A DNA stretch of 64,000 nucleotides from Curtobacterium flaccumfaciens. GTDB taxonomy: Bacteria; Actinomycetota; Actinomycetes; Actinomycetales; Microbacteriaceae. The position numbers and the translations under genes were made by a program. This document shows positions 1-64,000 of the stretch, piece after piece. The notes below the pieces were generated by a model, which did not search any database, was not told the origin of the DNA, and was given only the letters and a program-made list of their open reading frames with translations. The stretch spans positions 310,001-374,000 of the forward strand of contig NZ_SNVW01000002.1 in the NCBI RefSeq assembly GCF_004361695.1, read 5' to 3'. The first letter of the stretch is position 1. The number at the start of each line of letters is the position of its first letter.

Positions 1-732
1 GCCGGCGCGCACCGCCGACTCGAACGCTTCGTCGAGCACGCGCTCGAGGACTACGACCAGCGCGACGAGCCGGCGATGGCCGCGACCAGCGACCTCTCGC
101 CGCACCTCCGCTGGGGCGAGGTGAGCCCGTACCAGGTGTGGCACCGCCTGCACGGCCGACTCGAGCCCGAGCAGCGGCAGCAGGCGCCGGCGTTCCTCCG
201 CCAGCTGGCCTGGCGCGAGTTCAACTGGAACGAGTACTTCCACTGCGACGACATCGCCACGGTCAACGTCCGACGTGAGTTCGACGCCTTCCCGTGGCGC
301 GACGTCTCCGAGGACGAGCTCGACCGCTGGCGGACCGGCACCACCGGCTTCGACCTCGTCGACGCCGGCATGCGGGAGCTCTGGCACTCCGGCGCCATGC
401 ACAACCGCGTCCGCCTGGCCGCCGCGAGCTTCCTGGTGAAGAACCTGCTCGTCGACTGGCGGATCGGCGAGCAGTGGTTCTGGGACACCCTGGTCGACGC
501 CGACCCGGCGAACAACGCGGCCAACTGGCAGTGGGTCGCCGGATCGGGGTTCGACGCCGCGCCGTACTTCCGGGTGTTCAACCCCGACCGGCAGCTCGAA
601 CGCTTCGACCCGCACCGTGAGTACGTCCACCGGTGGGTGCCGTCCGACGAGCTCCGACCGGAGCCGATGGTCGACCTCAAGGCGACGCGGCAGCGAGCCC
701 TCGACGCCTACGACCGGATGCGCCGGTCGTGA
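1..732 (+). CDS. phrB: Deoxyribodipyrimidine photolyase, C-terminal part (5' end outside window)
   Basis: This is the FAD-binding C-terminal half of a DNA photolyase, which uses light to split pyrimidine dimers. The reading frame is open from base 1, so the start lies upstream. Visible family blocks are SPHLRWGEVSP, LAWREFNWNEYFH, the FAD/DNA-binding stretch around TGFDLVDAGMRELW with MHNRVR, and DPANNAANWQWVAGSG near the end, followed by FRVFNPDRQ. About 243 codons are present, roughly half the family's usual 450-480 residues. The stop overlaps the GTG of the next gene (GTGA), so the two are probably cotranscribed. Assignment to the CPD photolyase/cryptochrome family is firm; the exact lesion specificity cannot be read from this half. 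Confidence 0.95.
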   Translation, partial: AGAHRRLERFVEHALEDYDQRDEPAMAATSDLSPHLRWGEVSPYQVWHRLHGRLEPEQRQQAPAFLRQLAWREFNWNEYFHCDDIATVNVRREFDAFPWRDVSEDELDRWRTGTTGFDLVDAGMRELWHSGAMHNRVRLAAASFLVKNLLVDWRIGEQWFWDTLVDADPANNAANWQWVAGSGFDAAPYFRVFNPDRQLERFDPHREYVHRWVPSDELRPEPMVDLKATRQRALDAYDRMRRS

Positions 733-2351
733 GCGGAGTCGACGACCGCGTCCTCGCCGAGGTCGACGCGGTCTTCCGCGCGCGGGTCGAACGGGGCACG
801 GCGCCGAGCAGCGTGTGGGGCGTCTTCGACCGCACGGGTCTCGTCGCCACCGGCGGACACGGCGATCGCGGTGACGGTCTCGCGCCGGACGAGCACACCG
901 TCTACCGGATCGCGTCCTGCACGAAGAGCGTGACCGCCGCCACCCTGCTCGCTCTCGTGGCCGCCGGCCGCGTGCAGCTCGACGCTCCCGTGACGGACTT
1001 CGTTCCCGCTTTCGCCGCGGTCGAGCTGCCGACGTCGGACTCCCCCGTGCCGACCCTCCGGATGCTGCTGACGATGGCCGCCGGGTTCCCCACCGACGAC
1101 CCGTGGGCCGACCGCCAGGAATCGATCTCCGACGCCGAACTCGACGCCGTGCTGCGCGCCGGGCTCCTGTTCGACTCGGTGCCGGGCACCCGGTTCGCGT
1201 ACTCGAACCTCGGGTACGCGCTGCTCGGCCGCGTGATCGCCGTGGTCGCGGGCGCGCCGTACACCGAGGTCGCAGCCGCCACGGTCCTCCGCCCGCTCGG
1301 GCTCGACGACACGGTCTTCCGCGCGTCCGACTCCCGCGGGTTCGTCGTGACCGGGGTGCGTCCGCACGCGGGCGCGTGGGAACCGCTGCCGCTGAGCGGT
1401 CCGGGCGCGTTCTCGCCGATCGGCGGGCTGTTCTCGACGGTCGCCGACCTCGCTCGGTGGGGTCGGCACCTCGCCTCGGCGTTCGCCACCGAAGCGGGCG
1501 ACGCCACCGGGCAAGACGGCGGCGCCCAGGACGAAGGCACCGCCCCGGACGACGACACCGCGCCGGACAGCGCCGCCGGTCAGGGCAGCTCCCCCGAACC
1601 CGGCCCGGTCTCCCCCGCCGACCGTCGCCTCATGCAGCAGGCGATGCGGGTCGTCCCCGCATCCACCCTGCCGGGCGCGGCACGAGCGACCGCGTACGGC
1701 TTCGGGCTGTTCGTCGAGCAGGACCCGGAGTTCGGCGAGCTGGTGTCGCACTCGGGCGGGTACCCGGGGTTCTCCGCGCACATGCGGTGGTCCGTGCGGG
1801 ACGGCCTCGGCGTCGTGGCGTTCGAGAACGCCACGCAGGCGAAGGTCTCGGCCGCTGCCGACACCGCGCTCGACCTCGTCCTCGCCGGTTACACGAGCAC
1901 CGCGGCCACCACCGGCCAGCCCGCCGCCGGCCGAGCCGCCGCCACCGGCCGGACCGCTGCCACGAGCCAGCCCGCCGCCACCGGCCGGACCGCTGCCACC
2001 GGCCAGGCCCGTGCGACCGGACGAACGGCTGCCGCGACCCGCGCCGCGCAGGCCACCGTGACGCAGCTGCTCGCCGGGTGGAGCGACGACCTCGCCGATG
2101 CGATCTGCACGCCGAACGTCGCCCAGGACGTGCCGTACGAGCGTCGACGCCGCGCGATCGCCGAGGCGGTCGCCGCCGTCGGCGCGGACCTCACCGCCGC
2201 GCCGGTCGCGGAGCAGTCCTCCGCTCCGTCGCACCTGCGGTGGTGGCTGCCCGGAACCGCCGGACGCCTCCGCGTCGAGATCCGGTTGGCCCCGCTCGCA
2301 GGCGGTCGGGTCCAGACCCTCACCGTCACGCCGGAGCCCAGCGAGCGCTGA
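729..2351 (+). CDS. Serine hydrolase, beta-lactamase/class C (DD-peptidase) family
   Basis: A 540-residue serine hydrolase of the beta-lactamase/PBP4* type. The nucleophile motif SCTK (SxxK) is near residue 63, YSN follows near 155, and HSGGYPG provides the third (HxG-like) motif. No signal peptide or membrane segment is obvious, so the protein is probably cytoplasmic. I chose GTG at 729, which overlaps the photolyase stop as GTGA; an earlier in-frame ATG would lie deep inside phrB. Two low-complexity inserts are odd. One is an acidic Asp/Gln/Gly/Pro stretch before PADRRLMQQAM. The other is a run of TAATGQP/AATGRT-like repeats before the C-terminal domain. Family members act as esterases, peptidases or lactamases, so the substrate is unknown. 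Confidence 0.85.
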   Translation: MSGVDDRVLAEVDAVFRARVERGTAPSSVWGVFDRTGLVATGGHGDRGDGLAPDEHTVYRIASCTKSVTAATLLALVAAGRVQLDAPVTDFVPAFAAVELPTSDSPVPTLRMLLTMAAGFPTDDPWADRQESISDAELDAVLRAGLLFDSVPGTRFAYSNLGYALLGRVIAVVAGAPYTEVAAATVLRPLGLDDTVFRASDSRGFVVTGVRPHAGAWEPLPLSGPGAFSPIGGLFSTVADLARWGRHLASAFATEAGDATGQDGGAQDEGTAPDDDTAPDSAAGQGSSPEPGPVSPADRRLMQQAMRVVPASTLPGAARATAYGFGLFVEQDPEFGELVSHSGGYPGFSAHMRWSVRDGLGVVAFENATQAKVSAAADTALDLVLAGYTSTAATTGQPAAGRAAATGRTAATSQPAATGRTAATGQARATGRTAAATRAAQATVTQLLAGWSDDLADAICTPNVAQDVPYERRRRAIAEAVAAVGADLTAAPVAEQSSAPSHLRWWLPGTAGRLRVEIRLAPLAGGRVQTLTVTPEPSER

Positions 2352-2360
2352 CCCGGCCGC

Positions 2361-2420
2361 GAGACACCGCGACCGACAGCGAGACCGCGGCCGACAGCGA
2401 GACCGCGGCCGACAGCGAGG
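2361..2420. repeat. Short tandem repeat, 18-base unit
   Basis: About three copies of an 18-base unit (GAGACCGCGGCCGACAGC) fill the gap between the stop of the serine hydrolase and the convergent PfkB kinase gene. The first copy is diverged. No stem-loop is evident. Confidence 0.7.
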
Positions 2421-2428
2421 CGGCGACC

Positions 2429-3403
2429 TCAGACCGGCGGCCGCCCACCCACGAAGCCGAGCGCCCGCGCGGCGACGCGGGTGCCCTCGCGCGCAGCCGC
2501 GCCGACCCGCACCGGATCGGTCGCCCAAGCCCGGAGGAACCCGGCGGCGAAGGCGTCCCCTGCTCCGAGGGTGTCCACCACGGTCGCGGGCGTGATCGGG
2601 ACCCGCTGGGGACTCCGCCCCCGCCGCCCGAGGAGCACGCCGTCGTGTGCCCGCGTGACGACCACGAGCGGCACCCGTTCGGTGAGCAGGCGCACGGCAT
2701 CGGCGACCGTGGCGGCGCCGGTCAGCGCGATCGCCTCGGCCTCGCTCGGGAAGAGCACGTCCACGCCCGCGAGCGCCTCGACGAACTGCTCCGGCCCCAC
2801 CGCCTGGACGACCGCCGTGGCGGACGGGTCGAGCGACACCCGTGCCGTGCCGGTGCGGGCTCGAGCGACCAGGGCGGCGATGCGCTCGGCCCCGCCGCCG
2901 CCGAGCATCGCGGATCCGGTGAGGTGCACGATGTCCGCGCGGCCGACGAGCTCCGCCGGCACGTCGTCGGCGGTCAGTGCGCCGCTCGCCGCCGGGTCGG
3001 ACATCGCCGTCCGGCCGACGTCGTTGCGGACCGACACCACCGCGCCCGTGGCGCTCCGGGCGTCGTAGCGGATGTGGGCACGGACCCCGGCGTCGCCCAG
3101 CGCGCGCTCGTGCCGGTACACGTCGTCGACCCCGACGCGCGCGACCAGGTCGACCTGGGCGCCGAGCCACCCGAGCCAGGTGGCGGTGTTCCCGGCGGCC
3201 CCGACCGGGCGGTGGCGGATCACGGCGGCAGGGTCGTGCGCGCAAGGGGCCGCGGCGGTGGTCTGCACGAGGACCCCGTCGAGGACGTCACCGACGACCA
3301 GGAAGCGCTTCCCCGCCCCGCGACGTCGGCCCGCGACCGTCCGTCCGGCACGGGCCTCCCCGGGGCGTGGCGGGGCGTCGAAGCGCTCGGACGGAGTGGA
3401 CAT
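2429..3403 (-). CDS. PfkB-family carbohydrate (ribokinase-like) kinase
   Basis: A 324-residue sugar kinase of the PfkB/ribokinase fold. The N-terminal substrate lid carries GAAGNTATWLGWLGAQ and the C-terminal signature DTLGAGDAFAAGF holds the catalytic Asp and anion hole. Such enzymes phosphorylate a sugar or nucleoside with ATP; the substrate cannot be read here. ATG at 3403 is preferred over ATG at 3412 because AGG sits just ahead of it. The gene is divergent from a TetR regulator at 3548, and the shared 144-base gap carries a palindrome over the regulator's -10 box, so the regulator may also control this kinase. The N-terminus is slightly extended with an Arg/Gly-rich stretch before the domain. 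Confidence 0.85.
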   Translation of the reverse strand: MSTPSERFDAPPRPGEARAGRTVAGRRRGAGKRFLVVGDVLDGVLVQTTAAAPCAHDPAAVIRHRPVGAAGNTATWLGWLGAQVDLVARVGVDDVYRHERALGDAGVRAHIRYDARSATGAVVSVRNDVGRTAMSDPAASGALTADDVPAELVGRADIVHLTGSAMLGGGGAERIAALVARARTGTARVSLDPSATAVVQAVGPEQFVEALAGVDVLFPSEAEAIALTGAATVADAVRLLTERVPLVVVTRAHDGVLLGRRGRSPQRVPITPATVVDTLGAGDAFAAGFLRAWATDPVRVGAAAREGTRVAARALGFVGGRPPV

Positions 3404-3465
3404 CGACCTCATCCTACGTGAAGCCGAGCAAATCTCCGGTTTGGTGACGTCACTCGACCCTCTGG

Positions 3466-3506
3466 TTCTTCTCGGAATCGAACGGTAATATACTCTCTGA
3501 TCGTAT
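3466..3506 (+). promoter_or_regulatory. Promoter with TetR-type palindromic operator
   Basis: TATACT (3489-3494) is a good -10; the best -35 at 17 bases is TTCTTC (3466-3471), weak. Overlapping the -10 is a 17-base imperfect palindrome at 3490-3506, ATACTCTCTGATCGTAT, with 6 of 8 symmetrical pairs. Its position between the divergent kinase and tetR genes fits an autorepressor site. This is inference from symmetry and place. Confidence 0.5.
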
Positions 3507-3547
3507 GTGAACGGTCGCGCACCCCACACGACCCCCACGGAGACACC

Positions 3548-4129
3548 ATGCCCAGGAAGCCCGATCCGACGCTGAAGCCCGCGATCATCGCGAAAGTGAC
3601 ACAGCACCTCCGGGACACCAAGATCGAGGACGTCTCCGTCCGCAGCCTCGGCCGGGTGCTCGGCACCAGCGCGTACCCGATCGTGTACCACTTCGGCTCC
3701 CGCGACGCCCTGATCGACGCCGTCGTCGCACACCTCGCAGACGACTCGATGCCCCCCGCGCTCGACCCCGCAACGGACCCGCAGGGGTTGGCCGAGTACC
3801 TCGTCGCGGTGTTCGGGGGCGTCGACGACCCCGACCGAGCACTCGCCGCGCGGCTCGCCTTCGAGCTCGGCGCTGTCGAGTCCCTCGACGGCCGTGACCG
3901 TGAACACGCCTTCCACCAGGACCAGGTCCTCGCGATCGCAGCATGGGCGCGCGAGCACGGCGTCGACGCCGACCAGGCCGACCGATCGGCACGCGACGCC
4001 GTCCTGGCCGCACGCGGGGCCCAGTGGGGCGCGATCGTCGACCACGAGCACAGCGACGTGGACGCCGAGCTCCGGGCGATCGCGAGCGAGCTCGCCGACG
4101 TCGCCGACGTCGCCGTCCCCCGCCCCTGA
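3548..4129 (+). CDS. TetR/AcrR-family transcriptional regulator
   Basis: A 193-residue one-component repressor. The N-terminal helix-turn-helix spans roughly residues 15-60 (SVRSLGRVLGTSAYPIVYHFGSRDALIDAVV), with the hallmark YHFGSRDAL recognition and exit helices. The rest is an acidic, mostly helical ligand domain ending in an Asp-rich segment. A GGAG ribosome site precedes ATG 3548. It is divergent from the PfkB kinase, and a palindrome covers its own -10, suggesting autorepression and possibly control of the kinase. The ligand is unknown. Confidence 0.88.
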   Translation: MPRKPDPTLKPAIIAKVTQHLRDTKIEDVSVRSLGRVLGTSAYPIVYHFGSRDALIDAVVAHLADDSMPPALDPATDPQGLAEYLVAVFGGVDDPDRALAARLAFELGAVESLDGRDREHAFHQDQVLAIAAWAREHGVDADQADRSARDAVLAARGAQWGAIVDHEHSDVDAELRAIASELADVADVAVPRP

Positions 4130-4212
4130 TCGGCACGGACCGACACGGACGCGCCACCGGGACCAACCCTCGATCGGCCCCGGACGGACCGCCGGAACGC
4201 ACCCCCGGACAG

Positions 4213-4250
4213 ACTGGAGGCGCGGTGCCAGCTGGCACCGCGCCTCCAGT
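4213..4250. terminator. Perfect 38-base palindrome, bidirectional terminator (CTGGAGGCGCGG family)
   Basis: A perfect 38-base palindrome with no unpaired loop, centred on AG|CT, with outer arms ACTGGAGGCGCGG and CCGCGCCTCCAGT. It lies between the convergent tetR (ends 4129) and sodA (ends 4289) genes, where a bidirectional terminator is expected. No U-tract follows. It is the cleanest of several copies of the same palindrome family in this window. Confidence 0.75.
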
Positions 4251-4288
4251 CGGTCAGACGGTCACCGAGGCGACCCGCCGACGATCCG

Positions 4289-4903
4289 TCAGAGCGTGAC
4301 GAAGCTCTGCGACTTCGCGTTCGCGAAGCGCGCGGCCACGTTCTCCCAGTCGACGATGTTCCACACGGCCTTGACGTAGTCCGCCTTGACGTTGAGGTAG
4401 TCGAGGTAGAACGCGTGCTCCCACATGTCGAGCATGAAGATCGGCACGACACCGAGCGGCACGTTGGCCTGCTGGTCGAACAGCTGGAACGTGGTGAGCT
4501 TCTGGCCCACGGTGTCCCAGGCGAGGACGGACCAGCCGGAGCCCTGGATGCCCGTGGCGACGGCGGTGAACTGGGCCTGGAACTTCTCGAACGAGCCGAA
4601 GAACTCGTCGATCGCGGCGGCGAGCTCGCCCTCCGGGACCTTCGTGTCCGGGCCGAGGTTGGTCCAGAAGATCGAGTGGTTGACGTGACCGCCGAGGTTG
4701 AACGCGAGGTCCTTCTCGAGCTTGTTCACGGTGGCGAGGCTGCCGGACTCGCGGGCCTCGGCGAGCTGCTCGATCGCGGTGTTCGCACCCGTCACGTAGG
4801 TCTGGTGGTGCTTGTCGTGGTGCAGCTGCATGATCTTGCCGCTGATGTGCGGCTCGAGCGCGGCGTAGTCGTACGGCAGCTCCGGCAGGGTGTACTCAGC
4901 CAT
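4289..4903 (-). CDS. sodA: Superoxide dismutase, Fe/Mn family
   Basis: A 204-residue Fe/Mn superoxide dismutase converting superoxide to oxygen and hydrogen peroxide in the cytoplasm. The metal ligands are visible: His in MQLHHDKHH (about residue 28), His in [10 protein letters not shown], and Asp and His in the signature DMWEHAFY. Length is normal. Sequence style (GGHVNHS, WSVLAWD) resembles manganese-using actinobacterial enzymes, but metal choice cannot be proved by reading. AAAGGAAC precedes ATG 4903. The next gene upstream is a flavin reductase with a SoxR-type promoter, so redox-stress functions cluster here, although sodA itself shows no SoxR box. Confidence 0.97.
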
Positions 4904-4947
4904 GTGAGTTCCTTTCGATCAGTGGATTGCGGATGGTGCTCCGCGGC

Positions 4948-5508
4948 TCACGAGAGCCGGGAACGATCGGTGAGGGAGTGGAATTCCCGGTTGTGGTAGA
5001 CCAGCGGTTCGCCGCGTTCGAGGCCGACGACGATGTCGAGGACCTCGGCGACGACCACGGTGGAGGAGCCGATCGGCGTCGTCGACAGCGGCCGGCAGCG
5101 CAGTGCGCTCGCGGCGCTCGGCAGGTAGCGGTCGCCGGACGGCAGGGTCCCCCAGATCGGGTCGTCGGCCGCGGGGCTGCCGGTCGAGGCGAAGCGCTTG
5201 GCGAGGGCGACCCCGAGCGAGTCGACCAGGTGCACGACGAACAGCGGGGCGCCGAGCACGACGCCGGCGGACCCGGAGTTCGTGGACAGGGAGAACACGA
5301 GCACGGGCGGGTCGATGGCCACGCTCGCGACGCTCGAGGCGGTGAGTCCGGTGGGGCCGTCCGGGCCCTCGGCGGTGATGACGGCGACGCCGGCGGGGTG
5401 TCCGCGGAAGGCGGCCTTGTACGCGTCCGCGATGGTCGCCGGTGCTTCGTCGGGCATGGGAGTCGTGGTCGTTCCTTCGGGGAGGGGAGGCCGCGGCTCC
5501 GCGACCAT
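4948..5508 (-). CDS. Flavin reductase-like, FMN-binding split-barrel protein
   Basis: A 186-residue protein of the flavin reductase family (HpaC/DIM6-NTAB type), which reduces FMN or FAD with NAD(P)H for oxygenases. Core features are AFRGHPAGVAVITAEGPDGPTGLTASSVASVAIDPP near the N-terminus, the strand VLVFSLS, and the late block EVLDIVVG...PLVYHNREFHSL. ATG 5508 is chosen because it lies five bases after a -10 box, giving a leaderless message; ATG 5457 (MPDEAP) is the alternative and would leave a 51-base leader. The promoter carries a SoxR operator with a 19-base spacer, implying induction by redox-active compounds. No soxR gene is in the window. Confidence 0.85.
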   Translation of the reverse strand: MVAEPRPPLPEGTTTTPMPDEAPATIADAYKAAFRGHPAGVAVITAEGPDGPTGLTASSVASVAIDPPVLVFSLSTNSGSAGVVLGAPLFVVHLVDSLGVALAKRFASTGSPAADDPIWGTLPSGDRYLPSAASALRCRPLSTTPIGSSTVVVAEVLDIVVGLERGEPLVYHNREFHSLTDRSRLS

Positions 5509-5513
5509 GTCCC

Positions 5514-5544
5514 AACGTAGGACCTCAACCGTGGTTGAGGTCAA
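5514..5544 (-). promoter_or_regulatory. SoxR-type promoter of the flavin reductase gene
   Basis: On the minus strand, -35 TTGACC (5539-5544) and -10 TACGTT (5514-5519) are separated by 19 bases, the long spacer typical of MerR-family promoters. Between them lies the 18-base dyad CCTCAACCGTGGTTGAGG (5523-5540), sharing the CCTCAA/TTGAGG ends of the classical E. coli SoxR box. The predicted start is at or next to ATG 5508. Confidence 0.85.
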
Positions 5545-5609
5545 CGATTCTCAGGTTCGACCGATCCCGGGCGCGCCGTGTGACCTCGCGTGACGCGGCC
5601 CCGGCAGTG

Positions 5610-7133
5610 TCAGCGGCGCTTGAGCATGACGACCGCGCCGGCCGCCGCGACCACCATGAGGAGCGCCGCGACCCCGGCCGTCATCGTCACGCCCGAGTCG
5701 AACGCGGCCCGCGCCGACTCGAGGAGCACCTGCCCCGCGGACCCGCCGAGCTCGCTCGCCGCGGACACCGCACCACCGAGCGTCTCCTGCGCGGCCGTGT
5801 GCGCCGACGAGGACAGCCCGTCCGGCACCACGACGTGCGCCCGGTACGCGGTGGCCAGGATCGTGCCGAGGACGGCCGTGCCGAGCACCGCACCGATCTC
5901 GTACGCGGTCTCGGACATCGCCGACGCCGCTCCGGCCTTGTCCGCCGGGGCCGTCGAGATGATGAGGTCGTTCGTCACGGTCTCGGACGCGCCGATGCCG
6001 ATGCCGAGCAGCACGAAGGCGAACGCGAGCGCCACGATCGAGGCGTGGTGGCCGAGCACGGCGACCATCGCGTACGCCGCTGCCGAGAAGAGCAGGGCGA
6101 CCGCGACGACCCAGCGCGGTGCGACCCGGCCGACGATCGGCACGACGACGAGCCCGGCGACGATGGTGAGCACCGACCCGGGGACGAGCACGATGCCCGA
6201 GGTGAAGGGGTCGAGCCCGGCGACGAGTTGCAGGTGCTGGGCGATGAAGAACAGGAACCCGGTCAGCGAGAACATCGCCGCCATGTTCATGAGCACGCTG
6301 CCGGTGAACGCCGTGCTGCGGAAGAGCCGGAGGTCGAGCATCGGTGTGCGCGACCGGAGCTGCCGCCGCACGAACGCGATGCCGCACAGCACGCCGACGG
6401 CGAGCATCGCGATCGCGAAGCCACGCTCCTCAGGGTGCACGACGGACTTGATCGCCCACGCGATCGGGGCGAGCGCGCCGAGGGACAGGAACATGCTCGG
6501 CACGTCGACGGGGCCCGGCATCGGGTCGCGGGACTCCGGGACGCAGAACGGCACCCCGACGAGCATGAGCACGAGGATCGGGACGGCGACCAGGAACACC
6601 GCACCCCAGTGGAAGTGCGCGAGCAGGACGCCGCCGACGAGCGGGCCGAGGGCGTTGCCGGCCGCGAACATCGTGGACCAGACGGCGAGGGCCATCCGTC
6701 GCTCCCCCGCGTCGACGAAGACGTTGCGGATGATCGACAGGGTGGCCGGCATGAGCATCGCGCCGAAGACACCCATCGCGATGCGCGCGGCGACGAGCAT
6801 CCAGGCGTCGGTCGCGAACGCCGCGGCGACGGAGAACAGGGCGAAGCCGCTCGCGCCGATCACGAGGATCCGGCGCCGACCGATGCGGTCGCCGATGCTG
6901 CCCATCACGACGAGCAGGCCGGCGAGGACGAGCGGGTACGCATCGACGATCCAGAGCTGCGTCGTGGCGTCGGGGTCGAGCGCGCGGCTGATCGACGGCA
7001 GCGCGAAGCTCAGCACGGTGTTGTCCACCGAGATGAGCAGGACGGGCAGCATGAGGACCGCGAGCGCGGCGAACCGGCGGGCGCGGCTGCCGGTGACGGC
7101 GGTGGTGACGGGACCGGTGAGCAGTGCGGACAA
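5610..7133 (-). CDS. DHA2-family MFS efflux pump (14 TM type)
   Basis: A drug:proton antiporter-like major facilitator. The first helix carries VLMLPVLLISVDNTVLSFALP (motif D1-like), followed by motif A GSIGDRIGRRRIL and motif C GNALGPLVGG; about 14 hydrophobic segments are visible. The start is uncertain. ATG 7262 would place the operator and -10 inside the gene, so it is unlikely. TTG 7133 is preferred because AGGAG sits six bases before it and the first helix follows closely, giving 507 residues, normal for DHA2. GTG codons near 7200 are alternatives. The upstream palindrome points to TetR-type repression, but the repressor is not adjacent. Substrate unknown, probably a cationic or amphipathic toxicant. 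Confidence 0.85.
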   Translation of the reverse strand: MSALLTGPVTTAVTGSRARRFAALAVLMLPVLLISVDNTVLSFALPSISRALDPDATTQLWIVDAYPLVLAGLLVVMGSIGDRIGRRRILVIGASGFALFSVAAAFATDAWMLVAARIAMGVFGAMLMPATLSIIRNVFVDAGERRMALAVWSTMFAAGNALGPLVGGVLLAHFHWGAVFLVAVPILVLMLVGVPFCVPESRDPMPGPVDVPSMFLSLGALAPIAWAIKSVVHPEERGFAIAMLAVGVLCGIAFVRRQLRSRTPMLDLRLFRSTAFTGSVLMNMAAMFSLTGFLFFIAQHLQLVAGLDPFTSGIVLVPGSVLTIVAGLVVVPIVGRVAPRWVVAVALLFSAAAYAMVAVLGHHASIVALAFAFVLLGIGIGASETVTNDLIISTAPADKAGAASAMSETAYEIGAVLGTAVLGTILATAYRAHVVVPDGLSSSAHTAAQETLGGAVSAASELGGSAGQVLLESARAAFDSGVTMTAGVAALLMVVAAAGAVVMLKRR

Positions 7134-7226
7134 GGAGGACTCCTGGGACTTCGAGCCGGACCAGGTCGACGGCGGTGCAGACGAGACGGGACGCGGGGTC
7201 TGCACGCGTCCCGTCAGGACTCCGTT

Positions 7227-7256
7227 AGTGTACCGTCTGGACGGTAATGGTTGCAA
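7227..7256 (-). promoter_or_regulatory. Promoter and TetR-type operator of the DHA2 pump
   Basis: On the minus strand, -35 TTGCAA (7251-7256) and -10 TACACT (7227-7232) are 18 bases apart. The spacer holds the dyad TACCGTCTGGACGGTA (7231-7246), arms of seven with a two-base centre, a form common for TetR/AcrR repressors of efflux pumps. Binding would block both promoter elements. Confidence 0.65.
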
Positions 7257-7271
7257 ATGCAACCAGATGGC

Positions 7272-7313
7272 GGCCTGGAGGCGCGGTGCGGGCCCGCCAC
7301 GCGCCTCCAGGCC
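7272..7313 (-). terminator. Palindromic terminator after lacI (CTGGAGGCGCGG family)
   Basis: A 42-base dyad with arms GGCCTGGAGGCGCG / GCGCCTCCAGGCC and a few mismatches near the centre. It lies 36 bases after the stop of the LacI regulator and upstream of the efflux pump promoter, so it probably ends the fusion-lacI transcript. Confidence 0.7.
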
Positions 7314-7348
7314 GTCAGCCGGTCACCCCCGGAGCCGGACGGACCCCG

Positions 7349-8380
7349 TCAGGCCGACTCGCGCAGGAGCAGGCGGTGGCGCACCGTGCGCTGCACGGCG
7401 TCACCGTGTCGCGGCAGCTCGCCGGCGAGCATGCCGAGGGCGAGGTCGAGCGCCTCGCGGGCGACGGCGTCGAGGTCGACCGCGAGCGTCGTCAGCGTCG
7501 GTGACACGAGCCCGCCGAGCGGGAGCCCGTCCACCCCGACCACCCGGACGTCACCGGGGACGTCCACGCCGGCGCGTCGGCACGCCTGCAGGACGCCGAG
7601 CGCCATCACGTCGTTGAAGGCGAGGATCGCGTCGAGCCGTCGGCGCCGCCCGAGGATCGCCGTCGTCTCCTCGGCGCCGCACTCCGCCGTGCCGTGCGGG
7701 GCGTGCACGATCTCGGGCAGGTAGCCGCGCCGCTGCAGGGCGTCCATCAGGAGCAGGCCACGAGCACTCGTGTGCTCCGGCGACGAGTTGTCGAGCACGA
7801 CCGGGTGCCGCACCCCGGTCGCCACGAGGTGGTCCGCGAGGGTCTCGATCGCATCCGCCGGGTCGATCCAGACCGCGGCGGTCGGCGGGTCGGACGACGG
7901 GTCGAGCTCGACCATCGGCACGCTGCCGAGGAGCTCGCTCCACCGGTGCCGACGGGAGCCGAGGTAGCCGATGACGACGTCGGTCTGCGCACCGAGCGCC
8001 TGGACCATCCGGTCCGCGTCGCTCGCCAGGTCGACGTCGGCGAGCATGACGTTCCACCCCTGCTCGGCCGCGAGGCGGAACACCGCGGACGCGAGCTGCG
8101 GGGTGTACGGGTTCCGCAGGTCATTGACGACGAGCCCGAGCTGGTGGTCACCGCCGGTGACGAGCCCACGGCCGAACCGCGACGGCCGGTAGTCGAGCCG
8201 CTCCGCCTCGGCCAGCACGCGCTGCTTCGTCACGGCGCTGATGCCGGACATGCCGTTCATCGCGCGCGTCACCGTCTGCCGGGACACCCCGGCGGCCGCG
8301 GCGACGTCGATGATCGTCGCGCGGCCGCCGGGGTGCGGGCCGTCCGGGGGCGAGTGCGTCAGTCGCGGAGGTCCAGCCAT
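7349..8380 (-). CDS. LacI/GalR-family transcriptional regulator
   Basis: A 343-residue repressor with an N-terminal HTH at about residues 21-45 (ATIIDVAAAAGVSRQTVTRAMNG), hinge region, and a periplasmic-binding-protein-like effector domain (LGLVVNDLRNPYTPQLASAV...DAILAFNDVMALGVLQACRRAGVDVPGDVRVVGVDGL). The N-terminus is about 20 residues longer than usual. ATG 8380 overlaps the 3' end of the oxidoreductase fusion by 22 bases, so the two are probably one transcript. LacI-type dyads follow each of the two divergent starts at about 10454 and 10537, making autoregulation and control of the ABC importer likely. The effector is probably the imported sugar or a derivative. Confidence 0.92.
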   Translation of the reverse strand: MAGPPRLTHSPPDGPHPGGRATIIDVAAAAGVSRQTVTRAMNGMSGISAVTKQRVLAEAERLDYRPSRFGRGLVTGGDHQLGLVVNDLRNPYTPQLASAVFRLAAEQGWNVMLADVDLASDADRMVQALGAQTDVVIGYLGSRRHRWSELLGSVPMVELDPSSDPPTAAVWIDPADAIETLADHLVATGVRHPVVLDNSSPEHTSARGLLLMDALQRRGYLPEIVHAPHGTAECGAEETTAILGRRRRLDAILAFNDVMALGVLQACRRAGVDVPGDVRVVGVDGLPLGGLVSPTLTTLAVDLDAVAREALDLALGMLAGELPRHGDAVQRTVRHRLLLRESA

Positions 8381-10431
8381 GCCACCTGTTCCGGAGTGAG
8401 GTCGACGGAGAGGCCCGTCATGGACGACCGGGCTTCGGCGATCGTACGCGGTCCGAACAGCGGGAAGGTCGGGAACGGCTGGTTGAGGACGTAGGCCAGG
8501 GCGATCGCCGTCGCCGGGACCCCGAACCGCTCACCGAGTTCACGCGCGCGACGGAGCCGCTCGAAGTTCTCGTCGCTGTAGTAGCAACGCACGAGCTCGG
8601 CGTCGCTGGTGTCCTCCGGCGTCGCACGACCGGTGAAGAACCCGCGCGCCTGCGACGACCACGGCAGCAGCGGGACCTGCCGCTCCTCGAGCCACGCCTT
8701 CGACGCGGCATCGGTGGCGTGCTCGCAGCCGGCCCACGGCACGTCGTACGCCTCGGCCAGGCCGAAGTGGTTGCTGAGCACCTCGAACTCGTGCTTGCCG
8801 TTCGCACGGGCGTAGGCGTTCGCCTCGTCGAAGCGGGCGGGCGTCCAGTTCGACCCGCCGTACACGCGGATGCGGCCGGCGCGGCGGTGCTCGTCGAGGA
8901 CGTCGACGAACTCCCCCACCGGGATGTCCGGGTTGTCGCGGTGCATCATGTAGATGTCCGCGTAGTCGGTGCCCTGGCGCTCGAGGCTCTCGAGCAGCTG
9001 CTTCGTGAGCGACTCCGGGTCGCAGAACGGGCTGTGCGCGCCCTTCGTGATGACGACCACGTCCTCGCGCACCCCGCGGTTCTGGATCCACTTGCCGAGG
9101 CGCCCCTCGAGCACGCCGCCGCCGTAGATGTAGCCCGTGTCGAAGACGTTGCCGCCCTGCTCGACGAACAGGTCGAAGATCGCGCTGGCGTGCGCGAGGT
9201 CGGGCTGGTTGTCGACGCCCATCACCAGGCGGGACAGCCGCTTGCCGACGCCCGGGATCTCGCCGTACTTCATCGGGTTGTCCGCGGCCGCGGGGGTGTG
9301 CGCCGCCACCCGGAGCGGGTGACCGCTGACCGTGGGGATGTCGGCGGTCTCCGCTTCGAACGGGAAGCGGAGACCGATGGCGGCACGCCACTTGTCGAGC
9401 GTGCGGGCGGTGGCGAGCGACTCGTCCAGCGTGTACTCGGGGACGTCGACCCGTCCGGCCGCGAGCGCCGCGGTGGTCGCGTCCGCCTCACGCGCGTAGG
9501 GGTGTTCGCCGGCGAAGGACAGCGTGCGCGGGTCCTCGTCGACGGTGCGGACCACGATCGTCGGGTCGTCGCCGAGCGTCCAGGGGTCGGAGAGCGTGAT
9601 CGTCCCGCGCGTGCCGTGCACCCGGACGGCGTTGTCGTCCTGCACCCGGACACCGGTCCGGACGTCGGCGGTGATGCCGTCGCGGTACGTGAGGTGTGCG
9701 ACGGTCCACTCGTCGACGCCGGTCGGCCCGAGGGTGCCGGTCGCGGTGAGCTCCGTCGGCTCGGCGACGGCCACGCCGGTCGCGGCCTGCACGATCGCGG
9801 CGGCCATCGTCACCGGGTAGCCACCGACGTCGAGGATGCCGCCGCCCGCGGTGTCGACGTCGAACAGCCGGCCGGACCGTTCACCGGCGCGGAAGGCGAA
9901 CGAGGCGTCGACGTGCGTGACGTCGCCGATCGCGCCGTCGCGGACGAGCTCGAGCAGTGCCGCGGTCTGCGGGTGGAAGCGGTACATGTACGCCTCGACG
10001 AGCGGCAGCCCGGCCTGGCGAGCGGCGTCGGCGAGCGCCATCGACGTGCCGTGGTTCGGCGACAGGGGCTTCTCGCAGAGCACGGCCTTGCCCGCCTCGA
10101 GCGCGGCGAGCACGAGGGCGGCGTGCCCGGTGTGCACCGTCGAGACGTACACGGCGTGCACCCGGGGATCCGCGAGCACCTGGTCGTAGGAGCCGGCCAC
10201 GACGCCCGCGAAGCCGTGCTCCGCGGCCTCGTCGGCGAACGCCTGCGCCCGCTCCGGCGAGGAGCTGCCGGCGGCCACGAGGGTCGCACCGACGCTGCTC
10301 GCGGACAGCTGGGAGAGGAAGCGGCGAGCGATCCCGCCGGGGCCGAGGACGGCCCAGCCAGGGACGTCCTGCTGCACGTCCGTGCTGCTGCTGGCGGTGG
10401 TCGCGGTCTGCGCTGACATGCGGGTACCCAT
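8359..10431 (-). CDS. Fusion: Gfo/Idh/MocA oxidoreductase + aldo/keto reductase
   Basis: A 690-residue two-domain oxidoreductase. Residues about 25-370 are Gfo/Idh/MocA-type: a Rossmann start WAVLGPGGIARRF, then the catalytic CEKPLS, then YMYRFHPQ, with DVGGYPV later. From about 385 (MKYGEIPGVGKRLSRLVMG) a complete aldo/keto reductase follows. Its tetrad is visible as Asp and Tyr in NVFDTGYIYGGG, Lys in VVITKGAH, and His in YMMHRDNPD. Both domains use NAD(P)H, so one polypeptide may run an oxidation and a reduction on a sugar. ATG 10431 is taken; ATG 10419 is possible. It heads a transcript with lacI and is divergent from an ABC sugar importer with mirrored operators, so its substrate is probably the imported sugar. 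Confidence 0.9.
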   Translation of the reverse strand: MGTRMSAQTATTASSSTDVQQDVPGWAVLGPGGIARRFLSQLSASSVGATLVAAGSSSPERAQAFADEAAEHGFAGVVAGSYDQVLADPRVHAVYVSTVHTGHAALVLAALEAGKAVLCEKPLSPNHGTSMALADAARQAGLPLVEAYMYRFHPQTAALLELVRDGAIGDVTHVDASFAFRAGERSGRLFDVDTAGGGILDVGGYPVTMAAAIVQAATGVAVAEPTELTATGTLGPTGVDEWTVAHLTYRDGITADVRTGVRVQDDNAVRVHGTRGTITLSDPWTLGDDPTIVVRTVDEDPRTLSFAGEHPYAREADATTAALAAGRVDVPEYTLDESLATARTLDKWRAAIGLRFPFEAETADIPTVSGHPLRVAAHTPAAADNPMKYGEIPGVGKRLSRLVMGVDNQPDLAHASAIFDLFVEQGGNVFDTGYIYGGGVLEGRLGKWIQNRGVREDVVVITKGAHSPFCDPESLTKQLLESLERQGTDYADIYMMHRDNPDIPVGEFVDVLDEHRRAGRIRVYGGSNWTPARFDEANAYARANGKHEFEVLSNHFGLAEAYDVPWAGCEHATDAASKAWLEERQVPLLPWSSQARGFFTGRATPEDTSDAELVRCYYSDENFERLRRARELGERFGVPATAIALAYVLNQPFPTFPLFGPRTIAEARSSMTGLSVDLTPEQVAWLDLRD

Positions 10432-10437
10432 TCTCGT

Positions 10438-10489
10438 CGTGAACCTTCACGGTCACGACGACCGTACTGCCGCGACGCCGAGCCTGCAA
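10438..10489 (-). promoter_or_regulatory. Promoter and LacI-type operator of the oxidoreductase-lacI transcript
   Basis: Minus-strand -35 TTGCAG (10484-10489) and -10 TACGGT (10461-10466) are 17 bases apart. Just after the predicted start is CGTGAACCTTCACG (10438-10451), a LacI-type dyad with CGTGA/TCACG arms and a four-base centre, where a repressor would block initiation. Confidence 0.65.
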
Positions 10490-10501
10490 CGGTGCAGGTG
10501 C

Positions 10502-10555
10502 TTGACACGGCGTGTCCGTGGGAGGAGGCTCTGCACCACTTCGTGAGCGTTCACG
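10502..10555 (+). promoter_or_regulatory. Promoter and LacI-type operator of the ABC sugar operon
   Basis: TTGACA (10502-10507) is a consensus -35; the -10 at 17 bases is the poor GAGGCT (10525-10530). The dyad CGTGAGCGTTCACG (10542-10555) follows the predicted start, mirroring the operator on the divergent promoter. Confidence 0.6.
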
Positions 10556-10603
10556 GTCGAACGCTCCAGGTATCCCGATCTCAACGACGAGAGCAGGTAC
10601 TCC

Positions 10604-11914
10604 GTGACAGCAGCACCAACGATCAGTCTCAGCCGGCGGGGGTTCCTCGCCGGTGCGGGTGCCATCGGCGCCCTCGCCTCCACGGCGCTCCTCGCCGGGT
10701 GTTCCACCGGCACCGCGATCTCGAAGGACCCGGACGAACTCGTCCTCTGGTACTGGAACCGATCACTCGACCCGAAGTTCCTGCGGCAGGCGGCCGGCGG
10801 CATCAGCGGCCACGGCACCAAGCGACTCCGGCCCGACCTCATCGGCGGAGCGTCCTACGACACCAAGTTCCGGACCGCGCTCGCCGGGAACGCCTTCATC
10901 CCCGACGTCCTCATGGTCAACTCGAACTGCTGGCTGTACTTCCCCGACGAGGACCTCTTCACCGACTTCGACGACCACGGCGGCGCGGCGAAGCGGGGTG
11001 AGTACTACGACTGGAAGAGCGCGCTCGGTCGGACGCCGAGCGGCCGGCAGTGCTTCTGGCCGGTCGACACCGGACCCACCGGCTTCTTCTACCGGCAGGA
11101 CGTGCTGGCGAAGGCCGGGCTGCCGACCGATCCGGACGAGGTCTCCGACGCGATCTCGACCTGGGACGGGTTCCGTTCCTTCGGCGCGAAGATCCGGAAG
11201 GGCGCGGACGCCGCCACCGTGATCACCGCCACGCAGCTCTTCAACCAGTACATCGCCGCGAGCCCGACGCGCTACTTCGACCGCGACGACCGACCGGTGT
11301 TCGAACGGGACGACAGCTCGATCCGGCAGGCGTGGGAGAACGCCGTCGCCTGTGTCCGGTCCGGGCTGACCGGCAACCTGCAGTCCGGCACCGACCAGAA
11401 CGCCGGGTGGGTGTCCGGCCGGGTCGCCGGGCAGATCGAGGGCGCCTGGTGGACGCAGGTCATCCACGACACCGCCCCCGACGCCGCCGGACAGTGGCGG
11501 ATCGCCCGGCAGCCGGATCGGCCCGGCAACAGCGGCGGCTCGTTCCTCGCGGTCCCGAAGACGTCGAAGGACCCCGCTGCCGCCGTCGCGTTCGCCCAGT
11601 GGATCACCTCGCCCGAGGTCCAGTCGCACACGTACAACGACATCCAGCTGTTCCCGTCGACCCCCGCGTCCTTCGCGAACGGGATCATGCGGAAGCCCGG
11701 CGACTACTTCGGCGACCAGGACCCCCTCGCGTTCTTCAACGCCTCGGCGATGGACGTCCCGGTGACGTACATCTCGAACTCCGAGCGCTTCATCGGCGCC
11801 TTCGCGACCGAGATCACCAACGTCGAGGCCGGCGGCAAGGACCCCGACCGGGCCTGGCAGGACGCCGTCGACCAGACCAACCGGGTCCTCGAGAAGCGCG
11901 GGGTCCGCGCATGA
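10604..11914 (+). CDS. ABC sugar transporter, extracellular solute-binding lipoprotein (family 1)
   Basis: A 436-residue substrate-binding protein. The N-terminus is a Tat signal (SRRGFLAGAGA) ending in a lipobox LLAGC, so the folded protein should be exported by Tat and lipid-anchored. The body has the family-1 pattern of sugar-binding proteins: YDTKFRTALAGNAFIPDVLMV, PVDTGPTGFFYRQDVLAKAGLP, and late WITSPEVQSHTYN. GTG 10604 follows GAGAGCAGG at normal spacing. It is first in a three-gene operon with two permeases, but no ATPase gene is present, so a shared MsiK-like ATPase elsewhere is likely. A promoter with a LacI-type dyad lies upstream. Confidence 0.95.
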   Translation: MTAAPTISLSRRGFLAGAGAIGALASTALLAGCSTGTAISKDPDELVLWYWNRSLDPKFLRQAAGGISGHGTKRLRPDLIGGASYDTKFRTALAGNAFIPDVLMVNSNCWLYFPDEDLFTDFDDHGGAAKRGEYYDWKSALGRTPSGRQCFWPVDTGPTGFFYRQDVLAKAGLPTDPDEVSDAISTWDGFRSFGAKIRKGADAATVITATQLFNQYIAASPTRYFDRDDRPVFERDDSSIRQAWENAVACVRSGLTGNLQSGTDQNAGWVSGRVAGQIEGAWWTQVIHDTAPDAAGQWRIARQPDRPGNSGGSFLAVPKTSKDPAAAVAFAQWITSPEVQSHTYNDIQLFPSTPASFANGIMRKPGDYFGDQDPLAFFNASAMDVPVTYISNSERFIGAFATEITNVEAGGKDPDRAWQDAVDQTNRVLEKRGVRA

Positions 11915-13047
11915 GCACCAAGCAGGCTCCCCCGACCACGAGCATCCCCGCAGTCGTCGGCACCCCCACCTCGTCCATCACCACGGCCGCCACCGGGAAG
12001 CGCTTCGGGCTCCGGCGGTTCTGGCCGCAGTACGTCGCGATCGCGCCGTTCTACGTGCTCTTCCTGGTGTTCGGGCTGTTCCCGATCGTGTTCTCGATCG
12101 TGCTGTCGTTCACCGACTGGGACGGGGTCGGGTCCCCCACGTTCGTCGGGCTCGCGCAGTACCAGTACCTCCTCGGCGACCCGCGGTTCTGGAACGCCGT
12201 CGGGAACACGTTCCTCATCTGGATCATGTCGACGATCCCGATGCTGTTCCTGGCGCTCGTCCTGGCGTTCCTGCTGCACGGCAACATCCGCGCGAAGGGG
12301 TTCTACCGCGTCGCGTTCTTCGTGCCGAACGTCACGAGCATGGTGGCGATGGCGATCGTGTTCGGCTCGGTGTTCTCCGACGGCTTCGGTCTGGTGAACG
12401 CTGCACTGCGGGCGGTCGGCGCGGATCCGGTCGGCTGGCTGTCGTCGTACTGGGGCATCAAGATCACGATCTCGGTGATGGTGATCTGGCGCTGGACCGG
12501 GTACAACGCGATCATCTACCTCGCGGGGCTGCAGTCGATCTCGACGGAGCTCTACGACGCCGCCAAGGTCGACGGCGCGAACGCGTGGCAGATCTTCTCG
12601 CGGATCACCGTGCCGCTCCTCCGCCCGGTCATCCTCTTCACCCTCATCACGTCGACGATCGGTGGGCTCGGGCTCTTCACGGAGCCGCAGATCCTGTTCA
12701 ACGGGCAAGCGGTGGGCGGCCCGGACGAGGCCGGCATGACGATCGTGCTCTACCAGTACGAGCAGGCGTTCAACCAGTTCGACTTCGGGTACGGGTCGGC
12801 GATCGCCTGGGTCCTGTTCATCTTCTCGGTGGTGTTCGCCATCATCAACTGGCGCCTGCTCAGTGAACGCGACGGCCTGAAGACACCACGACGCCTCCGG
12901 GTCCCGCGCGTCGTCCGCACCGACTCGACGGGCTCCGCCGGCTCGGACGGCTCAGCCGGCTCGGTCGGCTCGGACGGCTCGGACGGCTCGGACGGCTCAG
13001 CCGGCTCGGACTCGGCCCGCACCAGCGCGAAGGGGGTCGACGCATGA
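11911..13047 (+). CDS. ABC sugar transporter permease (MalF type)
   Basis: A 378-residue inner-membrane permease with six predicted helices and the EAA loop YDAAKVDGANAWQIFSRITVPLLRP that docks the ATPase. ATG overlaps the preceding stop as ATGA. The last 40 or so residues are a low-complexity Gly/Ser/Asp tail (repeats of GSDGSAGS) encoded by near-tandem 9-12 base repeats at about 12927-13010. This is unusual for the family and probably arose by repeat expansion. It pairs with the next gene to form the channel. Confidence 0.93.
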   Translation: MSTKQAPPTTSIPAVVGTPTSSITTAATGKRFGLRRFWPQYVAIAPFYVLFLVFGLFPIVFSIVLSFTDWDGVGSPTFVGLAQYQYLLGDPRFWNAVGNTFLIWIMSTIPMLFLALVLAFLLHGNIRAKGFYRVAFFVPNVTSMVAMAIVFGSVFSDGFGLVNAALRAVGADPVGWLSSYWGIKITISVMVIWRWTGYNAIIYLAGLQSISTELYDAAKVDGANAWQIFSRITVPLLRPVILFTLITSTIGGLGLFTEPQILFNGQAVGGPDEAGMTIVLYQYEQAFNQFDFGYGSAIAWVLFIFSVVFAIINWRLLSERDGLKTPRRLRVPRVVRTDSTGSAGSDGSAGSVGSDGSDGSDGSAGSDSARTSAKGVDA

Positions 13048-13958
13048 CCGCGACACCGACCACGACGACCACGAACACCGCCGCCGCCCTCGGACGGCCA
13101 GGGGCAGCGACCGACGACCGCGGCCACGGCTTCCGCCGGGGATGGCTCGGCACCGCCGTCACGCACCTCTGCCTCATCGTCGGGGTGCTCCTGTCGATCT
13201 TCCCCTTCTACTGGCTGCTCGTGATGTCGACCTCGACCAACGCGGAGATCTTCGGCTACCCGCCGTCGCTCTGGTTCGGGGACAACGCACTCGCCAACGT
13301 CGCCTCGGTGTTCAGCAACGTGGACATGCTGCGGGCGCTCCTCAACACCGTGCTCGTCGCCGGCAGCACGGCCGTCCTGGTCATGCTGTTCGACTCGCTC
13401 GCGGCGTTCGCGTTCGCGAAGTACGAGTTCCCGTTCAAGCGGTCGCTGTTCACCGTGATGCTCGCCACGTTCCTGGTCCCCGGCAGCCTGTCGCTCGTGC
13501 CGAGCTTCGTGCTCATGGCCCACCTCGGGTGGATCGGCGGGCTGCAGGCGCTCATCATCCCGGGAGCGGCGAACGCGTTCGGCATCTTCCTGCTCCGGCA
13601 GTTCGCGACCGGATCGATCCCGAACGAGGTGATCGACTCGGCACGGGTCGACGGCGCCGGGTTCTTCCGGACCTGGTGGTCGATCGCGGTGCCGATGCTC
13701 CGAGGCGGACTGGCGTTCCTCGGCATCTTCACCTTCATCACCGCCTGGAACGACTACGTCTGGCCGCTCATCGTGCTCATCGACCCGAAGGGACAGACGC
13801 TCCAGGTGGCCCTCGCCGGCCTGAGCTCGGTGAACGCCACCGACCTCGGCGCCGTGATGGCTGGCGCGGTGATCAGCGTCTTCCCGCTGATCGGCGTCTT
13901 CATCATCGGGTCGCGGCACTTCATCGCCAACATCGCCGCCGGTGCGCTGAAGGGATGA
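13044..13958 (+). CDS. ABC sugar transporter permease (MalG type)
   Basis: A 304-residue permease, partner of the preceding MalF-type subunit, overlapping it by ATGA. Six membrane helices are visible, starting at LCLIVGVLLSIFPFYWLLVMS, and the EAA loop reads VIDSARVDGAGFFRTWWSIAVPMLRG. The Thr/Ala-rich first 25 residues precede the usual start of homology. It is the last gene of the importer operon, followed by a GC-rich stem-loop. Confidence 0.93.
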   Translation: MTATPTTTTTNTAAALGRPGAATDDRGHGFRRGWLGTAVTHLCLIVGVLLSIFPFYWLLVMSTSTNAEIFGYPPSLWFGDNALANVASVFSNVDMLRALLNTVLVAGSTAVLVMLFDSLAAFAFAKYEFPFKRSLFTVMLATFLVPGSLSLVPSFVLMAHLGWIGGLQALIIPGAANAFGIFLLRQFATGSIPNEVIDSARVDGAGFFRTWWSIAVPMLRGGLAFLGIFTFITAWNDYVWPLIVLIDPKGQTLQVALAGLSSVNATDLGAVMAGAVISVFPLIGVFIIGSRHFIANIAAGALKG

Positions 13959-13965
13959 CCGTGGA

Positions 13966-14004
13966 CCGTGGGCGGCGGCGCGACGACCGCGTCGCCGCCC
14001 ACGG
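13966..14004 (+). terminator. Stem-loop after the sugar importer operon
   Basis: Arms CCGTGGGCGGCG (13966-13977) and CGCCGCCCACGG (13993-14004) pair perfectly over a 15-base loop, directly after the second permease. No U-tract. Likely intrinsic terminator of the operon. Confidence 0.65.
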
Positions 14005-14040
14005 CTCCGGAGCACGTCACGACTCCCTAGACTCGTGCCC

Positions 14041-14589
14041 ATGGCAAGCGCCCGCGATCGTGTCCTGGACAGCTTCGTCGCCATCGTGTGCGAGGAAGGA
14101 GAGCGTCCGGCGACCCTCGACGCCGTGGCAGCTCGTGCCGGGGTCTCGAAGGGCGGACTGCTCTACCACTTCGGGTCGAAGGCCGCCCTGGTCGAGGGGC
14201 TCTGCGAACGCCTGTCGGACCTCTCCGCGATCGACGTCGACCGGATGCGGGACGCCGAGGACGGCGCGGCGCGGTACTTCGTGCGGAACTGCCTGTTCGT
14301 GGGCAGCGAGCTCGACCTCGCGCTCCTCGCGGCGAGCCGCCTGCAGCAGGCCGGCTACGAAGAGGCCGGCCGGACCCTCGACGAGACCGAGAACGGCTGG
14401 CTCACCACGCTCGTCGACGCCCTCGGCGACGAGCCCACCGCCCAGGCCGTGAAGCTGCTCGGCGACGGGCTGTACCACCAGGCCTCCCTCGGCGCCGCGA
14501 GCGACGTCCGGCCGAACCGCAGCACGGTCGACATGGAGGCCCTGCTCGGCGTCGTCGACCGCCTCATCGCGACCAGGCCCGGCGCGTGA
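14041..14589 (+). CDS. TetR/AcrR-family transcriptional regulator
   Basis: A 182-residue repressor. The HTH occupies about residues 20-50 and has the variant ending GVSKGGLLYHFGSKAALVEGL, characteristic of a large actinobacterial TetR subgroup. The C-terminal half is the dimerising ligand domain. ATG 14041 is preferred over GTG 14035 because TAGACT (14028-14033) lies seven bases upstream with no ribosome site, the leaderless pattern seen repeatedly here. No obvious target is next to it: the sugar operon upstream ends with its own stem-loop and a tiny membrane-protein gene follows with its own -10. Confidence 0.85.
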   Translation: MASARDRVLDSFVAIVCEEGERPATLDAVAARAGVSKGGLLYHFGSKAALVEGLCERLSDLSAIDVDRMRDAEDGAARYFVRNCLFVGSELDLALLAASRLQQAGYEEAGRTLDETENGWLTTLVDALGDEPTAQAVKLLGDGLYHQASLGAASDVRPNRSTVDMEALLGVVDRLIATRPGA

Positions 14590-14656
14590 ACCGACACCGA
14601 CCCTGCTGGGGATAGACTGGGTCCGATCCACCCGCCTGACTTCCGGAGGTACCACC

Positions 14657-14827
14657 GTGGGCCGCGTCATCGCCGCTGTTTTCTCGATCCTGCTGCTGCT
14701 GGTGTCGATGTACCTGTTCGGCTTCGCGTTCCAGGTGGAGTCTGGTCAGGCCTTCATCTTCATGGGCGGTCTCCTGCTCATGTCGCTCTCCTTCTTCCTG
14801 CCGATCCACGTGTTCGGCAAGCGGTAA
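14657..14827 (+). CDS. Small two-helix membrane protein (56 aa)
   Basis: A 56-codon gene beginning at GTG 14657 with GGAGG six bases upstream. The product is almost entirely membrane: helix one AAVFSILLLLVSMYLFGFAF, a short polar turn (QVESGQ), helix two FIFMGGLLLMSLSFFLPI, and a basic end FGKR. A -10 TAGACT (14613-14618) fits a start near 14625. A strong stem-loop follows immediately. The perfect expression signals and clean topology argue for a real gene although it is short. Function unknown. Confidence 0.8.
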   Translation: MGRVIAAVFSILLLLVSMYLFGFAFQVESGQAFIFMGGLLLMSLSFFLPIHVFGKR

Positions 14828-14841
14828 CCACACCGCACGCC

Positions 14842-14877
14842 GAACGGCCCCGCACCTGCAGAGGTGCGGGGCCGTTC
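14842..14877 (+). terminator. Intrinsic-type terminator of the small membrane gene
   Basis: Sixteen-base perfect arms GAACGGCCCCGCACCT / AGGTGCGGGGCCGTTC around a GCAG loop, starting 15 bases after the stop; only TTC at its end, no long U-tract. Confidence 0.85.
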
Positions 14878-14929
14878 TGCGTCCCGCGGCTGGGCAGGGT
14901 TGGGCTCGGCCCCGCCGCCCGCCGGCTGC

Positions 14930-15090
14930 CGCCCCCGGCCCGCCGGCCCGCCGGCCCGCCGGCCCGCCGGCCCGCCGGCCACCGCCCGGCCGGCCACCCA
15001 CCGCCCGGCCGGCCGGCCCGCCGACCGCCGCACAACGAAAGTCACCCGGAACCGTGAGAAGACGCGGTTCCGGGTGACTTCGGTTGTGCG
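14930..15090. repeat. GC low-complexity block and long-arm hairpin
   Basis: The 398-base gap between the small membrane gene and ribH contains no gene. Bases about 14930-15025 are a simple repeat of GCCGGCCC/CCGGCCCG units. They are followed by an inverted repeat of 26-base arms at 15029-15054 and 15065-15090, beginning CGCACAAC and containing AGTCACCCGGAACCG, with two mismatches and a 10-base loop. The hairpin may terminate the ribEBH transcript coming from the right. The rest (15091-15225) is GC-rich with no feature I can name. Confidence 0.65.
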
Positions 15091-15225
15091 AACCGCGGGC
15101 TGACCCGAGCCGAGCCGGGCCGGGCCGCGAACGGCCGGCCGGTCCGAACCGCGAGCCGCGGGCGCGGCCGAGCCGCGGGCCGAGCCGAGCCCGGCACACG
15201 CGGCCCGGCGCACGCAGCAGGGCGG

Positions 15226-15705
15226 CTACGCCAGCACGCGCAACTTCCGCAGCGTGACCGCGGTGGCGACGGCGGCGTGCACGGCCTCGGCGCCCTTGTC
15301 CTCCTTCGACCCCGGCAGCCCGGCGCGGTCGAGCCCCTGCTGCTCGTCGTCCAGCGTCAGCACGCCGAACCCGACGGGCTTGCCGGTCTCGATCGCCACA
15401 CGGGTCAGGCCGCTCGTGGCCGCGTCCGAGACGTACTCGAAGTGCGGGGTGCCGCCGCGGATGATCACGCCGAGCGCGACCGCCGCGTCGAACCCTGCCT
15501 CGAGCGCGGTCTTCGCGACGACGGGCAGCTCGAAGCTCCCCGGGACCGGGATGACCTCGGCCGACGCACCGAGGCGTTCGACCTCGCGCTGCGCCCCGGC
15601 GAGGAGCCCACCGGCGATGGCCTCGTGCCACTGCCCGGCGACGATCGCCACCCGGATCCCGCTGCCGTCGACGTGGTCGCGGTCCGCCGCGCCTGCTCCG
15701 CTCAT
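15226..15705 (-). CDS. ribH: 6,7-dimethyl-8-ribityllumazine synthase
   Basis: A 159-residue lumazine synthase, which condenses 5-amino-6-ribitylamino-uracil with dihydroxybutanone phosphate, the penultimate riboflavin step. Family blocks are [30 protein letters not shown] (substrate loop), [18 protein letters not shown] (catalytic His region) and [17 protein letters not shown] 15705 is preceded by GGAAGGAAC and overlaps the ribB stop as ATGA, so it is translationally coupled as the last gene of ribE-ribB-ribH. Confidence 0.97.
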
Positions 15706-16388
15706 CGTGTCGTTCCTTCCGTGGGCACGGCCTCGGCCGTCGCCCGGTCTGCCGCGTCGAGCCACTCGACGAGTGCGGCGATGGTGATGACGGGCACGCC
15801 GGCGCGTGCCCCGAGTGCGAGGAGTCCCGGCAGGCGCATCATGCCGCCGTCCTCGTCGACGATCTCGCAGATCGCCGCGGCGGGCCGGAGCCCGGCAGCG
15901 GTGACGAGGTCGATCGCGGCTTCGGTGTGGCCCGCGCGTTCGCGGACCCCGCCCGGTCGTGCACGCAGGGGCACGACGTGTCCGGGGCGGTGCAGGTCGT
16001 CGCGGACGGACGCCGGGTCGGCGAGGACCCGGAGCGTCCGGGACCGGTCGTGGGCGCTGATGCCGGTGGTCACCCCGACGGCGGCGTCGACGGTCACGGT
16101 GTAGGCGGTGCCGCGGACGTCCTCGTTGTGCTCCACCATCGGCGGGAGGTCGAGTGCGTCGGCGATCTCGACGCTCACCGGGGCGCAGATGAACCCGGAG
16201 GAGTGCGCCACCGTCCAGGCGATCCACTCGGGGCTCGCGAGTTCGGCGGCGAGGATGACGTCGCCCTCGTTCTCGCGGTGCTCGTCGTCCGCGACGATGA
16301 CCGGCCGGCCGGCGGCGATGGCGGCGACGGCCTCGTCGACGGTGGACAGTCCGACCCCGTCGGCCAGGGCGGGTGCTTCGGCGACCAT
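15702..16388 (-). CDS. ribB: 3,4-dihydroxy-2-butanone 4-phosphate synthase
   Basis: A 228-residue enzyme making dihydroxybutanone phosphate from ribulose 5-phosphate. The signature [16 protein letters not shown] (acidic Mg-binding loop) is near residue 35; [23 protein letters not shown] and [25 protein letters not shown] follow. It is the RibB domain only. The GTP cyclohydrolase II domain usually fused in actinobacteria (RibBA) is absent, and neither ribA nor ribD is nearby. ATG 16388 overlaps the ribE stop by one base; GTG 16391 is an alternative. Confidence 0.95.
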
Positions 16389-17059
16389 CACCGGGCCTCC
16401 AGACCGACAGGCGCAGCCGACCCGACCGGCGCAGCCGACTGCACCGCCGCGTCCAGCCGCAGCATCCGCCGGACGTGCCGCGCCAACACGTCGGTCTCGA
16501 CGTTCACGCGGTCCCCCGGCACCCGCGCGCCGAGGGTGGTCGCGGCGAGCGTCTCGGGGATGAGGCTGACCTCGAACCAGGCCGCGTCCGGAGGGGTGTC
16601 CTCGGCGGAGACGGCGCTGACCGTCAGGGAGACGCCGTCGAGCGCGATCGAGCCCTTGTCGACGACGAGCGGGCTGAGGTCGGGCACGAGCGAGAACCGC
16701 ACGCGGCGCCAGCCGTCACCGTCCGCCGTCTCGAGCACGGTCGCCGTGCCGTCCACGTGCCCCTGCACGATGTGTCCGCCGAGCCGGTCCCCGACCGAGG
16801 CAGCACGCTCGAGGTTGAGCCGGTCGCCGACGGCCAGGGTGCCGTGCGCGCTCATGTCGAGCGTCTGCTTCATGACGAAGGCGGTGAAGGTCTCGGGGGT
16901 CTGTTCGACCACGGTCAGGCAGACGCCGTTCGTGGCGATGGAGTCGCCGTGCTGCGCGTCGGCGACCACGAGCGGGCCGTGGACGGTGAGCGCGACGGAG
17001 TCGCCGTGCTGCTCGACGGCGGTGACGGTGCCGAGTTCCTCGATGATGCCGGTGAACAC
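16388..17059 (-). CDS. ribE: Riboflavin synthase, alpha subunit
   Basis: A 223-residue riboflavin synthase, dismutating two lumazines to riboflavin. It starts with the diagnostic FTGIIEELG and contains the two tandem lumazine-binding repeats, with NGVCLTVVE in the first and [10 protein letters not shown] in the second, plus [13 protein letters not shown] at the join. GTG 17059 follows GAGAGGA and lies about 100 bases after an FMN riboswitch; upstream in-frame ATGs fall inside the riboswitch and are rejected. The last residues (GLEAR) are encoded by a half copy of the dispersed CTGGAGGC palindrome. First gene of ribE-ribB-ribH. Confidence 0.97.
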
Positions 17060-17156
17060 TGGTGTCCTCTCAACGGGACTCCGGGGCGTTCGACGATCGT
17101 CGGCATCGACGGACGGGTCGCGGCACCGCAGGGGTGGTCGCGTCCTGTCCGCCAGC

Positions 17157-17283
17157 GCGCCTCCCATCCGGACTCTCACCGTCGGTCCCGGAGTTTCACC
17201 GAGTCAACCTCTGCCGGGTTCGCACCCGTCATCAGTTCGTGGACTGTCACCACCGGTTCGGACTTGCACCGACCCCGGAGCGC
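17157..17283 (-). ncRNA. FMN riboswitch (RFN element)
   Basis: On the minus strand the leader shows the RFN conserved blocks in order: a GGTCGGTGCAAGTCCGAACC hairpin, GGTGGTGACAGTCCACGAAC, CTCGGTGAAACTCCGGGACC, and GACGGTGAGAGTCCGGATGG ending GGAGG. Outer bases GCGCTCC and GGAGGCGC can close P1. It should sense FMN and shut down ribE-ribB-ribH. A possible -10 TATCGT lies just upstream at 17297-17302. The stretch 17060-17156 after it would hold the expression platform; I did not fold it. Confidence 0.95.
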
Positions 17284-17395
17284 TTGCGTAGTCGGAACGA
17301 TACCCCAGACGGATGACGGTCGCGTTGCGCCGCCCGCGCGGACGTAACGGGGCGTCGCGGTGCCGGCTGCGGCTCGCGACGTGCGCACCGACTGC

Positions 17396-17429
17396 CTGGA
17401 GGCGCGGGGCGGGCCCGCACCGCGCCTCC
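17396..17429 (-). terminator. Palindromic terminator after the lysyltransferase gene
   Basis: GGAGGCGCGG (17398-17407) and CCGCGCCTCC (17420-17429) pair around GGCGGGCCCGCA, the loop itself partly self-complementary. It begins three bases after the stop at 17432. Member of the CTGGAGGCGCGG palindrome family. Confidence 0.7.
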
Positions 17430-17431
17430 CG

Positions 17432-20029
17432 TCAGCCGCGCCCCCGCGCCAGGGCGACCGCCTGTCGGAGCGACAGGTCCGGCAGGTAGGCGCGCACCAC
17501 CGCGATCCCGATCGCCGGGAGCGCGACCGGGTCCGGGTAGGCGAGCACCAGCGGGTGCAGCTCGGGGCCGAACTTCAGCTTGAACTTCAGCAGCGACCGG
17601 AAGCCGTAGACGGGCTCGAGCACCCCGCCGACCAGGTCGAGGAGGTCCTGCACGCCCTCGTTCGCCGGCGCGGTGTCGGGCGCCTGCGCCAGCGGTGCGG
17701 CGGAGAGGCTGAGGCGTTCGACGCCGTCCTCGCGCATCCGTTCCGCGGCGCTCGCGACGAGGAACTCCATCACCCCGTTCGGTGCGGCGCCGGTGCGACG
17801 CATGACGTCGAGCGTCCAGCCGACGACGCGGCCCTCGCGGTGACTCGGCAGCCAGCTGGTGACGGCCAGCACGGTGCCGGCCTCGTCCTGCGCGACGAGG
17901 GTCCGGACCGCCGGGTCCCGCATCTCGTCGACCCCGCCGAGGGTGAAGCCCATCTCGGGCAGCTCGCGTTCGGCGACCCATTCCTCGGAGATCGCCTCGA
18001 TCTGCCGGGTCGTCGAGCTCGGCAGCTGCTGCCACGACGACCAGGTCGCCGTGATGCCCTCACGCTTCGCCTTGTTCACCGAGGTCCGGACGTCCTGCTT
18101 CTTCTTGCCGCTCATCGTCCACGTGCGCGGGTCGAAGTCCGCGTCCTCGGCGACCGGCAGCGTGCCCCAGCCCTGCTCCGTGAGGGCGCCGGCCTCGTCG
18201 GCGCCGATCCCGTAGAACACCGCGGTCCAGCCGTTGTCGTCGCACCAGCGGGCGAACGCCGTCATCGCGTCGGCACGGGCGTCCGGCCAGCCGAAGGGCC
18301 CGCCGACCGTCACCGCGACCCGGCCGTTGCGGCGGAACGCGACCGCTGCGCGACCGTCGTCGGCGAACCAGTAGGCGTTGCCGTGCCACGTCGTCATCCA
18401 GCCGAAGGCGTCGCCGCCGCCGGCCTCGAGCAGGGCGCGGGCGCGTTCGCGGTCGTGGCGGGTGCCGTCCGGGTCGGCGTCCGGTTCGACGGCGCCGGTC
18501 GGCCGCACGGACGCCAGGGCGATGACGAACCAGAGCACCGGTCCGGCCAGGCCGAGGACGATCCGCAGCATCGGGTGCAGGGACGGCAGGCGGTCCCAGA
18601 AGGTGACCGGGGAGAGCGGACCGAGGGCGGCGACGGCGAGCCGGAGCGGGTCCTCGACGTGCTGGGGCGCGGACGCCGCGGTCACCAGCACGACCGCGAC
18701 GATGACGACCAGGGCCGACCCGACCGTCACCGCGAAGCTCACCACGCGGCGGCGCGAGGCCAGCACCGTGAAGGACCGGCGGAGCACCACCAGCACGACG
18801 GCGGTCGCCAGGGGGACGACGATCGAGGCGGCGATGGACAGGTCGACGATGAACTGGTCCTCGGTGCCGTGCAGCCGTTCGACCCGGCCGGGCACGGCGC
18901 CGTAGGTGACCGCGGCGGCCACCGCGGTGACGACGTCCACCACGACCACGAGCCACACGGCGAACCGGCTGCCGCGGAACAGCCCGAGTCCCGCGACGAC
19001 GAGCACGAGCAGCGGGGCCGCCGCCAGCACCACCGTCCAGGGGTCGGTCGCGCGGTAGGCCAGGAGCGCACGCAGGCACTCCCCCGCGATGCCGTCGGCG
19101 CGGCAGCCGTGCACCGGGGTCACCGGTCCGGCGCCGACCACGGCGGCGAGCGGCGCGAGGATCCCGACCCGGGCGCGGGAGACGAGGGCGATCACCGGGC
19201 CGACGGCCGACACGAGCACCACGGTGCCGAGCAGGACCCGGGTCTCACGGTGCGAGCTCCGGAGCCAGCCGTTCCGCTTCGGGGTGCGGCGGAGCAGTTC
19301 GCCGAGCAGCCAGCCGGCACCGGCGGCCAACACGGCGTAGAGGTCCGAGGCGTGCCCGGCGTACAGCAGCAGGGCGGCCACCACGGCGAGCGCGTTCACC
19401 CGGATCCGGCGTCGCCACAGGGGTCCGGCGAAGGCGCTCGCGGTGACGATCGTGCCCACGATGGCGGTCCACGGGTCGAAGCTCGTCGCCCGTCCGAGGA
19501 GCAGCGGTCCGACGTCGCGCCCGTCCGAGTCGACGAAGGCGCTCAACGCCCCGATGCCGGTGCCGACCACGGTCGTGACGACGAACGCGACCGCCGTCCG
19601 CCACGAACCCATCAGGCGCTCGGCGGCACCGACGAGGACGACGACGCCGGCGAGGGTGAGCAGGAGCGCGAGGACACCGGTCGAGGCGGCGAACACCCGG
19701 AACGGGCCGTAGGAGACCGGACCGGTGCCGTGCACCACGCGGAGGACGACGGCGGTCGCCGAGGTGGCGAGCACGAGGACGAGGATCGCGGTCGTGACCG
19801 GGTGCCGGCGGACCGTGCGCGCGACGGCGCGCCAGGCGTTCCGCTTGCGGGAGGGTTCGGGTGCCGCGGGGCGCGGGGCACGGGGCGGGGCCCCGGACCC
19901 GGACGCGTGCGGCTCGGACGCACGCTGCCCAGACGCGGGCTGCCCGGGCGCGCGCGGGTCGGGCGCGTGCGGGTCGGGCGCGGACGCGTTCGGGTCGGAC
20001 CCCGTCGTCCCCGGGCCGGTCTCGGTCAC
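17432..20029 (-). CDS. MprF/LysX-like phosphatidylglycerol lysyltransferase (DUF2156), membrane protein
   Basis: An 865-residue integral membrane aminoacyltransferase. After a Pro/Ala-rich N-terminus (residues 1-65) there are many hydrophobic helices, matching a flippase-like domain. From about residue 520 is the soluble DUF2156 catalytic domain, with ALLEAGGGDAFGWMTTWHGNAYWF, GRVAVTVGGPFG, MSGKKKQDVRTSVNKAKREG and FRSLLKFKLKFGPE. Relatives transfer lysine or alanine from tRNA to phosphatidylglycerol and so lower surface charge and resist cationic peptides; the amino acid used is not readable. GTG 20029 overlaps the upstream esterase stop as GTGA and follows AAGGGA, so the two genes are coupled. 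Confidence 0.85.
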   Translation of the reverse strand: MTETGPGTTGSDPNASAPDPHAPDPRAPGQPASGQRASEPHASGSGAPPRAPRPAAPEPSRKRNAWRAVARTVRRHPVTTAILVLVLATSATAVVLRVVHGTGPVSYGPFRVFAASTGVLALLLTLAGVVVLVGAAERLMGSWRTAVAFVVTTVVGTGIGALSAFVDSDGRDVGPLLLGRATSFDPWTAIVGTIVTASAFAGPLWRRRIRVNALAVVAALLLYAGHASDLYAVLAAGAGWLLGELLRRTPKRNGWLRSSHRETRVLLGTVVLVSAVGPVIALVSRARVGILAPLAAVVGAGPVTPVHGCRADGIAGECLRALLAYRATDPWTVVLAAAPLLVLVVAGLGLFRGSRFAVWLVVVVDVVTAVAAAVTYGAVPGRVERLHGTEDQFIVDLSIAASIVVPLATAVVLVVLRRSFTVLASRRRVVSFAVTVGSALVVIVAVVLVTAASAPQHVEDPLRLAVAALGPLSPVTFWDRLPSLHPMLRIVLGLAGPVLWFVIALASVRPTGAVEPDADPDGTRHDRERARALLEAGGGDAFGWMTTWHGNAYWFADDGRAAVAFRRNGRVAVTVGGPFGWPDARADAMTAFARWCDDNGWTAVFYGIGADEAGALTEQGWGTLPVAEDADFDPRTWTMSGKKKQDVRTSVNKAKREGITATWSSWQQLPSSTTRQIEAISEEWVAERELPEMGFTLGGVDEMRDPAVRTLVAQDEAGTVLAVTSWLPSHREGRVVGWTLDVMRRTGAAPNGVMEFLVASAAERMREDGVERLSLSAAPLAQAPDTAPANEGVQDLLDLVGGVLEPVYGFRSLLKFKLKFGPELHPLVLAYPDPVALPAIGIAVVRAYLPDLSLRQAVALARGRG

Positions 20030-21372
20030 AGCGATCCCTTCGTCGCCGGCAGCCCGAGGTGCGCGATGACCGCGGGGAGGCCGTGGGACAGAACGTAGCG
20101 CACCGTGTTCCAGTCGTGGGCGGACCCCGGGGACACGATGAGCGCCGTCTGCATCCCGACCCGTTCGGCGACCGCACGGAGCGCGTCCGTCGAGGCGTGG
20201 TACGGCGCGTCGTCCTGGCCGTACCCGAAGACGGTGAGGTGGTGCGGGTAGTGCCCGTGCGCCGTCATGATCGCGGCCGGTGCCGCGGCCCGGTACGCCG
20301 CCGCCGACCCGCCGAACCCGAGCGCGATGGTCTGCTGGACGCTGCCGTTCCGGGGTCCGGGCTCGCTCGAGATCGCCAGCGTGGTGCCGAACACGTCGGG
20401 GTGCGCGGCGGAGAACTGCATCGCGCAGGTCGCCCCCTCGGAGAACCCGACGACGCCCCACGCGCTCGGCGCGCTCGCGACCGGCAGGTGCTGCCGGATC
20501 CACCGCACGGTGTCGGTCATGACGTAGGTCGCACTCCGACCGAGCCGCCGGGAGTCCACGCACATCGGGTTCCGTTCGGGCGCGCCGAGCTGGTCGGGCG
20601 CCACGACGATCGGGGCGAGCCCGTCGTGCGTCTCGGCGTAGTGCTCGAGGTACTGGCCGAGGTCACCGGTCTGGAACATGTCGGCCGGCTGCCCGGGCTG
20701 GCCGGACAGCGACACGAGCACTGGCAGCTTCGGCGGGTGCGCGGTCCGGGCCGCCGGCGGGAGCCAGACCACGGCCTTCCGGGCGTGGAAGTGGGACACC
20801 GTCCCCGGGATCCGGACGCTGATCGTCTCGCCCTCGCGCGGCATCCCGGCGGGCGCGTGCCAGTCGGCGGGGTCGACCTCACCGTTCCCGACGCCGCGGT
20901 GGGGCGTGGAGATCGTCCGCGTCGGGTACGGGTTCGTCGCGACCGCCTGCTCGACGTTCTTGTAGAAGCCGAAGTCGACGTTGACGCCGAGGCCGGCGGC
21001 CAGGGCGACGCACGCGGCTGCCCCGAGCGCGACGACGCGCAACGTCCAGCCGCCCTGCACCAGCACGACCACGAGCAGCGCGATGCCGGCGCAGGCGAAG
21101 GCGATCCACATGCGGGTCACCGGCGTGAACGACACCCCGAACAGGTCGAGCACGTCGCCCGTCCACCACACCGCCACGAGCCCGGCGCCCGCGCCCACCA
21201 CGAGCGCGGCGACCCGGATCACGACGGCTCGGACGGGATGTCCCCGTCGCCGGTCGCCCCGGTGCAGGAGTGGTGCGAGGACCACCCAGACGGTGAGCAC
21301 GAGGGCGATGGCGTCGACGGGGACGAGGACGTCGCGCCCGGTGATCGGGATGCGCAGGAGGTCGTGGAGCAC
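20026..21372 (-). CDS. Membrane-anchored alpha/beta-hydrolase (esterase D/antigen 85-like)
   Basis: A 448-residue protein with about four N-terminal membrane helices (to residue 150) and an extracytoplasmic alpha/beta-hydrolase domain. The nucleophile elbow is GFSEGA, with likely His in SAHDWNT and Asp in GYGQDDAPY. Such esterases paired with MprF-like genes are thought to act on lipid or wall esters; one role could be removing aminoacyl groups, but this is inference. GTG 21372 has CACGAT six bases upstream, a possible leaderless -10. It overlaps the lysyltransferase by four bases, so they form a two-gene operon. Confidence 0.82.
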   Translation of the reverse strand: MLHDLLRIPITGRDVLVPVDAIALVLTVWVVLAPLLHRGDRRRGHPVRAVVIRVAALVVGAGAGLVAVWWTGDVLDLFGVSFTPVTRMWIAFACAGIALLVVVLVQGGWTLRVVALGAAACVALAAGLGVNVDFGFYKNVEQAVATNPYPTRTISTPHRGVGNGEVDPADWHAPAGMPREGETISVRIPGTVSHFHARKAVVWLPPAARTAHPPKLPVLVSLSGQPGQPADMFQTGDLGQYLEHYAETHDGLAPIVVAPDQLGAPERNPMCVDSRRLGRSATYVMTDTVRWIRQHLPVASAPSAWGVVGFSEGATCAMQFSAAHPDVFGTTLAISSEPGPRNGSVQQTIALGFGGSAAAYRAAAPAAIMTAHGHYPHHLTVFGYGQDDAPYHASTDALRAVAERVGMQTALIVSPGSAHDWNTVRYVLSHGLPAVIAHLGLPATKGSL

Positions 21373-21552
21373 GGTCTCATCGTGGCCGTACCCCGCTGCC
21401 GGGCAGCCCCGGAGGCGCTTCTGCTGTCCACAGGTTCACCACCGACTGCTCCCAGACGGCCATCAGCGTGTGTCCAGCTCAGCTCGGCTCAGCTCAGCTC
21501 GCGGTACCGGTGGGGCGGTGCCGGTGCGGCTGGGCCGGCTGTGCGCGCGCAC

Positions 21553-21593
21553 GGGTCGGAGGGGCACCCGGATCCGGTGCCCCTCCGACCCGC
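21553..21593 (-). terminator. Strong stem-loop after the chaplin-like gene
   Basis: Seventeen-base perfect arms CGGGTCGGAGGGGCACC (21553-21569) and GGTGCCCCTCCGACCCG (21577-21593) around a seven-base loop, 15 bases downstream of the stop at 21608. The preceding gap 21373-21552 also has CAGCTCAGCTCGG-like short repeats and no gene. Confidence 0.85.
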
Positions 21594-21607
21594 TGTGACC
21601 GCGGTGG

Positions 21608-23329
21608 TCAGTGCCGCTTGCGCAGCACCATCGTCCCCGCTCCGGCGAGCAGCAGGAGCAGGGCGAACCCGGCCGGCAGGACCGGCGAGCTCGCTCCCGT
21701 GTAGGCGAGCCCCGGGGCGGCCGCGCCGGCCGCGGCGCTGGCCGCCGTCTGTGCGACCGTCGAGACACCGGCGGTCATCGCGTCGGCGGTCACGGCCCGG
21801 GAGGCAGTGGTCGCCACGACCGCGGCGGCACCGGTGACCGGGGTGGTCACCGAACCGGGCGTGGTGCCGTCGCCGACACCGGTTCCGGTGCCGGGGGTGC
21901 TGGTGCCGTCACCGGGCGTGGTGCCGTCCCCGGGGTCGGTCCCGTCACCGGGGTCCGTGCCGTCACCGGGGTCGGTGCCGTCACCGGGGTCGGTGCCGTC
22001 CCCGGGGTCCGTGCCCGTGCCCGGGTCGGTCCCGGTGCCGGGCGTGGTGGTGCTGGTGCCGTCGCCGACGATGCCGATCCCGTTGCCGCCGATGGTCACC
22101 GGCAGGCTGATCACCGGGGTGAGCTGGGTGCCGGAGAGGAGTCCACCGTCACCCGAGGTCGAACCACCAGCTGCCGGGGTGGTCGACCCCGTGCCGATGC
22201 CGGTCGCCGGGGTCGTCGACCCCGTCGAGGTCCCGTCACCGACGAGGCCGATGCCGTTCCCGCCGATCGTGATCGGGACGGAGATCACCGGAGTGACCTG
22301 CGTGCCCGACGCCGTGCCGTCCGACCCCGAGGTCGAACCACCAGCAGCAGGGATGGTCGTACCGGTGCCGGTGCCGGTCGCCGGGGTCGTCGCCCCGGTC
22401 GACGCGCCGTCGCCCAGCACGCCGATGCCGTTACCGGACACCGTCACCGGAACGGAGATCACCGGAGTGACCTGCGTGCCCGACGCCGTGCCGTCCGACC
22501 CCGAGGTCGAACCACCAGCAGCCGGGGTGGTCGTGCCGGTGCCGGTGCCGGTTGCCGGGGTCGTCGACCCCGTCGAGGTCCCGTCACCGAGCAGCCCGAT
22601 GCCGTTGCCGGACACCGTCACCGGGATCGACACGACCGGCGCGACCTGCGTGCCGGAGGCCGTCCCGTCCGAGCCCGACGTCGTCGGAGCCGAAGCCCCG
22701 GCAGCCGGCGCGGAGGACGCCGACGTCGCCGGAGCAGCCGCGGCCGCAGCCGGCGCGGAGGACGTGGCATCCCCACCGACGGCGATCGCGTTGCCGGTCG
22801 CCGTGACCGGAGCGGTCACATCACCGGCGACCTGCGTGCCCGAGGCCACCCCGTCCGACCCGGAGGTCGTCGGCGCAGCGGCGGTCGGAGCAGCGGCCGG
22901 GGCAGCAGCGGCAGGAGCGGCAGGAGCCGCGGAAGCCGAGGTCGACGTGGCGTCCCCACCGACGGCGATCGCGTTGCCGGACACCTGCACGGGAGCGGCG
23001 ACCTGCGGCACGACCTGCGTGCCCGAGGCGACCCCGTCCGACCCGGAGGTCGAGGGTGCTGCGGCCGGGGTAGCCGGCGTGGATGCGGGAGCCGCCGGCG
23101 CCGGAGCGCTCGTGACGGCCGACGTGACCGACGACACCGCGTCGCCGAGCACGCCGAGCGCGTTGCCGGACGCCGACACGGGGACGGAGACGGACGGGGC
23201 AACCTGTGTGCCCGAAGCGGTGCCGTCCGCGCCGGAGGTCGTGGCCGCGTTCGCAGCACATGCCCCTCCGAGCGTCAGCCCGCCGACGAAGAGGGTGAAC
23301 CACAGCCCTCTCGAGACGTACTTGTTCAT
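21608..23329 (-). CDS. Wall-anchored protein with seven chaplin-like repeats and LAXTG sortase signal
   Basis: A 573-residue surface protein. Residues 1-28 are a signal peptide (cleavage after ANA). Seven repeats follow, each about 32 residues, built on DGxASGTQV-x-PVxVPVxVSGNxIxVxGD, matching the chaplin domain (DUF320) of Streptomyces hydrophobic surface proteins but lacking the paired cysteines. Ala/Pro- or Thr/Gly-rich linkers separate them. A run of TDPGDG units (about residues 430-475) forms a stalk. The end is LAYTG, a hydrophobic helix and RKRH, the class E sortase LAXTG signal. GAGGAACGACC precedes ATG 23329. It should coat the wall surface and alter hydrophobicity or adhesion. A secreted partner gene lies just upstream. 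Confidence 0.88.
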   Translation of the reverse strand: MNKYVSRGLWFTLFVGGLTLGGACAANAATTSGADGTASGTQVAPSVSVPVSASGNALGVLGDAVSSVTSAVTSAPAPAAPASTPATPAAAPSTSGSDGVASGTQVVPQVAAPVQVSGNAIAVGGDATSTSASAAPAAPAAAAPAAAPTAAAPTTSGSDGVASGTQVAGDVTAPVTATGNAIAVGGDATSSAPAAAAAAPATSASSAPAAGASAPTTSGSDGTASGTQVAPVVSIPVTVSGNGIGLLGDGTSTGSTTPATGTGTGTTTPAAGGSTSGSDGTASGTQVTPVISVPVTVSGNGIGVLGDGASTGATTPATGTGTGTTIPAAGGSTSGSDGTASGTQVTPVISVPITIGGNGIGLVGDGTSTGSTTPATGIGTGSTTPAAGGSTSGDGGLLSGTQLTPVISLPVTIGGNGIGIVGDGTSTTTPGTGTDPGTGTDPGDGTDPGDGTDPGDGTDPGDGTDPGDGTTPGDGTSTPGTGTGVGDGTTPGSVTTPVTGAAAVVATTASRAVTADAMTAGVSTVAQTAASAAAGAAAPGLAYTGASSPVLPAGFALLLLLAGAGTMVLRKRH

Positions 23330-23415
23330 GGTCGTTCCTCACTGATCGAGATCGTTGGCCGACCGCGATGGCGGCCGGAGGTGCGTGCCTGCCGTGGCGG
23401 ACAGGCGCACCGATC

Positions 23416-24750
23416 TCAGTCAGGGGCGACGTCGTGCTCGCCGACGACCGATGCGGGGACCGCGTCGTCGGAGAGGGTGCCGCGTGACCCCGCGGCGAGG
23501 GAGATCTGTCCGCCGGTGGAACCGACGATCCCGACGGCTGCTGCCGAGCCGGTCGAGCCGGAGGCGCTGCTGCCGAGGACGCCCGCAACCGGGCCGTCGA
23601 GCGGGCCGTCGCCGTGGCCGGTGCCGCCGCCCCGGGGGACGAGCAGAGCGCGGCCGCCGACGGTGGCGTCCTGTGCGGCAGCGTCGGCCCGGAGGACCCG
23701 GTCGCCAGCGAGGACCGTCGCGGCCTCGGAGGACACGGCGTCCGTGCGCGCGACACTCACGTCCGCCGCGACGGCGCTCGAGCCCGGAGTCTGCGCCGCG
23801 GACGCGTCCGGACGCACGCCGGCGGATGCCGAACCGACGGGGGCAGTGGAGCCGCCGCCCACCGGGGTGCCGGGGACGTCGACGACGGGATCCGTGCCTC
23901 CAGGCAGGCCGCCGCCCACGACCGGGGGCAGACCGGCGACCGCGTCCGGGACGGACCCGACGACGGAACCGACGCCACCGAGCGTGTCGTCGACCAGTCC
24001 GGTGACCGGACGGGTGACGGTGCCGAGGGTGTCGTCCCCGAGCACGGTCCCGAGGACCGGCAGGCAGCCGACGACCTGGTCGAGGGTGCCGACGACGGTG
24101 GTCACCGGGCGTGCTCCGGTGAGGTGCTCGACGGCTCCCGTGACGGGGCGGAGCACGGTGACGAGGGTGTCCGTGACGGGCCTGGAGGCGCTGCTCGCCT
24201 CGGTCCCGTCGGCTGCGGTCGCAGGGGTGGCCGGGGTGGTCCCGGTGGCCGGCTGCTGGCCGCCGGTGGCGCCGGTCGGCGCACTGCCGGTGGGTGCTGC
24301 GGGGGTCGTCGCGGGCGCCGGAGCCGGTGCCGCGGGGGCGGGGCTCGACGGGGCCGGGGACGATGCTGTGGGGGCGGGTGCCGCGGGGGCTGCGACCGGG
24401 GCCGGAGCTGCCGGAGCCGGGGCTGCCGGTGCTGCCGGAGCCGGTGCTGCCGGAGCGGGCGCTGCCGGAACGGGAGCCTTGGGCGGTGCCACTGCCGTCC
24501 GGACCGGGTCGACGGCCCGCTCGACGACGTGTCCGACGCCGCTCGTGACGCCCTGCACGGTGTCGCCGAGACCGTGCACGAGCCCGCCGACGAGCCCACG
24601 CTGCTGCGACGGCTGCGGATCGGACGTCGCCGCGGAGGCCGGACGGGCGCCGAGCACGAGGGTGAGCAGCACGAGGGCCGCGGCGACGACGATGCCGTAC
24701 AGCGCGTACCGGGTCATCGCGCGCCAGGGTGCGCGCAACGGCTGGTCCAT
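23416..24750 (-). CDS. Secreted Ala/Pro-rich protein, partner of the chaplin-like gene
   Basis: A 444-residue exported protein with a signal segment at residues 12-40 (YALYGIVVAAALVLLTLVLG, then ASA). A Gly/Val segment with LVGGLVHGLGDTVQGVTSGVGH follows, then a long Ala/Pro linker, then a second Gly/Val-rich region (VVGTLDQVVGCLPVLGTVLGDD) with the only mature cysteine. The tail is Gly/Ser/Ala-rich. No sortase motif or membrane anchor is seen at the end. The Shine-Dalgarno AGGAGGTGA before ATG 24750 is the strongest in the window. It lies 86 bases upstream of and in line with the chaplin-like gene, so the two are probably expressed together as surface components. I recognise no enzymatic domain. 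It also carries an 18-base half copy of the dispersed palindrome (23889-23906). Confidence 0.7.
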   Translation of the reverse strand: MDQPLRAPWRAMTRYALYGIVVAAALVLLTLVLGARPASAATSDPQPSQQRGLVGGLVHGLGDTVQGVTSGVGHVVERAVDPVRTAVAPPKAPVPAAPAPAAPAPAAPAAPAPAAPAPVAAPAAPAPTASSPAPSSPAPAAPAPAPATTPAAPTGSAPTGATGGQQPATGTTPATPATAADGTEASSASRPVTDTLVTVLRPVTGAVEHLTGARPVTTVVGTLDQVVGCLPVLGTVLGDDTLGTVTRPVTGLVDDTLGGVGSVVGSVPDAVAGLPPVVGGGLPGGTDPVVDVPGTPVGGGSTAPVGSASAGVRPDASAAQTPGSSAVAADVSVARTDAVSSEAATVLAGDRVLRADAAAQDATVGGRALLVPRGGGTGHGDGPLDGPVAGVLGSSASGSTGSAAAVGIVGSTGGQISLAAGSRGTLSDDAVPASVVGEHDVAPD

Positions 24751-24861
24751 GCGCTCACCTCCTGATCTCGGCTGCGCACGTAGAGTGGTTGACCGGCACG
24801 GTACGCCCGTCCACGCCAGAACGCACCAGGTTTCTCAAGAATTCGTCAGGAAAGGCCGGTC

Positions 24862-25293
24862 TTGGTCTCGATCTTCAACGCTCCGACCCGCAATACGGAC
24901 ATCGTCACGCTGCACGAGATCCTCCGCCTGCGGCAGGACGTCTTCGTCGTCGAGCAGGGGTGCGCGTACCCCGACATCGACGGCCGCGACCTCGAGCCCG
25001 GCACCGTCCAGTTCTGGGCCGGGCAGGGGTCGGTCGACGCCACGCTGCGACTCCTCCGCGAGCCCGACGGCACCGAGCGCATCGGCCGGGTCGCCACTGC
25101 TCGGGCCTCCCGTGGTCAGGGTCTGGCTGCGCAGCTCATCGAGGCCGCGATCGCCGAGTCCCGATCTGCGCGCATCACGATCGACGCGCAGGCGCACCTC
25201 GAGCAGTGGTACGGCCGGTTCGGGTTCGTGCGCTCCGGTGAGGACTTCGTCGAGGACGGGATCACGCACCTCCCGATGACCCGCACGCGCTGA
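24862..25293 (+). CDS. GNAT N-acetyltransferase, ElaA family
   Basis: A 143-residue GCN5-related acyltransferase. The ElaA-type opening LRLRQDVFVVEQGCAYPDIDGRD is clear; the acetyl-CoA loop is represented by ARASRGQGLAAQLIEAA (Q/RxxGxA form), and the end has HLEQWYGRFGFVRSGEDFVEDGI. The substrate of ElaA proteins is not established. The start is read as TTG 24862 with AAAGG six bases upstream. The gene is divergent from the secreted protein gene across a 111-base gap. Confidence 0.88.
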   Translation: MVSIFNAPTRNTDIVTLHEILRLRQDVFVVEQGCAYPDIDGRDLEPGTVQFWAGQGSVDATLRLLREPDGTERIGRVATARASRGQGLAAQLIEAAIAESRSARITIDAQAHLEQWYGRFGFVRSGEDFVEDGITHLPMTRTR

Positions 25294-25365
25294 GGCGCGG
25301 CACCAGCCGGGCGCACGGGGTCGGTCAGGCGCGCGCCAGGCGCGAAGTCGGTCGCGCGCGCTCGG

Positions 25366-25893
25366 TCAGGCGCGCCAGCGGCGGAGCTCGTCGAACGAGC
25401 GTCCCTGGTGTGCCCGGTCGGCGACGAGCCGTTCGAACACGATGTTCGTCTGCGTCGTCGCCACCGACGGGTCCCCGCTCAGCTCGTCGGCGACGAAGTC
25501 CCGGAGCTGCTCGGTCGACGTGCAGGCGATGTGCACGAGGAAGTCCTTGTCGCCCGCCAGGAACGACACGTCCTGCACGACGGGCACCCGCAGCAGGCGC
25601 TTCGCGAAGTCCCGGAGCTCGTGCCGGGCGGCGGCGTGCACGCGCACCGAGACCATCGCCTCGATCGCGAACCCGAGCCGGGCGACGTCGACCTCGGCGC
25701 GGTACCCCCGGATGACCCCGGCGTCCTCGAGCGCCCGCACCCGGGTCAGGCAGGTCGACGGGGCGATGCCCACCGCGGCGGCGAGCCGGTTGTTCGGGAT
25801 CCGGGCGTCGGCCGCGAGCGTCCAGAGGATCCGCTCGTCGACCTCGTCGAGGCGCGGGGCGGGATCGGGGCGGCGGACGGGGCGTTCGGACAC
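25366..25893 (-). CDS. Lrp/AsnC-family transcriptional regulator
   Basis: A 175-residue feast/famine regulator. The winged HTH is LDEVDERILWTLAADARIPNNRLAAAVGIAPSTCLTRVRALEDAGVIRGYRAEVD (residues about 15-70), followed by the RAM amino-acid-sensing domain (AIEAMVSVRVHAAA...DVSFLAGDKDFLVHIACTS). GTG 25893 has TAGCGT six bases upstream (minus strand), a leaderless arrangement. The target genes cannot be deduced; a TetR gene lies upstream on the same strand. Confidence 0.92.
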   Translation of the reverse strand: MSERPVRRPDPAPRLDEVDERILWTLAADARIPNNRLAAAVGIAPSTCLTRVRALEDAGVIRGYRAEVDVARLGFAIEAMVSVRVHAAARHELRDFAKRLLRVPVVQDVSFLAGDKDFLVHIACTSTEQLRDFVADELSGDPSVATTQTNIVFERLVADRAHQGRSFDELRRWRA

Positions 25894-25902
25894 GGCTCGA
25901 CG

Positions 25903-26475
25903 CTACCGTGCCGAGGCGTCGGTGAGGAGCGCGCGCAGGGCGTCCTCGAGCGGGCCGGCAACGGCCTCGTGCTCCGCGGACGCCAGCGGCTCGACCTGGG
26001 TCGAGGTCCGGAGCATGGTCATCCCGAGCACCACGGCGAGCGCGATCTCGGCGCGGATGAGCAGGTCGTCGGTGACCGTGCCGGCGACGGCACCGGCCAG
26101 GCGCTCGGCGTAGCGGCGGAGCGTCTCGCGGCGGATGGCGTCGGCGCCGTCGTCGCCGGAGGACCGCAGCAGGAGCATGAGCTGCATCGAGTCCTCGTCG
26201 GTCGGCGACCGCACGACGTGTCCGATCAGGTCGCGGACGGTGCGGTGCGCGTCCACCGCTGCGCGCCCTTCGGTCCCGAGGTCCCGCACGACGCGGTCGA
26301 GGCACGCGCGGAAGAGCCCCTCCTTCGACCCGAAGTACCGGTTGATGAGCGCGACGTTGACGCCGGCGTCGGCAGCGATGTCGCGCACGGTCGTGGCTCG
26401 GTAGCCGTCGAAGGCGAACCGACGTCGCGCGGCCTGCACGAGCAGCAGACGGGTGGCCTCGGCGTCCTTGCTCAT
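25903..26475 (-). CDS. TetR-family repressor of the divergent efflux pump
   Basis: A 190-residue TetR repressor. The HTH is at about residues 20-50 (TTVRDIAADAGVNVALINRYFGSKEGLFRACLDRVV). ATG 26475 is chosen because TACGCT lies six bases upstream; an upstream ATG at 26532 would translate through the operator. It is divergent from a DHA2 pump gene, and two related palindromes occupy the 109-base gap, so it very probably represses the pump and itself. The inducer would be a pump substrate. Confidence 0.9.
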   Translation of the reverse strand: MSKDAEATRLLLVQAARRRFAFDGYRATTVRDIAADAGVNVALINRYFGSKEGLFRACLDRVVRDLGTEGRAAVDAHRTVRDLIGHVVRSPTDEDSMQLMLLLRSSGDDGADAIRRETLRRYAERLAGAVAGTVTDDLLIRAEIALAVVLGMTMLRTSTQVEPLASAEHEAVAGPLEDALRALLTDASAR

Positions 26476-26501
26476 GGTCGAAGCGTACCGGCCCGGACCG
26501 G

Positions 26502-26568
26502 GATGTAAGCAATTGTTGACATCGGCCGACAACCGCGTACCCTCGTCAAGTCAGCAAGCGTTTACATC
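26502..26568 (+). promoter_or_regulatory. Pump promoter with two related TetR operators
   Basis: TTGACA (26516-26521) and TACCCT (26538-26543) form a promoter with a 16-base spacer. Operator 1 (26502-26523) is a 22-base dyad, GATGTAAGCAA / TTGTTGACATC, overlapping the -35. Operator 2 (26550-26568), GTCAGCAAGCGTTTACATC, is its reverse-complement relative at the predicted start. The pair brackets the promoter. Confidence 0.7.
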
Positions 26569-26584
26569 GACCGTACGGAGCACG

Positions 26585-28060
26585 ATGACCGACACCATGG
26601 CGACCCCGCGGACCGGGTCCCACCCCACCACCGACGGCCGGCGGCCGAACAGCACGGCGATCATCGTCTACCTGTCGCTCGGCGGTCTGTCCTTCGCGGT
26701 GCTGCAGTCGCTCGTCGCCCCGGCCCTGTCGACCATCGGGCAGGACCTCGGCGCCTCGACCAGCGCGACGAGCTGGGTCCTCACCGCCTACCTGCTGTCG
26801 GCCTCCGTGCTCACGCCGATCCTCGGTCGTCTCGGGGACATGGTCGGCAAGCGCAAGGTCCTCATCGTCGTCCTGTCGATCCTGCTCGTCGGGGCCGTCC
26901 TCGCAGCCCTCGCGCCGAACCTCGGCACGCTCATCGTCGGCCGTGCGCTGCAGGGCGCCGCCGGCGCGGTCATGCCGCTGTCGATCGGCATCGTGCGCGA
27001 CGAGCTCCCCAAGGAGAAGGTCAGCGTCACCATCGGACTGCTCTCGGCGATCTTCGGCATCGGCGCCGGGGTCGGCATCGTCGCGGCCGGCCCGATCGTC
27101 GAGCACCTGTCGTGGCACTGGCTGTTCTGGCTGCCCGCCGTGCTCGTCGTGATCGCCCTGCTCGGCGCGGTGTTCGGCATGCCCGAGTCCCCCGTCCGGA
27201 AGCCCGGGCGCCTCGACATGGCCGGCACCCTCGTGCTCGGCGTCTCCCTGGTCGCGATCCTGCTGGCGATCAGCGAGGGCGAGACCTGGGGCTGGGGCGA
27301 CGTGAAGACCGTCGGCCTGCTCGTGCTCGGTGCCGTCGCGCTCGTCGCGTTCGTGGTCGTCGAGCTCCGGGTCAGCGAACCCCTGATCGACGTCCGGCTC
27401 TTCGCGGTGCGCGGGGTCTGGACCGCCCACGTCGTCGCCCTCGTCTTCGGCTTCGCGATGTTCGGCACGTTCGTCCTCGTCCCGACCCTGCTGCAGCTGC
27501 CGACCGCCGTCGGGTACGGCTTCGGCAAGGACGTCACCGAGGCCGGGCTCTTCCTCCTGCCGACCGTCGTGATGATGGTGATCGCCGGTCCGATCGCCGG
27601 CATCCTCGTGCGGAAGGTCGGCCCGAAGCCACCGATGCTCATCGGCGGGGTCGCCATCGTCGCCGCCTTCGTCATCCCGGCGATCAGCCACACCGAGCTC
27701 TGGCAGGTCGTCGTGTCCGGCGTCCTGACGGGCATCGGCATCGGCATGGCCCTGGCGGCGTGCTCGAACGCGATCATCGAGAGCGTCCCCGCGAACCAGA
27801 CCGGCGAGGCGATCAGCGCGAACACCGTCGTCCGGACGATCGGCTCCAGCGTCGGCACCGCGGTCATCGCGGCCCTCATCACGTCGCACAGCACCGCGCA
27901 GGGGCTGCCGACCGACGACGCGTTCACGATCGGGTTCTGGGCCTGCACCGGCGTGGCGGTCCTCGCGGTCGTCGGAGCCCTCATCGCCCCGTCGATGCGC
28001 GCCCGCCGCGCAGCGGCCACGGCCCGTGGGATCGACGACCTCGACGAGGTCGCGTCCTGA
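26585..28060 (+). CDS. DHA2-family MFS efflux pump (14 TM type)
   Basis: A 491-residue multidrug transporter-like protein. Helix 1 starts near residue 22 (TAIIVYLSLGGLSFAVLQ), motif A is GRLGDMVGKRKVL, and motif C-like AIFGIGAGVGIVAAGPIVE follows; about 14 helices are visible. GGAG precedes ATG 26585. Expression is controlled by two operators for the divergent TetR. A CTGGAGGC palindrome ends the transcript 20 bases after the stop. Substrate unknown. Confidence 0.9.
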   Translation: MTDTMATPRTGSHPTTDGRRPNSTAIIVYLSLGGLSFAVLQSLVAPALSTIGQDLGASTSATSWVLTAYLLSASVLTPILGRLGDMVGKRKVLIVVLSILLVGAVLAALAPNLGTLIVGRALQGAAGAVMPLSIGIVRDELPKEKVSVTIGLLSAIFGIGAGVGIVAAGPIVEHLSWHWLFWLPAVLVVIALLGAVFGMPESPVRKPGRLDMAGTLVLGVSLVAILLAISEGETWGWGDVKTVGLLVLGAVALVAFVVVELRVSEPLIDVRLFAVRGVWTAHVVALVFGFAMFGTFVLVPTLLQLPTAVGYGFGKDVTEAGLFLLPTVVMMVIAGPIAGILVRKVGPKPPMLIGGVAIVAAFVIPAISHTELWQVVVSGVLTGIGIGMALAACSNAIIESVPANQTGEAISANTVVRTIGSSVGTAVIAALITSHSTAQGLPTDDAFTIGFWACTGVAVLAVVGALIAPSMRARRAAATARGIDDLDEVAS

Positions 28061-28080
28061 CGCCCTGAACGCCACCACCC

Positions 28081-28123
28081 CTGGAGGCCCGTCCTGCGTC
28101 GTCGACGCGGGGCGGGCCTCCAG
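28081..28123 (+). terminator. Palindromic terminator after the efflux pump
   Basis: A 43-base dyad opening CTGGAGGCCCG and closing CGGGCCTCCAG with an inner GCGTCG/CGACGC stem; two mismatches. Variant of the CTGGAGGCGCGG family, 20 bases after the stop. Confidence 0.7.
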
Positions 28124-28267
28124 GCCGGTGCGGTGCCCACCCGCCGTCGCCGCGAGCGCTGCTGAACCTGCGAACCCGCCGAGCACCGTCGCAGGAGCCG
28201 TGACGATCATCGACTCCACGACGTCCACCTCGTGGGCGCGAACGCCGCGCCCCGGACAGGAGACCCC

Positions 28268-28711
28268 ATGAGCAGCACCGACCACGACGAGAGCCGCAGC
28301 AGCAAGCCGTCGTTCCGCGACACGATGACCGCCGGACTCGTGCAGAAGGCACTCGAGCCGGTGCTCCGTGCCGTGCGGGACGAGGTCGCGTCGGCCCGAC
28401 GCGAGGTCGGCGAGCGCGTGAGCGGTGCGAAGACCGGGCTCGTGCTGACCGGGGTCGGCGTGGCCTTCGCCCTGACCACACTCGTGGCCCTCGCCGGCTT
28501 CGTGGTCGCACTCCTCGCCCTGGCGCTGCCGCTCTGGGCGGCCACCGGGATCACCGTCGTGGTCTTCGCGGTCGTGACCGCGATCCTGCTGGCGGTCGGG
28601 GTGCGCGGGATCCGTCGCGGTGTGCCGCCGGTGCCGCGCGACACGATCCAGGCGACGAAGGAGCGGGTCCACTCCGCGAGCAGCACGGACACGGACACGG
28701 AAGCGGTCTGA
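28268..28711 (+). CDS. Actinobacterial holin-X/phage holin 3.6-like membrane protein
   Basis: A 147-residue membrane protein with a charged N-terminal helix (EPVLRAVRDEVASARREVGERVSGAKTG), two adjacent membrane helices (VLTGVGVAFALTTLVALAGFV and LPLWAATGITVVVFAVVTAILL), and a basic C-terminus. The layout matches the actinobacterial holin-X family, which in chromosomes is not tied to prophages and probably has an envelope role. ATG 28268 is preceded by AGGAG. No phage genes are around it. The 207-base gap before it holds a terminator and nothing else I can name. Confidence 0.7.
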   Translation: MSSTDHDESRSSKPSFRDTMTAGLVQKALEPVLRAVRDEVASARREVGERVSGAKTGLVLTGVGVAFALTTLVALAGFVVALLALALPLWAATGITVVVFAVVTAILLAVGVRGIRRGVPPVPRDTIQATKERVHSASSTDTDTEAV

Positions 28712-28771
28712 CCGCCGGTCTGACCGCCGCTCTGACAGCCGGTCTGACCGCCGCTCTGACCGCCGGTCTGA
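28705..28771. repeat. Tandem repeat of a 12-base unit
   Basis: About 5.5 copies of GGTCTGACCGCC with G/C and C/A variants, overlapping the last codons of the holin-like gene and running to the convergent membrane-protein gene. Likely slippage-prone. Confidence 0.85.
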
Positions 28772-29278
28772 CTACATCGCGAGTGTCATGCCGACCACGG
28801 CGACCGTCATCGCGAAGACCTCGCCGCTCCGGACCGCACGACGGTCGTCGCGCCCCCACTCGTACCGGAGCAGCCACCCGCTGAACGCGCAGTAGCCGAT
28901 CACCCCGGCCCCGAGGACCGCGGTGAGCGCGATGCCGTGCCCGGCGTGTCCGTCGGCGAGTCCGGTCGCGTGTCCCATCAGGAGCATCCCGGCCATCACC
29001 ACCGCCGACAGCGCCCGGTGGACGTCCATCGGCTCGGCGCGGCGACCGTCGGCGCGTCGCCGCCGCATCACCGGCAGCGGTGCGAGGAGCAGCAGAACGG
29101 TCGCCGCCAGCAGGGTCCACGACGCGCCGGCGTGCACCACGGGCATGAGCATCGCGACGAGCATCACCGCCGCGGGCACGATCACCGCCGGACGCGGCCG
29201 GTACCGATCCCCGACGATGCAGCACACCGACGCGAACTGCGGCACGACGAGCATGGCGTCGGCGACGGTCTCGTGCAC
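28772..29278 (-). CDS. Small multi-pass membrane protein, His-rich
   Basis: A 168-residue membrane protein with four to five hydrophobic segments, including AVIVPAAVMLVAMLMPVVHAGASW and VVMAGMLLMGHATGLADGHAGHG. Conserved-looking His residues in and between the helices (VHAG, MGHATG, DGHAGHG) suggest metal or proton contacts, but I recognise no family with confidence. GTG 29278 follows GAGGAA. The gene runs toward a convergent holin-like gene across the 12-base tandem repeat. Confidence 0.65.
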   Translation of the reverse strand: MHETVADAMLVVPQFASVCCIVGDRYRPRPAVIVPAAVMLVAMLMPVVHAGASWTLLAATVLLLLAPLPVMRRRRADGRRAEPMDVHRALSAVVMAGMLLMGHATGLADGHAGHGIALTAVLGAGVIGYCAFSGWLLRYEWGRDDRRAVRSGEVFAMTVAVVGMTLAM

Positions 29279-29318
29279 GGCGGTTCCTCGGGCGGGAGCG
29301 CTGGGTGGAGCGCGGTGG

Positions 29319-29708
29319 TCAGTCCTGGGCGCGGGAAGCGGCCTTGGCGGCGCGCTCCTGCTTCACGCGGGCGTTCTCGGCGTGCACCGCTGCCTGCGTC
29401 GCACGCTCGCGGACGAGCCACTCGGGCTTCTGCTCGAGCAGCGTCTTGATCTCGGTCGTGGTCAGCGGATCGTCGATCCCGGCTCGGGTCAACCCCGAGA
29501 TCGAGATGCCGAGCTTCTGCGCCACGACGGGTCGGGGATGCGGTCCGTCACGACGGAGGTCCTCGAGCCAGGTCGGGGGTTCCGTGCGGAGTTCGTCGAA
29601 CGCGGTCCGGCTGATCGGCGCGCTCTGGAAGGTCTCCGGGGCGGCCGCCAGCAGGATGCCGAGCTTCTTCGCGGCCGTCTCGGGCTTCATGGTCTGTTCC
29701 TGCGCCAT
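29319..29708 (-). CDS. DUF5997-like small actinobacterial protein
   Basis: A 129-residue soluble protein: KPETAAKKLGILLAAAPETFQSAPISRTAFDELRTEPPTWLEDLRRDGPHPRPVVAQKLGISISGLTRAGI and a basic coiled-coil-like tail (ERATQAAVHAENARVKQERAAKAA). The middle VVAQKLGISISGLTRAGI resembles a helix-turn-helix, so DNA binding is possible. I recall it as the DUF5997 family. ATG 29708 has TACCCT seven bases upstream (leaderless). It is divergent from a LysR-substrate-domain gene, the two -10 boxes only seven bases apart. Confidence 0.75.
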   Translation of the reverse strand: MAQEQTMKPETAAKKLGILLAAAPETFQSAPISRTAFDELRTEPPTWLEDLRRDGPHPRPVVAQKLGISISGLTRAGIDDPLTTTEIKTLLEQKPEWLVRERATQAAVHAENARVKQERAAKAASRAQD

Positions 29709-29715
29709 ACCGACA

Positions 29716-29734
29716 AGGGTACGGCCCCTATGCT
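29716..29734. promoter_or_regulatory. Back-to-back leaderless -10 boxes
   Basis: Minus-strand TACCCT (29716-29721) serves the DUF5997-like gene and plus-strand TATGCT (29729-29734) serves the LysR-like gene; each lies seven bases from its start codon. The polymerases would compete for the same 33-base gap. Confidence 0.55.
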
Positions 29735-29741
29735 CGTCTGC

Positions 29742-30599
29742 ATGACCGCGGCTCTCACCATCGCCTTCGTGCCCGGGGTCTCCCCCGCCAAGTGGGCACG
29801 CGTCTGGCGGGAACGCTTCCCCTCCGTCGAGCTCCGGCTCCGTCCGATCGGCGCCGACGAGGTGGACGACGCGCTCGCCGGCGAGGTCGACATGGTCTTC
29901 GCCCGGGTCCCCGTCTCGGACGCCCACAACGCGATCCCGCTGTGGACCGAGACCGCCGTCGTCGCGATGCCGAAGGACTCCCCGCTCGCCGACCTCGCCG
30001 AGGTCGACCTCACCGACGCCGAGGTCCACGTCGTCGACCCTGGTCCCGTCCCCGCCGACATCGACGCGACGCTCGACCTGGTCGAGGCGAACGTCGGCGT
30101 GGCGGTCCTCCCCCAGTCGCTGTTCCGCGCCGCCAGCCGCAAGGACCTCGTCGGCCGCCCGCTCGTCGGTGCACCCGGCACCCAGATCGTGCTCGCCTGG
30201 CGCGACGAGGACGCCTCCGACACGACGGAGGAGTTCATCGGGGTGGTGCGCGGGCGGACCGCCAACAGTTCCCGGAACCAGACGGACCAGCCTGGAGGCA
30301 CGGATCGCGACACCGGGGACGGCTCGCGTCCGTCAGGTGGCGGGGACCGGTCGCGTGGCTCGGCCGGCGGTGACGGCGGCGGCAGCGGGAGCGCCGGTGG
30401 CGGCGGTGGCGGTGGCGGTGGCGGTGCCGGTGGCGGTGGCGGCAAGGCGAAGCCCGCCAACGGGAAGACCGTCGCCAAGCGCTCTGCCACGAAGGGCACC
30501 GGCGCGAAGAGCGGCGGCGGGAAAAACTCGACCGGCCGCGGCCGGACCCAGCGCGGGATGAAGGGCAAGCCGAAGCGCGGCTCGAAGGGCAACCGCTGA
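29742..30599 (+). CDS. LysR substrate-binding-domain protein without HTH, Gly-rich basic tail
   Basis: A 285-residue protein. Residues 1-170 are a LysR-type effector domain (TIAFVPGVSPAKWARVWRERFP...VDMVFARVPV...LWTETAVVAMPKDSPLA...EANVGVAVLPQSLFR), but the N-terminal DNA-binding HTH is absent; upstream sequence offers no start that would add one. The last 115 residues are Gly/Ser-rich and then strongly Lys/Arg-rich (KRSATKGTGAKSGG, RGMKGKPKRGSKGNR), a tail suited to nucleic-acid contact. It is paired with the divergent DUF5997-like gene, which could supply the DNA-binding part. Leaderless ATG 29742. A half copy of the dispersed palindrome sits at 30291-30303. Confidence 0.8.
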   Translation: MTAALTIAFVPGVSPAKWARVWRERFPSVELRLRPIGADEVDDALAGEVDMVFARVPVSDAHNAIPLWTETAVVAMPKDSPLADLAEVDLTDAEVHVVDPGPVPADIDATLDLVEANVGVAVLPQSLFRAASRKDLVGRPLVGAPGTQIVLAWRDEDASDTTEEFIGVVRGRTANSSRNQTDQPGGTDRDTGDGSRPSGGGDRSRGSAGGDGGGSGSAGGGGGGGGGGAGGGGGKAKPANGKTVAKRSATKGTGAKSGGGKNSTGRGRTQRGMKGKPKRGSKGNR

Positions 30600-30661
30600 G
30601 GACGACTTCGTCCTGACCGACTGGCGCGTCCTGACCGACGCGTTCAGCCTGACCGACGAGT

Positions 30662-31471
30662 TCAGCGCATGACGGCGGCGGCCGCTCGTGCGACCCGCGC
30701 GCCTCGGGCGTCCTCGGCAGCTGCCCGGGCGTCGGCCACGACACGGGTGTCGGCACGCAGCACGGACCCGGCGTCGAACGGCGGCTGCGGGTCGTACTCG
30801 ATCTGCAGCTGGATCGCCTCGGCGACGGGCTGACCGACGAGTTCAGCCGCGAGCCACAGCGCCATGTCGATGCCCGCGCTCACCCCGGCGGCGGTGACGA
30901 CCGACCCGTCGGCCACCACGCGGTCCTCCACCGGCTGCGCGCCGAACGCCTCGAGCATCGGCTTCGACGCCCAGTGCGTCGTCGCGCGCTTGCCCGCGAG
31001 CAGCCCCGCCGCCCCGAGCACGAAGGCCCCCGTGCACACCGAGGTCACCCAGGTCGCACGCTCGGCTTCGCGCCGGACGAACGCGACCACCGCCGGATCG
31101 AGCATCGCGTCGAACGCTCCGTCCCCGCCCGGCACGACCAGCACGTCCGCGGGGCCCGCCCCGTCGATGGTCGTCGTCGGCACCAGGGCGAGCCCGCAGT
31201 CGCTCGGGACCGGGTCGAGGGTGGCGGCGACGTACTCCACGCGCACGCCGGGCACCCGCGACAGCACCTGCGCCGGGCCCGTCAGGTCGAGCTGCGTCAG
31301 GTCCGGGAAGAGCAGGAACGAGATCCGGATCTCGTCCGGGCCGTGCTCCGGCGTGACCGCGTCGGCGTCGTCCACCGGGTCGGGCGTCGGGACCTCGGCG
31401 TCGACGGGCACCTCGACCACGTCGGCGTCGACCGGGTGGACGGGGTGGACGCGCGGGTTCTCGGAGCTCAT
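30662..31471 (-). CDS. DJ-1/PfpI (GATase1-like) family protein, isonitrile hydratase-like
   Basis: A 269-residue protein. After an acidic, Pro/Val-rich N-terminus (residues 1-55) comes the DJ-1/PfpI fold: ISFLLFPDLTQLDLTGPAQVLSRVPG, VLVVPGGDGAF, and the nucleophile elbow VTSVCTGAFVLGAAGLLAGKRATTHW, with the catalytic Cys and the downstream His. This arrangement fits isonitrile hydratases and AraC-less relatives. The substrate is not certain. The C-terminus is an Ala/Arg-rich helix. ATG 31471 lies six bases after TATGGT (minus strand), leaderless. Confidence 0.85.
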   Translation of the reverse strand: MSSENPRVHPVHPVDADVVEVPVDAEVPTPDPVDDADAVTPEHGPDEIRISFLLFPDLTQLDLTGPAQVLSRVPGVRVEYVAATLDPVPSDCGLALVPTTTIDGAGPADVLVVPGGDGAFDAMLDPAVVAFVRREAERATWVTSVCTGAFVLGAAGLLAGKRATTHWASKPMLEAFGAQPVEDRVVADGSVVTAAGVSAGIDMALWLAAELVGQPVAEAIQLQIEYDPQPPFDAGSVLRADTRVVADARAAAEDARGARVARAAAAVMR

Positions 31472-31509
31472 GTCGCGACCATAGCCCTGCCCGACCAGCA
31501 CGGTGTCGG

Positions 31510-32127
31510 TCAGCCCCAGACGCCCGAGGTCCCCCGCCGGTGGCTGCCGACCAGGTGCGTGTCGACGATGCCGAGCGCCTCCATCAGCGCGTACATCGTG
31601 GTCGGGCCGACGAACGCGAAGCCGCGCTTCCGCAGCGCCTTCGACAGCGCGACGGACTCGTCGGACTTCGTCGGGACCTCGGCGTAGGACTGCGGCTCCG
31701 GCGTCGACGCGGGGCGGAACGACCACACGAAGTCGACCAGGCCGCCGTCCTCGCGCAGGGCGATCGTGGCGTTCGCGTTGGTGATCGTCGCGAGGATCTT
31801 CGCGCGGTTCCGGACGATCCCGGCGTCCGCCATCAGCCGGGCGACGTCGTCCTCACCGAACTGCGCCACGGCGTCGGCGTCGAAGTCCGCGAAGGCCGCA
31901 CGGAACGCCGGCCGCTTCGCCAGGATCGTGCGCCAGGAGAGTCCGGACTGGAAGGCCTCGAGCGAGAGCCGCTCGAACACGCCCCGCTCGTCGCGGACGG
32001 GCATCCCCCACTCGGTGTCGTAGTAGTCACGGAGCAGCGGGTCCGTCGATGCCCACACCGGACGGGCGAGCCCGTCGTCCCCCACGACGAGGTCGGACGC
32101 GGGTGCAGCGACGGGCTCGGGGCTCAT
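31510..32127 (-). CDS. tag: DNA-3-methyladenine glycosylase I, zinc-site variant
   Basis: A 205-residue glycosylase that excises 3-methyladenine. Conserved blocks include DPLLRDYYDTEWGMPV, LEAFQSGLSWRTILAKR, DDVARLMADAGIVRNRAKI, FVWSFRP and ALRKRGFAFVGPTTMYALMEALG. Three of the four zinc ligands of E. coli Tag (Cys4, His17, Cys179) are replaced: RCGW becomes RPVW, YHD becomes YYD, and VGC becomes VGS, while the third-position His is kept (THLVG). The zinc snap is therefore probably lost, as in some actinobacterial relatives. The start ATG 32127 has CATGAT six bases upstream. Confidence 0.93.
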   Translation of the reverse strand: MSPEPVAAPASDLVVGDDGLARPVWASTDPLLRDYYDTEWGMPVRDERGVFERLSLEAFQSGLSWRTILAKRPAFRAAFADFDADAVAQFGEDDVARLMADAGIVRNRAKILATITNANATIALREDGGLVDFVWSFRPASTPEPQSYAEVPTKSDESVALSKALRKRGFAFVGPTTMYALMEALGIVDTHLVGSHRRGTSGVWG

Positions 32128-32158
32128 CCCCCCATCATGGCCGTCCCCGCCGACACCG

Positions 32159-32575
32159 TCATTCCGCGGGAGGGCTGTCCTGCATCGCTTCGGAGTCCAT
32201 CCACACGTACTCCCAGCGGTGGCCGTCGGGGTCGGTGAAGCTCCGCTGGTACATGAACCCGAGGTCCATCTCCGGCCGGTCCTCGTTACCGCCCGACATC
32301 ACCGCGGCGTCGACCACGCGGTGGACCTCCTCCTTCGACGGTGCGCTCAGGGAGTTGATCACCTCGATCGTGCCCGCGTCGGCGATGGGCTTGTCGGTGA
32401 ACTCGGCGAACTTCGCCTTCGTCAGCACCATCACGTAGATCGTGTCGCTGACCACGACGCACGCCGCGGTCTCGTCGGTGAAGTCCGGGTTGATCGAGTA
32501 GCCGAGCGCTTCGTAGAACGCCTTCGAACGCTCGAGGTCGTCGACCGGCAGGTTGATGAAGACCATCGTGTCCAT
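32159..32575 (-). CDS. VOC-superfamily (glyoxalase-like) protein
   Basis: A 138-residue vicinal-oxygen-chelate protein. It has the two-module layout: FINLPVDDLERSKAFYEALGYSINPDFTDETAACVVVSD and, later, FMYQRSFTDPDGHRWEYVWMD, whose DPDGHRWE carries a typical metal-binding His/Glu pair. Members include glyoxalases and antibiotic-binding proteins; no specific activity can be assigned. AAAGGA precedes ATG 32575. Confidence 0.88.
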   Translation of the reverse strand: MDTMVFINLPVDDLERSKAFYEALGYSINPDFTDETAACVVVSDTIYVMVLTKAKFAEFTDKPIADAGTIEVINSLSAPSKEEVHRVVDAAVMSGGNEDRPEMDLGFMYQRSFTDPDGHRWEYVWMDSEAMQDSPPAE

Positions 32576-32886
32576 GGGAGGTCCTTTCGTCAGGTTCAAC
32601 CTGGCGCACGTCCCTCCGCTCCGCAACCGTTCCGCGCCGGTACCACTGTCAACCGTCACCGAGACGGGCCGGAGTCACGCGACCGGCTCGCACCGTGCCT
32701 CCAGGCCGGCGGTGCCCACACGACCGACGCGAGCCGAGACGACACGATCGTGGTCGTACGACGACGAACTCGTCGTGAGTTGCGCACGCTCGCAGTTGCG
32801 GCCACGCGGAAACGACGAGACCGCCGTCGTTCGACAGCGGTCTCGTCGTTCCGGGTCCGCGCGCGCAGCGCAGCGCAGCTCGCGGG
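32576..32886. other. Intergenic region with half palindrome and long-arm hairpin
   Basis: No gene seen. It holds a 15-base half copy CCGTGCCTCCAGGCC (32693-32707) of the dispersed palindrome, a short dyad ACGACGAACTCGTCGT (32761-32776), and a hairpin with arms 32807-32824 (CGGAAACGACGAGACCGC) and 32837-32853 (GCGGTCTCGTCGTTCCG). The hairpin is 20 bases upstream (plus coordinates) of the stop of the next minus-strand gene, so it probably terminates the symporter operon. Confidence 0.7.
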
Positions 32887-33216
32887 TCAGGCCAGCTCGC
32901 GCCCCTCGCCCGCTGCCTTCTGGTGCGCCTCGGCCTCGGCCTGGCCGATGATGTCCTCGGCCGGCACCGGGTTCAGACGGTCCCAGAGGAAGAACAGCAG
33001 CCCGCCGACGAGCATCGAGAGCCCGACCCACAGGTTGATGTGGATGCCGCCGGTCTTCTCGGGGTCGGTGTTCCAGTGCACGATGCCGACGATCGTCGTG
33101 ATGACGCCGTAGAGCACGAACAGGCCGCCGAGGATGCGGCGCAGGTCGAGGCGGCGGGTGGAGCGGACGAGTGCGGCCTTCTGCTCGTCCGTCATGCCGG
33201 TGGTGGTGTCACTCAT
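32887..33216 (-). CDS. Small two-helix membrane protein of the symporter operon
   Basis: A 109-residue protein with a charged N-terminus (SDTTTGMTDEQKAALVRSTRRLDLRR), two membrane helices (ILGGLFVLYGVITTIVGIV and INLWVGLSMLVGGLLFFLWD), and a polar C-terminus. It lies 35 bases after the sodium/solute symporter on the same strand, with AAGGAG before ATG 33216, so it is probably a small partner or accessory of that transporter. I do not know a named function. Confidence 0.8.
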   Translation of the reverse strand: MSDTTTGMTDEQKAALVRSTRRLDLRRILGGLFVLYGVITTIVGIVHWNTDPEKTGGIHINLWVGLSMLVGGLLFFLWDRLNPVPAEDIIGQAEAEAHQKAAGEGRELA

Positions 33217-33251
33217 GTGTGGTGATCTCCTTCGGATCTACAGGACGGGGC

Positions 33252-34922
33252 TCAGAGGAACGGGAGGTAGAGGACGACGCACAGCACGAGCGCGACGGTG
33301 CCGAGCAGCGCGGGCGAGCGGTACCAGGCGGTGTCCGTCGCGACCGAGTCGCCGTGCAGGTCGATCTTCCCGATGCCGTAGACCAGGCCGCTGAGCTCCT
33401 TCTCGGGCTTCGGCTTCGTGACCATCGAGACCACGAACCCGACGACGAGCACGGTGACGAACGAGATGATCGCGCCGTACAGGGTCTCCGCGGTCGCGGT
33501 CGCGAAGAGGTCGGGGTTCACGAGGTAGGCGATCCACGTGATGGTCGGCGTGACGATGCCGAGCACGTAGCCCCAGAGGGCGCCCTGCGTCGTCATCCGC
33601 TTCCAGAGCAGACCGAGGATGAACACGGCGAACAGCGGCGCGTTGAAGAACGAGAACAGCGTCTGCATGTACGTCATGATGTTCGACGCCTGGGCGGCGA
33701 TGAACGCGGTCGCGATGCCGACGAGCACACCGGCGACGGTCACCCAGCGGCCGGTCGTCAGGTAGTGCACGTCGGGCATGTTCGGCTTGATGTAGCGCTG
33801 CCAGATGTCGTACGTGAAGACGGTGTTGAACGAGGACACGTTCGCCGCCATGCCCGCCATGAACGAGGCGAGGAGACCGGTCACCGCGACGCCGAGCACG
33901 CCGGTCGGCAGGTACATCTGGATGAGCTTCGGGATCGCGTCGTTGTAGGTCAGCGACCCGTCGGCGAACTGGTTGCCGACGACGGCCGCGGCGATGAGGC
34001 CGGGGATGACGACGATCGCGGGGATGAAGAGCTTCGGGATCGCTGCGATGAGCGGGGTGCGGCGGGCGGCGGACATGTTCTTCGCCGAGAACGCGCGCTG
34101 CACCTCGGTGAAGTTCGTCGTCCAGTAGCCGAAGCCGAGCACGAAGCCCAGGCCGAGGACGATGGCGAGCCAGTTCGCGCCGATCGGGTTGGTCACGTCA
34201 CCGAAGCCGGTGCCGGCCCACGCCTGCAGGTGCTGCACGCCCTGGGTCTGCACGATCGCCTTGCTGAGGCCGTCCCAGCCGCCGACGCGGTGCAGGCCGA
34301 CGATCGTCAGCGGGATGAGCCCGGCGATGATCACGAAGAACTGCATGACCTCGTTGTAGATGGCACTGGAGAGGCCGCCGAGGGTGATGTAGACGAGGAC
34401 GAAGCCCGCCGACACGATGATCGCGAGCCACTCGGGCCAGCCGAGCATGGCCTCGATGACGATCGCCATCGCGTAGAGGTTGATGCCGGCGATGAGGACG
34501 TTCGACACCGCGAACGCGATCGAGTTCACCAGGTGCGGGGCCTTGCCGAACCGGCGGAGCATGAACTCCGGCACGGAGCGGACCTTCGAGCCGTAGTAGA
34601 AGGGCATCATCACGAGCCCGAGGAACACCATCGCCGGCACCGCGCCGACGAGGTAGTAGTGCAGGGTCGCCATGCCGATCTGGGCACCGTTGGCGGCCAT
34701 GCCGAGGATCTCGGTCGCGCCGAGGTTCGCGGACACGAACGCGAGGCCCGTGATCCACGCGGGCATGGACCTGCCCGAGAGGAAGAAGTCCATGCTCGTG
34801 CGGACCTGCCGCCGAGCCGTGAACCCGATCCCGATCACCACCGCGAAGTACACGATGACCATCAGGTAGTCGACCCAGCCCAAGTCGAGCCGGATCCCGT
34901 TGTTCGCTGCCGCGAGAACCAT
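33252..34922 (-). CDS. Sodium/solute symporter (SSS family)
   Basis: A 556-residue transporter with about 14 helices of the LeuT-like SSS fold. The start LDLGWVDYLMVIVYFAVVIGIG, then SMDFFLSGRSMPAWITGLAFVSANLGATEILGMAANG (a typical SSS block resembling SglT/galactose symporters), and MAANVSSFNTVFTYDIWQRYIKP (Na2-site region with Ser pair) are visible. Substrate is probably a sugar or related organic solute. ATG 34922 follows GGAGAG. A LacI-type operator TGTGACCGTTCACA lies 67 bases upstream, suggesting carbohydrate control. A small two-helix gene follows in the operon. Confidence 0.92.
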   Translation of the reverse strand: MVLAAANNGIRLDLGWVDYLMVIVYFAVVIGIGFTARRQVRTSMDFFLSGRSMPAWITGLAFVSANLGATEILGMAANGAQIGMATLHYYLVGAVPAMVFLGLVMMPFYYGSKVRSVPEFMLRRFGKAPHLVNSIAFAVSNVLIAGINLYAMAIVIEAMLGWPEWLAIIVSAGFVLVYITLGGLSSAIYNEVMQFFVIIAGLIPLTIVGLHRVGGWDGLSKAIVQTQGVQHLQAWAGTGFGDVTNPIGANWLAIVLGLGFVLGFGYWTTNFTEVQRAFSAKNMSAARRTPLIAAIPKLFIPAIVVIPGLIAAAVVGNQFADGSLTYNDAIPKLIQMYLPTGVLGVAVTGLLASFMAGMAANVSSFNTVFTYDIWQRYIKPNMPDVHYLTTGRWVTVAGVLVGIATAFIAAQASNIMTYMQTLFSFFNAPLFAVFILGLLWKRMTTQGALWGYVLGIVTPTITWIAYLVNPDLFATATAETLYGAIISFVTVLVVGFVVSMVTKPKPEKELSGLVYGIGKIDLHGDSVATDTAWYRSPALLGTVALVLCVVLYLPFL

Positions 34923-34988
34923 TGACACTCTCCGTCGATGTGTTGCAGTCGACAACTCCGCCGACCCGGACGAAGACGTTACACCGAT

Positions 34989-35002
34989 TGTGACCGTTCA
35001 CA
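34989..35002 (-). promoter_or_regulatory. LacI-type operator upstream of the symporter
   Basis: TGTGACCGTTCACA, perfect TGTGA/TCACA arms with a four-base centre, the same architecture as the two operators at 10438 and 10542. The centre length excludes a CRP site (six bases). No clear -10/-35 was assignable. Confidence 0.5.
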
Positions 35003-35060
35003 TAGCCGGGGTATGCATCGAGCTCGTCACGGCCCCCGACGCCCTCGGTAGGCTCTCGCC

Positions 35061-35504
35061 ATGACCGAGCAGTCGCGCATCCTCGTCCTCAACGGCCCGA
35101 ACCTCGACATCCTCGGCCGACGCGACCCGACGCAGTACGGCACGGTGACGCTCGCCGAGATCGAGGCGATCGTCCACACCGAGGCCGCGGTCCACGAGCT
35201 CGAGGCCGACTTCCGGCAGACCAACCGCGAGGGCGAGCTCGTCGAGTGGCTGCACGAGGCGCTCGACGATTTCGTCGGCGTCGTGATCAACCCCGCCGCC
35301 TACGCGCACACCTCGGTCGCGCTGCACGACGCGGTCGAGGCGCTGTCGGTCCCCGTCGTCGAGGTGCACCTCTCGAACACGTGGAAGCGCGAGCCCTTCC
35401 GGCACGTCGACCACGTCGCGACCGCCGCGACGGCGGTCATCGCCGGCGCGGGCGCCGACGGCTACCGCCTGGCGGTCGCGCACGTCGCGTCCCTGCTGGG
35501 CTGA
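35061..35504 (+). CDS. aroQ: 3-dehydroquinate dehydratase, type II
   Basis: A 147-residue shikimate-pathway enzyme converting 3-dehydroquinate to 3-dehydroshikimate. All type II blocks are present: LNGPNLDILGRRDPTQYG (catalytic Arg and Tyr), QTNREGELVEWLHEA, NPAAYAHTSVALHDA (catalytic His) and VEVHLSNTWKREPFRH. ATG 35061 is six bases after TAGGCT (35049-35054) with no ribosome site, a clear leaderless example. It stands alone rather than in an aro operon. Confidence 0.97.
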   Translation: MTEQSRILVLNGPNLDILGRRDPTQYGTVTLAEIEAIVHTEAAVHELEADFRQTNREGELVEWLHEALDDFVGVVINPAAYAHTSVALHDAVEALSVPVVEVHLSNTWKREPFRHVDHVATAATAVIAGAGADGYRLAVAHVASLLG

Positions 35505-35518
35505 GTCACTGCCGGGCT

Positions 35519-35601
35519 GGGTCGGTCCGGACTGGGTCGGTCCGGACTGGGTCGGTCCGGACTGGAGGCGCGTGGCGGCGCCGCCACGCGCCTCCAGTCC
35601 G
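35519..35601. terminator. 15-base tandem repeat running into a perfect 44-base palindrome
   Basis: Three exact copies of GGGTCGGTCCGGACT (35519-35563) lead into a perfect palindrome at 35558-35601 with outer arms CGGACTGGAGGCGCG / CGCGCCTCCAGTCCG and no loop. It is the longest perfect copy of the dispersed palindrome and lies 54 bases after aroQ, between convergent genes, so it is a likely bidirectional terminator. Confidence 0.75.
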
Positions 35602-35684
35602 TCAGCTGGTCGCGCCGGGCTCGCGCGTTCCTGCCCATCGCGCGTGACATGGGAGGAAGAATCGCGCGTAGCGAGACGGAATTC

Positions 35685-35760
35685 GCGACCTCCTACGCGC
35701 GGTTCGTCCTCCTACGCGCGGTTCGACCTCCGACGCGCGGATCGGCCTCCGACGAGCGGA
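35685..35760. repeat. Short degenerate tandem repeats
   Basis: Units CCTCCTACGCGCGGTTCG (twice) and CCTCCGACGCGCGGATCG occur in a row between the palindrome and the FMN reductase gene. No coding capacity recognised. Confidence 0.6.
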
Positions 35761-35777
35761 CGCCGGGCCCGCGCGGG

Positions 35778-36374
35778 TCAGAAGTCGGCGGGGCGACGCA
35801 CGTCGGCGACGCCGGCGGTCGCGAAGCCTCCGCGGATCAGCGGCAGCGCCCGCAGGACAGCCTGGTCGATCCGGAGCTCGAGGTCGACGTTCGCGATGTC
35901 GTAGCCACCTTCGCGCTTCGTGAAGTCCCGCTCGTTGCCGAACACCCCGATGGGGAGCGTCGTCGACTGGAAGAAGCCGAACAGCGGGCGCATCTGGTGC
36001 TCGACGAGCAGGGCGTGCCGGTCGCTGCCGCCCGTCGCGGTCAGGAGCACCGGGGTGTCGACGAGGTCGTACTGCCCGATCCAGTCGAAGAACAGCTTGA
36101 ACGCGCCGGAGTACGCGGCGCGGAACGCCGGGCTGCCCACGACGAGGACGTCCGCCGCCTCGACGGTCTCCAGGGCGTGACGGGTGCGGTCGGACATCGC
36201 CTCACGCGACGGCGCCGCCCCGAGGTCGGCCAGCAGCGGCCCGATCTCGATCGTCTCCGTCCGGGAGCCCTCGATCTCCTGGCCGAGGCGCGCCACGGTC
36301 GCAGCCACCAGGGTGGACGTCCGCGAGGGGTCCGAGGGGCTGCCGCTGACACCGACGACGAGTTCTCCGCTCAT
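35778..36374 (-). CDS. NAD(P)H-dependent FMN reductase (flavodoxin-like)
   Basis: A 198-residue flavoprotein with a flavodoxin-like fold. The FMN phosphate loop is VVGVSGSPSDPSRTSTLVAATV; the middle DVLVVGSPAFRAAYSGAFKLFFDWI is typical of the MsuE/SsuE-like NADPH-dependent FMN reductases. The late block PLFGFFQSTTLPIGVFGNERDF also fits. It probably supplies reduced FMN to a monooxygenase, but none is adjacent. ATG 36374 is taken because homology begins right there. Confidence 0.9.
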   Translation of the reverse strand: MSGELVVGVSGSPSDPSRTSTLVAATVARLGQEIEGSRTETIEIGPLLADLGAAPSREAMSDRTRHALETVEAADVLVVGSPAFRAAYSGAFKLFFDWIGQYDLVDTPVLLTATGGSDRHALLVEHQMRPLFGFFQSTTLPIGVFGNERDFTKREGGYDIANVDLELRIDQAVLRALPLIRGGFATAGVADVRRPADF

Positions 36375-36462
36375 GCGGTCGATGCTCACACGACGGCGAC
36401 GGGCGGGGTGCGGTTGTGACGACATGTGTCGGGTGCCAGCGCTCCCGCGTACCGTCCGCGGC

Positions 36463-36939
36463 ATGCAGACGTTCCTGCCGTACCCGGACTTCCGCGCCTC
36501 GGCCGAGGTGCTCGACGACCGGCGGCTCGGCAAGCAGCGGGTCGAGACGCTGCAGGTCATGCGGGCGCTGACCCTGCCGGACTACGGCTGGCAGCACCAC
36601 CCGGTGGTCGCGATGTGGCGCGGGTACCGCCCCGCGCTGATGGCCTACCAGGACGCCACGTGCCGGGTGTGGGCGGAGCGCGGCCACGCGGACACCTGCC
36701 TGGAGAAGACCCTGGCCGACCTGGGGCTCGTGCCGGAGGACCTCGACGCCTACGAGCGCGGTGACTACGTCGTGCCTGCGTGGAACGAGGACCCGGCGGT
36801 GCACCGCTCGCACCGGTCGAAGCTCGTGCAGAAGGCCCCGGAGCACTACCGGCCGCTGTTCCCGGACGTGCCGGACGACCTCGACTACGTCTGGCCGGTC
36901 AGCGGACGGGCGTCCACCGCGCCCCGTCACGACGGGTGA
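36463..36939 (+). CDS. MSMEG_6728-like protein, pyrimidine-dimer glycosylase-type domain
   Basis: A 158-residue protein opening MQTFLPYPDFRASAEVLDDRRLGKQRVETLQVMRAL, the hallmark of a family related to the T4 pyrimidine dimer DNA glycosylase fold. Other conserved blocks are WQHHPVVAMWRGYRPALMAYQ and HRSHRSKLVQKAPEHYRPLF. A DNA repair role is suggested by the fold but is unproven for this subgroup. Leaderless start: TACCGT lies seven bases before ATG 36463. Its last 41 bases overlap the convergent gene on the other strand. Confidence 0.82.
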   Translation: MQTFLPYPDFRASAEVLDDRRLGKQRVETLQVMRALTLPDYGWQHHPVVAMWRGYRPALMAYQDATCRVWAERGHADTCLEKTLADLGLVPEDLDAYERGDYVVPAWNEDPAVHRSHRSKLVQKAPEHYRPLFPDVPDDLDYVWPVSGRASTAPRHDG

Positions 36940-37189
36940 CGGCAGCGGAACGGACCTCGACGACACCGGCGAGTCCGTCGACGGTGTGCTCGGCGACCGC
37001 CTCGGCGATCTCGTCCGACGGCGCGTCGTACCGGATGACGGCGCAGGGGACGCCGCGGAGCAGCTGCACGTCCTTCGCCTCGACCACGGTGAGCTCGGCG
37101 ACGAGCCGTGCGGCCTCGGGCAGGACGGCGTCAGGGGTGGTGCCGGCGGCGAGTGCGCCGACGGCGAGGGTCACGCGGTACGAGGGCAC
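36899..37189 (-). CDS. Hypothetical protein, 96 aa
   Basis: A small soluble protein (PSYRVTLAVGALAAGTTPDAVLPEAARLVAELTVVEAKDVQLLRGVPCAVIRYDAPSDEIAEAV) with an alternating strand-helix look, possibly ferredoxin-like. I do not recognise a family. GTG 37189 is favoured because TACGGT lies six bases upstream on the minus strand; GTG 37195 is two codons earlier. The 3' end overlaps the convergent 36463 gene by 41 bases, which is rare and lowers confidence slightly, but codon-position GC bias looks normal. Confidence 0.65.
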   Translation of the reverse strand: MPSYRVTLAVGALAAGTTPDAVLPEAARLVAELTVVEAKDVQLLRGVPCAVIRYDAPSDEIAEAVAEHTVDGLAGVVEVRSAAVTRRDGARWTPVR

Positions 37190-37312
37190 GGCCACACCGT
37201 AGTGCAGCGATCGCGGCACCGCCGTGGCGCACCGGACCCGTCGTGGGCTGCGGGGGGACATGGCGTCGCGCAGGGGCAGCGACGCTCGCGCCCACGACGG
37301 GTCACAAGTGCT

Positions 37313-37377
37313 GCGGGGCACGACGAATCAGGGGGTGTCGTGCCCCGCGCCGGACGCAGATCAGGGGGTCGCGTCCG
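37313..37377. other. Twin hairpins sharing the loop ATCAGGGGGT
   Basis: Hairpin 1 has arms GCGGGGCACGAC (37313-37324) and GTCGTGCCCCGC (37337-37348); hairpin 2 has CGGACGC (37351-37357) and GCGTCCG (37371-37377). Stem sequences differ but both loops contain ATCAGGGGGT. Upstream, ACCCGTCGTGGGC (37236-37248) and GCCCACGACGGGT (37290-37302) form another long-range pair. No gene fits here. The shared loop with different stems suggests a selected structure, possibly RNA. Confidence 0.6.
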
Positions 37378-37428
37378 GTCGTCGCACCGGCGGGCCCGCA
37401 GGGGAAACGGTCCCGTCGATGCTGGTCC

Positions 37429-37695
37429 TCAAGGGTGTTCGGTGTCCTCTCGGTACCGGTCTGTCTCGGTCGGTGCGGGCATCGACCGTCGAGCCGCCGC
37501 GGGTCGGACCATGGGGAGCAGGGCACTCCCGATGGTCGCCAGAGCCCCGACGACGGCGATCAGCCCGAGTGGGGCGGTGCCGAGGTCGTGCTGTGCGGCC
37601 AGGACGAGCGCGACGACCGTCGCGGGTGCCGGGAGGAGCTGGACCGCCCGGAAGTGGTCCTCCTGCCGGACCCGAGTCGTCATCGCGTTTGCCAT
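37429..37695 (-). CDS. Small hypothetical membrane protein
   Basis: An 88-residue protein with two hydrophobic stretches (LLPAPATVVALVLAAQ and GLIAVVGALATIGSALLPMV) and charged ends (TTRVRQEDHFRAV; TETDRYREDTEHP). ATG 37695 is my choice; ATG 37752 is in frame and would add 19 residues. I do not recognise it. It lies downstream of the NAD operon on the same strand but 100 bases away. Confidence 0.5.
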   Translation of the reverse strand: MANAMTTRVRQEDHFRAVQLLPAPATVVALVLAAQHDLGTAPLGLIAVVGALATIGSALLPMVRPAAARRSMPAPTETDRYREDTEHP

Positions 37696-37795
37696 GTGAG
37701 TACTCTGACGCACTTCTCCGGTCCGCAAAAGGGGGGACACGTCCCCACTCATGGAGTAGAACGTCTAGTACACCCTCGGTGGGTGAGGAGCTCGT

Positions 37796-38935
37796 TCAGG
37801 CGAGTGCCCGGACCGCCCCCACCGCGTCGGCGACGGCATGCACGACGACGGGGACGTCCGCGTCGGTGAGGCCCGCGTCGAACGTCAGGCGCACCGCGGT
37901 CCGGGCGACGTCCTCCGGCAGCCCGAGCGCCGTGAGGACGTGCGACGCCTCGGTGCTGCCGGCCGCGCAGGCGCTCCCCGACGACGACACGACGTCTCGC
38001 TGCTCCAGCTCGAGCAGCACCGTCTCGCCGTTCACGCCCGGGAAGCAGAACGACGCGTGCCCGGGGAGCCGCGCGCTCCGCGACCCGGTGACGAACGCCC
38101 CGGGGACCGCCGCGAGGACACCGTCGAGCACGGCGTCCCTGGTGCGGGTCGCCGTCGCGGCGGACGCGGCCCGACCGGCGTCCGCCAGCGCCAGCGCCGT
38201 CGCGACCGCCACGGCCCCGGCGACGTCCTCGGTGCCCGAGCGACGGCCGCGTTCCTGTCCCCCACCGTGCAGGAGCGGTTCGAGCAGCACGCCGGCCCGG
38301 ACCGCGAGCACGCCGGTGCCCTTCGGGGCGCCGAGCTTGTGCCCCGACAGCGACACCGCGTCGACGCCGAGCACGTCGAGGCGGACCGGCAGCCACGGCG
38401 CCGACTGCACGGCGTCGGTGTGGAAGCGCGCACCGACCTCGTGCGCGACGGCCGCGAGCGCCGGGACGTCCTGCACGGTGCCGATCTCGTTGTCGGCGTG
38501 CGCGACGGAGACGAGCGTGGTGTCCGGCCGCAGGGCAGCCCGGAGCACCGCCGGGTCGAGGCGGCCGTCGGGGCCGACCGGCAGCACCGTGACGTCGAAG
38601 CCGTGGAACCGTTCGAGGTAGCGGCAGCTCTCGAGCACGGCTTCGTGCTCGATGGCGCTCGTGACGACGTGTCGCCCCCGGGGTGCGGCGAGCGCGATGC
38701 CCTTGACCGCCGTGTTGGCGCCCTCGGTGCCGCCGGTGGTGAAGACGACCTCGCCCGGTCGGCACCCGAGCACGCGGGCGACGGTGGCGCGGGCGTCGGC
38801 GAGCCCCCGGGCGGCGGCGTCGCCGACCCCGTGCGTCGACGAGGGGTTGCCGAAGGTGCCGGTCAGGTACGGCCACATCGCCTCGAGGACCTCGCGGCGG
38901 ACGGGGGTCGTGGCGGCCCGGTCGAGGTAGAACAC
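37796..38935 (-). CDS. Cysteine desulfurase (IscS/NifS type) of the NAD operon
   Basis: A 379-residue PLP enzyme removing sulfur from cysteine for Fe-S assembly. It starts VFYLDRAATTPVRREVLEAM, has TTGGTEGANTAVKG, the PLP lysine in SLSGHKLGAPKGTG, and the catalytic cysteine in SSSGSACAAG. GTG 38935 begins two bases after the nadC stop. As last gene of nrtR-nadA-nadB-nadC it probably builds the [4Fe-4S] cluster of NadA, as do the NifS-like partners in other nad operons. Length and motifs are intact. Confidence 0.93.
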   Translation of the reverse strand: MFYLDRAATTPVRREVLEAMWPYLTGTFGNPSSTHGVGDAAARGLADARATVARVLGCRPGEVVFTTGGTEGANTAVKGIALAAPRGRHVVTSAIEHEAVLESCRYLERFHGFDVTVLPVGPDGRLDPAVLRAALRPDTTLVSVAHADNEIGTVQDVPALAAVAHEVGARFHTDAVQSAPWLPVRLDVLGVDAVSLSGHKLGAPKGTGVLAVRAGVLLEPLLHGGGQERGRRSGTEDVAGAVAVATALALADAGRAASAATATRTRDAVLDGVLAAVPGAFVTGSRSARLPGHASFCFPGVNGETVLLELEQRDVVSSSGSACAAGSTEASHVLTALGLPEDVARTAVRLTFDAGLTDADVPVVVHAVADAVGAVRALA

Positions 38936-38937
38936 GG

Positions 38938-39882
38938 TCAGGATCCGGCGGGCGCCGCCACGGACACGTCGAGTCCGAGGTCGAGCGCTCGTGCCGAGTG
39001 CGTCAGCGCACCGACCGAGATGACGTCCACACCGGTCGCGGCGATCGCGGCGACGGTGTCGAGCGACACCCCGCCAGAGGCCTCGACGAGCGCCCGGCCG
39101 GCGACGATCCCGACGCCGGTCTCGAGCATCTCCGGGGTGAAGTTGTCGAGCATGATCGTGTCGACCCCGGCCGCCACGACGGGTTCGATCTGGTCGATGC
39201 GGTCCACCTCGACCTCGACGTGCACGGTGTGCCCGAGGCGTTCCCGGGCGCCGGTGATCGCGTCCCCGATCCCGATCCCGCTCGCCAGCAGCACCGCCAG
39301 GTGGTTGTCCTTCGCGAGCACGGCGTCGGACAGCGAGGTGCGGTGGTTGTGCCCGCCGCCGCACCGGACGGCGTAGCGCTCGAGCGCCCGCAGTCCGGGA
39401 GTCGTCTTGCGGGTGTCGACGATGCGCGCCCGGGTGCCCGCGACGGCCGCGACGTAGGTGGCGGTGGCGGTCGCGATGCCGGACATGCGCTGCGCGAGGT
39501 TGAGTGCGACCCGCTCGGCCCGCAGGACCGAGCGCGCGTTGCCGGTCACCGTCGCCAGCAGGGTGCCCGCCGCGAAGGAGGATCCGTCGGGGACGTGCAG
39601 GACGACGTCGACCGACGGGTCGACCGCGTGCACGACCGCGGCGAAGACCCCGCCACCGCTCAGCACGCCGGGTTCCCGTGCGCCGAGGGTCGCCGTGGCC
39701 ACGGCGTCGGCCGGGATGAGCGTCTCGCTGGTGACGTCGCCCCAGGGCGCGTCCTCTTCCAGCGCGGTCTCGATCACGCGGCGCAGGGCGTGCGGCGCGA
39801 TGGTCCCCGGATCAATCGGTGCGGGATCGATCGGAGTGGTGTCGGTCGGTGCGGTGTCGGTCGGTGCTGCGGCGACGGTCAT
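38938..39882 (-). CDS. nadC: Nicotinate-nucleotide pyrophosphorylase (carboxylating)
   Basis: A 314-residue quinolinate phosphoribosyltransferase making nicotinate mononucleotide from quinolinate and PRPP. Family motifs: EEDAPWGDVTSETL, NLAQRMSGIATATATY, ARIVDTRKTTPGLRALERYAVRCGGGHNHR, VEVEVDRIDQI and MLDNFTPEML. An N-terminal 25-residue Thr/Pro/Asp repeat (PTDTAPTDTTPIDPAPIDPG) precedes the domain and is unusual. ATG 39882 overlaps the nadB stop as ATGA. Confidence 0.97.
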   Translation of the reverse strand: MTVAAAPTDTAPTDTTPIDPAPIDPGTIAPHALRRVIETALEEDAPWGDVTSETLIPADAVATATLGAREPGVLSGGGVFAAVVHAVDPSVDVVLHVPDGSSFAAGTLLATVTGNARSVLRAERVALNLAQRMSGIATATATYVAAVAGTRARIVDTRKTTPGLRALERYAVRCGGGHNHRTSLSDAVLAKDNHLAVLLASGIGIGDAITGARERLGHTVHVEVEVDRIDQIEPVVAAGVDTIMLDNFTPEMLETGVGIVAGRALVEASGGVSLDTVAAIAATGVDVISVGALTHSARALDLGLDVSVAAPAGS

Positions 39883-41498
39883 GCGGGTACCTCCTGCGGG
39901 ACGGGTGCGTGCTGTGCGACCCACGCGTACGACGCGGGAGCGGACGGATCGGTGTCGGGGTGGTCGGTGCGGGCGTGCGCGCCGCGCGACTCGGTGCGGG
40001 TCTCGGCGGCCAGCGCCGTGATCCGTGCGAGGTCGAGCAGGGCACGGTCCTCGTGGTCGCGCACCCCGGTCGGCTCCGGCAGTGCCAGGGCGGCGAGGTC
40101 GCGGCGGGCGCTCGCGAGTCCGCTCGCGTCGCGCAACAGCCCGACGCGGTCCGTCATGACGGACTGGACCGCCTGCCGGACGTCGGCGACGTCGGTGCGG
40201 TGATCCGTGCCTCCAGGCAGTGTCGGACTGGAGGCGCGGATCACGTCCGCCGCATCGCACACGGTGGTCGGGTGGAGACCCGCGTCACCGCGCAGGCGCA
40301 CCCGGTCGGGTCGCGGTGCGTCGAGTGCGTCCGCGGCGCGGACCGCGAAGACGAGTCCCTCGAGGAGCGAGTTGGAGGCGAGGCGGTTGGCGCCGTGCAC
40401 GCCGGTGCAGGCGACCTCGCCGATCGCGAGGAGGCCCGGCAGGCTCGTGCGGCCCTCGGCGTCGGTGGCGACGCCGCCCATCGCGTAGTGGGCGGCGGGT
40501 GCCACCGGGACGCCCTCGCGGGTCCAGTCGAACCCGGCCGCTCGGGTGGCGCGGGTGAGGCCGGGGAAGCGTCGGACGAGGAACGCGGGGTCCAGGCCGG
40601 TCGCGTCGAGGAGGACGGGTTCCCCGCCCTGGTCGCGCAGTGCACGTGCGATCCCCCGGGCGACGACGTCGCGGGGGGCGAGTTCGGCGTCGGGGTGCAC
40701 CGCCGTCATGAAGCGGCGTCCGCGGGCGTCGCGGAGGACGGCGCCCTCGCCGCGGACGGCTTCGGACACCAGCCCACCGTCCGGGACGGCGAGGCGGGTC
40801 GGGTGGAACTGCACGAACTCCAGGTCGGCGAGGACGGCTCCGGCACGCCAGGCCGCGGCGGCACCGTCGCCCGTCGCGACGAGCGGGTTGGTGGTCTCGC
40901 GGTAGAGGTGGCCGGCGCCGCCGGAGGCGAGCACGACGGCGTCCGCGTCGACGCGCCGGGGTTCAGCGAGCAGGTCGAGGACGTCGACCCCGACCACCGC
41001 TCCGTCGCGGACGACGAGGTCGGTGAGGCAGGTGCGCTCGAGGATGGTGACGTGCCGGCGGTGCAGCGCGTCGACGAGGGTGCGCTCGATCGCGGCACCG
41101 GTCGCGTCGCCGTCCGCGTGCACGACGCGCCACCGGCCGTGGGCGGCTTCACGGCCGCGCGCGAGGTCGTCGCCGTACCGGTCGAGGCTCGACGGGTCCG
41201 CCGTGCGGTCGAACGGCACCCCGAGCGAGAGCAGGTCGCGCACCCGGGCCGGCCCGTCGGTGCAGAGCACCTCGACGGCGCGGGCGTCGGCGCTGCCCGC
41301 GGCGGCGACGTGGGTGTCCGCCTGGTGGAGGGACGACGAGTCGTCCGCCCCGAGCGCGACCGCGACGCCGCCCTGGGCGTACGCGGTCGCGCTGTCGGCG
41401 AGCGCGCCCTTCGTCACCAGGGTGACGTCGTGTCGGGCGCTCGCGCGGATCGCGGCGGTCAGTCCGGCGATGCCGGAGCCGACGATGACGACGTGCAC
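39879..41498 (-). CDS. nadB: L-aspartate oxidase
   Basis: A 539-residue FAD enzyme oxidising aspartate to iminoaspartate, first step of NAD synthesis. The FAD fold opens HVVIVGSGIAGLTAAIRAS. Other blocks are KGALADSATAYAQGGVAVAL, ADAVVLASGGAGHLYRETTNP, LEFVQFHPT and the late HGANRLASNSLLEGLVF. The helical C-terminal domain contains residues ASSPTLPGGTDHRTD, encoded by a complete copy of the dispersed palindrome at 40202-40242, apparently an in-frame insertion. GTG 41498 follows AAGGACC. Confidence 0.97.
   Translation of the reverse strand: MHVVIVGSGIAGLTAAIRASARHDVTLVTKGALADSATAYAQGGVAVALGADDSSSLHQADTHVAAAGSADARAVEVLCTDGPARVRDLLSLGVPFDRTADPSSLDRYGDDLARGREAAHGRWRVVHADGDATGAAIERTLVDALHRRHVTILERTCLTDLVVRDGAVVGVDVLDLLAEPRRVDADAVVLASGGAGHLYRETTNPLVATGDGAAAAWRAGAVLADLEFVQFHPTRLAVPDGGLVSEAVRGEGAVLRDARGRRFMTAVHPDAELAPRDVVARGIARALRDQGGEPVLLDATGLDPAFLVRRFPGLTRATRAAGFDWTREGVPVAPAAHYAMGGVATDAEGRTSLPGLLAIGEVACTGVHGANRLASNSLLEGLVFAVRAADALDAPRPDRVRLRGDAGLHPTTVCDAADVIRASSPTLPGGTDHRTDVADVRQAVQSVMTDRVGLLRDASGLASARRDLAALALPEPTGVRDHEDRALLDLARITALAAETRTESRGAHARTDHPDTDPSAPASYAWVAQHAPVPQEVPA
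40202..40242 (-). repeat. Dispersed palindrome inserted in frame within nadB
   Basis: GATCCGTGCCTCCAG (40202-40216) and CTGGAGGCGCGGATC (40228-40242) are inverted copies with one mismatch around an 11-base loop. The first 18 bases match 23889-23906 exactly. The element lies in the C-terminal helical region of nadB and keeps the frame open. Confidence 0.8.
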
Positions 41499-41526
41499 GG
41501 TGCGGTCCTTCCGGGGTGCGGACCGG

Positions 41527-42828
41527 TCAGCGGGCCGCGGGTGCGGTCTGGCCGGCGAGTGGACGCGGCTTCGCGGCGAGCATCCGCTCGAGGGCGACCT
41601 TGGCGTCGGCCTGCACGTCGGCGGGGACGACGATCTCGTTGAGGACCTCGCCGTCGACGAGCGCCTCGAGCACCCAGGCGAGGTAGCCCGGGTGGATCCG
41701 GTACATCGTCGAGCAGGGGCACACCACGGGGTCGAGGCAGAAGATCGTGTGCTGCGGGTACTCGGCTGCGAGCCGGTTCACCATGTTGATCTCGGTGCCG
41801 ATCGCGAACGTGGTGGGCTCGGTCGCCGCGGCCACGGTCTTCCGGATGAGGTCGGTGCTGCCGGCGTGGTCGGCGGCGTCGACGACCGCCATCGGGCACT
41901 CGGGGTGCACGATGACCTGCACACCGGGATGCTCGCGGCGTGCCTGGTCGATCTGGTCCACCGTGAAGCGACGGTGCACCGAGCAGAAGCCGTGCCAGAG
42001 GATGACCTTCGCCGCTTCGAGGTCCTCGGCGGTGTTGCCGCCGCCGGCGAGCCGCGGGTTCCACATCGGCATGAGATCGGTGCTGATGCCCATCGCCTTC
42101 GCGGTGTTCCGGCCGAGGTGCTGGTCCGGGAAGAACAGCACGCGCTGCCCCCGCTCGAACGCCCACTCGAGGACGGTCGCGGCGTTCGACGACGTGCAGA
42201 CGATCCCGCCGTTCCGGCCGCAGAACGCCTTGAGGTCCGCCGCCGAGTTCATGTAGGTGACGGGGATGACCGGCACGCGGCCGTCGGCGTCGGGCTCCGA
42301 GCCGTAGAGCGCGGTGAGCTCGGCCCACGCCGCCTCGACGCTGTCGATGTCCGCCATGTCGGCCATCGAGCACCCGGCGGCGAGGTTCGGCAGGATCACG
42401 CGCTGGTCGTCACGGGCGAGGATGTCCGCCGTCTCCGCCATGAAGTGCACCCCGCAGAACACGATCGCCTCGGCGTCGGGCTTCGTCAGGGCGGCGTTGG
42501 CGAGCTGGAACGAGTCGCCGAGGAAGTCGGCGTGCCGGACCACCTCGTCGCGCTGGTAGAAGTGCCCGAGCACGACGACACGGTCGCCGAGGGTGGCCTT
42601 CGCGCGCTCGATCCGCTCGTGGAGCTCGTCCACCGGTGCGTGCTTGTACTCGTCCGGCAGGACGCCCTGGCGCGGCGCAGAGGTCGGGATGACGTCGGAC
42701 ATCGACGAGCCGGGGCCGTAGCCGGGTCGGGAGTCGAAGTCCCAGGTCGGCGCGGCGAGGTCGGGCGTGCAGGTGCTGCCGGCCGCCTGGCCGTTGGAGA
42801 TCAGTTCGATCGTGGTGGCGATGGACAC
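41527..42828 (-). CDS. nadA: Quinolinate synthase A
   Basis: A 433-residue [4Fe-4S] enzyme condensing iminoaspartate and dihydroxyacetone phosphate to quinolinate. Cluster cysteines are visible in VFCGVHFMAETA, GGIVCTSSNA and DPVVCPCSTMYRI. Also typical are VVVLGHFYQRDEVV, DSFQLA and HPECPMAVVDAADHAGSTD. GTG 42828 follows ATAGGAAAACC and begins eight bases after the nrtR stop. The first 60 residues are an actinobacterial extension. It starts the biosynthetic part of the NAD operon. Confidence 0.97.
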   Translation of the reverse strand: MSIATTIELISNGQAAGSTCTPDLAAPTWDFDSRPGYGPGSSMSDVIPTSAPRQGVLPDEYKHAPVDELHERIERAKATLGDRVVVLGHFYQRDEVVRHADFLGDSFQLANAALTKPDAEAIVFCGVHFMAETADILARDDQRVILPNLAAGCSMADMADIDSVEAAWAELTALYGSEPDADGRVPVIPVTYMNSAADLKAFCGRNGGIVCTSSNAATVLEWAFERGQRVLFFPDQHLGRNTAKAMGISTDLMPMWNPRLAGGGNTAEDLEAAKVILWHGFCSVHRRFTVDQIDQARREHPGVQVIVHPECPMAVVDAADHAGSTDLIRKTVAAATEPTTFAIGTEINMVNRLAAEYPQHTIFCLDPVVCPCSTMYRIHPGYLAWVLEALVDGEVLNEIVVPADVQADAKVALERMLAAKPRPLAGQTAPAAR

Positions 42829-42835
42829 GGTTTTC

Positions 42836-43555
42836 CTATCGGTTCCGCTGCTGTGGGGTGCCGGTCTGCAGCGGGCCGTTGTCCGCGTAGGCCAGGTCGG
42901 GGTTCGAGCGGTAGAGCCGGGCCGGTCGGTGCCGCCCGCCGCTCGTGGTCTCGTCGGTCGGCAGGATCGCGTCGGTCTTCTCGACCTGCCGGCGGAAGTT
43001 CGCGGGGTCGAGCGCTCGCCCGAGCACCGCCTCGTACACCCCGCGGAGTTCGGCGAGGGTGAACCGGTCCCCCAGGAACGCCTGCGCGATCCGGGAGTAC
43101 GACATCTTGTTGCGCAGCCGCCAGAGGGCGTAGTCCACGATGCGGTCGTGGTCGAACGCGAGCGGCGGGTGCTCGTCGGCGAGGAACCACCGGACGTTCC
43201 AGTCGTCCGGCACCGACGACGCTTCGTCCGGGTGCACCAGGGCCCAGTACACGATCGACACGACGCGGCTCGGGGAGCGGTCGACGTCGCCGAAGGCGTA
43301 GAGCTGCTCGAGGTAGCGCGGCTGCACGTTCGTGGTCTCACGGAGGCGTGCCGCGGCGGAGTCCTCGAGCCCCTCGTCCGGTCGGACCCAGCCGCCCGGG
43401 AGCGCCCAGGAGCCCTCGAACGGCTCGGCGACGCGGCGCACGAGCGGCATCCAGAGCGCCGGCGCACCGGTGTCCGGGTGCGGGCGCAGCGCGACGATCA
43501 CGGTCGAGACCGCGACGCGGATGGCTGGTTCGTGGGGTTCAGGAGATAGTGTCAT
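42836..43555 (-). CDS. nrtR: NrtR-type NUDIX regulator of NAD metabolism
   Basis: A 239-residue regulator with an N-terminal NUDIX domain (VIVALRPHPDTGAPALWMPLVRR...FEGSWALPGGWVRPDEGLEDSAAARLRETTNV) and a C-terminal winged helix typical of NrtR (FTLAELRGVYEAVLGRALDPANFRRQVEKTDAIL...GGRHRPARLYR). The NUDIX box is degenerate: the REXXEE core reads ARLRETTN, so hydrolysis is probably lost and ADP-ribose or NAD is sensed instead. It leads the nadA-nadB-nadC operon and its ATG 43555 lies inside one of two inverted half-sites. Earlier in-frame starts would read through the operator. The family usually represses NAD synthesis when the cofactor is plentiful. Confidence 0.88.
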   Translation of the reverse strand: MTLSPEPHEPAIRVAVSTVIVALRPHPDTGAPALWMPLVRRVAEPFEGSWALPGGWVRPDEGLEDSAAARLRETTNVQPRYLEQLYAFGDVDRSPSRVVSIVYWALVHPDEASSVPDDWNVRWFLADEHPPLAFDHDRIVDYALWRLRNKMSYSRIAQAFLGDRFTLAELRGVYEAVLGRALDPANFRRQVEKTDAILPTDETTSGGRHRPARLYRSNPDLAYADNGPLQTGTPQQRNR

Positions 43556-43591
43556 GGTGACTCGAAGTGTTCGGGTTGAGATGACACTATC
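43545..43591. promoter_or_regulatory. Candidate NrtR operator, inverted 11-base half-sites
   Basis: GATAGTGTCAT (43545-43555) and its exact inverse ATGACACTATC (43581-43591) are 25 bases apart in the nrtR-acyP divergent gap. The TAGTGTCA core resembles actinobacterial NrtR sites as I recall them. One half-site covers the nrtR start codon. Confidence 0.65.
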
Positions 43592-43658
43592 ACCGGGTTT
43601 CACGAGACCGAAACAGCGCCGAAAACTCCCGGTCGGACCGCGCGCCTACATTGAGCGC

Positions 43659-43940
43659 ATGACGACGGTGACGAGGATGCACGCCGTGGTGTCGGGGACG
43701 GTCCAGGGGGTCGGGTTCCGGTACTGGACCGCGCGGAAGGCCGACGGGCTGGACCTGGCGGGCTACGCGCGGAACCTGTTCGACGGGACGGTCGAGGTCG
43801 AGGCGGAGGGACCGGCTCCGGCGGTCGACGCGCTCATGACCTGGATCCGCACCGGTCCCCCGTCCGCGACGGTGACCGACGTGGCCTGCCGACCGGTGGT
43901 GCCGCACGGCGACGTCGACGGGTTCGCGATCCTGCACTGA
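43659..43940 (+). CDS. acyP: Acylphosphatase
   Basis: A 93-residue enzyme hydrolysing carboxyl-phosphate bonds. The signature SGTVQGVGFRYWTARKA holds the catalytic Arg and GYARNLFDGTVEVEAEG the catalytic Asn. ATG 43659 is six bases after TACATT (43647-43652) with no ribosome site, so probably leaderless. It is divergent from nrtR across the putative NrtR operator, but no link to NAD metabolism is implied. Confidence 0.95.
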   Translation: MTTVTRMHAVVSGTVQGVGFRYWTARKADGLDLAGYARNLFDGTVEVEAEGPAPAVDALMTWIRTGPPSATVTDVACRPVVPHGDVDGFAILH

Positions 43941-44069
43941 CCCCGGCACCGACCGTTCACCTGCGGATGTCGGTGCGAAGCGGAATAATCGAATCCACTC
44001 AGGCGGTTGCCCTGTCTGCGCGTCCTGCGCCCCCTCGTTCCACCAGTCGTGATCCACCAGGAGCCCCGC

Positions 44070-45548
44070 ATGACCCAGGCCGTCGATTCCGCACCCCGCA
44101 CCGGGAGCGTCTCGCAGCCCTCCCCCGGCGAGACCCGACTCGTGATCGGGCTGCTGCTCGTCTCCGCGTTCGTCGTCATCCTCAACGAGACGATCATGGG
44201 TGTCGCCCTGCCGCGCCTGATGGACGACCTCGACATCAGCGCCGCGACCGGGCAGTGGCTCACCACCGGCTTCCTGCTGACCATGGCGGTCGTCATCCCG
44301 ATCACCGGGTTCCTGCTGCAGCGCTTCAACACGCGTCCGGTGTTCGTCTGGGCGATGAGCCTGTTCTCCGCCGGCACCCTGATCGCGCTGCTCGCGCCCG
44401 GCTTCACGATGCTGCTGCTCGGCCGCATCGTGCAGGCGAGCGGGACGGCGATCATGATGCCGCTCCTGATGACGACGGTGCTCACCCTCGTCGAGCCCGC
44501 CCACCGCGGGCGTGTGATGGGCAACATCTCGATCGTCATCTCCGTCGCCCCGGCCATCGGCCCGACGATCTCCGGCCTCATCCTCAACGCGTTCTCGTGG
44601 CGCTGGCTGTTCGGCTTCGTCCTGCCCATCGCCCTCGCCGCCCTCGTGCTCGGCATGGTGAAGGTGCGGAACGTGTCCACGCCGCGGAAGGCCCCGCTCG
44701 ACGTGTTCTCCGTCGTGCTCTCGGCGTTCGCGTTCGGTGGGATCGTCTACGGCCTGTCGAGCATCGGCGAGGCCGGCGCGACCGGTCCCGTCGTGCCGAT
44801 CACCGCGCTCGTCGTCGGTGCCGTCGCGCTCGCCCTGTTCATCGTCCGGCAGACGCGACTCCAGCGCGCCGACCGTGCACTGCTCGACCTGCGCACGTTC
44901 CAGACGAAGGGCTTCACGATCCCGATCGTCGCGATGGGGCTCAGCTTCATGGCGATGTTCGGCACGCTGATCCTGCTGCCGATCTACCTCGAGCGCGTGC
45001 TCGGGCTCGACGTCCTGAACGTCGGCCTGCTGCTCCTGCCCGGTGGCCTCATCATGGGGCTGCTCTCGCCGATCGTCGGTCGCGTCTACGACCGCCGCGG
45101 ACCGCGCGTGCTGCTCATCCCGGGGTCGATCATCATCAGCGCCGTGCTGTGGGCGCTCTCCACCGTCGGCGTGGACACCAGCGTGTGGTTCGTGCTCGGC
45201 GCACACGTCGTCCTGAGCATCGGCCTGGCCCTGACCTTCACGCCGCTCTTCACCGCGGCGCTCGGCGGCCTGCCACCGCGGCTGTACTCGCACGGCAGCG
45301 CCGTGCTCGGCACCGCCCAGCAGCTCGCCGGTGCGGCGGGGACGGCGCTGTTCGTCACGCTGCTGACCATCGGTGCAGCCACCGCGACCGCCGGCTCGGG
45401 TGCGGACGGCCTCGCCGAGGCGACCGCCTCCGGCGTGCGGACGGCGTTCCTGGTCGGCGCGGTGATCTCGCTGTTCGGCATCGCGACGTCCTCGCTGGTC
45501 CGCAAGCCGGACGTCCCCGCGGGCGCGCCGACGCCGTCGATGCACTGA
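44070..45548 (+). CDS. DHA2-family MFS efflux pump
   Basis: A 492-residue transporter with about 14 helices. Helix 1 is LVIGLLLVSAFVVILNETIMGVALPRLMDDL, an EmrB-like opening with Glu, followed by ATGQWLTTGFLLTMAVVIPITG. Motif C-like VISVAPAIGPTISG follows, and the second half shows GRVYDRRGPRVLL. AGGAG precedes ATG 44070. It is the third DHA2 member in this window, with no adjacent regulator. Substrate unknown. Confidence 0.9.
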   Translation: MTQAVDSAPRTGSVSQPSPGETRLVIGLLLVSAFVVILNETIMGVALPRLMDDLDISAATGQWLTTGFLLTMAVVIPITGFLLQRFNTRPVFVWAMSLFSAGTLIALLAPGFTMLLLGRIVQASGTAIMMPLLMTTVLTLVEPAHRGRVMGNISIVISVAPAIGPTISGLILNAFSWRWLFGFVLPIALAALVLGMVKVRNVSTPRKAPLDVFSVVLSAFAFGGIVYGLSSIGEAGATGPVVPITALVVGAVALALFIVRQTRLQRADRALLDLRTFQTKGFTIPIVAMGLSFMAMFGTLILLPIYLERVLGLDVLNVGLLLLPGGLIMGLLSPIVGRVYDRRGPRVLLIPGSIIISAVLWALSTVGVDTSVWFVLGAHVVLSIGLALTFTPLFTAALGGLPPRLYSHGSAVLGTAQQLAGAAGTALFVTLLTIGAATATAGSGADGLAEATASGVRTAFLVGAVISLFGIATSSLVRKPDVPAGAPTPSMH

Positions 45549-45555
45549 CGCCGGT

Positions 45556-45677
45556 CGTCGCGGCTCCGCGATCGTCGGGGCTCCGCGATCGCCGGGGCTC
45601 CGCGATCGTCGGGTCGAACCACGGAAGCGACGTCGAACCGGCCAGCGTGCCTGGTTCGACGTCGGTTTCGTGGTTCG
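45556..45677. repeat. Tandem repeat and long-arm hairpin
   Basis: Three near-identical copies of GGCTCCGCGATCGTCGGG (45561-45613) are followed by a hairpin with 25-base arms at 45615-45639 and 45653-45677 (outer ends CGAACCACG / CGTGGTTCG, inner GACGTCGAACC). The two mismatches include one G-T. It lies after the efflux pump gene and may terminate it. Confidence 0.7.
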
Positions 45678-45720
45678 TCGGACGCCGCAGGCGTCGGCGG
45701 CGCGTGGCATCGTGGACGCC

Positions 45721-46968
45721 ATGCGGTCGACGACGAGCGAGCTGAACTGGTCCGGCACGGTCACCTACACGGCCGAGCGGGTCCTCCGTCCGACGTCGAT
45801 CGACGAGGCGGCCGAGATCGTCGCACGCGAACCCCGCGTGCACGGCCTCGGCACCCGGCACTCGTTCAACGACTCCGCCGATGCTCCCGGTGTCCTGCTC
45901 GACCTCACCGCGATCCCGACCGACCTCCACGTCGACGCCGAACGGCGCACCGCCACGATGGGCGCCGGCACCCGGTACGGGGTCGTCGCGCCGGACATCG
46001 ACCGCGCCGGGTTCGCCCTGCACAACGAGGGGTCGCTGCCGCACATCTCCCTCGGCGGCGCGATCGCGACGGGCACGCACGGTTCCGGCACGACCCTCGG
46101 CTCGCTCAGCACCGCCGTGCGCTCCTTCGAGGTGCTCGGGCCGGACGGCACCGCGCGGACGATCGACCGGCAGGACCCGTCGTTCGACGGCGCCGTGCTG
46201 CACCTCGGGCTGCTCGGCATCGTCACCCGGGTGACCGTCGACGTCGAGCCGACCTACCGGATGCGCCAGGACTCCTACGGCCCGATCCCCTGGGACACCT
46301 TCACCGCGAACGTCGCCGAGGTCCACGCCGCCGCGTACTCGGTGTGCTCGTACACGGTGTTCGGCGACGAGATCGGCGAGGTGCTGCTGAAGTCCCGCGT
46401 GCCGGACGGCGCCGACGACGTGGCCGTGCCGGACGACCTCGTCGGCGCACCACGGCTTCCGGGCTCCCCCGGCGACGACCACCACACCGCGCGTGACGGG
46501 TCCGTCGGCCCGTGGTGGGACCGGCTGCCGCACTTCCCGATCCAGTCGGTGCCGAGCCACGGGTCCGAGGTGCAGAGCGAGCACTTCGTCCCGCTCCGGC
46601 ACGCGGCCGCCGCGCTCGAGGCCGTCCGGGGCATGGCCGACCGCATCCAGCCGCACCTGCACGTCTGCGAGCTCCGCACCATGGCCGCAGACCCGTTCTG
46701 GCTCAGCCCGACGCAGGGCGAGGACGTGCTCTGCATCGCCTTCACGTGGCAGAAGCACCCCACCGAGGTCGCTGCGCTGCTGCCCGACCTCGAGGCACGG
46801 CTCGCCCCGCTCGGCGGGCGCCCGCACTGGGGCAAGATGAGCTCGCTCGACCGCGCCGCCGTCGCCGAGCTGTACCCGCGGCTGCCGGACTTCCGCGCCC
46901 TCGTGGCGGCGGCCGACCCGGACCGGACGTTCGCGTCTGCGTTCGGTGAGCGGGTGCTCGGGAGCTGA
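45721..46968 (+). CDS. FAD-linked alditol oxidase (AldO/xylitol oxidase type)
   Basis: A 415-residue flavoprotein close in length and motifs to Streptomyces AldO, which oxidises alditols such as xylitol and sorbitol to aldoses with release of hydrogen peroxide. His47 in GTRHSFN matches the His that carries covalent FAD. LPHISLGGAIATGTHGSG is the PCMH FAD loop. Active-site residues seem kept: Glu and Arg in CELRTMAAD, Thr in FTWQKHP, Lys in HWGKMSS. ATG 45721 gives the family's usual N-terminus; in-frame codons further up extend into intergenic repeats. A half copy of the dispersed palindrome follows the stop (46970-46983), then GACCGGAC-like repeats up to 47110. Confidence 0.9.
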   Translation: MRSTTSELNWSGTVTYTAERVLRPTSIDEAAEIVAREPRVHGLGTRHSFNDSADAPGVLLDLTAIPTDLHVDAERRTATMGAGTRYGVVAPDIDRAGFALHNEGSLPHISLGGAIATGTHGSGTTLGSLSTAVRSFEVLGPDGTARTIDRQDPSFDGAVLHLGLLGIVTRVTVDVEPTYRMRQDSYGPIPWDTFTANVAEVHAAAYSVCSYTVFGDEIGEVLLKSRVPDGADDVAVPDDLVGAPRLPGSPGDDHHTARDGSVGPWWDRLPHFPIQSVPSHGSEVQSEHFVPLRHAAAALEAVRGMADRIQPHLHVCELRTMAADPFWLSPTQGEDVLCIAFTWQKHPTEVAALLPDLEARLAPLGGRPHWGKMSSLDRAAVAELYPRLPDFRALVAAADPDRTFASAFGERVLGS

Positions 46969-47119
46969 CCCGCGCCTCCAGGCCCGCCGTCGCGACCGCA
47001 CCGTCCCGACCGGACCGGTCGCACCGACCGCCGCCGTCGGGACCGGACCGGAACGGCCGCCGTCCCGACCGCCTTCCGTCAGGACCAGACCCGACCGGAC
47101 CAGCCGACGTGCCGTCCGC

Positions 47120-47617
47120 TCAGACGACGGGCGTGATCGTCCGCGCCGCACCGTCCCAGTGCCGGACGCCGGCGACGCCGAGCGACTCCGGCAGCGGCGC
47201 CGTCCGGAGCGCGGCGACGGCGCGGGGTAGGTCCTCGTCCCGCACTCGGCGGGCGAACGTGACGTGTGGCGACCACGCGCCCGGCAGCGACGTCTCCACG
47301 CCACCGGACGCCGCGGCGTGCACGGCCTGGTGGAACGCGGCGAGCTGGGCGTCGACCACGACCGCGCGGGCGAGCACCGACCGTCCGGGACCGGCGGGGA
47401 ACAGCAGGAGTCCGCCGAGCCGGAGGTCGGTGGGCACGGGTGCCGCGACTCCCGTCGGCACCGGCAGGTCGGGGCCGGCGGCGAGGGTCACGTGCGGGGC
47501 GTTCGACGGGGAGGGGTGTCGACCGAGACTCGGCAGGTCGGCGTCGACGAGCGCGGACCAGGCCTGCCGCACGGCGGCGTCCGACGCTGGGTCCAGGAGG
47601 AGTTCGATGCTGCGCAC
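47120..47617 (-). CDS. 2'-5' RNA ligase-like 2H phosphoesterase
   Basis: A 165-residue protein of the 2H superfamily. The two HxT motifs, HVTLAAG and HVTFARR, are about 80 residues apart as expected for a two-fold symmetrical active site. Members cleave or ligate 2',3'-cyclic phosphate RNA ends or related cyclic nucleotides; the substrate here is unknown. GTG 47617 begins VRSIELLLDP, where homology starts. Confidence 0.85.
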   Translation of the reverse strand: MRSIELLLDPASDAAVRQAWSALVDADLPSLGRHPSPSNAPHVTLAAGPDLPVPTGVAAPVPTDLRLGGLLLFPAGPGRSVLARAVVVDAQLAAFHQAVHAAASGGVETSLPGAWSPHVTFARRVRDEDLPRAVAALRTAPLPESLGVAGVRHWDGAARTITPVV

Positions 47618-47840
47618 ACCCCGAGTGAACCAAGCGCACCCGACAGGTGGCACCGACCAGGCTCGTGGCCGTGCGCCACGCCTCCATCTGCGTCCGGGCC
47701 CTGCCGCGATGTAACACAGCGGAACGGAACTCGCACCGCGCCGGACGGCCCGTCACACTCGACTGCACGCCGCGGAGCACCGCGGCCACCACCGCGGCCC
47801 CGCGGTCCCCCACACAGCACGGCCCACGAGGAGCACCACC

Positions 47841-48794
47841 ATGTCCGCAGCACCCGCCCTGCCCGAGAAGCCGAAGGGCAAGCGTCCGATCGGCTGGATC
47901 ATCGCCGCCGCGGTGGTCGTCGTCGCGATCGTCGTCGCCCTCATCGTCGGAGCCGTCCGTTCGGGCAGCAACGACGACGGAGCCGGCGCGTCCGGTGACG
48001 CACCGAAGACCGTCACGATCGGTGTCGCGGACAAGTCCCTCTCCTACTGGAGCACCTACACGAAGCTCGCGAAGTCGAAGCTCAACGTCACCGTCAAGCT
48101 GACGAACTTCGCGGACTACTCGCTGCCGAACCCGGCGCTCAAGGACAAGCAGCTGGACCTCAACCAGTTCCAGCACATCCAGTACCTCGCCGACTACAAC
48201 GTCACCTCGGACGACGACCTGCAGCCGATCGGCTCGACCGCCGTGTACCCGCTGCCGCTCTACGCGACGAAGTACGACAAGGCGTCGGCGATCCCCGAGG
48301 GCGCGAAGATCGCGATCCCGAACGACTCGATCAACCAGGCGCGGGCGCTCCTCGTGCTCCAGGGCGCGAAGCTCATCACCCTGAAGGACGGCGGGTCGGC
48401 GTTCTCGACCACGTCCGACATCGAGTCGAAGAAGGTCGACGTCCAGCCGCTCGAGGCCTCGCAGACCGCGAACGCGCTGCAGCAGGGCTCCGTCGCCGCC
48501 GCCGTCGTGAACAACAACTTCGCCACCGCCGCCGGCCTGCCCTCGAGCGACGTCGTCTACCAGGACGACCCGTCCAGCGCCAACGCCGCCCCGTACGTCA
48601 ACGTCTTCGCCGCGCGCGACGAGGACAAGGGCAACACGACCTACCTCGCACTCGCGAAGCTGTTCCAGGACGATGCCGTGCAGAAGGTCTTCCTCAAGGA
48701 CAACCCCGACGCGGTCGTCCGTGACGAGAGCGCCTCGTCGCTGCAGGACGAACTCAGCAAGGTCGAGAAGGACGCGAAGGCGGCCAAGCAGTAG
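47841..48794 (+). CDS. metQ: Methionine ABC transporter substrate-binding protein (NlpA/MetQ), membrane-anchored
   Basis: A 317-residue binding protein. The mature domain is MetQ-like: TVTIGVADKSLSYWSTYTKLAKSKLNVTVKLTNFADYSLPNPALKDKQLDLNQFQHIQYL and SSDVVYQDDPSSANAAPYVNVFAARDEDK. Unlike most MetQ it has no lipobox; residues 16-42 form an uncleaved-looking membrane helix (IGWIIAAAVVVVAIVVALIVGAV) after a basic start, so it is probably helix-anchored. ATG 47841 follows GAGGAGC. First of metQ-metN-metI. I looked for a SAM riboswitch in the 223-base leader and saw none. Confidence 0.9.
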   Translation: MSAAPALPEKPKGKRPIGWIIAAAVVVVAIVVALIVGAVRSGSNDDGAGASGDAPKTVTIGVADKSLSYWSTYTKLAKSKLNVTVKLTNFADYSLPNPALKDKQLDLNQFQHIQYLADYNVTSDDDLQPIGSTAVYPLPLYATKYDKASAIPEGAKIAIPNDSINQARALLVLQGAKLITLKDGGSAFSTTSDIESKKVDVQPLEASQTANALQQGSVAAAVVNNNFATAAGLPSSDVVYQDDPSSANAAPYVNVFAARDEDKGNTTYLALAKLFQDDAVQKVFLKDNPDAVVRDESASSLQDELSKVEKDAKAAKQ

Positions 48795-49834
48795 TGCCGG
48801 TCCTCGTCGAACTCCGCGGCGTCTCGAAGCACTACCGCCGCGCCGACACCGGCGAGACCGTGGTGGCCGTCGAGGACGTCTCCCTGGACGTGCACCAGGG
48901 AGAGGTCCTCGGCGTCATCGGGTACTCCGGTGCGGGCAAGTCCACCCTGGTGCGTCTCGTGAACGCGCTGGAGCTGCCGAGCTCGGGCTCCGTAACGGTG
49001 GCCGGCAAGGAGCTGACGGCGATCCCCGAGCGGGACCGCCGTCTGGCGCGTCGGAACATCGGGATGATCTTCCAGCAGTTCAACCTGTTCCGGTCCCGCA
49101 CCATCGCCGGCAACGTCGCGTACCCGCTCAAGGTCGCCGGCGTGCCGAAGGCCGAGCGTGACCGCCGGGTCGCCGAGCTCCTCGACTTCGTCGGTCTGCT
49201 CGAGCGCGCCCACGCCTACCCGGAGCAGCTCTCCGGCGGGCAGAAGCAGCGCGTCGGCATCGCCCGCGCGCTGGCCGCCGACCCCGAGCTGCTCCTCGCC
49301 GACGAAGCGACCAGCGCCCTCGACCCGGAGACCACCTCCGAGGTGCTGGGGCTGCTCCGCCGGGTCAACCGGGAGCTCGGCGTCACCATCATCGTCATCA
49401 CGCACGAGATGGACGCCGTCCGGCAGATCGCCGACCGTGTCGCCGTGATGGAGCAGGGTCGCGTCGTCGAGGTCGGGGACGTCTACGACGTGTTCTCCGC
49501 GCCGCAGACCGACGCCGCCCAGCGCTTCGTCCGCACCGCGCTGCACGACCGGCCGTCCGCCGAGACCCTCGCGCGGCTGCGGGAACGGCACCCCGGTCGG
49601 CTCGTCACGGTGCAGATCACCGACGAGGCCGGGCTGCAGAACCGGATCGACGCGGCCTTCCGGGCTGCCGGGGTCACCGCCGAACTCGTCTACGGCGGCG
49701 TCGGTGAGATCCGCGAGCGCCGGATCGGCTCGCTCACCTACGAGCTGAGTTCGTCGTCGCCCACCGGCATCGACGACGCGATCGACGCGCTCCGCGCCGC
49801 GAGCGTCACGACCGACGAGGAGGACGCCGCGTGA
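48794..49834 (+). CDS. metN: Methionine ABC transporter ATPase
   Basis: A 346-residue ATPase. Walker A GYSGAGKST, signature LSGGQKQR, Walker B LLLADEATSALDPET and the switch His in VITHEMD are all intact. Residues 265-340 are the NIL (ACT-like) domain, which in MetN binds methionine and inhibits transport. GTG 48794 overlaps the metQ stop by one base. Confidence 0.96.
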   Translation: MPVLVELRGVSKHYRRADTGETVVAVEDVSLDVHQGEVLGVIGYSGAGKSTLVRLVNALELPSSGSVTVAGKELTAIPERDRRLARRNIGMIFQQFNLFRSRTIAGNVAYPLKVAGVPKAERDRRVAELLDFVGLLERAHAYPEQLSGGQKQRVGIARALAADPELLLADEATSALDPETTSEVLGLLRRVNRELGVTIIVITHEMDAVRQIADRVAVMEQGRVVEVGDVYDVFSAPQTDAAQRFVRTALHDRPSAETLARLRERHPGRLVTVQITDEAGLQNRIDAAFRAAGVTAELVYGGVGEIRERRIGSLTYELSSSSPTGIDDAIDALRAASVTTDEEDAA

Positions 49835-50502
49835 ACAACTCCTTCCAGAGCGTGATCGACACGTTCGACGTGTTCCTCGCCTCGGTGCGCGACACCATCG
49901 TGATGTCGCTCGTCTCCCTCGTGATCGCCGGGATCATCGGCCTGGCGCTCGGCCTCGCGCTGTACGCCACCCGCCCCGGCAACCTGCTCGGCAACCGGGC
50001 GGCGTACACGATCCTCAACGTGGTCGTGAACCTGGTCCGCCCGATCCCGTTCGTCATCTTCCTCGCCGCGATCGCACCGCTGTCGCGCGTGGTCGTGCAG
50101 ACGACGATCGGCGTGCCGGCGGTGACGTTCGCGATCTCGCTCGCGGCGGCGTTCGCGGTGTCGAGGATCGTGGAGCAGAACCTGCTCGCGGTCGACCCGG
50201 GAGTCGTCGAGGCGGCGCGGGCATCGGGCGCACACCCGGTGTCGATCCTGCTGACGGTCCTCATCCCCGAGGGCCTCGGGCCGCTCATCCTCGGCTACAC
50301 CTTCATCTACATCGGCATCGTCGACATGACGGCGCAGGGTGCGCTCATCGGTGGTGGTGGTCTCGGCGAGTACGCGATCACCTACGGGTCGCAGCGCTAC
50401 GACTGGTGGATCGTGTACGTCTCGGTGGCGGCGATCGTCATCATCGTGCAGCTCGGCCAGTTCGTCGGCAACCGGCTGGCTCGCGCGACCCTGCGTCGCT
50501 GA
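49831..50502 (+). CDS. metI: Methionine ABC transporter permease
   Basis: A 223-residue permease with five helices and the EAA loop VEAARASGAHPVSILLTVLIPEGL. The block VVVNLVRPIPFVIFLAAIAPLSR matches MetI. GTG 49831 overlaps the metN stop as GTGA. It closes the metQNI operon; the next structure is a palindromic terminator at 50706. Confidence 0.95.
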   Translation: MNNSFQSVIDTFDVFLASVRDTIVMSLVSLVIAGIIGLALGLALYATRPGNLLGNRAAYTILNVVVNLVRPIPFVIFLAAIAPLSRVVVQTTIGVPAVTFAISLAAAFAVSRIVEQNLLAVDPGVVEAARASGAHPVSILLTVLIPEGLGPLILGYTFIYIGIVDMTAQGALIGGGGLGEYAITYGSQRYDWWIVYVSVAAIVIIVQLGQFVGNRLARATLRR

Positions 50503-50705
50503 CGCGGCCGGGTCGCCGGTCTTCGGTCGCCGGCGGCCGGCGGCCGGCGGCCGGCGGCCGTCGCCGGTCCCCGGTCGCCGGTCGAGATCGCACTCCGGCG
50601 CGCATCCGCCGGACGCTCGCCGGCGTGAGATCGCACTCCGGCGCGGGTCCGTCTCGTGGCCGGCCGCCGAAGTGCGATCTCAGCCCCGGTGGTCGACGCG
50701 ACCGC
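50503..50705. repeat. Intergenic repeats and long-arm hairpin
   Basis: A GGCCGGC run (50522-50560) is followed by GAGATCGCACTCCGGCGCG at 50584-50602 and again at 50627-50645, and by its inverse CGCCGAAGTGCGATCTC at 50665-50681. The second and third form a hairpin (50626-50682) with 18-base arms and one mismatch. The whole gap 50503-50907 has no gene. Confidence 0.7.
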
Positions 50706-50750
50706 CTGGAGGCGCGGTGCCCGTCCGCGGGACCGGCACCGCGCCTCCAG
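50706..50750. terminator. Palindromic bidirectional terminator (CTGGAGGCGCGG family)
   Basis: CTGGAGGCGCGGTGCC (50706-50721) and GGCACCGCGCCTCCAG (50735-50750) pair perfectly around a 13-base loop that can add GTCC/GGAC pairs. It sits between convergent metI and the EEP-family gene. Confidence 0.75.
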
Positions 50751-50907
50751 TGCGGAGCCGGCCGGGCGCGGGGCGCTCCCCGAGCGGGCCCGATTCGTCA
50801 CGCTCGGCGTGCGCGAGCCGCGCGTCGCGCCTGCTCAGCGGGCAACGCGCGGCGCGTTGCACCCGCTCGGCGCCCGGCGGGCCCGCTCGCCGGGCGGGCG
50901 CGGCGGG

Positions 50908-51684
50908 TCAGGCGGCCGGGGACTCGACCGTGGCGACGGTGCCGGTCGCGCCGTCGTGCTCGTAGTGTGCCCGCACCAGGATCGGCCGGTGGTCGGAGAT
51001 GCCGGCCGGCAGGGTCTCGACGCCGGCGATGTGCAGGCCGACGCTCGTGGCGAAGTCGAAGTGCCCGGTGAACTTCCGGTAGCGCAGGTACGTCGGCTGG
51101 TCGGAGAGCGACAGCGCGAAGCCGTGCTGCTCGATCTTCCGGCGCAGGTTGGTCTGGAACCACGGGTAGTTGAAGTCGCCGACCATGATCGCCGGGGCTT
51201 CCTTCGAGAGCTCGCGGAGGAACTGGTGCGCGGCCTCGATCTGCTTGCGGCGCAGGGAGTTCGTGGCGGTCAGCGGCGAGGCGTGGAAGGACGCGACGAT
51301 GACCTCGGCGTCGGCCTCGGTGTCGCGCAGGTGCATCGCGATGAGCCGCTCGTGCGCGGGTGCGAGGACCCGGTCGTGCAGGGACTTCTGCAGCGAGTGG
51401 ATGCTGAAGTCCTGCACCTCGAACCGGTCGTCGCGCTTGTAGATCGCGAGCCCGAGGCGGTTCGCCTTGGTGGAGGCGGCCAGGGACAGCCCGGCGACCG
51501 AGGGGGCGAGGTCGTTGCTGTCGCACTCCTGCACGCAGATGACGTCGGCGTCGGAGGCCTCGGCCAGGGCGGCGAGCTCGCCGTTCGCGGTGTGCTCGCG
51601 GAGGTTGTAGCTGACGACACGCAGCCCGGTCGGTTCCGCTGCCGTCTCGGCTGCGATCGTCCCCTGCTGCTGTGGCGCGGCCAT
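50908..51684 (-). CDS. Endonuclease/exonuclease/phosphatase-family protein
   Basis: A 258-residue metal-dependent phosphoesterase of the EEP superfamily. Motifs: RVVSYNLREH (Asn), VICVQECD (Glu), ASFHASPL (His), MVGDFNYPW (Asp/Asn) and GISDHRPILV (Asp/His). No signal peptide is visible, so it is probably cytoplasmic. Substrate could be DNA, RNA or a phosphoester; not resolvable. AGGAAGG precedes ATG 51684. A GCAAACGATTGC dyad (51745-51756) upstream may be an operator. Confidence 0.88.
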   Translation of the reverse strand: MAAPQQQGTIAAETAAEPTGLRVVSYNLREHTANGELAALAEASDADVICVQECDSNDLAPSVAGLSLAASTKANRLGLAIYKRDDRFEVQDFSIHSLQKSLHDRVLAPAHERLIAMHLRDTEADAEVIVASFHASPLTATNSLRRKQIEAAHQFLRELSKEAPAIMVGDFNYPWFQTNLRRKIEQHGFALSLSDQPTYLRYRKFTGHFDFATSVGLHIAGVETLPAGISDHRPILVRAHYEHDGATGTVATVESPAA

Positions 51685-51816
51685 GCTGCCTTCCTGTTCC
51701 GGGTGTTTCCGGTCACCCTGCCGCGGTCACCGTACTCGGCGATCGCAAACGATTGCTGAGACTGTAGCGCGGGCCGGGTTTCGTGCGTGTGACCGTGCGG
51801 AGAACGGCTGCACGTG

Positions 51817-53220
51817 TCAGGCGCGGACCCGTCGAGCGGGGCGGACCGTCTCCCCCGCGGTGCGGCTCATCAGCAGTCCTTCGACGCACGCCACGACGAG
51901 CAGGACGGCGATCACCCAGAAGGCGGCGTCGTACGGACCGGTCCCGCCGAGCCCCGCGGCGGCACGGATCACGACGGCGGCGACGGCGACGCCGAACCCG
52001 GCCGCGGTCTGCTGGAGCGTCGACGACAGGGTGTTCGCCGGGGTCATGTCCGCCTGCTCGACGTCGGCGAAGGCGATGGTGTTGTACGCCGTGAAGCCGA
52101 CCGACCGCGCGGCGCCGCTCACCACGAGCAGCACGGCGAGGAGCCAGAACGGGGTGTCCTCGGTCATGAACACCATCGCCACCACGCTGAGGGCCGCCAC
52201 CGCACTCGACACGACGATCACCGGCCGGTACCCGAACCAGCGGAGGAACGGCGTCGTCATCGGCTTGATGCCGAGGTTGCCGACGAAGACCCAGAGGACG
52301 GCGGACCCGGCGAGCACCGCGCTCCAGCCCCAGGCGTCCTGGAACAGCAGGGGCAGGACGAACGGCACGGCCGACACGGCCAGGCGGAACAGGCTGCCGC
52401 CGGCGTGGGACACCCGGAACGTCTCGAGCCGGAAGGAGTCGAGCCCCATGATCGGGTGCGGGGCCCGGCGGAAGTGCCACACGGCGAGCCAGCAGCACAC
52501 GGCGCCGACGATCCCGGACAGCACGACCGCGAGCACCGGCACCGTGTCGAGGGCGAGCAGCGACGCCATCACGACGAGCGACCCGAGGCCGAAGCACGCC
52601 AGGAGCGATCCGAACCAGTCGAACGGCACGCGCTCGGCCGCCCGCTCCTGCGGCACGAGCACGAGGGCCGCGACGAAGGCGATGATCCCGAGCGGGATGT
52701 TGATGAGGAAGATCCAGTGCCACGACAGGGTGTCGACGAGCACACCGCCGACGAAGGGCGCGATGATCGGCGCAGCCAGGGCCGGCCAGGTCAGGATCGC
52801 GATGGCGGTGACGAGCTGCTCGCGGCCCGCGCTCCGGAGCACGACCAGCCGGCCGACGGGGACCATCAGCGCCCCACCGAGGCCCTGGACGATCCGCCAG
52901 AGCGTCAGGTCGACGAGCCCGGTCGAGAGCGCGCACAGCGCCGATGCGATCGTGAACAGCGCGATCGCGCCGGTGAACACCGTGCGGGAGCCGATGCGGT
53001 CGGTGAGCCAGCCGCTGACCGGGATGAACACGGCGAGCGTCACGAGGTACGCGGTGATCGCGACGCCGACGGCCGCGGAGTCGACCCCGAGGTCGCGGCC
53101 CATCGCCGGGGCCGCGGTGGCCAGGATCGTGCCGTCCAGGAGCTCCATGAAGAAGGTCCCGGCGACGAGCACCGCCACCGCCGTGCTCCCCCGTCGTCGT
53201 GTCGTCGTCATCGTCGCCAT
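51817..53220 (-). CDS. DHA2-family MFS efflux pump
   Basis: A 467-residue transporter. Helix 1 reads STAVAVLVAGTFFMELLDGTILATAAPAMGRDL (DHA2 motif D1 with Asp), motif A SGWLTDRIGSRTVF, motif C AAPIIAPFVGG. GGAG is six bases before ATG 53220. It is divergent from the D-amino-acid deaminase gene across a 178-base gap with three phased repeats, so the IclR regulator of that cluster might control it too. Whether it exports a drug or a pathway metabolite is unknown. Confidence 0.9.
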   Translation of the reverse strand: MATMTTTRRRGSTAVAVLVAGTFFMELLDGTILATAAPAMGRDLGVDSAAVGVAITAYLVTLAVFIPVSGWLTDRIGSRTVFTGAIALFTIASALCALSTGLVDLTLWRIVQGLGGALMVPVGRLVVLRSAGREQLVTAIAILTWPALAAPIIAPFVGGVLVDTLSWHWIFLINIPLGIIAFVAALVLVPQERAAERVPFDWFGSLLACFGLGSLVVMASLLALDTVPVLAVVLSGIVGAVCCWLAVWHFRRAPHPIMGLDSFRLETFRVSHAGGSLFRLAVSAVPFVLPLLFQDAWGWSAVLAGSAVLWVFVGNLGIKPMTTPFLRWFGYRPVIVVSSAVAALSVVAMVFMTEDTPFWLLAVLLVVSGAARSVGFTAYNTIAFADVEQADMTPANTLSSTLQQTAAGFGVAVAAVVIRAAAGLGGTGPYDAAFWVIAVLLVVACVEGLLMSRTAGETVRPARRVRA

Positions 53221-53254
53221 GTCGTCTCCGATGCTATGCCCGCGGCGGCGCCCG

Positions 53255-53321
53255 CCGGTCGGCTTCCGCATCCCCACCGGTCGGCTTCCGCATCCCCGCC
53301 GGCGACTTCTGCATTGCAGAA
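53255..53321. promoter_or_regulatory. Three 22-base-phased boxes ending in a perfect dyad, candidate IclR operator
   Basis: CCGGTCGGCTTCCGCATCCC begins at 53255 and 53277; a third, diverged copy starts at 53299 and contains the perfect 15-base dyad TTCTGCATTGCAGAA (53307-53321). The 22-base period places all three boxes on one DNA face. The array lies between the divergent efflux pump and the catabolic cluster whose second gene is an IclR regulator. Confidence 0.55.
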
Positions 53322-53398
53322 TGAGGGAGACGACGACGTTGCTCCGCCGCTCTCGGCTCGGGGAACGTGGGACCGCACACGACGCACCAGGAGGCTCG

Positions 53399-54709
53399 AT
53401 GACGACCACACCCGTCCCCGGCACGGTCACGGCCAAGGGCGCTCCGGACCCGGCCGCACCGTCCACGCGGCACGTCCTCGACCACGCGTACCTGCCCGTG
53501 ATGACGCTGCGCGAGTCCGCACTGGCGAACAACACCGCGGTCATGCAGTCCTACGTCGAGCGGCACGGGCTGCTGTTCGCGCCGCACATGAAGACCCACA
53601 TGGCACCGGCCCTCGCAGCGCGCCAGGTCGCCGCGGGCGCATGGGGCGTCACCGTCGCGTCCGTCCAGCAGGCGATGGTCGCGTGGGAGCACGGCGTGCA
53701 CCGGATCCTGGTCGCGAACGAGGTCCTCGACCCGACCGGCCTCGCGTGGCTCGCATCACGACGGGCGGCCGACCCGGAGGCCGACGTCCTCTGCTACGTC
53801 GACTCACCGGCCGGCGTCGCGGCGGGACGGGCTGCGCAGGCCGCGGTCGACGGCACGCTGCACGTGCTGGTCGAGGTCGGCTTCCCCGGTGGTCGCACCG
53901 GCGTCCGCACGGCCGCCGCGGCACGCGACCTCGCGCAACTCGCCCACGACGGCGGTCTCGCGCTCCGCGGGGTCTCCGGGTACGAGGGCGGCCTGCCCGG
54001 GGTCGACGCGGCCCGCGCCTACGTCGAGGGCGTCCTCGACGTCGCGGTCGCCGTCCGTCCGCTCGTCGACGGGCCGCGCGCCCTGCTCAGCATGGGCGGC
54101 AGCGCCTGGTTCGACGGCGTCGTCGACGCGGTCGCCGCGCGCCCGGACGACCTCGACGTCCTGCTGCGCTCCGGCGCGTACCTCACCCACGACGACGGCT
54201 TCTACGCCGAACGCACGCCCTTCGGTCGCCACCCGGACGAGGGCGCGCTCGTCCCCGCCATCGAGGTCTGGGGCCGGGTCACGTCCTGCCCGGAACCCGG
54301 GCTCGCCCTGGTCGCGGTCGGCAAGCGCGACATCTCCTTCGACGAGGGACTCCCGGTGGTGCGCGGGGTCCGGCCTGGAGGCGCGGCCGACGTCGCGCAG
54401 GTCGTCCCGCCACCAGGGGCGGTCATCGTCACCCGCCTCGACGACCAGCACTGTTACCTCGCGCTGGCGGACGGGGCCGCCGAGGCCGACGGGGCCGACG
54501 AGGCCGACGGGGCCGACGAGGCCGACGGGGCCGACGAGGCCGACGGGGCCGACGGGGTCGCCGAGGGCGACGGGTGGGGCGGGCTGACGCCCGGCGACGT
54601 CGTCGTGTTCGGCATCTCGCACCCGTGCACGGTCTTCGACAAGTGGCGGCAGGTGGTCGTCCTCGACGACGACGACACCGTCCTCGACACGATCGCGACG
54701 TGGTTCTGA
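53399..54709 (+). CDS. PLP-dependent D-amino-acid deaminase / D-threonine aldolase-like; proposed D-glucosaminate deaminase
   Basis: A 436-residue fold-type III (alanine racemase-like) PLP enzyme of the D-threonine aldolase/D-serine dehydratase group. The PLP lysine is in LFAPHMKTHMAPALAARQ; GYEGGLPG and LSMGGSAWFDGV follow, and the C-terminal domain has the His-Cys metal pair in FGISHPCTVFDKW. Between ALADGAA and GLTPGDVVVFG lies a repeat EADGAD x4 encoded by an 18-base tandem repeat (about 54475-54555), probably a surface loop. AGGAGG precedes ATG 53399. Context (KDG kinase, KDPG aldolase, D-aminoacyl deacylase) suggests it deaminates D-glucosaminate to 2-keto-3-deoxygluconate; this is inference. 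Confidence 0.85.
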   Translation: MTTTPVPGTVTAKGAPDPAAPSTRHVLDHAYLPVMTLRESALANNTAVMQSYVERHGLLFAPHMKTHMAPALAARQVAAGAWGVTVASVQQAMVAWEHGVHRILVANEVLDPTGLAWLASRRAADPEADVLCYVDSPAGVAAGRAAQAAVDGTLHVLVEVGFPGGRTGVRTAAAARDLAQLAHDGGLALRGVSGYEGGLPGVDAARAYVEGVLDVAVAVRPLVDGPRALLSMGGSAWFDGVVDAVAARPDDLDVLLRSGAYLTHDDGFYAERTPFGRHPDEGALVPAIEVWGRVTSCPEPGLALVAVGKRDISFDEGLPVVRGVRPGGAADVAQVVPPPGAVIVTRLDDQHCYLALADGAAEADGADEADGADEADGADEADGADGVAEGDGWGGLTPGDVVVFGISHPCTVFDKWRQVVVLDDDDTVLDTIATWF

Positions 54710-55551
54710 TGCGTGCGACGACACCGGTCGTGTCCGCCGACGACGACGCCCCGGCGCGCAACGCCGCGCTCTCCCTCCGCCGCGGTCTGCGCCTGCTCGA
54801 CTGCATCGCGGACCGGACGCGGAACGGCGAGTCCTCGGTGTCCCTCACCACGCTCGCCGACGAACTCGGCACCTCGAAGTCGACCGTCCTGCGGCTGACG
54901 GCGCCGATGCTCGAGAACGACCTGCTCCGCCGCACCGCCGACGCGGGCTTCACGCTCGGCCTCGGGGCCCTGCTGCTCGGGCAGAGCTACCTCGAGGGCA
55001 TCGACCTCCGGTCCGCCGCCGCACCGTTCCTCCGCCGCACCGCGGAGCAGACCGGGCTGACGTGCCACCTCGTCGTGCCGGACGGCACCGACATCGTCTA
55101 CGTCGACAAGGTCGAGACCCGCGGCACCGTGCGGATGGGCTCCCGGATCGGCAACCGCCTGCCGATGCGCAACACCGCGTCGGGCAAGGCGATGGTGGCG
55201 TTCGGCGAACCGGAGCTGCTCGCCCGCGTGCTGGCCGAACCGGCCACGGCGATGACCGACCACTCGATCGTCGACGACGACCGGTGGCGTGTCGAGATCG
55301 ACCGGACGCACGGCCGCGGGTACGGCATCGACGACCGCGAGAACGAGCCCGACATCCGCTGCGTGGCCGCTCCCGTGCTCGACCACGCGAACCAGGTCGT
55401 CGGGGCGATGAGCATCTCCGGACTCGCCTCCCGCTTCCCCGCGGCGGCCGTCCGCGAGCTCGGCGACGGGGTCGTCCGGACCGCGCTCGAGATCTCGGTC
55501 GCGCTCGGCTCGTCGTCCGCCCAGCTCGCCCTGTCGAAGGGGACCCGGTGA
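54709..55551 (+). CDS. IclR-family transcriptional regulator
   Basis: A 280-residue regulator with an N-terminal winged HTH (SLRRGLRLLDCIADR...VSLTTLADELGTSKSTVLRLTAPMLENDLLRR) and a C-terminal GAF-like effector domain (DIVYVDKVETRGTVRMGSRIGNRLPMRNTASGKAMVAF...GAMSISGLASRFP). Its ATG shares a base with the deaminase stop (TGATG), so it is coupled to the pathway it probably controls. The phased repeats at 53255-53321 are the best operator candidate; the effector may be KDG or the amino sugar acid. Confidence 0.93.
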   Translation: MRATTPVVSADDDAPARNAALSLRRGLRLLDCIADRTRNGESSVSLTTLADELGTSKSTVLRLTAPMLENDLLRRTADAGFTLGLGALLLGQSYLEGIDLRSAAAPFLRRTAEQTGLTCHLVVPDGTDIVYVDKVETRGTVRMGSRIGNRLPMRNTASGKAMVAFGEPELLARVLAEPATAMTDHSIVDDDRWRVEIDRTHGRGYGIDDRENEPDIRCVAAPVLDHANQVVGAMSISGLASRFPAAAVRELGDGVVRTALEISVALGSSSAQLALSKGTR

Positions 55552-56525
55552 CCGGCCGGGTGCTCACCTTCGGTGAGACGATGCTGCTCCTCACGGGGCG
55601 CGACGTCGGAGCCGTCCCGGACCTCGAGCACATGCGCGTCGACACCGGGGGCGCCGAGAGCAACGTCGCGATCGGACTCGTCCGCGCCGGCGTGCCGACG
55701 ACGTGGATCGGCCGCGTCGGCACCGACCCCGCCGGGGACCGCGTCACGCGGGACGTCAGTGGTGAGGGCGTCGACGTCGTCGCCGTGCCGGACCCCGACC
55801 ACTCGACCGGCATCATGATGAAGGAGCGCTTGGCCGACGGCCGGACGCGGGTGACCTACCACCGGCGGGGATCGGCGGGTTCCGCGCTCCGCGCCGACGA
55901 CCTGCCCGTGAGTGCGGTCGAGCGCGCGACGCTCCTGCACGTCACCGGCATCACCCTCGCGCTCTCCGACTCGGCGCGCGACGCCGTCGAGGCCGCGATC
56001 GAGCGGGCCGACGTCGCGGGCGTGCCGGTCTCGTTCGACGTGAACCACCGTCCGAAGCTCATCGACGCCGACACCGCACGCGAGCGCTACCGGACCGCCG
56101 CCGCGCACTCGTCGGTGGTGTTCGCCGGCGACGACGAAGCACGCCTGGTGCTCGGACTCGCCGACGACGAGGGTGACGACGAGACGCTGGCGCACGAACT
56201 CGCCGCACTCGGCCGCGGTCGGGCCGTGGTGAAGCTCGGGTCGCGCGGCGCGGTGGCGTCGATCGACGGACGCTTCCTGCGGCGATCCGCGACCCCGGTG
56301 CGCGTCGTCGACCCGGTCGGAGCGGGAGACGCCTTCGTCGCGGGGTGGCTCGCAGCGACGCTGTCCGGTGCGACCCCGGACGAAGCACTCGACCGCGCCG
56401 CGGACGCCGGAGCCCTCGCCTGCACCGTCGAGAGCGACTGGCGGCGGCCCGACCCCGCCGCCCTGCACGACCCCACCATCCCCTCGGACGTCGACCACGC
56501 CGTCCACGACCGCGTCGACCGCTGA
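55548..56525 (+). CDS. kdgK: 2-keto-3-deoxygluconate kinase-like PfkB kinase
   Basis: A 325-residue PfkB kinase. The opening VLTFGETMLLLTGRDVGAVPDLEHMRVDTGGAESNVAIGLVRAGV is typical of KDG kinases, as are FDVNHRPKLI and the ATP/catalytic signature VDPVGAGDAFVAGW. Product would be 2-keto-3-deoxy-6-phosphogluconate. GTG 55548 overlaps the iclR stop as GTGA. The next gene encodes the matching aldolase, supporting the assignment over other sugar kinases. Confidence 0.88.
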   Translation: MTGRVLTFGETMLLLTGRDVGAVPDLEHMRVDTGGAESNVAIGLVRAGVPTTWIGRVGTDPAGDRVTRDVSGEGVDVVAVPDPDHSTGIMMKERLADGRTRVTYHRRGSAGSALRADDLPVSAVERATLLHVTGITLALSDSARDAVEAAIERADVAGVPVSFDVNHRPKLIDADTARERYRTAAAHSSVVFAGDDEARLVLGLADDEGDDETLAHELAALGRGRAVVKLGSRGAVASIDGRFLRRSATPVRVVDPVGAGDAFVAGWLAATLSGATPDEALDRAADAGALACTVESDWRRPDPAALHDPTIPSDVDHAVHDRVDR

Positions 56526-56615
56526 CCCGCGACCGCACCGCACCGCACCGCGACCAACCGCCACGCACCGCACCGCGATCCACCGCCACGTCCGCCGAGC
56601 ACGAGGAACGAGCAC

Positions 56616-57302
56616 ATGACGAACACCAGCAGCGCCAACACCGCGAGCAACGACACCGCGGCGGCGGCAGGGGCGTCGCCCGCCCGACACCGGCACGCCG
56701 CCGGGCCCGCGATCGCGATCCTCCGCGGCGGCACCGGCGACCACGTCGAGGACGTCATCGCCACCCTGGTCGAGGCCGGGGTGCGCGCGATCGAGATCAC
56801 CACGAACACGCCACGCTGGCGGGAGGGCATCGCCTGGGCCGCGGAGCGCTACGGCACGTCCGCGTCGATCGGCGTCGGCACCGTGCTCGAACCGCGTCAG
56901 CTCGACGAGGCCGCAGCCGCCGGTGCGGTCTTCGCCGTCAGTCCCCACCTCGACGCGGCCATCGGGGAGCGCGCGCACGAGCGTGGCCTCGGCTGGTACC
57001 CCGGCGCCGCGACGCCGACCGAGATCGTCCGCGCCTGGCAGCTCGGTGCCCGCGCGGTCAAGGTGTTCCCGGCGGCGCCGCTCGGCGGGCCGGGGTTCCT
57101 CAAGCAGGTCCTCGCGCCGCTCGACTTCGTCGACGTGATCCCCACCGGGGGCATCGGCGTCGAGGACGCGGCCGAGTACCTCGCGGCCGGGGCCGTCGCC
57201 GTCGGTCTCGGGTCACCGCTCGTCGGGGACGCCCTGACGAGCGGCGACCTCGACGCCCTCCGGACCCGCGCCGAGCGGCTCGTCGCCGGACTCCCCCGGT
57301 GA
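56616..57302 (+). CDS. eda: KHG/KDPG aldolase
   Basis: A 228-residue class I aldolase cleaving KDPG to pyruvate and glyceraldehyde 3-phosphate. The Glu is in AIEITTNTP, the Schiff-base Lys in GARAVKVFPAAPLGG, and the phosphate loop in VIPTGGIGVEDAAEYLAAGAVAVGLG. An N-terminal 30-residue Asn/Thr/Ala segment precedes the barrel. ATG 56616 follows GAGGAACGAGC. The 90-base gap from kdgK is made of ACCGC-rich short repeats. Confidence 0.95.
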   Translation: MTNTSSANTASNDTAAAAGASPARHRHAAGPAIAILRGGTGDHVEDVIATLVEAGVRAIEITTNTPRWREGIAWAAERYGTSASIGVGTVLEPRQLDEAAAAGAVFAVSPHLDAAIGERAHERGLGWYPGAATPTEIVRAWQLGARAVKVFPAAPLGGPGFLKQVLAPLDFVDVIPTGGIGVEDAAEYLAAGAVAVGLGSPLVGDALTSGDLDALRTRAERLVAGLPR

Positions 57303-58918
57303 CCGACCGGACGCAGCCGATCCTGCTGCGCGGCGGCTCGGTGCTGGCCGACGAGCCGGTGCGTGCGGACGTCCTCGTCGCCGACGGTCGGATCGTGGCC
57401 ATCGGTACCTACCTCGACGCACCGTCCGACACCGCGACGATCGACTGCGGCGAGCGCCTCGTCCTGCCCGGCTTCGTCGACGCTCACTCGCACGCCGGCT
57501 CGCTGGTCTTCGACGAGGGCGTGCAGCTGGCGCTCCTTCGGCAGGGCGTGACCACGATCGTCACCGGGCAGGACGGCGTCGGCCCGGCTCCCGGCGACGG
57601 CTGCTGGGCGAACACGTCCTTCGCCGCGATCGACGGCCCGCACCCGCACCACCACGGCGGCGGGATCGGTGCGCTGCTCGGCACGTACGACGGCACGACG
57701 CCGGTGAACGTCGCGACCCTGGTGCCCGCCGGGACGGTACGACACGAGGTCCTCGGCGAAGACGACCGGACGGCGAGCCCGGCGGAGCTCGACGCCATGC
57801 GGGCCCTGGTACGGCAGGGGCTGTCCGAGGGGGCGGTGGGTCTCGCGACCGGGCTCGACTACGTGCCGGGTCTGTACGCCGACACGGCGGAGCTCACGGC
57901 GCTCTGCACCGAGGTGGCCGCGGCCGACGGGCTCTACGTCTCGCACATGCGCGGCGGGTACGAGGGCAACGCCCGGGCGGGGCTCGACGAGATCGCCGAC
58001 ATCGTCCGGGGCTCCGGGGTCCGGGCGCACGTCTCGCACCTGCACGCCCCGGTCGGACTCGCGATCGACGCGCTCACCGCGCTCGCCGACGACGGCGCCC
58101 CGATGTCCTTCGACGCCTACCCGTACTCGCGCGGGTGCACGATCCTGTCGATGCTGCTCCTGCCGGCCGAGCTGGCACGCCCCGGCACGGACGACCTCGC
58201 CCGGGCGCTGGCCGACGAGGCGGGTCGACGGCGCGTCCGTGCTGCCGTGCTCGAACGGGTGCTCGGTCGGGCGGACCTCGGCACCGGGTGGGCGGAGCAG
58301 ATCACGTTGTCGCACGTGCCCGCCGCGGAGTTCCACGCGCTGCAGGGCCGCACCCTCGACGAGGCAGCGACCGCGACGGGGACGGACCCGGTCGACCTCG
58401 CGCTGGACGTCCTCGTCGACTCGGCGCTGCAGGTCACCGTCGTGATGCGGGTGCCCCGTCCGCGCACGGCCGACGAGCTCGCACCCCTGTTCCGGTTGCC
58501 GGGGCACACGGCGGGGTCGGACGGCATCTTCGTCGGGACCCATCCGCACCCGCGGGCGTACGGCACCTTCGCGCGCTACCTGCAGGAGTACGGCGCGACC
58601 GGCCGCCTCGGCTGGTCGGAGACCGTCCGCCACCTGTCCACCACGAGCGTCGAGCGGTACCGGCTGGGCGACCGCGGCACCGTCCGGCCCGGCGCGATCG
58701 CGGACCTCGCCGTGGTCGATCCTGCTCGGGTCGCCGCACGGTCGTCCTACGAGCACCCGATGCGCCTCGCGGAGGGCGTCGACGACGTCCTGGTGGCCGG
58801 CGTCCCGGTGCTGGCCGACGGCGTCCTGACGCACGCGACCCCCGGTGCCGGACTCCGCCGGGGCGGACTCCACCGAGCCCAGCCGGAGCGAGGCGATCGG
58901 GGCAACGGGGGTCGGTGA
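57299..58918 (+). CDS. N-acyl-D-amino acid deacylase (amidohydrolase); proposed N-acetylglucosaminate deacetylase
   Basis: A 539-residue amidohydrolase of the D-aminoacylase group. Motifs: metal HxH in GFVDAHSHAGSLVF, HMRGGYEGN, HLHAPVG, FDAYPYSRGCT and the Asp in AGSDGIFVGTHPHPRAYGTF. D-aminoacylase normally has a metal Cys in GNCG after GVTT; here the stretch is GVTTIVTGQDGVGPAP, so that Cys is absent and the metal site differs. GTG 57299 overlaps the aldolase stop as GTGA. In this cluster it would free the amino group of an N-acyl amino sugar acid for the deaminase. Confidence 0.88.
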   Translation: MTDRTQPILLRGGSVLADEPVRADVLVADGRIVAIGTYLDAPSDTATIDCGERLVLPGFVDAHSHAGSLVFDEGVQLALLRQGVTTIVTGQDGVGPAPGDGCWANTSFAAIDGPHPHHHGGGIGALLGTYDGTTPVNVATLVPAGTVRHEVLGEDDRTASPAELDAMRALVRQGLSEGAVGLATGLDYVPGLYADTAELTALCTEVAAADGLYVSHMRGGYEGNARAGLDEIADIVRGSGVRAHVSHLHAPVGLAIDALTALADDGAPMSFDAYPYSRGCTILSMLLLPAELARPGTDDLARALADEAGRRRVRAAVLERVLGRADLGTGWAEQITLSHVPAAEFHALQGRTLDEAATATGTDPVDLALDVLVDSALQVTVVMRVPRPRTADELAPLFRLPGHTAGSDGIFVGTHPHPRAYGTFARYLQEYGATGRLGWSETVRHLSTTSVERYRLGDRGTVRPGAIADLAVVDPARVAARSSYEHPMRLAEGVDDVLVAGVPVLADGVLTHATPGAGLRRGGLHRAQPERGDRGNGGR

Positions 58919-58943
58919 GGCTTCACTCAGCCAGCCGCGACGG

Positions 58944-59333
58944 TCAGGAGGCGGCGGGCAGCACGGCGACGACGTCGATCTCGACGAGGATGTTCGCGAG
59001 GTGCGACTGCACGGTCGTCCGCACCGGGTACGGCTGCGAGAAGTGCTTCGCGTACTCCTCGTTGAACGCCGGGAAGTCTCGGTCGGAGTGCTCGAGGTGC
59101 ACTGTGGACTTCACGACGTCGTCGAGGGTGGCGCCGTGCTCGGCCAGGACCGCCGCGATGTTCGCCAGCACCTGGGCCGTCTGCCCTGCGACGTCGTCGG
59201 CGATCGCACCCGTGGCCGGGTCCTGCGGGCCGAAGCCCGCGGTGTAGAGGAAGCCGTTCGCGACGATGCCCTGGCTGTAGGGGCCGGCGGGCTTCGGGGC
59301 GTTGTCGGTCACGATGGCGGTCTTGTTCGGCAC
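58944..59333 (-). CDS. RidA-family 2-iminobutanoate/imine deaminase
   Basis: A 129-residue RidA/YjgF protein that hydrolyses reactive enamine/imine intermediates from PLP enzymes. It has AGPYSQGIVANGFLYTAGFGPQDPATG, NIAAVLAEHGATLDDVVKSTVHL and the substrate Arg in YPVRTTVQSHLANILVEIDVVA. GTG 59333 follows GAGGAGC. It converges on the deacylase operon and fits as the partner of the PLP deaminase, whose 2-enamino product it would clear. Confidence 0.93.
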   Translation of the reverse strand: MPNKTAIVTDNAPKPAGPYSQGIVANGFLYTAGFGPQDPATGAIADDVAGQTAQVLANIAAVLAEHGATLDDVVKSTVHLEHSDRDFPAFNEEYAKHFSQPYPVRTTVQSHLANILVEIDVVAVLPAAS

Positions 59334-59652
59334 GGTGCTCCTCGGGGTCGTTGTGGTGGCGACGTCGTTGTGGTCACGATGTCGTCGCGGTCGTGGTTGC
59401 GGTCACGTCGTCCGCGCCGGCGACTGCGTCCGCGAGGGATCCGCGACCGCCGGACGCGACCTCCAGGCTAGGCGCGCGCCCGGCACTGGACCCGGCCGTC
59501 TGCCGGAGCCGTTCCGTCCTGCACAACGCGAGCCGTGCCTCCAGGCCGTGGCCGCCGACCGCGCCGGAACGGTGAGGGTCCCACCAGCCGCGCCCGACTA
59601 CGCTGCCAGCGTGCCCCCTGCCTTGCCCGGACATCGCGGAGTGCTGCGGTGA
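59334..59652 (+). other. Intergenic region with possible leader mini-ORF
   Basis: Bases 59340-59470 are rich in GTCGTGGT/GTCACG-type short repeats without a gene. A 15-base half copy of the dispersed palindrome is at 59533-59547. TACGCT (59599-59604) is six bases before GTG 59611, which opens a 13-codon frame (PPALPGHRGVLR after the start) whose TGA (59650-59652) overlaps the GTG of the next gene. It may be a leaderless, translationally coupled leader peptide. Confidence 0.35.
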
Positions 59653-60893
59653 GTCGACTGGACGGGACCCTCCCGGAGTCGATCGCCAGCAGCCGTCGTC
59701 GGGTCCTCGACGTCGCGACGAGCCTCCCCGCGTGGGCGGCCGTGCTGCTCGTGTGGACCGGCGGGCGCATCGTGTCGACGTTCTGGCTCGCGCTGGCGTT
59801 CCCGCTGATCGGGCGAGCCCTGCCGGAGAACGCCATCTGGGGCAACGGCCACGGCTTCCTGAACTTCCTGACGGCGTGGGACGGCCAGTACTACGAGCAG
59901 ATCTCGGTGCACGGCTACCCGACGACGCTGCCGCTCGACGCGACGGGCAACGTCGCGCAGAACGCCTGGGCGTTCCTGCCCGCGTTCCCGTTCACGATCC
60001 GCATGCTCACGGCGTCGACCGGGGTGCCCTTCGACGGCGGTGCACCCGCGATCGCCCTCGTCGCCGGGCTGATCGCGACCTACCTGCTGCACCGGCTGGT
60101 CCGCGACCGTGCCGGGTCGGCGGCGGCCATGTGGGCGGTCTTCTTCTTCACGTGCGGCCCGCTGTCCTTCCTGCTGCAGGTCGGGTACGCGGAAAGCATG
60201 TTCCTCGCGCTGACCTTCGGCGCGCTGCTCGCGCTCGAACGTCGGCGGTACGGGCTGCTGACGGTCCTCGGTGTCGTCGCTGCGTTCACCCGGCCGGGAG
60301 CCCTGGCGATCCCGCTCGTGCTCGGGGTCCTCGCGCTCGTCCGGTACGTCCGCGCCCGGAGGACCGAGGGGGTCCGCTCCATCGACGCGTTCCCGGTGGC
60401 GGAACGCGTGCGGGTCGTCGCCGCGGGCCTCACGATGGTCGTGGCCGGGTTGGCGTGGCCGGTCATCGCCTCGCACGCGACCGGGTCGCCGAACGCCTAC
60501 CTCGAGACAGAGATGTCCTGGTGGGTGAACTTCATCGGGCGGGTCGACTTCATGCCGCTCACCCCGTGGTTCCTCATCGCGGCGCGCTGGCTCGGCGTCG
60601 GCGGGGTCCTCATCGTGGTGTTCCTGCTCGTGTCGTACCCGGTGTGGCTCCTCCGGAAGTCGACGCGGAAGCTCGGGTTCACGACCGTGGTGTTCTCGGC
60701 GTCGTACGCGCTCTACGTCTTCGCGGTGTCCCTGCCGATGGCCTCGACCCCCCGGATCCTGATGCCGCTCGCGCCGCTGTTCGGGTCGCCCGAGCTGGTG
60801 GCGAAGCCGTGGATGCGGTGGACCCTGGTGGTGTGCGCGGTGCTCGGGCAGCCGGTGCTCGTCGCCGTGCTGTGGCTGCTCGGCCCGCCGTGA
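59649..60893 (+). CDS. PIG-V-like membrane mannosyltransferase
   Basis: A 414-residue polytopic protein with about nine helices. The N-terminal extracytoplasmic loop has the PIG-V-type acidic motif LTAWDGQYYEQISVHGYP, and the region AWAFLPAFPFTIRML plus CGPLSFLLQVGYAESMFLALTFGALLALERRRYG is typical of this GT-C superfamily. It probably transfers mannose from polyprenyl-phosphate-mannose to a lipid or protein outside the membrane; the acceptor is unknown. GTG 59649 has GGAG nine bases upstream. Confidence 0.82.
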   Translation: MSRLDGTLPESIASSRRRVLDVATSLPAWAAVLLVWTGGRIVSTFWLALAFPLIGRALPENAIWGNGHGFLNFLTAWDGQYYEQISVHGYPTTLPLDATGNVAQNAWAFLPAFPFTIRMLTASTGVPFDGGAPAIALVAGLIATYLLHRLVRDRAGSAAAMWAVFFFTCGPLSFLLQVGYAESMFLALTFGALLALERRRYGLLTVLGVVAAFTRPGALAIPLVLGVLALVRYVRARRTEGVRSIDAFPVAERVRVVAAGLTMVVAGLAWPVIASHATGSPNAYLETEMSWWVNFIGRVDFMPLTPWFLIAARWLGVGGVLIVVFLLVSYPVWLLRKSTRKLGFTTVVFSASYALYVFAVSLPMASTPRILMPLAPLFGSPELVAKPWMRWTLVVCAVLGQPVLVAVLWLLGPP

Positions 60894-60984
60894 CCGCTCC
60901 GACTGCGCTCCGGACACGCTGCTGCCCACCGGGCAGTAGTACTCAGGGTCGATCAGGTCAAACTCGGTCGCCACGGCGAGGCCG

Positions 60985-61179
60985 TCAGGGGCGGTAGTCC
61001 TTGTTTTCCGATGGAGGATCGAGCGGACGCTGTCTGGGCCACTGGCCTCCCTGCGAACCTTGGACGACCGCTGTCACGGATCGGAGTACTGCGAGAAGCA
61101 CGGTCTTCACCCACCCACTCCGCCGCGGGTCCTCAAACGCATCGTCGCCATACGGCCGGTTCCGATCGCTACCGCTCAT
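60985..61179 (-). CDS. Small hypothetical protein in accessory patch (64 aa)
   Basis: A 64-residue basic protein with a hydrophobic centre (GWVKTVLLAVLRSVTAVVQG) between polar ends (GSDRNRPYGDDAFEDPRRS; PRQRPLDPPSENKDYRP). GGGAGGTGG directly precedes ATG 61179 (GTG 61182 possible). It lies 40 bases downstream of the small secreted protein gene on the same strand, so the two probably form a transcript. Might be a one-helix immunity or anchoring protein; no family recognised. Confidence 0.55.
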   Translation of the reverse strand: MSGSDRNRPYGDDAFEDPRRSGWVKTVLLAVLRSVTAVVQGSQGGQWPRQRPLDPPSENKDYRP

Positions 61180-61218
61180 CACCCACCTCCCTCAACATCG
61201 CCAGTCGCCACTGCGGCC

Positions 61219-61572
61219 TCAACTCAAGACGCACGTCAGAGGGGCAGTGCTGTTGTGCAGGTACCAGTCCCACTTGCACTTCGCGTTGACTCGCCGAGGC
61301 GAGAACGACGTTGTGATAGAGGCCGATCCTGACGCGGTGCCGACCCCGGTCACACTCAGATACGCGTGCGTTACCGCGTTGGGATGGGTAGTCGCTCGCG
61401 CTTTGCTGTAGTTCGCTCCTGACGAGATGCCCTTCCACACTCCAGCCGTCGGCCTGCCGTTGTACCACGTGAATGACGCAGCTTCCGCCTCCGAGGGATC
61501 GAGCACCGCTGAGCCCAAGATCATCACTGCCCCCATCCCGAGGGCAACCGCTCCAAGTTTAGTCTTCTTCAT
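61219..61572 (-). CDS. Small secreted two-cysteine protein (paralogue of 62417 gene)
   Basis: A 117-residue exported protein: signal peptide MKKTKLGAVALGMGAVMILGSA... with cleavage near AEA-A (residue 31). The mature part begins SFTWYNGRPTAGVWKGISSGANYSKARA and ends KCKWDWYLHNSTAPLTC, with exactly two cysteines that could pair. The same layout (W-N-G...W...YS; C-x-W-D...C near the end) recurs in the gene at 62417. Size, signal and opening resemble lactococcin 972-type bacteriocins loosely, but I cannot confirm the family. GGGGAGAAC precedes ATG 61572. Base composition is less GC-rich than its neighbours. Confidence 0.75.
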   Translation of the reverse strand: MKKTKLGAVALGMGAVMILGSAVLDPSEAEAASFTWYNGRPTAGVWKGISSGANYSKARATTHPNAVTHAYLSVTGVGTASGSASITTSFSPRRVNAKCKWDWYLHNSTAPLTCVLS

Positions 61573-61763
61573 GTTCTCCCCGATCCTCTGTGAGCAACCG
61601 TTCTGAGCAAGCTGCTCCGCTTCGGGCGACCCTAGCGATGTACCCGGTCGAAATACAAGTTCATCATCTGTAAAAAAAAATGTTGCCGCTGGACGGCGAT
61701 CTGTGACTACGATCGGCTGCGGCCTCCATGAATAGGACGTCGCCCGAGAGAAACGAGGGGTTC

Positions 61764-62420
61764 GTGCAACAGATCAGGATGCGGCGTTTGGCCTATCCGA
61801 TGGTCGGCGGGTTGGTGCTCGCGGCCGGCATCGTCGGTGCCGCGGCGATTGCGCCCGACCATCGGGCGGAAGCTGACTCCGCTGGTGCCACATTGAAAGC
61901 CACAGAAGCGAGAGCGATCCTCACCGAATTCGCCAGCAAGCAGACCGCTGCGGACCAACTTCCACCCTTCCTGAGGGAGGGTGAGCAGGCGCTCGATGGA
62001 CTCGACTTCACGAGCAGCAGGTTCCTTGGCGCAACGGATGGAACGCGGGCGTGGACTGCCCTGAACTCGAACGCCGAAGTGTGTCTGGTCACCCTCCTCG
62101 CGGGGAGTGAGCAGTGGGCAAGCTCGACCTGCGCCACCCCAGCTGACTTTGCGGCACACGGCATCGGCTTGCAGTCTGCGACATCGGATGAGTCCGCCCG
62201 CCTGTACTTCGTGCCGGAAGGCTACGGTGCGGACGCTGACGCCGGGCTGGAGGAGGTTGCGCCGCAGCTACTCGAAGGTGACCCGACCGAGAGCCAAGAA
62301 GCTCCGGTCGAACTTCCGCAAGAGGACGACTCGGCGCGTGACCAGCGTGCAAAATCGACGCAATCGCGAGCCACGCTGGAACTCCTGCCGTTCGACTCGA
62401 TCACGGAGCTCCAGGAGTGA
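61764..62420 (+). CDS. Membrane-anchored extracytoplasmic protein of the accessory patch
   Basis: A 218-residue protein with one N-terminal helix (YPMVGGLVLAAGIVGAAAIA) and an outside domain of about 190 residues. Two cysteines (NAEVCLVTLL and WASSTCATPADF) 21 residues apart probably form a disulfide; the C-terminal 60 residues are acidic. I recognise no family. GTG 61764 after GAGGGG is preferred over ATG 61728. Its stop overlaps the next gene's GTG (GTGA), so it is coupled to the second small secreted protein and may help export, anchor or neutralise it. The divergent gap 61573-61763 is unusually AT-rich, with a nine-A run near 61673. Confidence 0.65.
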   Translation: MQQIRMRRLAYPMVGGLVLAAGIVGAAAIAPDHRAEADSAGATLKATEARAILTEFASKQTAADQLPPFLREGEQALDGLDFTSSRFLGATDGTRAWTALNSNAEVCLVTLLAGSEQWASSTCATPADFAAHGIGLQSATSDESARLYFVPEGYGADADAGLEEVAPQLLEGDPTESQEAPVELPQEDDSARDQRAKSTQSRATLELLPFDSITELQE

Positions 62421-62794
62421 GGGGAATCAATCCGCACCGTGCTTCAGTGACGCCGCAACGCTTCGCACTATCGGCCGCGGCGATCCTCCTCGCACTCGGC
62501 GCTGTCTTGGGCAGCCCCTCGCACGCGATGGCTGCGTCGTCCTCGATATGGAACGGTAACTCGCAGAAGGGCACCTGGGTGAGCGCCGGGACACCGTACA
62601 GCTCCAAGGTCAACGCGTGGGGATTGACTGTCTTCGTCACTCGTGTAGGAGTTCGGGTCAACGGTTACGTCAGCAACGGATCAGGCGGGTCCATCATCGT
62701 GTCGTATGCAAAGAAGAAAAATCCGAGCATCGCGTGCCGATGGGACCAGGGATCGACGCAGGTTCAACCGATCAAATGCGTGAACAGCTGGTGA
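62417..62794 (+). CDS. Small secreted two-cysteine protein (paralogue of 61219 gene)
   Basis: A 125-residue exported protein. The signal peptide is FALSAAAILLALGAVLGSPSHAMA, then the mature chain SSSIWNGNSQKGTWVSAGTPYSSKVNA, a Val/Gly-rich middle and the end ACRWDQGSTQVQPIKCVNSW. Both cysteines and the C-x-W-D spacing match the 61219 product although overall identity is low. GTG 62417 overlaps the upstream stop by four bases, with GGAG at 62406-62409. A clean terminator follows. Codons such as AAA and AAT appear more often than elsewhere (KKKNPS). Confidence 0.72.
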   Translation: MRGINPHRASVTPQRFALSAAAILLALGAVLGSPSHAMAASSSIWNGNSQKGTWVSAGTPYSSKVNAWGLTVFVTRVGVRVNGYVSNGSGGSIIVSYAKKKNPSIACRWDQGSTQVQPIKCVNSW

Positions 62795-62811
62795 GTACTG
62801 TCCAACAAGCC

Positions 62812-62843
62812 TGACGGGGCGACCTAGTTCAGTCGCCCCGTCA
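62812..62843. terminator. Stem-loop closing the accessory patch
   Basis: Perfect 12-base arms TGACGGGGCGAC / GTCGCCCCGTCA with an eight-base loop, 17 bases after the 62417 gene and 21 bases past the convergent 62865 gene; probably bidirectional. Confidence 0.8.
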
Positions 62844-62864
62844 GACAAGCGCCCGGGTCGTGCG

Positions 62865-63356
62865 CTAGAGCTCGACCGTCCCGTGGTCGCCGGTGTCCGG
62901 CCGGCTCTGCTTGCCGAGCGCGGCCTTGAGGGTCTGCACGAGGCTCCCCACCGGGCCGGTGTCCTGCGTCCAGTACTCGACCGAGACGCCCTCGACGGTC
63001 AGCAGTCGGATCGTCGGGTCCTCGCGGCCGTCGGGGAACCAGGCCTCTGCGAACGGTGACCACAGCTCGTCGATCACCGTGTCGTCCTGCGTCACCGTGG
63101 CGGTGCCGGCGATGGACAGGTAGCCGCCCTGCGACTCGATGGCCACGTTGACGTGCGGGTTCCGGGCGATGTCCTCGACCTTCTCGCTGCCGTCCTGCAC
63201 GAGGAAGCGGAGCGTGCCGTGGAACGTCTTGTCCTGCACGGCGAGGGGCCGTGCGTGCAGCTGGCCGTCCTCGCTGACGGTCGTCAGCAGGGCCGTGTGG
63301 GCTCCGTGGACGATGTCCGAGATGGCTGCGCGCTGGTCTGCCTCTGTGTCGGTCAT
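62865..63356 (-). CDS. Pyridoxamine 5'-phosphate oxidase-fold protein (general stress 26-like)
   Basis: A 163-residue split-barrel flavin-binding protein. Recognisable blocks are HTALLTTVSEDGQLHARPLAVQDKTFHGTLRFLVQDGSEKVEDIARNPHVNVAIES and, later, LWSPFAEAWFPDGREDPTIRLLTVEGVSVEYWT, which is typical of the stress-related GSP26-like group. It may bind FMN or F420 but its reaction is unknown. GAGAGGAGC precedes ATG 63356. Confidence 0.88.
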   Translation of the reverse strand: MTDTEADQRAAISDIVHGAHTALLTTVSEDGQLHARPLAVQDKTFHGTLRFLVQDGSEKVEDIARNPHVNVAIESQGGYLSIAGTATVTQDDTVIDELWSPFAEAWFPDGREDPTIRLLTVEGVSVEYWTQDTGPVGSLVQTLKAALGKQSRPDTGDHGTVEL

Positions 63357-63720
63357 GGTGCTCCTCTCGCGTCGTGCGCCCTGTTGTGCCCGACGTGCGG
63401 CCGGGTCTCCCCGGGGCGCGTTCCGTTCCCGCCAGTGTGCCCCTCGATGCTGGGCGCGTCCGGGTCGGCGCCGTTCGGGTGGGCGTCGGTCGGCGTCGGT
63501 CGGTGTCGGTCGGTGTCGTTCAGTGCCGTTCGGTGTCGTTCAGTGAGCAGAAGACGTCGGGTGCGCGCGGGCGACCCGACGTTTTCTGCTCAGTCGACGG
63601 GCGGACGGGCGCGGGCGCGGGCGGACGGGCGCGGGCGCGGGCGGACGGGCGCGGACGGGCGCGGACGGGCGCGGACGGGCGCGCGGACGGACGGCTCGCC
63701 GGCGGACCGGCGCGCCCGGG
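63357..63720. repeat. Intergenic low-complexity region with long-arm hairpin
   Basis: No gene seen. Bases 63470-63540 are GTCGGT/GTCGTT short repeats. A hairpin has 19-base arms at 63544-63562 (TGAGCAGAAGACGTCGGGT) and 63574-63592, with a single G-T mismatch. Bases 63598-63690 are GGGCGCGGGCGGAC-type tandem repeats. Confidence 0.7.
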
Positions 63721-63999
63721 TCAGGCGGGTTCGCGGATGGTCGTCTCGACGTCGACGACCTGCGGGACCCGCGGCATCGAGGCGAAGCCGAACGCCACGG
63801 GCGGGTCGAGCGGCGCCAGGGACCCCAGCGGCTCCCCCGCCCAGGTCCCGCGCACGCCGGTGACGTCGTGCGCCCCGGTCACGCCGTAGTACTCGCGGCG
63901 GCCGTTCCCCGCCGAGCCGGCGGTGCCGGATCCGGGAGCGACGAGCCGGGCGATCGGGTCGATCGCGGCGAGCCACCGCGGGTCGCGGGCGATCGGCTT
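63721..63999 (-). CDS. C-terminal part of an uncharacterised protein (cut by window end)
   Basis: The last 92 codons of a minus-strand gene whose start lies beyond the window. The visible part reads KPIARDPRWLAAIDPIARL near its beginning, REYYGVTGAHDVTGVRGTWAGEPLG in the middle and FGFASMPRVPQVVDVETTIREPA at the stop. I do not recognise the family. The frame is clean and its codon-position GC bias is normal, so it is very likely real. Confidence 0.6.
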   Translation of the reverse strand, partial: KPIARDPRWLAAIDPIARLVAPGSGTAGSAGNGRREYYGVTGAHDVTGVRGTWAGEPLGSLAPLDPPVAFGFASMPRVPQVVDVETTIREPA

Positions 64000-64000
64000 C

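Follow-up and report, generated by a model that had tools for sequence, protein, structure and literature searches.

A conserved gene pair encoding a chaplin-like repeat protein with a sortase signal and its upstream partner, probably coupled by an intercistronic RNA element

The window, by which we mean the whole 64,000-nucleotide stretch of DNA analyzed here (nearest named relatives, Curtobacterium), carries a conserved two-gene unit whose genes are separated by an intercistronic RNA element. With a probability of roughly 70%, we read this unit as a surface-coat cassette in which a partner protein and an anchored chaplin-like repeat protein are translationally coupled by the RNA. Only the second gene figured in the original prediction, which described a seven-repeat chaplin-like protein with a LAXTG anchor; that observation proved correct, and its interpretation received partial support. 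What is new is the partner gene and the RNA element upstream, neither of which that prediction mentioned.

The repeat gene lies on the minus strand and encodes the following parts, in which repeats 1 to 7 were placed by the domains of an HMM built from Streptomyces-type chaplin domains and by repeat positions.

21608..23329 (-): chaplin-like repeat protein, 573 aa, with wall-anchor signal (ORF; PF03777; Streptomyces-type-only HMM)
23240..23329 (-): signal peptide MNKYVSRGLW...AANA, alike across genera (read from the sequence and its conservation)
23129..23242 (-): repeat 1, aa 30-67
22940..23053 (-): repeat 2, aa 93-130
22757..22870 (-): repeat 3, aa 154-191
22571..22684 (-): repeat 4, aa 216-253
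22397..22510 (-): repeat 5, aa 274-311
22223..22336 (-): repeat 6, aa 332-369
22049..22162 (-): repeat 7, aa 390-427
21905..22042 (-): TDPG/TDPGDG stalk, about aa 430-475 (five TDPGDG copies; GRAVY -0.36 over aa 430-540)
21611..21712 (-): LAYTG sortase signal, membrane segment and basic tail, aa 540-573 (NF058582)

The anatomy originally described was confirmed. The ORF is real, its seven repeats begin near the residues listed, the stalk contains its TDPGDG copies, and none of the seven repeats contains a cysteine; the sole cysteine of the protein, aa 24, is inside the signal peptide. The anchor is matched by NCBIfam NF058582, which describes LAVTG surface-protein anchors (29.4 bits, cut-off 27); the motif here is LAYTG. 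A sortase search had been proposed as a check on the prediction, and the genome does encode a class E sortase (NF033747, 221.9 bits, cut-off 160), together with two further sortases that are closest to class F, one of them below its cut-off. GRAVY values were 0.63 for the repeats, 0.75 for Streptomyces-type cores, 0.42 for the linker at aa 65-94 and 0.15 for the mature part, so that the protein is only modestly hydrophobic outside the repeats. AlphaFold modeled it poorly (pLDDT 57), with short strands in the repeats, and a Foldseek search of this model against the PDB gave nothing significant (best E 2.7 for FapC and 8.1 for CsgA). A Pfam GAF_2 match (17.7 bits, cut-off 28.6) was set aside as chance.

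Several other features of the locus are recorded here. The MNKYVSRGLW signal peptide is strikingly similar across genera over the first 30 codons of the repeat genes (loci L030-L109), for which an RNA or a targeting cause is possible. A long inverted repeat at 21552-21592, about 16 nt past the stop codon of the chaplin-like gene and without a T run after it, is perhaps the transcript end. A 512-aa open frame antisense to the gene, at 21807-23345 (+), probably mirrors its repetitive GC-rich codons. Two further ORFs follow on the minus strand, at 17432-20563 and 20026-21372 (-), and resemble by eye a lysyl-phosphatidylglycerol-synthase-type membrane protein and an esterase. No sigma-70-type promoter was found in 21300-25000, and a plasmid collection gave no match.

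The Pfam chaplin profile PF03777 (ChpA-C) matches the whole protein with an E of 2.7e-17 and 62.8 bits (cut-off 21), in seven stretches. Since this family may itself contain such relatives, we built a separate Streptomyces-type HMM from 25 chaplin domains of eight 7-10 Mb genomes, which had 6-15 matches each and were taken as Streptomyces from their content. This HMM scored the window protein at 28.1 bits (E 1.6e-7); its seven positive-scoring domains were the seven repeats, and an eighth domain, at -3.5 bits, fell outside them. The best of 2000 shuffled sequences scored 7.3 bits, and the reversed protein -31.4. Ungapped 24-aa repeat cores shared a mean identity of 39% with Streptomyces-type cores, compared to a mean of 12% and a maximum of 37.5% for shuffled repeats. 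Thus, with an HMM score beyond all 2000 shuffles and this core identity, the relation to chaplins exceeds mere composition, and the profile search suggested with the original prediction did recover the chaplin domain.

The likeness is partial. Of the 57 positions in the PF03777 profile, the best stretches cover no more than about 6-47. Among the matches listed, repeats of the window's genus scored 21-28 bits and ended at profile positions 45-54; Streptomyces-type domains, also among the matches listed, scored 71-105 bits, with one row at 43, and mostly covered positions of about 2-57. The profile end that the repeats lack is the site of the third GN motif and the second cysteine. The 25 Streptomyces-type domains average 3.04 GN motifs and 2.0 cysteines, and cysteine is present in 3 of the 564 repeats from 80 loci. 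Cysteine-less chaplins do occur in Streptomyces, ChpE being one. Another such case in Streptomyces is the C-terminal domain of ChpB, according to the available text of PMC13251363, which also describes a chaplin domain as having three GN motifs at intervals of 12-13 residues; the window repeats have one each. Long chaplins have two chaplin domains and about 225 aa in the available text of PMC8166509; the window protein has seven repeats and 573 aa, and shares with long chaplins the secretion signal, the LAXTG anchor and a class E sortase in the genome. Judged by their sequences, the repeats are shortened chaplin domains, which we call chaplin-like rather than chaplin proper because the defining features fail: two GN motifs, the cysteines and the profile end are missing. 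The chaplin identity originally proposed therefore stands for the profile match and falls short on these features. The repeats probably descend from the chaplin domain and may work like it.

Chaplins form the coat of Streptomyces aerial hyphae, and Microbacteriaceae mostly lack aerial hyphae; Curtobacterium, the host of the window gene, we take to be non-filamentous. At E<=1e-3, PF03777 matches 36 of 66 genomes in the genus, a count that is low because each repeat is scored alone. A model of the signal peptide plus first repeat (A3) matched 90 of 249 Microbacteriaceae genomes, in 36 of 85 genera; matches were strong (E<1e-15) in 71 of the 90, and weak ones may reflect the signal peptide alone, as in genome G568. 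In the window genome, all A3 matches among those listed fall within the 21608-23329 ORF. A3 also matched 50 of 297 Micrococcales genomes. Seven repeats, singled out in the original prediction, are not special: across 80 loci, some of them truncated at contig ends, repeat numbers range over 3-11, with 7 or 8 the most frequent. The occurrence of a shortened chaplin across a mostly non-aerial family points to another, perhaps older, surface use. A unicellular use had been called notable in the original prediction; a chaplin-like gene outside filamentous actinobacteria was already in print: the available text of PMC4255298 reports one in the rod-coccus, non-filamentous Arthrobacter chlorophenolicus and suggests that attachment may predate aerial growth. 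Among literature titles on chaplins in non-filamentous actinobacteria, Curtobacterium or Microbacteriaceae, or on Curtobacterium sortases, none concerned the window protein.

Directly upstream of the chaplin-like gene lies the partner gene.

23416..24750 (-): partner gene, 444 aa (ORF directly upstream of the chaplin-like gene; iterated HMMs)

Its product consists of a signal peptide, an A/P-rich linker, PVT..VDD blocks modeled as helices and a C terminus modeled as disordered, ending ...HDVAPD. Its AlphaFold model, of low quality (pLDDT 56), has a helix at the N terminus and further helices at 53-87 and 190-272, with little other structure. A Pfam search of the partner found no family, NCBIfam matches lay far below their cut-offs and were rejected as chance, and the best Foldseek match of the model in the PDB (EsxA, E 0.5) was not significant. 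We built iterated HMMs from the N-terminal, central and C-terminal parts, and these matched the ORF immediately upstream of the chaplin-like gene, in 76 of 80 loci and always on the same strand. Of the four misses, three are Cryobacterium loci (L064, L081 and L107) in which an ORF has a similar tail by eye, and one is at a contig edge (L103). A partner match was present in 73 of 249 Microbacteriaceae genomes, 71 of which also match A3 (hypergeometric p 1.2e-41, not corrected for relatedness); the two partner-only genomes have a match full of stop codons (G375) and a weak match (G415). An A3 match without a partner match was found in 19 of the 90 genomes.

The intergenic gap, 86 nt in the window and 80-132 nt across loci, is occupied by an RNA element of about 100 nt that spans the partner's last codons to the chaplin-like ATG.

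23327..23427 (-): RNA element, predicted three-way junction P1/P2/P3 (fold z -3.92; models R1-R3; pair counts)
23412..23424 (-): P1 5′ strand, the partner stop-codon region (predicted structure)
23380..23411 (-): P2 hairpin with a 3′ bulge (fold and A9 pair counts)
23359..23378 (-): P3 hairpin (fold and A9 pair counts)
23337..23353 (-): P1 3′ strand, the Shine-Dalgarno region of the chaplin-like gene (predicted structure)

In 95 of 95 elements (93 distinct), the predicted structure includes the 3′ end of the upstream gene and covers the ribosome-binding site of the downstream one. Mean predicted pairing was 0.95 for the stop codon and 0.78 for the Shine-Dalgarno sequence, which in the window is paired only in part (0.73 predicted). 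None of 4227 Rfam models matched at gathering in 21000-25500 or at E<=1 in 23300-23460.

Comparison across loci argues that this fold is strongly conserved. Two model-fitted alignments, A7 (35 rows from 36 chosen sources) and A9 (39 rows from 58), had 92.2% and 89.7% of cells paired; 26 of 31 pairs in A7 and 25 of 31 in A9 changed on both sides, and covariation was 0.581 in A7 and 0.611 in A9, with slid partners not exceeding 0.060 and 0.080, respectively. Because sources were chosen and cut-offs set after earlier searches, these pair counts lean toward the model. The A9 value for both-side changes was reached by 3 of 500 shuffles; the value of control (a) for the A7 and A9 pair counts is no probability. 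We excluded alignments A6 and A8 from the pair counts for false or opposite-strand rows. In A5, a model-free MAFFT alignment of Curtobacterium-type elements only, four of five measures were reached by no shuffle, and the fifth by 4 of 500; P1 shows no double change there, and its outermost pairs are often broken. Given A4, a MAFFT alignment that includes Leifsonia, RNAalifold predicted P1, P2 and a portion of P3 on its own; double changes affected 9 of the 21 pairs, one of them a P1 pair with four pair types.

P1 also emerged without an alignment. Over 84 loci, the stop region and the sequence before the ATG had a longest perfect match of 6.05 bases on average, compared to 5.13 with loci swapped and 3.72 when shuffled. 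P1 duplex energy (n=84) was -26.8 for a locus's own strands, -20.0 with a strand from another genus label and -15.6 when shuffled, the genus labels being hand-set, with some neighboring genera and unnamed Microbacteriaceae grouped; in one locus (L165) the energy was no better than with swapped strands. At least five expected P1 pairs were found in all 95 elements and in 153 of 475 dinucleotide shuffles. One identical pair is present in the 84-element set and two in the 95-element set. By energy per base, the element could not be distinguished from randomly drawn segments of these GC-rich loci, of which 24% were as low.

We searched for the element with three models. R1, trained on 26 Curtobacterium-type elements and run on 77 sources, matched 44 times at E<=0.01; 42 of these matches lay between the partner stop and the ATG and two elsewhere, and the 42 include five training loci or a copy (the window, L031-L033 and L025) and two loci counted twice (L055/L018 and L163/L119). 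In 297 Micrococcales genomes, R2 gave 25 matches in 24 genomes, all within the 50 with an A3 match; R2 training rows came from five of these 24 (the window, L101 and L163-L165). Every one of the 25 starts 8-9 nt ahead of the stop codon of a long ORF whose product ends in PD, PA or PG, and 24 end at the ATG of a signal-peptide gene; the exception (G073:297731) has a 69-aa ORF of no known kind downstream. Under strict filters, 26 of the 50 A3 genomes had no R2 match. R3 found the element in three of them (G322, G689 and G847), and strict filters therefore lose some elements. Across 394 genomes of the class, R3 matched 14, of which 13 are Micrococcales; we rejected the match outside that order (G990, E 8.6e-4) as weak and among unrelated ORFs. 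In one R3 element (G607) the downstream frame is only 33 aa. Eight Streptomyces-type loci (L110-L117) had no match to an RNA model, and two model searches found nothing in L189.

In some sister cassettes the repeats are replaced, and the partner tail and RNA are kept. The element precedes an acidic (VDD-type) repeat protein in three genomes (G639, G624 and G568), and the two of these proteins that we tested (L178 and L188) had no chaplin match; nor did the DVNLGNT repeats of the second G073 cassette. By eye, the repeats of other families resemble chaplins, and some have cysteines. We tested three of these (L181, L183 and L185): only L185 passes Pfam, and with the Streptomyces-type HMM all three score little above or below their own shuffles. 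We also noted by eye that the last repeats of L181, L182 and L183 have two cysteines with chaplin-like spacing and no GN, as if lineages had lost different chaplin features. Contig G073:C12 (L180/L190 and L198) carries two cassettes about 19 kb apart, one with the DVNLGNT repeats; in the other, only a 69-aa ORF of GRIGNWPDPM repeats lies downstream of the element. A fixed module of partner, RNA, signal peptide and anchor might drive exchangeable surface repeats across Micrococcales, with the RNA as a new licensing family that is possibly signal-responsive; we put this forward tentatively and think it rather doubtful.

Sequence shows the anatomy, the gene pair and, through covariation, the RNA fold; the shared mRNA, the coupling, the coat function and the role of the partner are proposed. 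In the reading that we prefer, the first gene would yield a secreted, partly helical, low-complexity partner, and the second a protein with a sortase signal whose repeats are descended from, or share ancestry with, the chaplin domain and lack the cysteine loop. The repeat protein would most likely form a β-rich surface layer that alters cell-surface properties, a function that we infer from the chaplin likeness, the anchor and the hydrophobicity of the repeats (GRAVY 0.63 against 0.75 for Streptomyces-type cores). A plain extended stalk or adhesin that forms no chaplin-like layer, its likeness to chaplins a leftover, is a serious possibility that falls short of even odds and is compatible with a coupling RNA. 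The loss of the cysteine loop and of two of three GN motifs fits such a stalk, as do the unrelated repeats of sister cassettes that keep the partner tail and RNA, but the window cores keep a hydrophobic, strand-forming pattern, seen in their GRAVY and in the short strands of the low-confidence model.

For the coupled coat cassette, we propose that the two genes share an mRNA, on which base pairing of the partner's last codons and stop to the repeat gene's ribosome-binding site would close the three-way junction. A ribosome at the partner stop would sit on P1 and melt the helix, allowing a second ribosome to start on the repeat gene. As P1 would be opened by the terminating ribosome, the repeat protein would be made mainly when the partner is. 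For a strongly conserved RNA without an Rfam match, this offers a testable rule: coat protein mainly when the partner is made. The available text of PMC7538156 gives gaps of <25 nt as optimal for coupling and describes the unwinding of a blocking structure as another mechanism. Simple re-initiation is therefore less likely across the 86-nt gap, which also counts against strong coupling.

Rather than being opened by translation of the partner, P1 might be set by a ligand, protein or small RNA acting at P2/P3, making the element a regulated switch that hides the ribosome-binding site; the surface coat would then follow a signal and not only partner translation. A three-way junction that holds the Shine-Dalgarno sequence is a known shape for translational switches, and P2 has a bulged A that is conserved in 81% of the 32 of 39 A9 rows having a base there. 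However, the hairpin loops are C-rich but variable in A9, and few unpaired positions are fixed beyond the stop codon, the Shine-Dalgarno sequence, the ATG and that one bulged A. This scarcity of conserved unpaired bases disfavors a ligand pocket, no pocket-like core is apparent, and, with no Rfam match either, we consider a switch unlikely.

Still less likely, in our view, is that the element acts on the mRNA, through decay protection, intercistronic cleavage or transcription attenuation, and so sets the ratio of the two proteins. Stable intercistronic stem-loops can act in this way, and fold z-scores ranged from -3.1 to -7.6 in all eight elements folded. Yet no T-run terminator was found in 21300-25000, and an action on mRNA leaves unexplained why a helix between the stop region and the Shine-Dalgarno region closes 95 of 95 elements.

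The partner C terminus also bears on the coupling. A PD end is present in 76 of 79 ORFs hit by the partner HMMs, compared to 8 of 5293 other ORFs of at least 100 codons, and residues further inside the tail (DD..P..P) are conserved too. In a number of loci the tail codons read CTCCTGACTGA, the reverse complement of the downstream TCAGTCAGGAG. The proline before the last residue is encoded by CCT in 45, CCC in 30 and CCG in none of 75 codons; in gene bodies, CCG is the commonest of 2360 proline codons (CCT 153, CCC 995, CCG 1156). In L187, L178 and L186, whose partners have Gly or Ala in place of the final Asp, the P1 pairing strand differs accordingly. Because of this codon use and the locus-specific pairing with the Shine-Dalgarno sequence, the tail is explained mostly by RNA, and we rejected the ...SPD/APD end as a protein sorting tag. 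That the near-invariant ...PD end is a protein signal and the RNA pairing its by-product, as the PD enrichment and the DD..P..P residues could suggest, is very improbable given the avoidance of CCG and the PA or PG ends of other families with a matching pairing strand. The conserved residues further inside may still be a protein matter. A near-invariant C terminus that is largely an RNA constraint is a warning for the reading of conserved operon tails.

Among known systems, ChpA-C of Streptomyces are alike in having a signal peptide, repeated domains that match the chaplin profile, a hydrophilic spacer, a LAXTG signal and a class E sortase in the genome. The window protein differs in its seven shortened repeats in place of two domains, each with one of three GN motifs and no cysteine, and in being encoded downstream in a gene pair that has a conserved RNA element, in a host taken to be non-filamentous. 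Arthrobacter chlorophenolicus also has a chaplin-like gene in a non-filamentous actinobacterium; the repeat anatomy, partner gene and RNA element are not among the features described in the available text (PMC4255298). CwpA and CwpB of Actinoplanes missouriensis are likewise hydrophobic surface proteins that depend on SrtE, but according to their authors, in the available text of PMC13251363, they have no chaplin domain, whereas the window repeats match the chaplin profile. In known coupling by unwinding, as described in the available text of PMC7538156, a ribosome on the upstream gene also opens a structure over the downstream start; what differs here is a conserved three-way junction that includes the upstream stop, spans a gap of 80-132 nt and recurs in several families.
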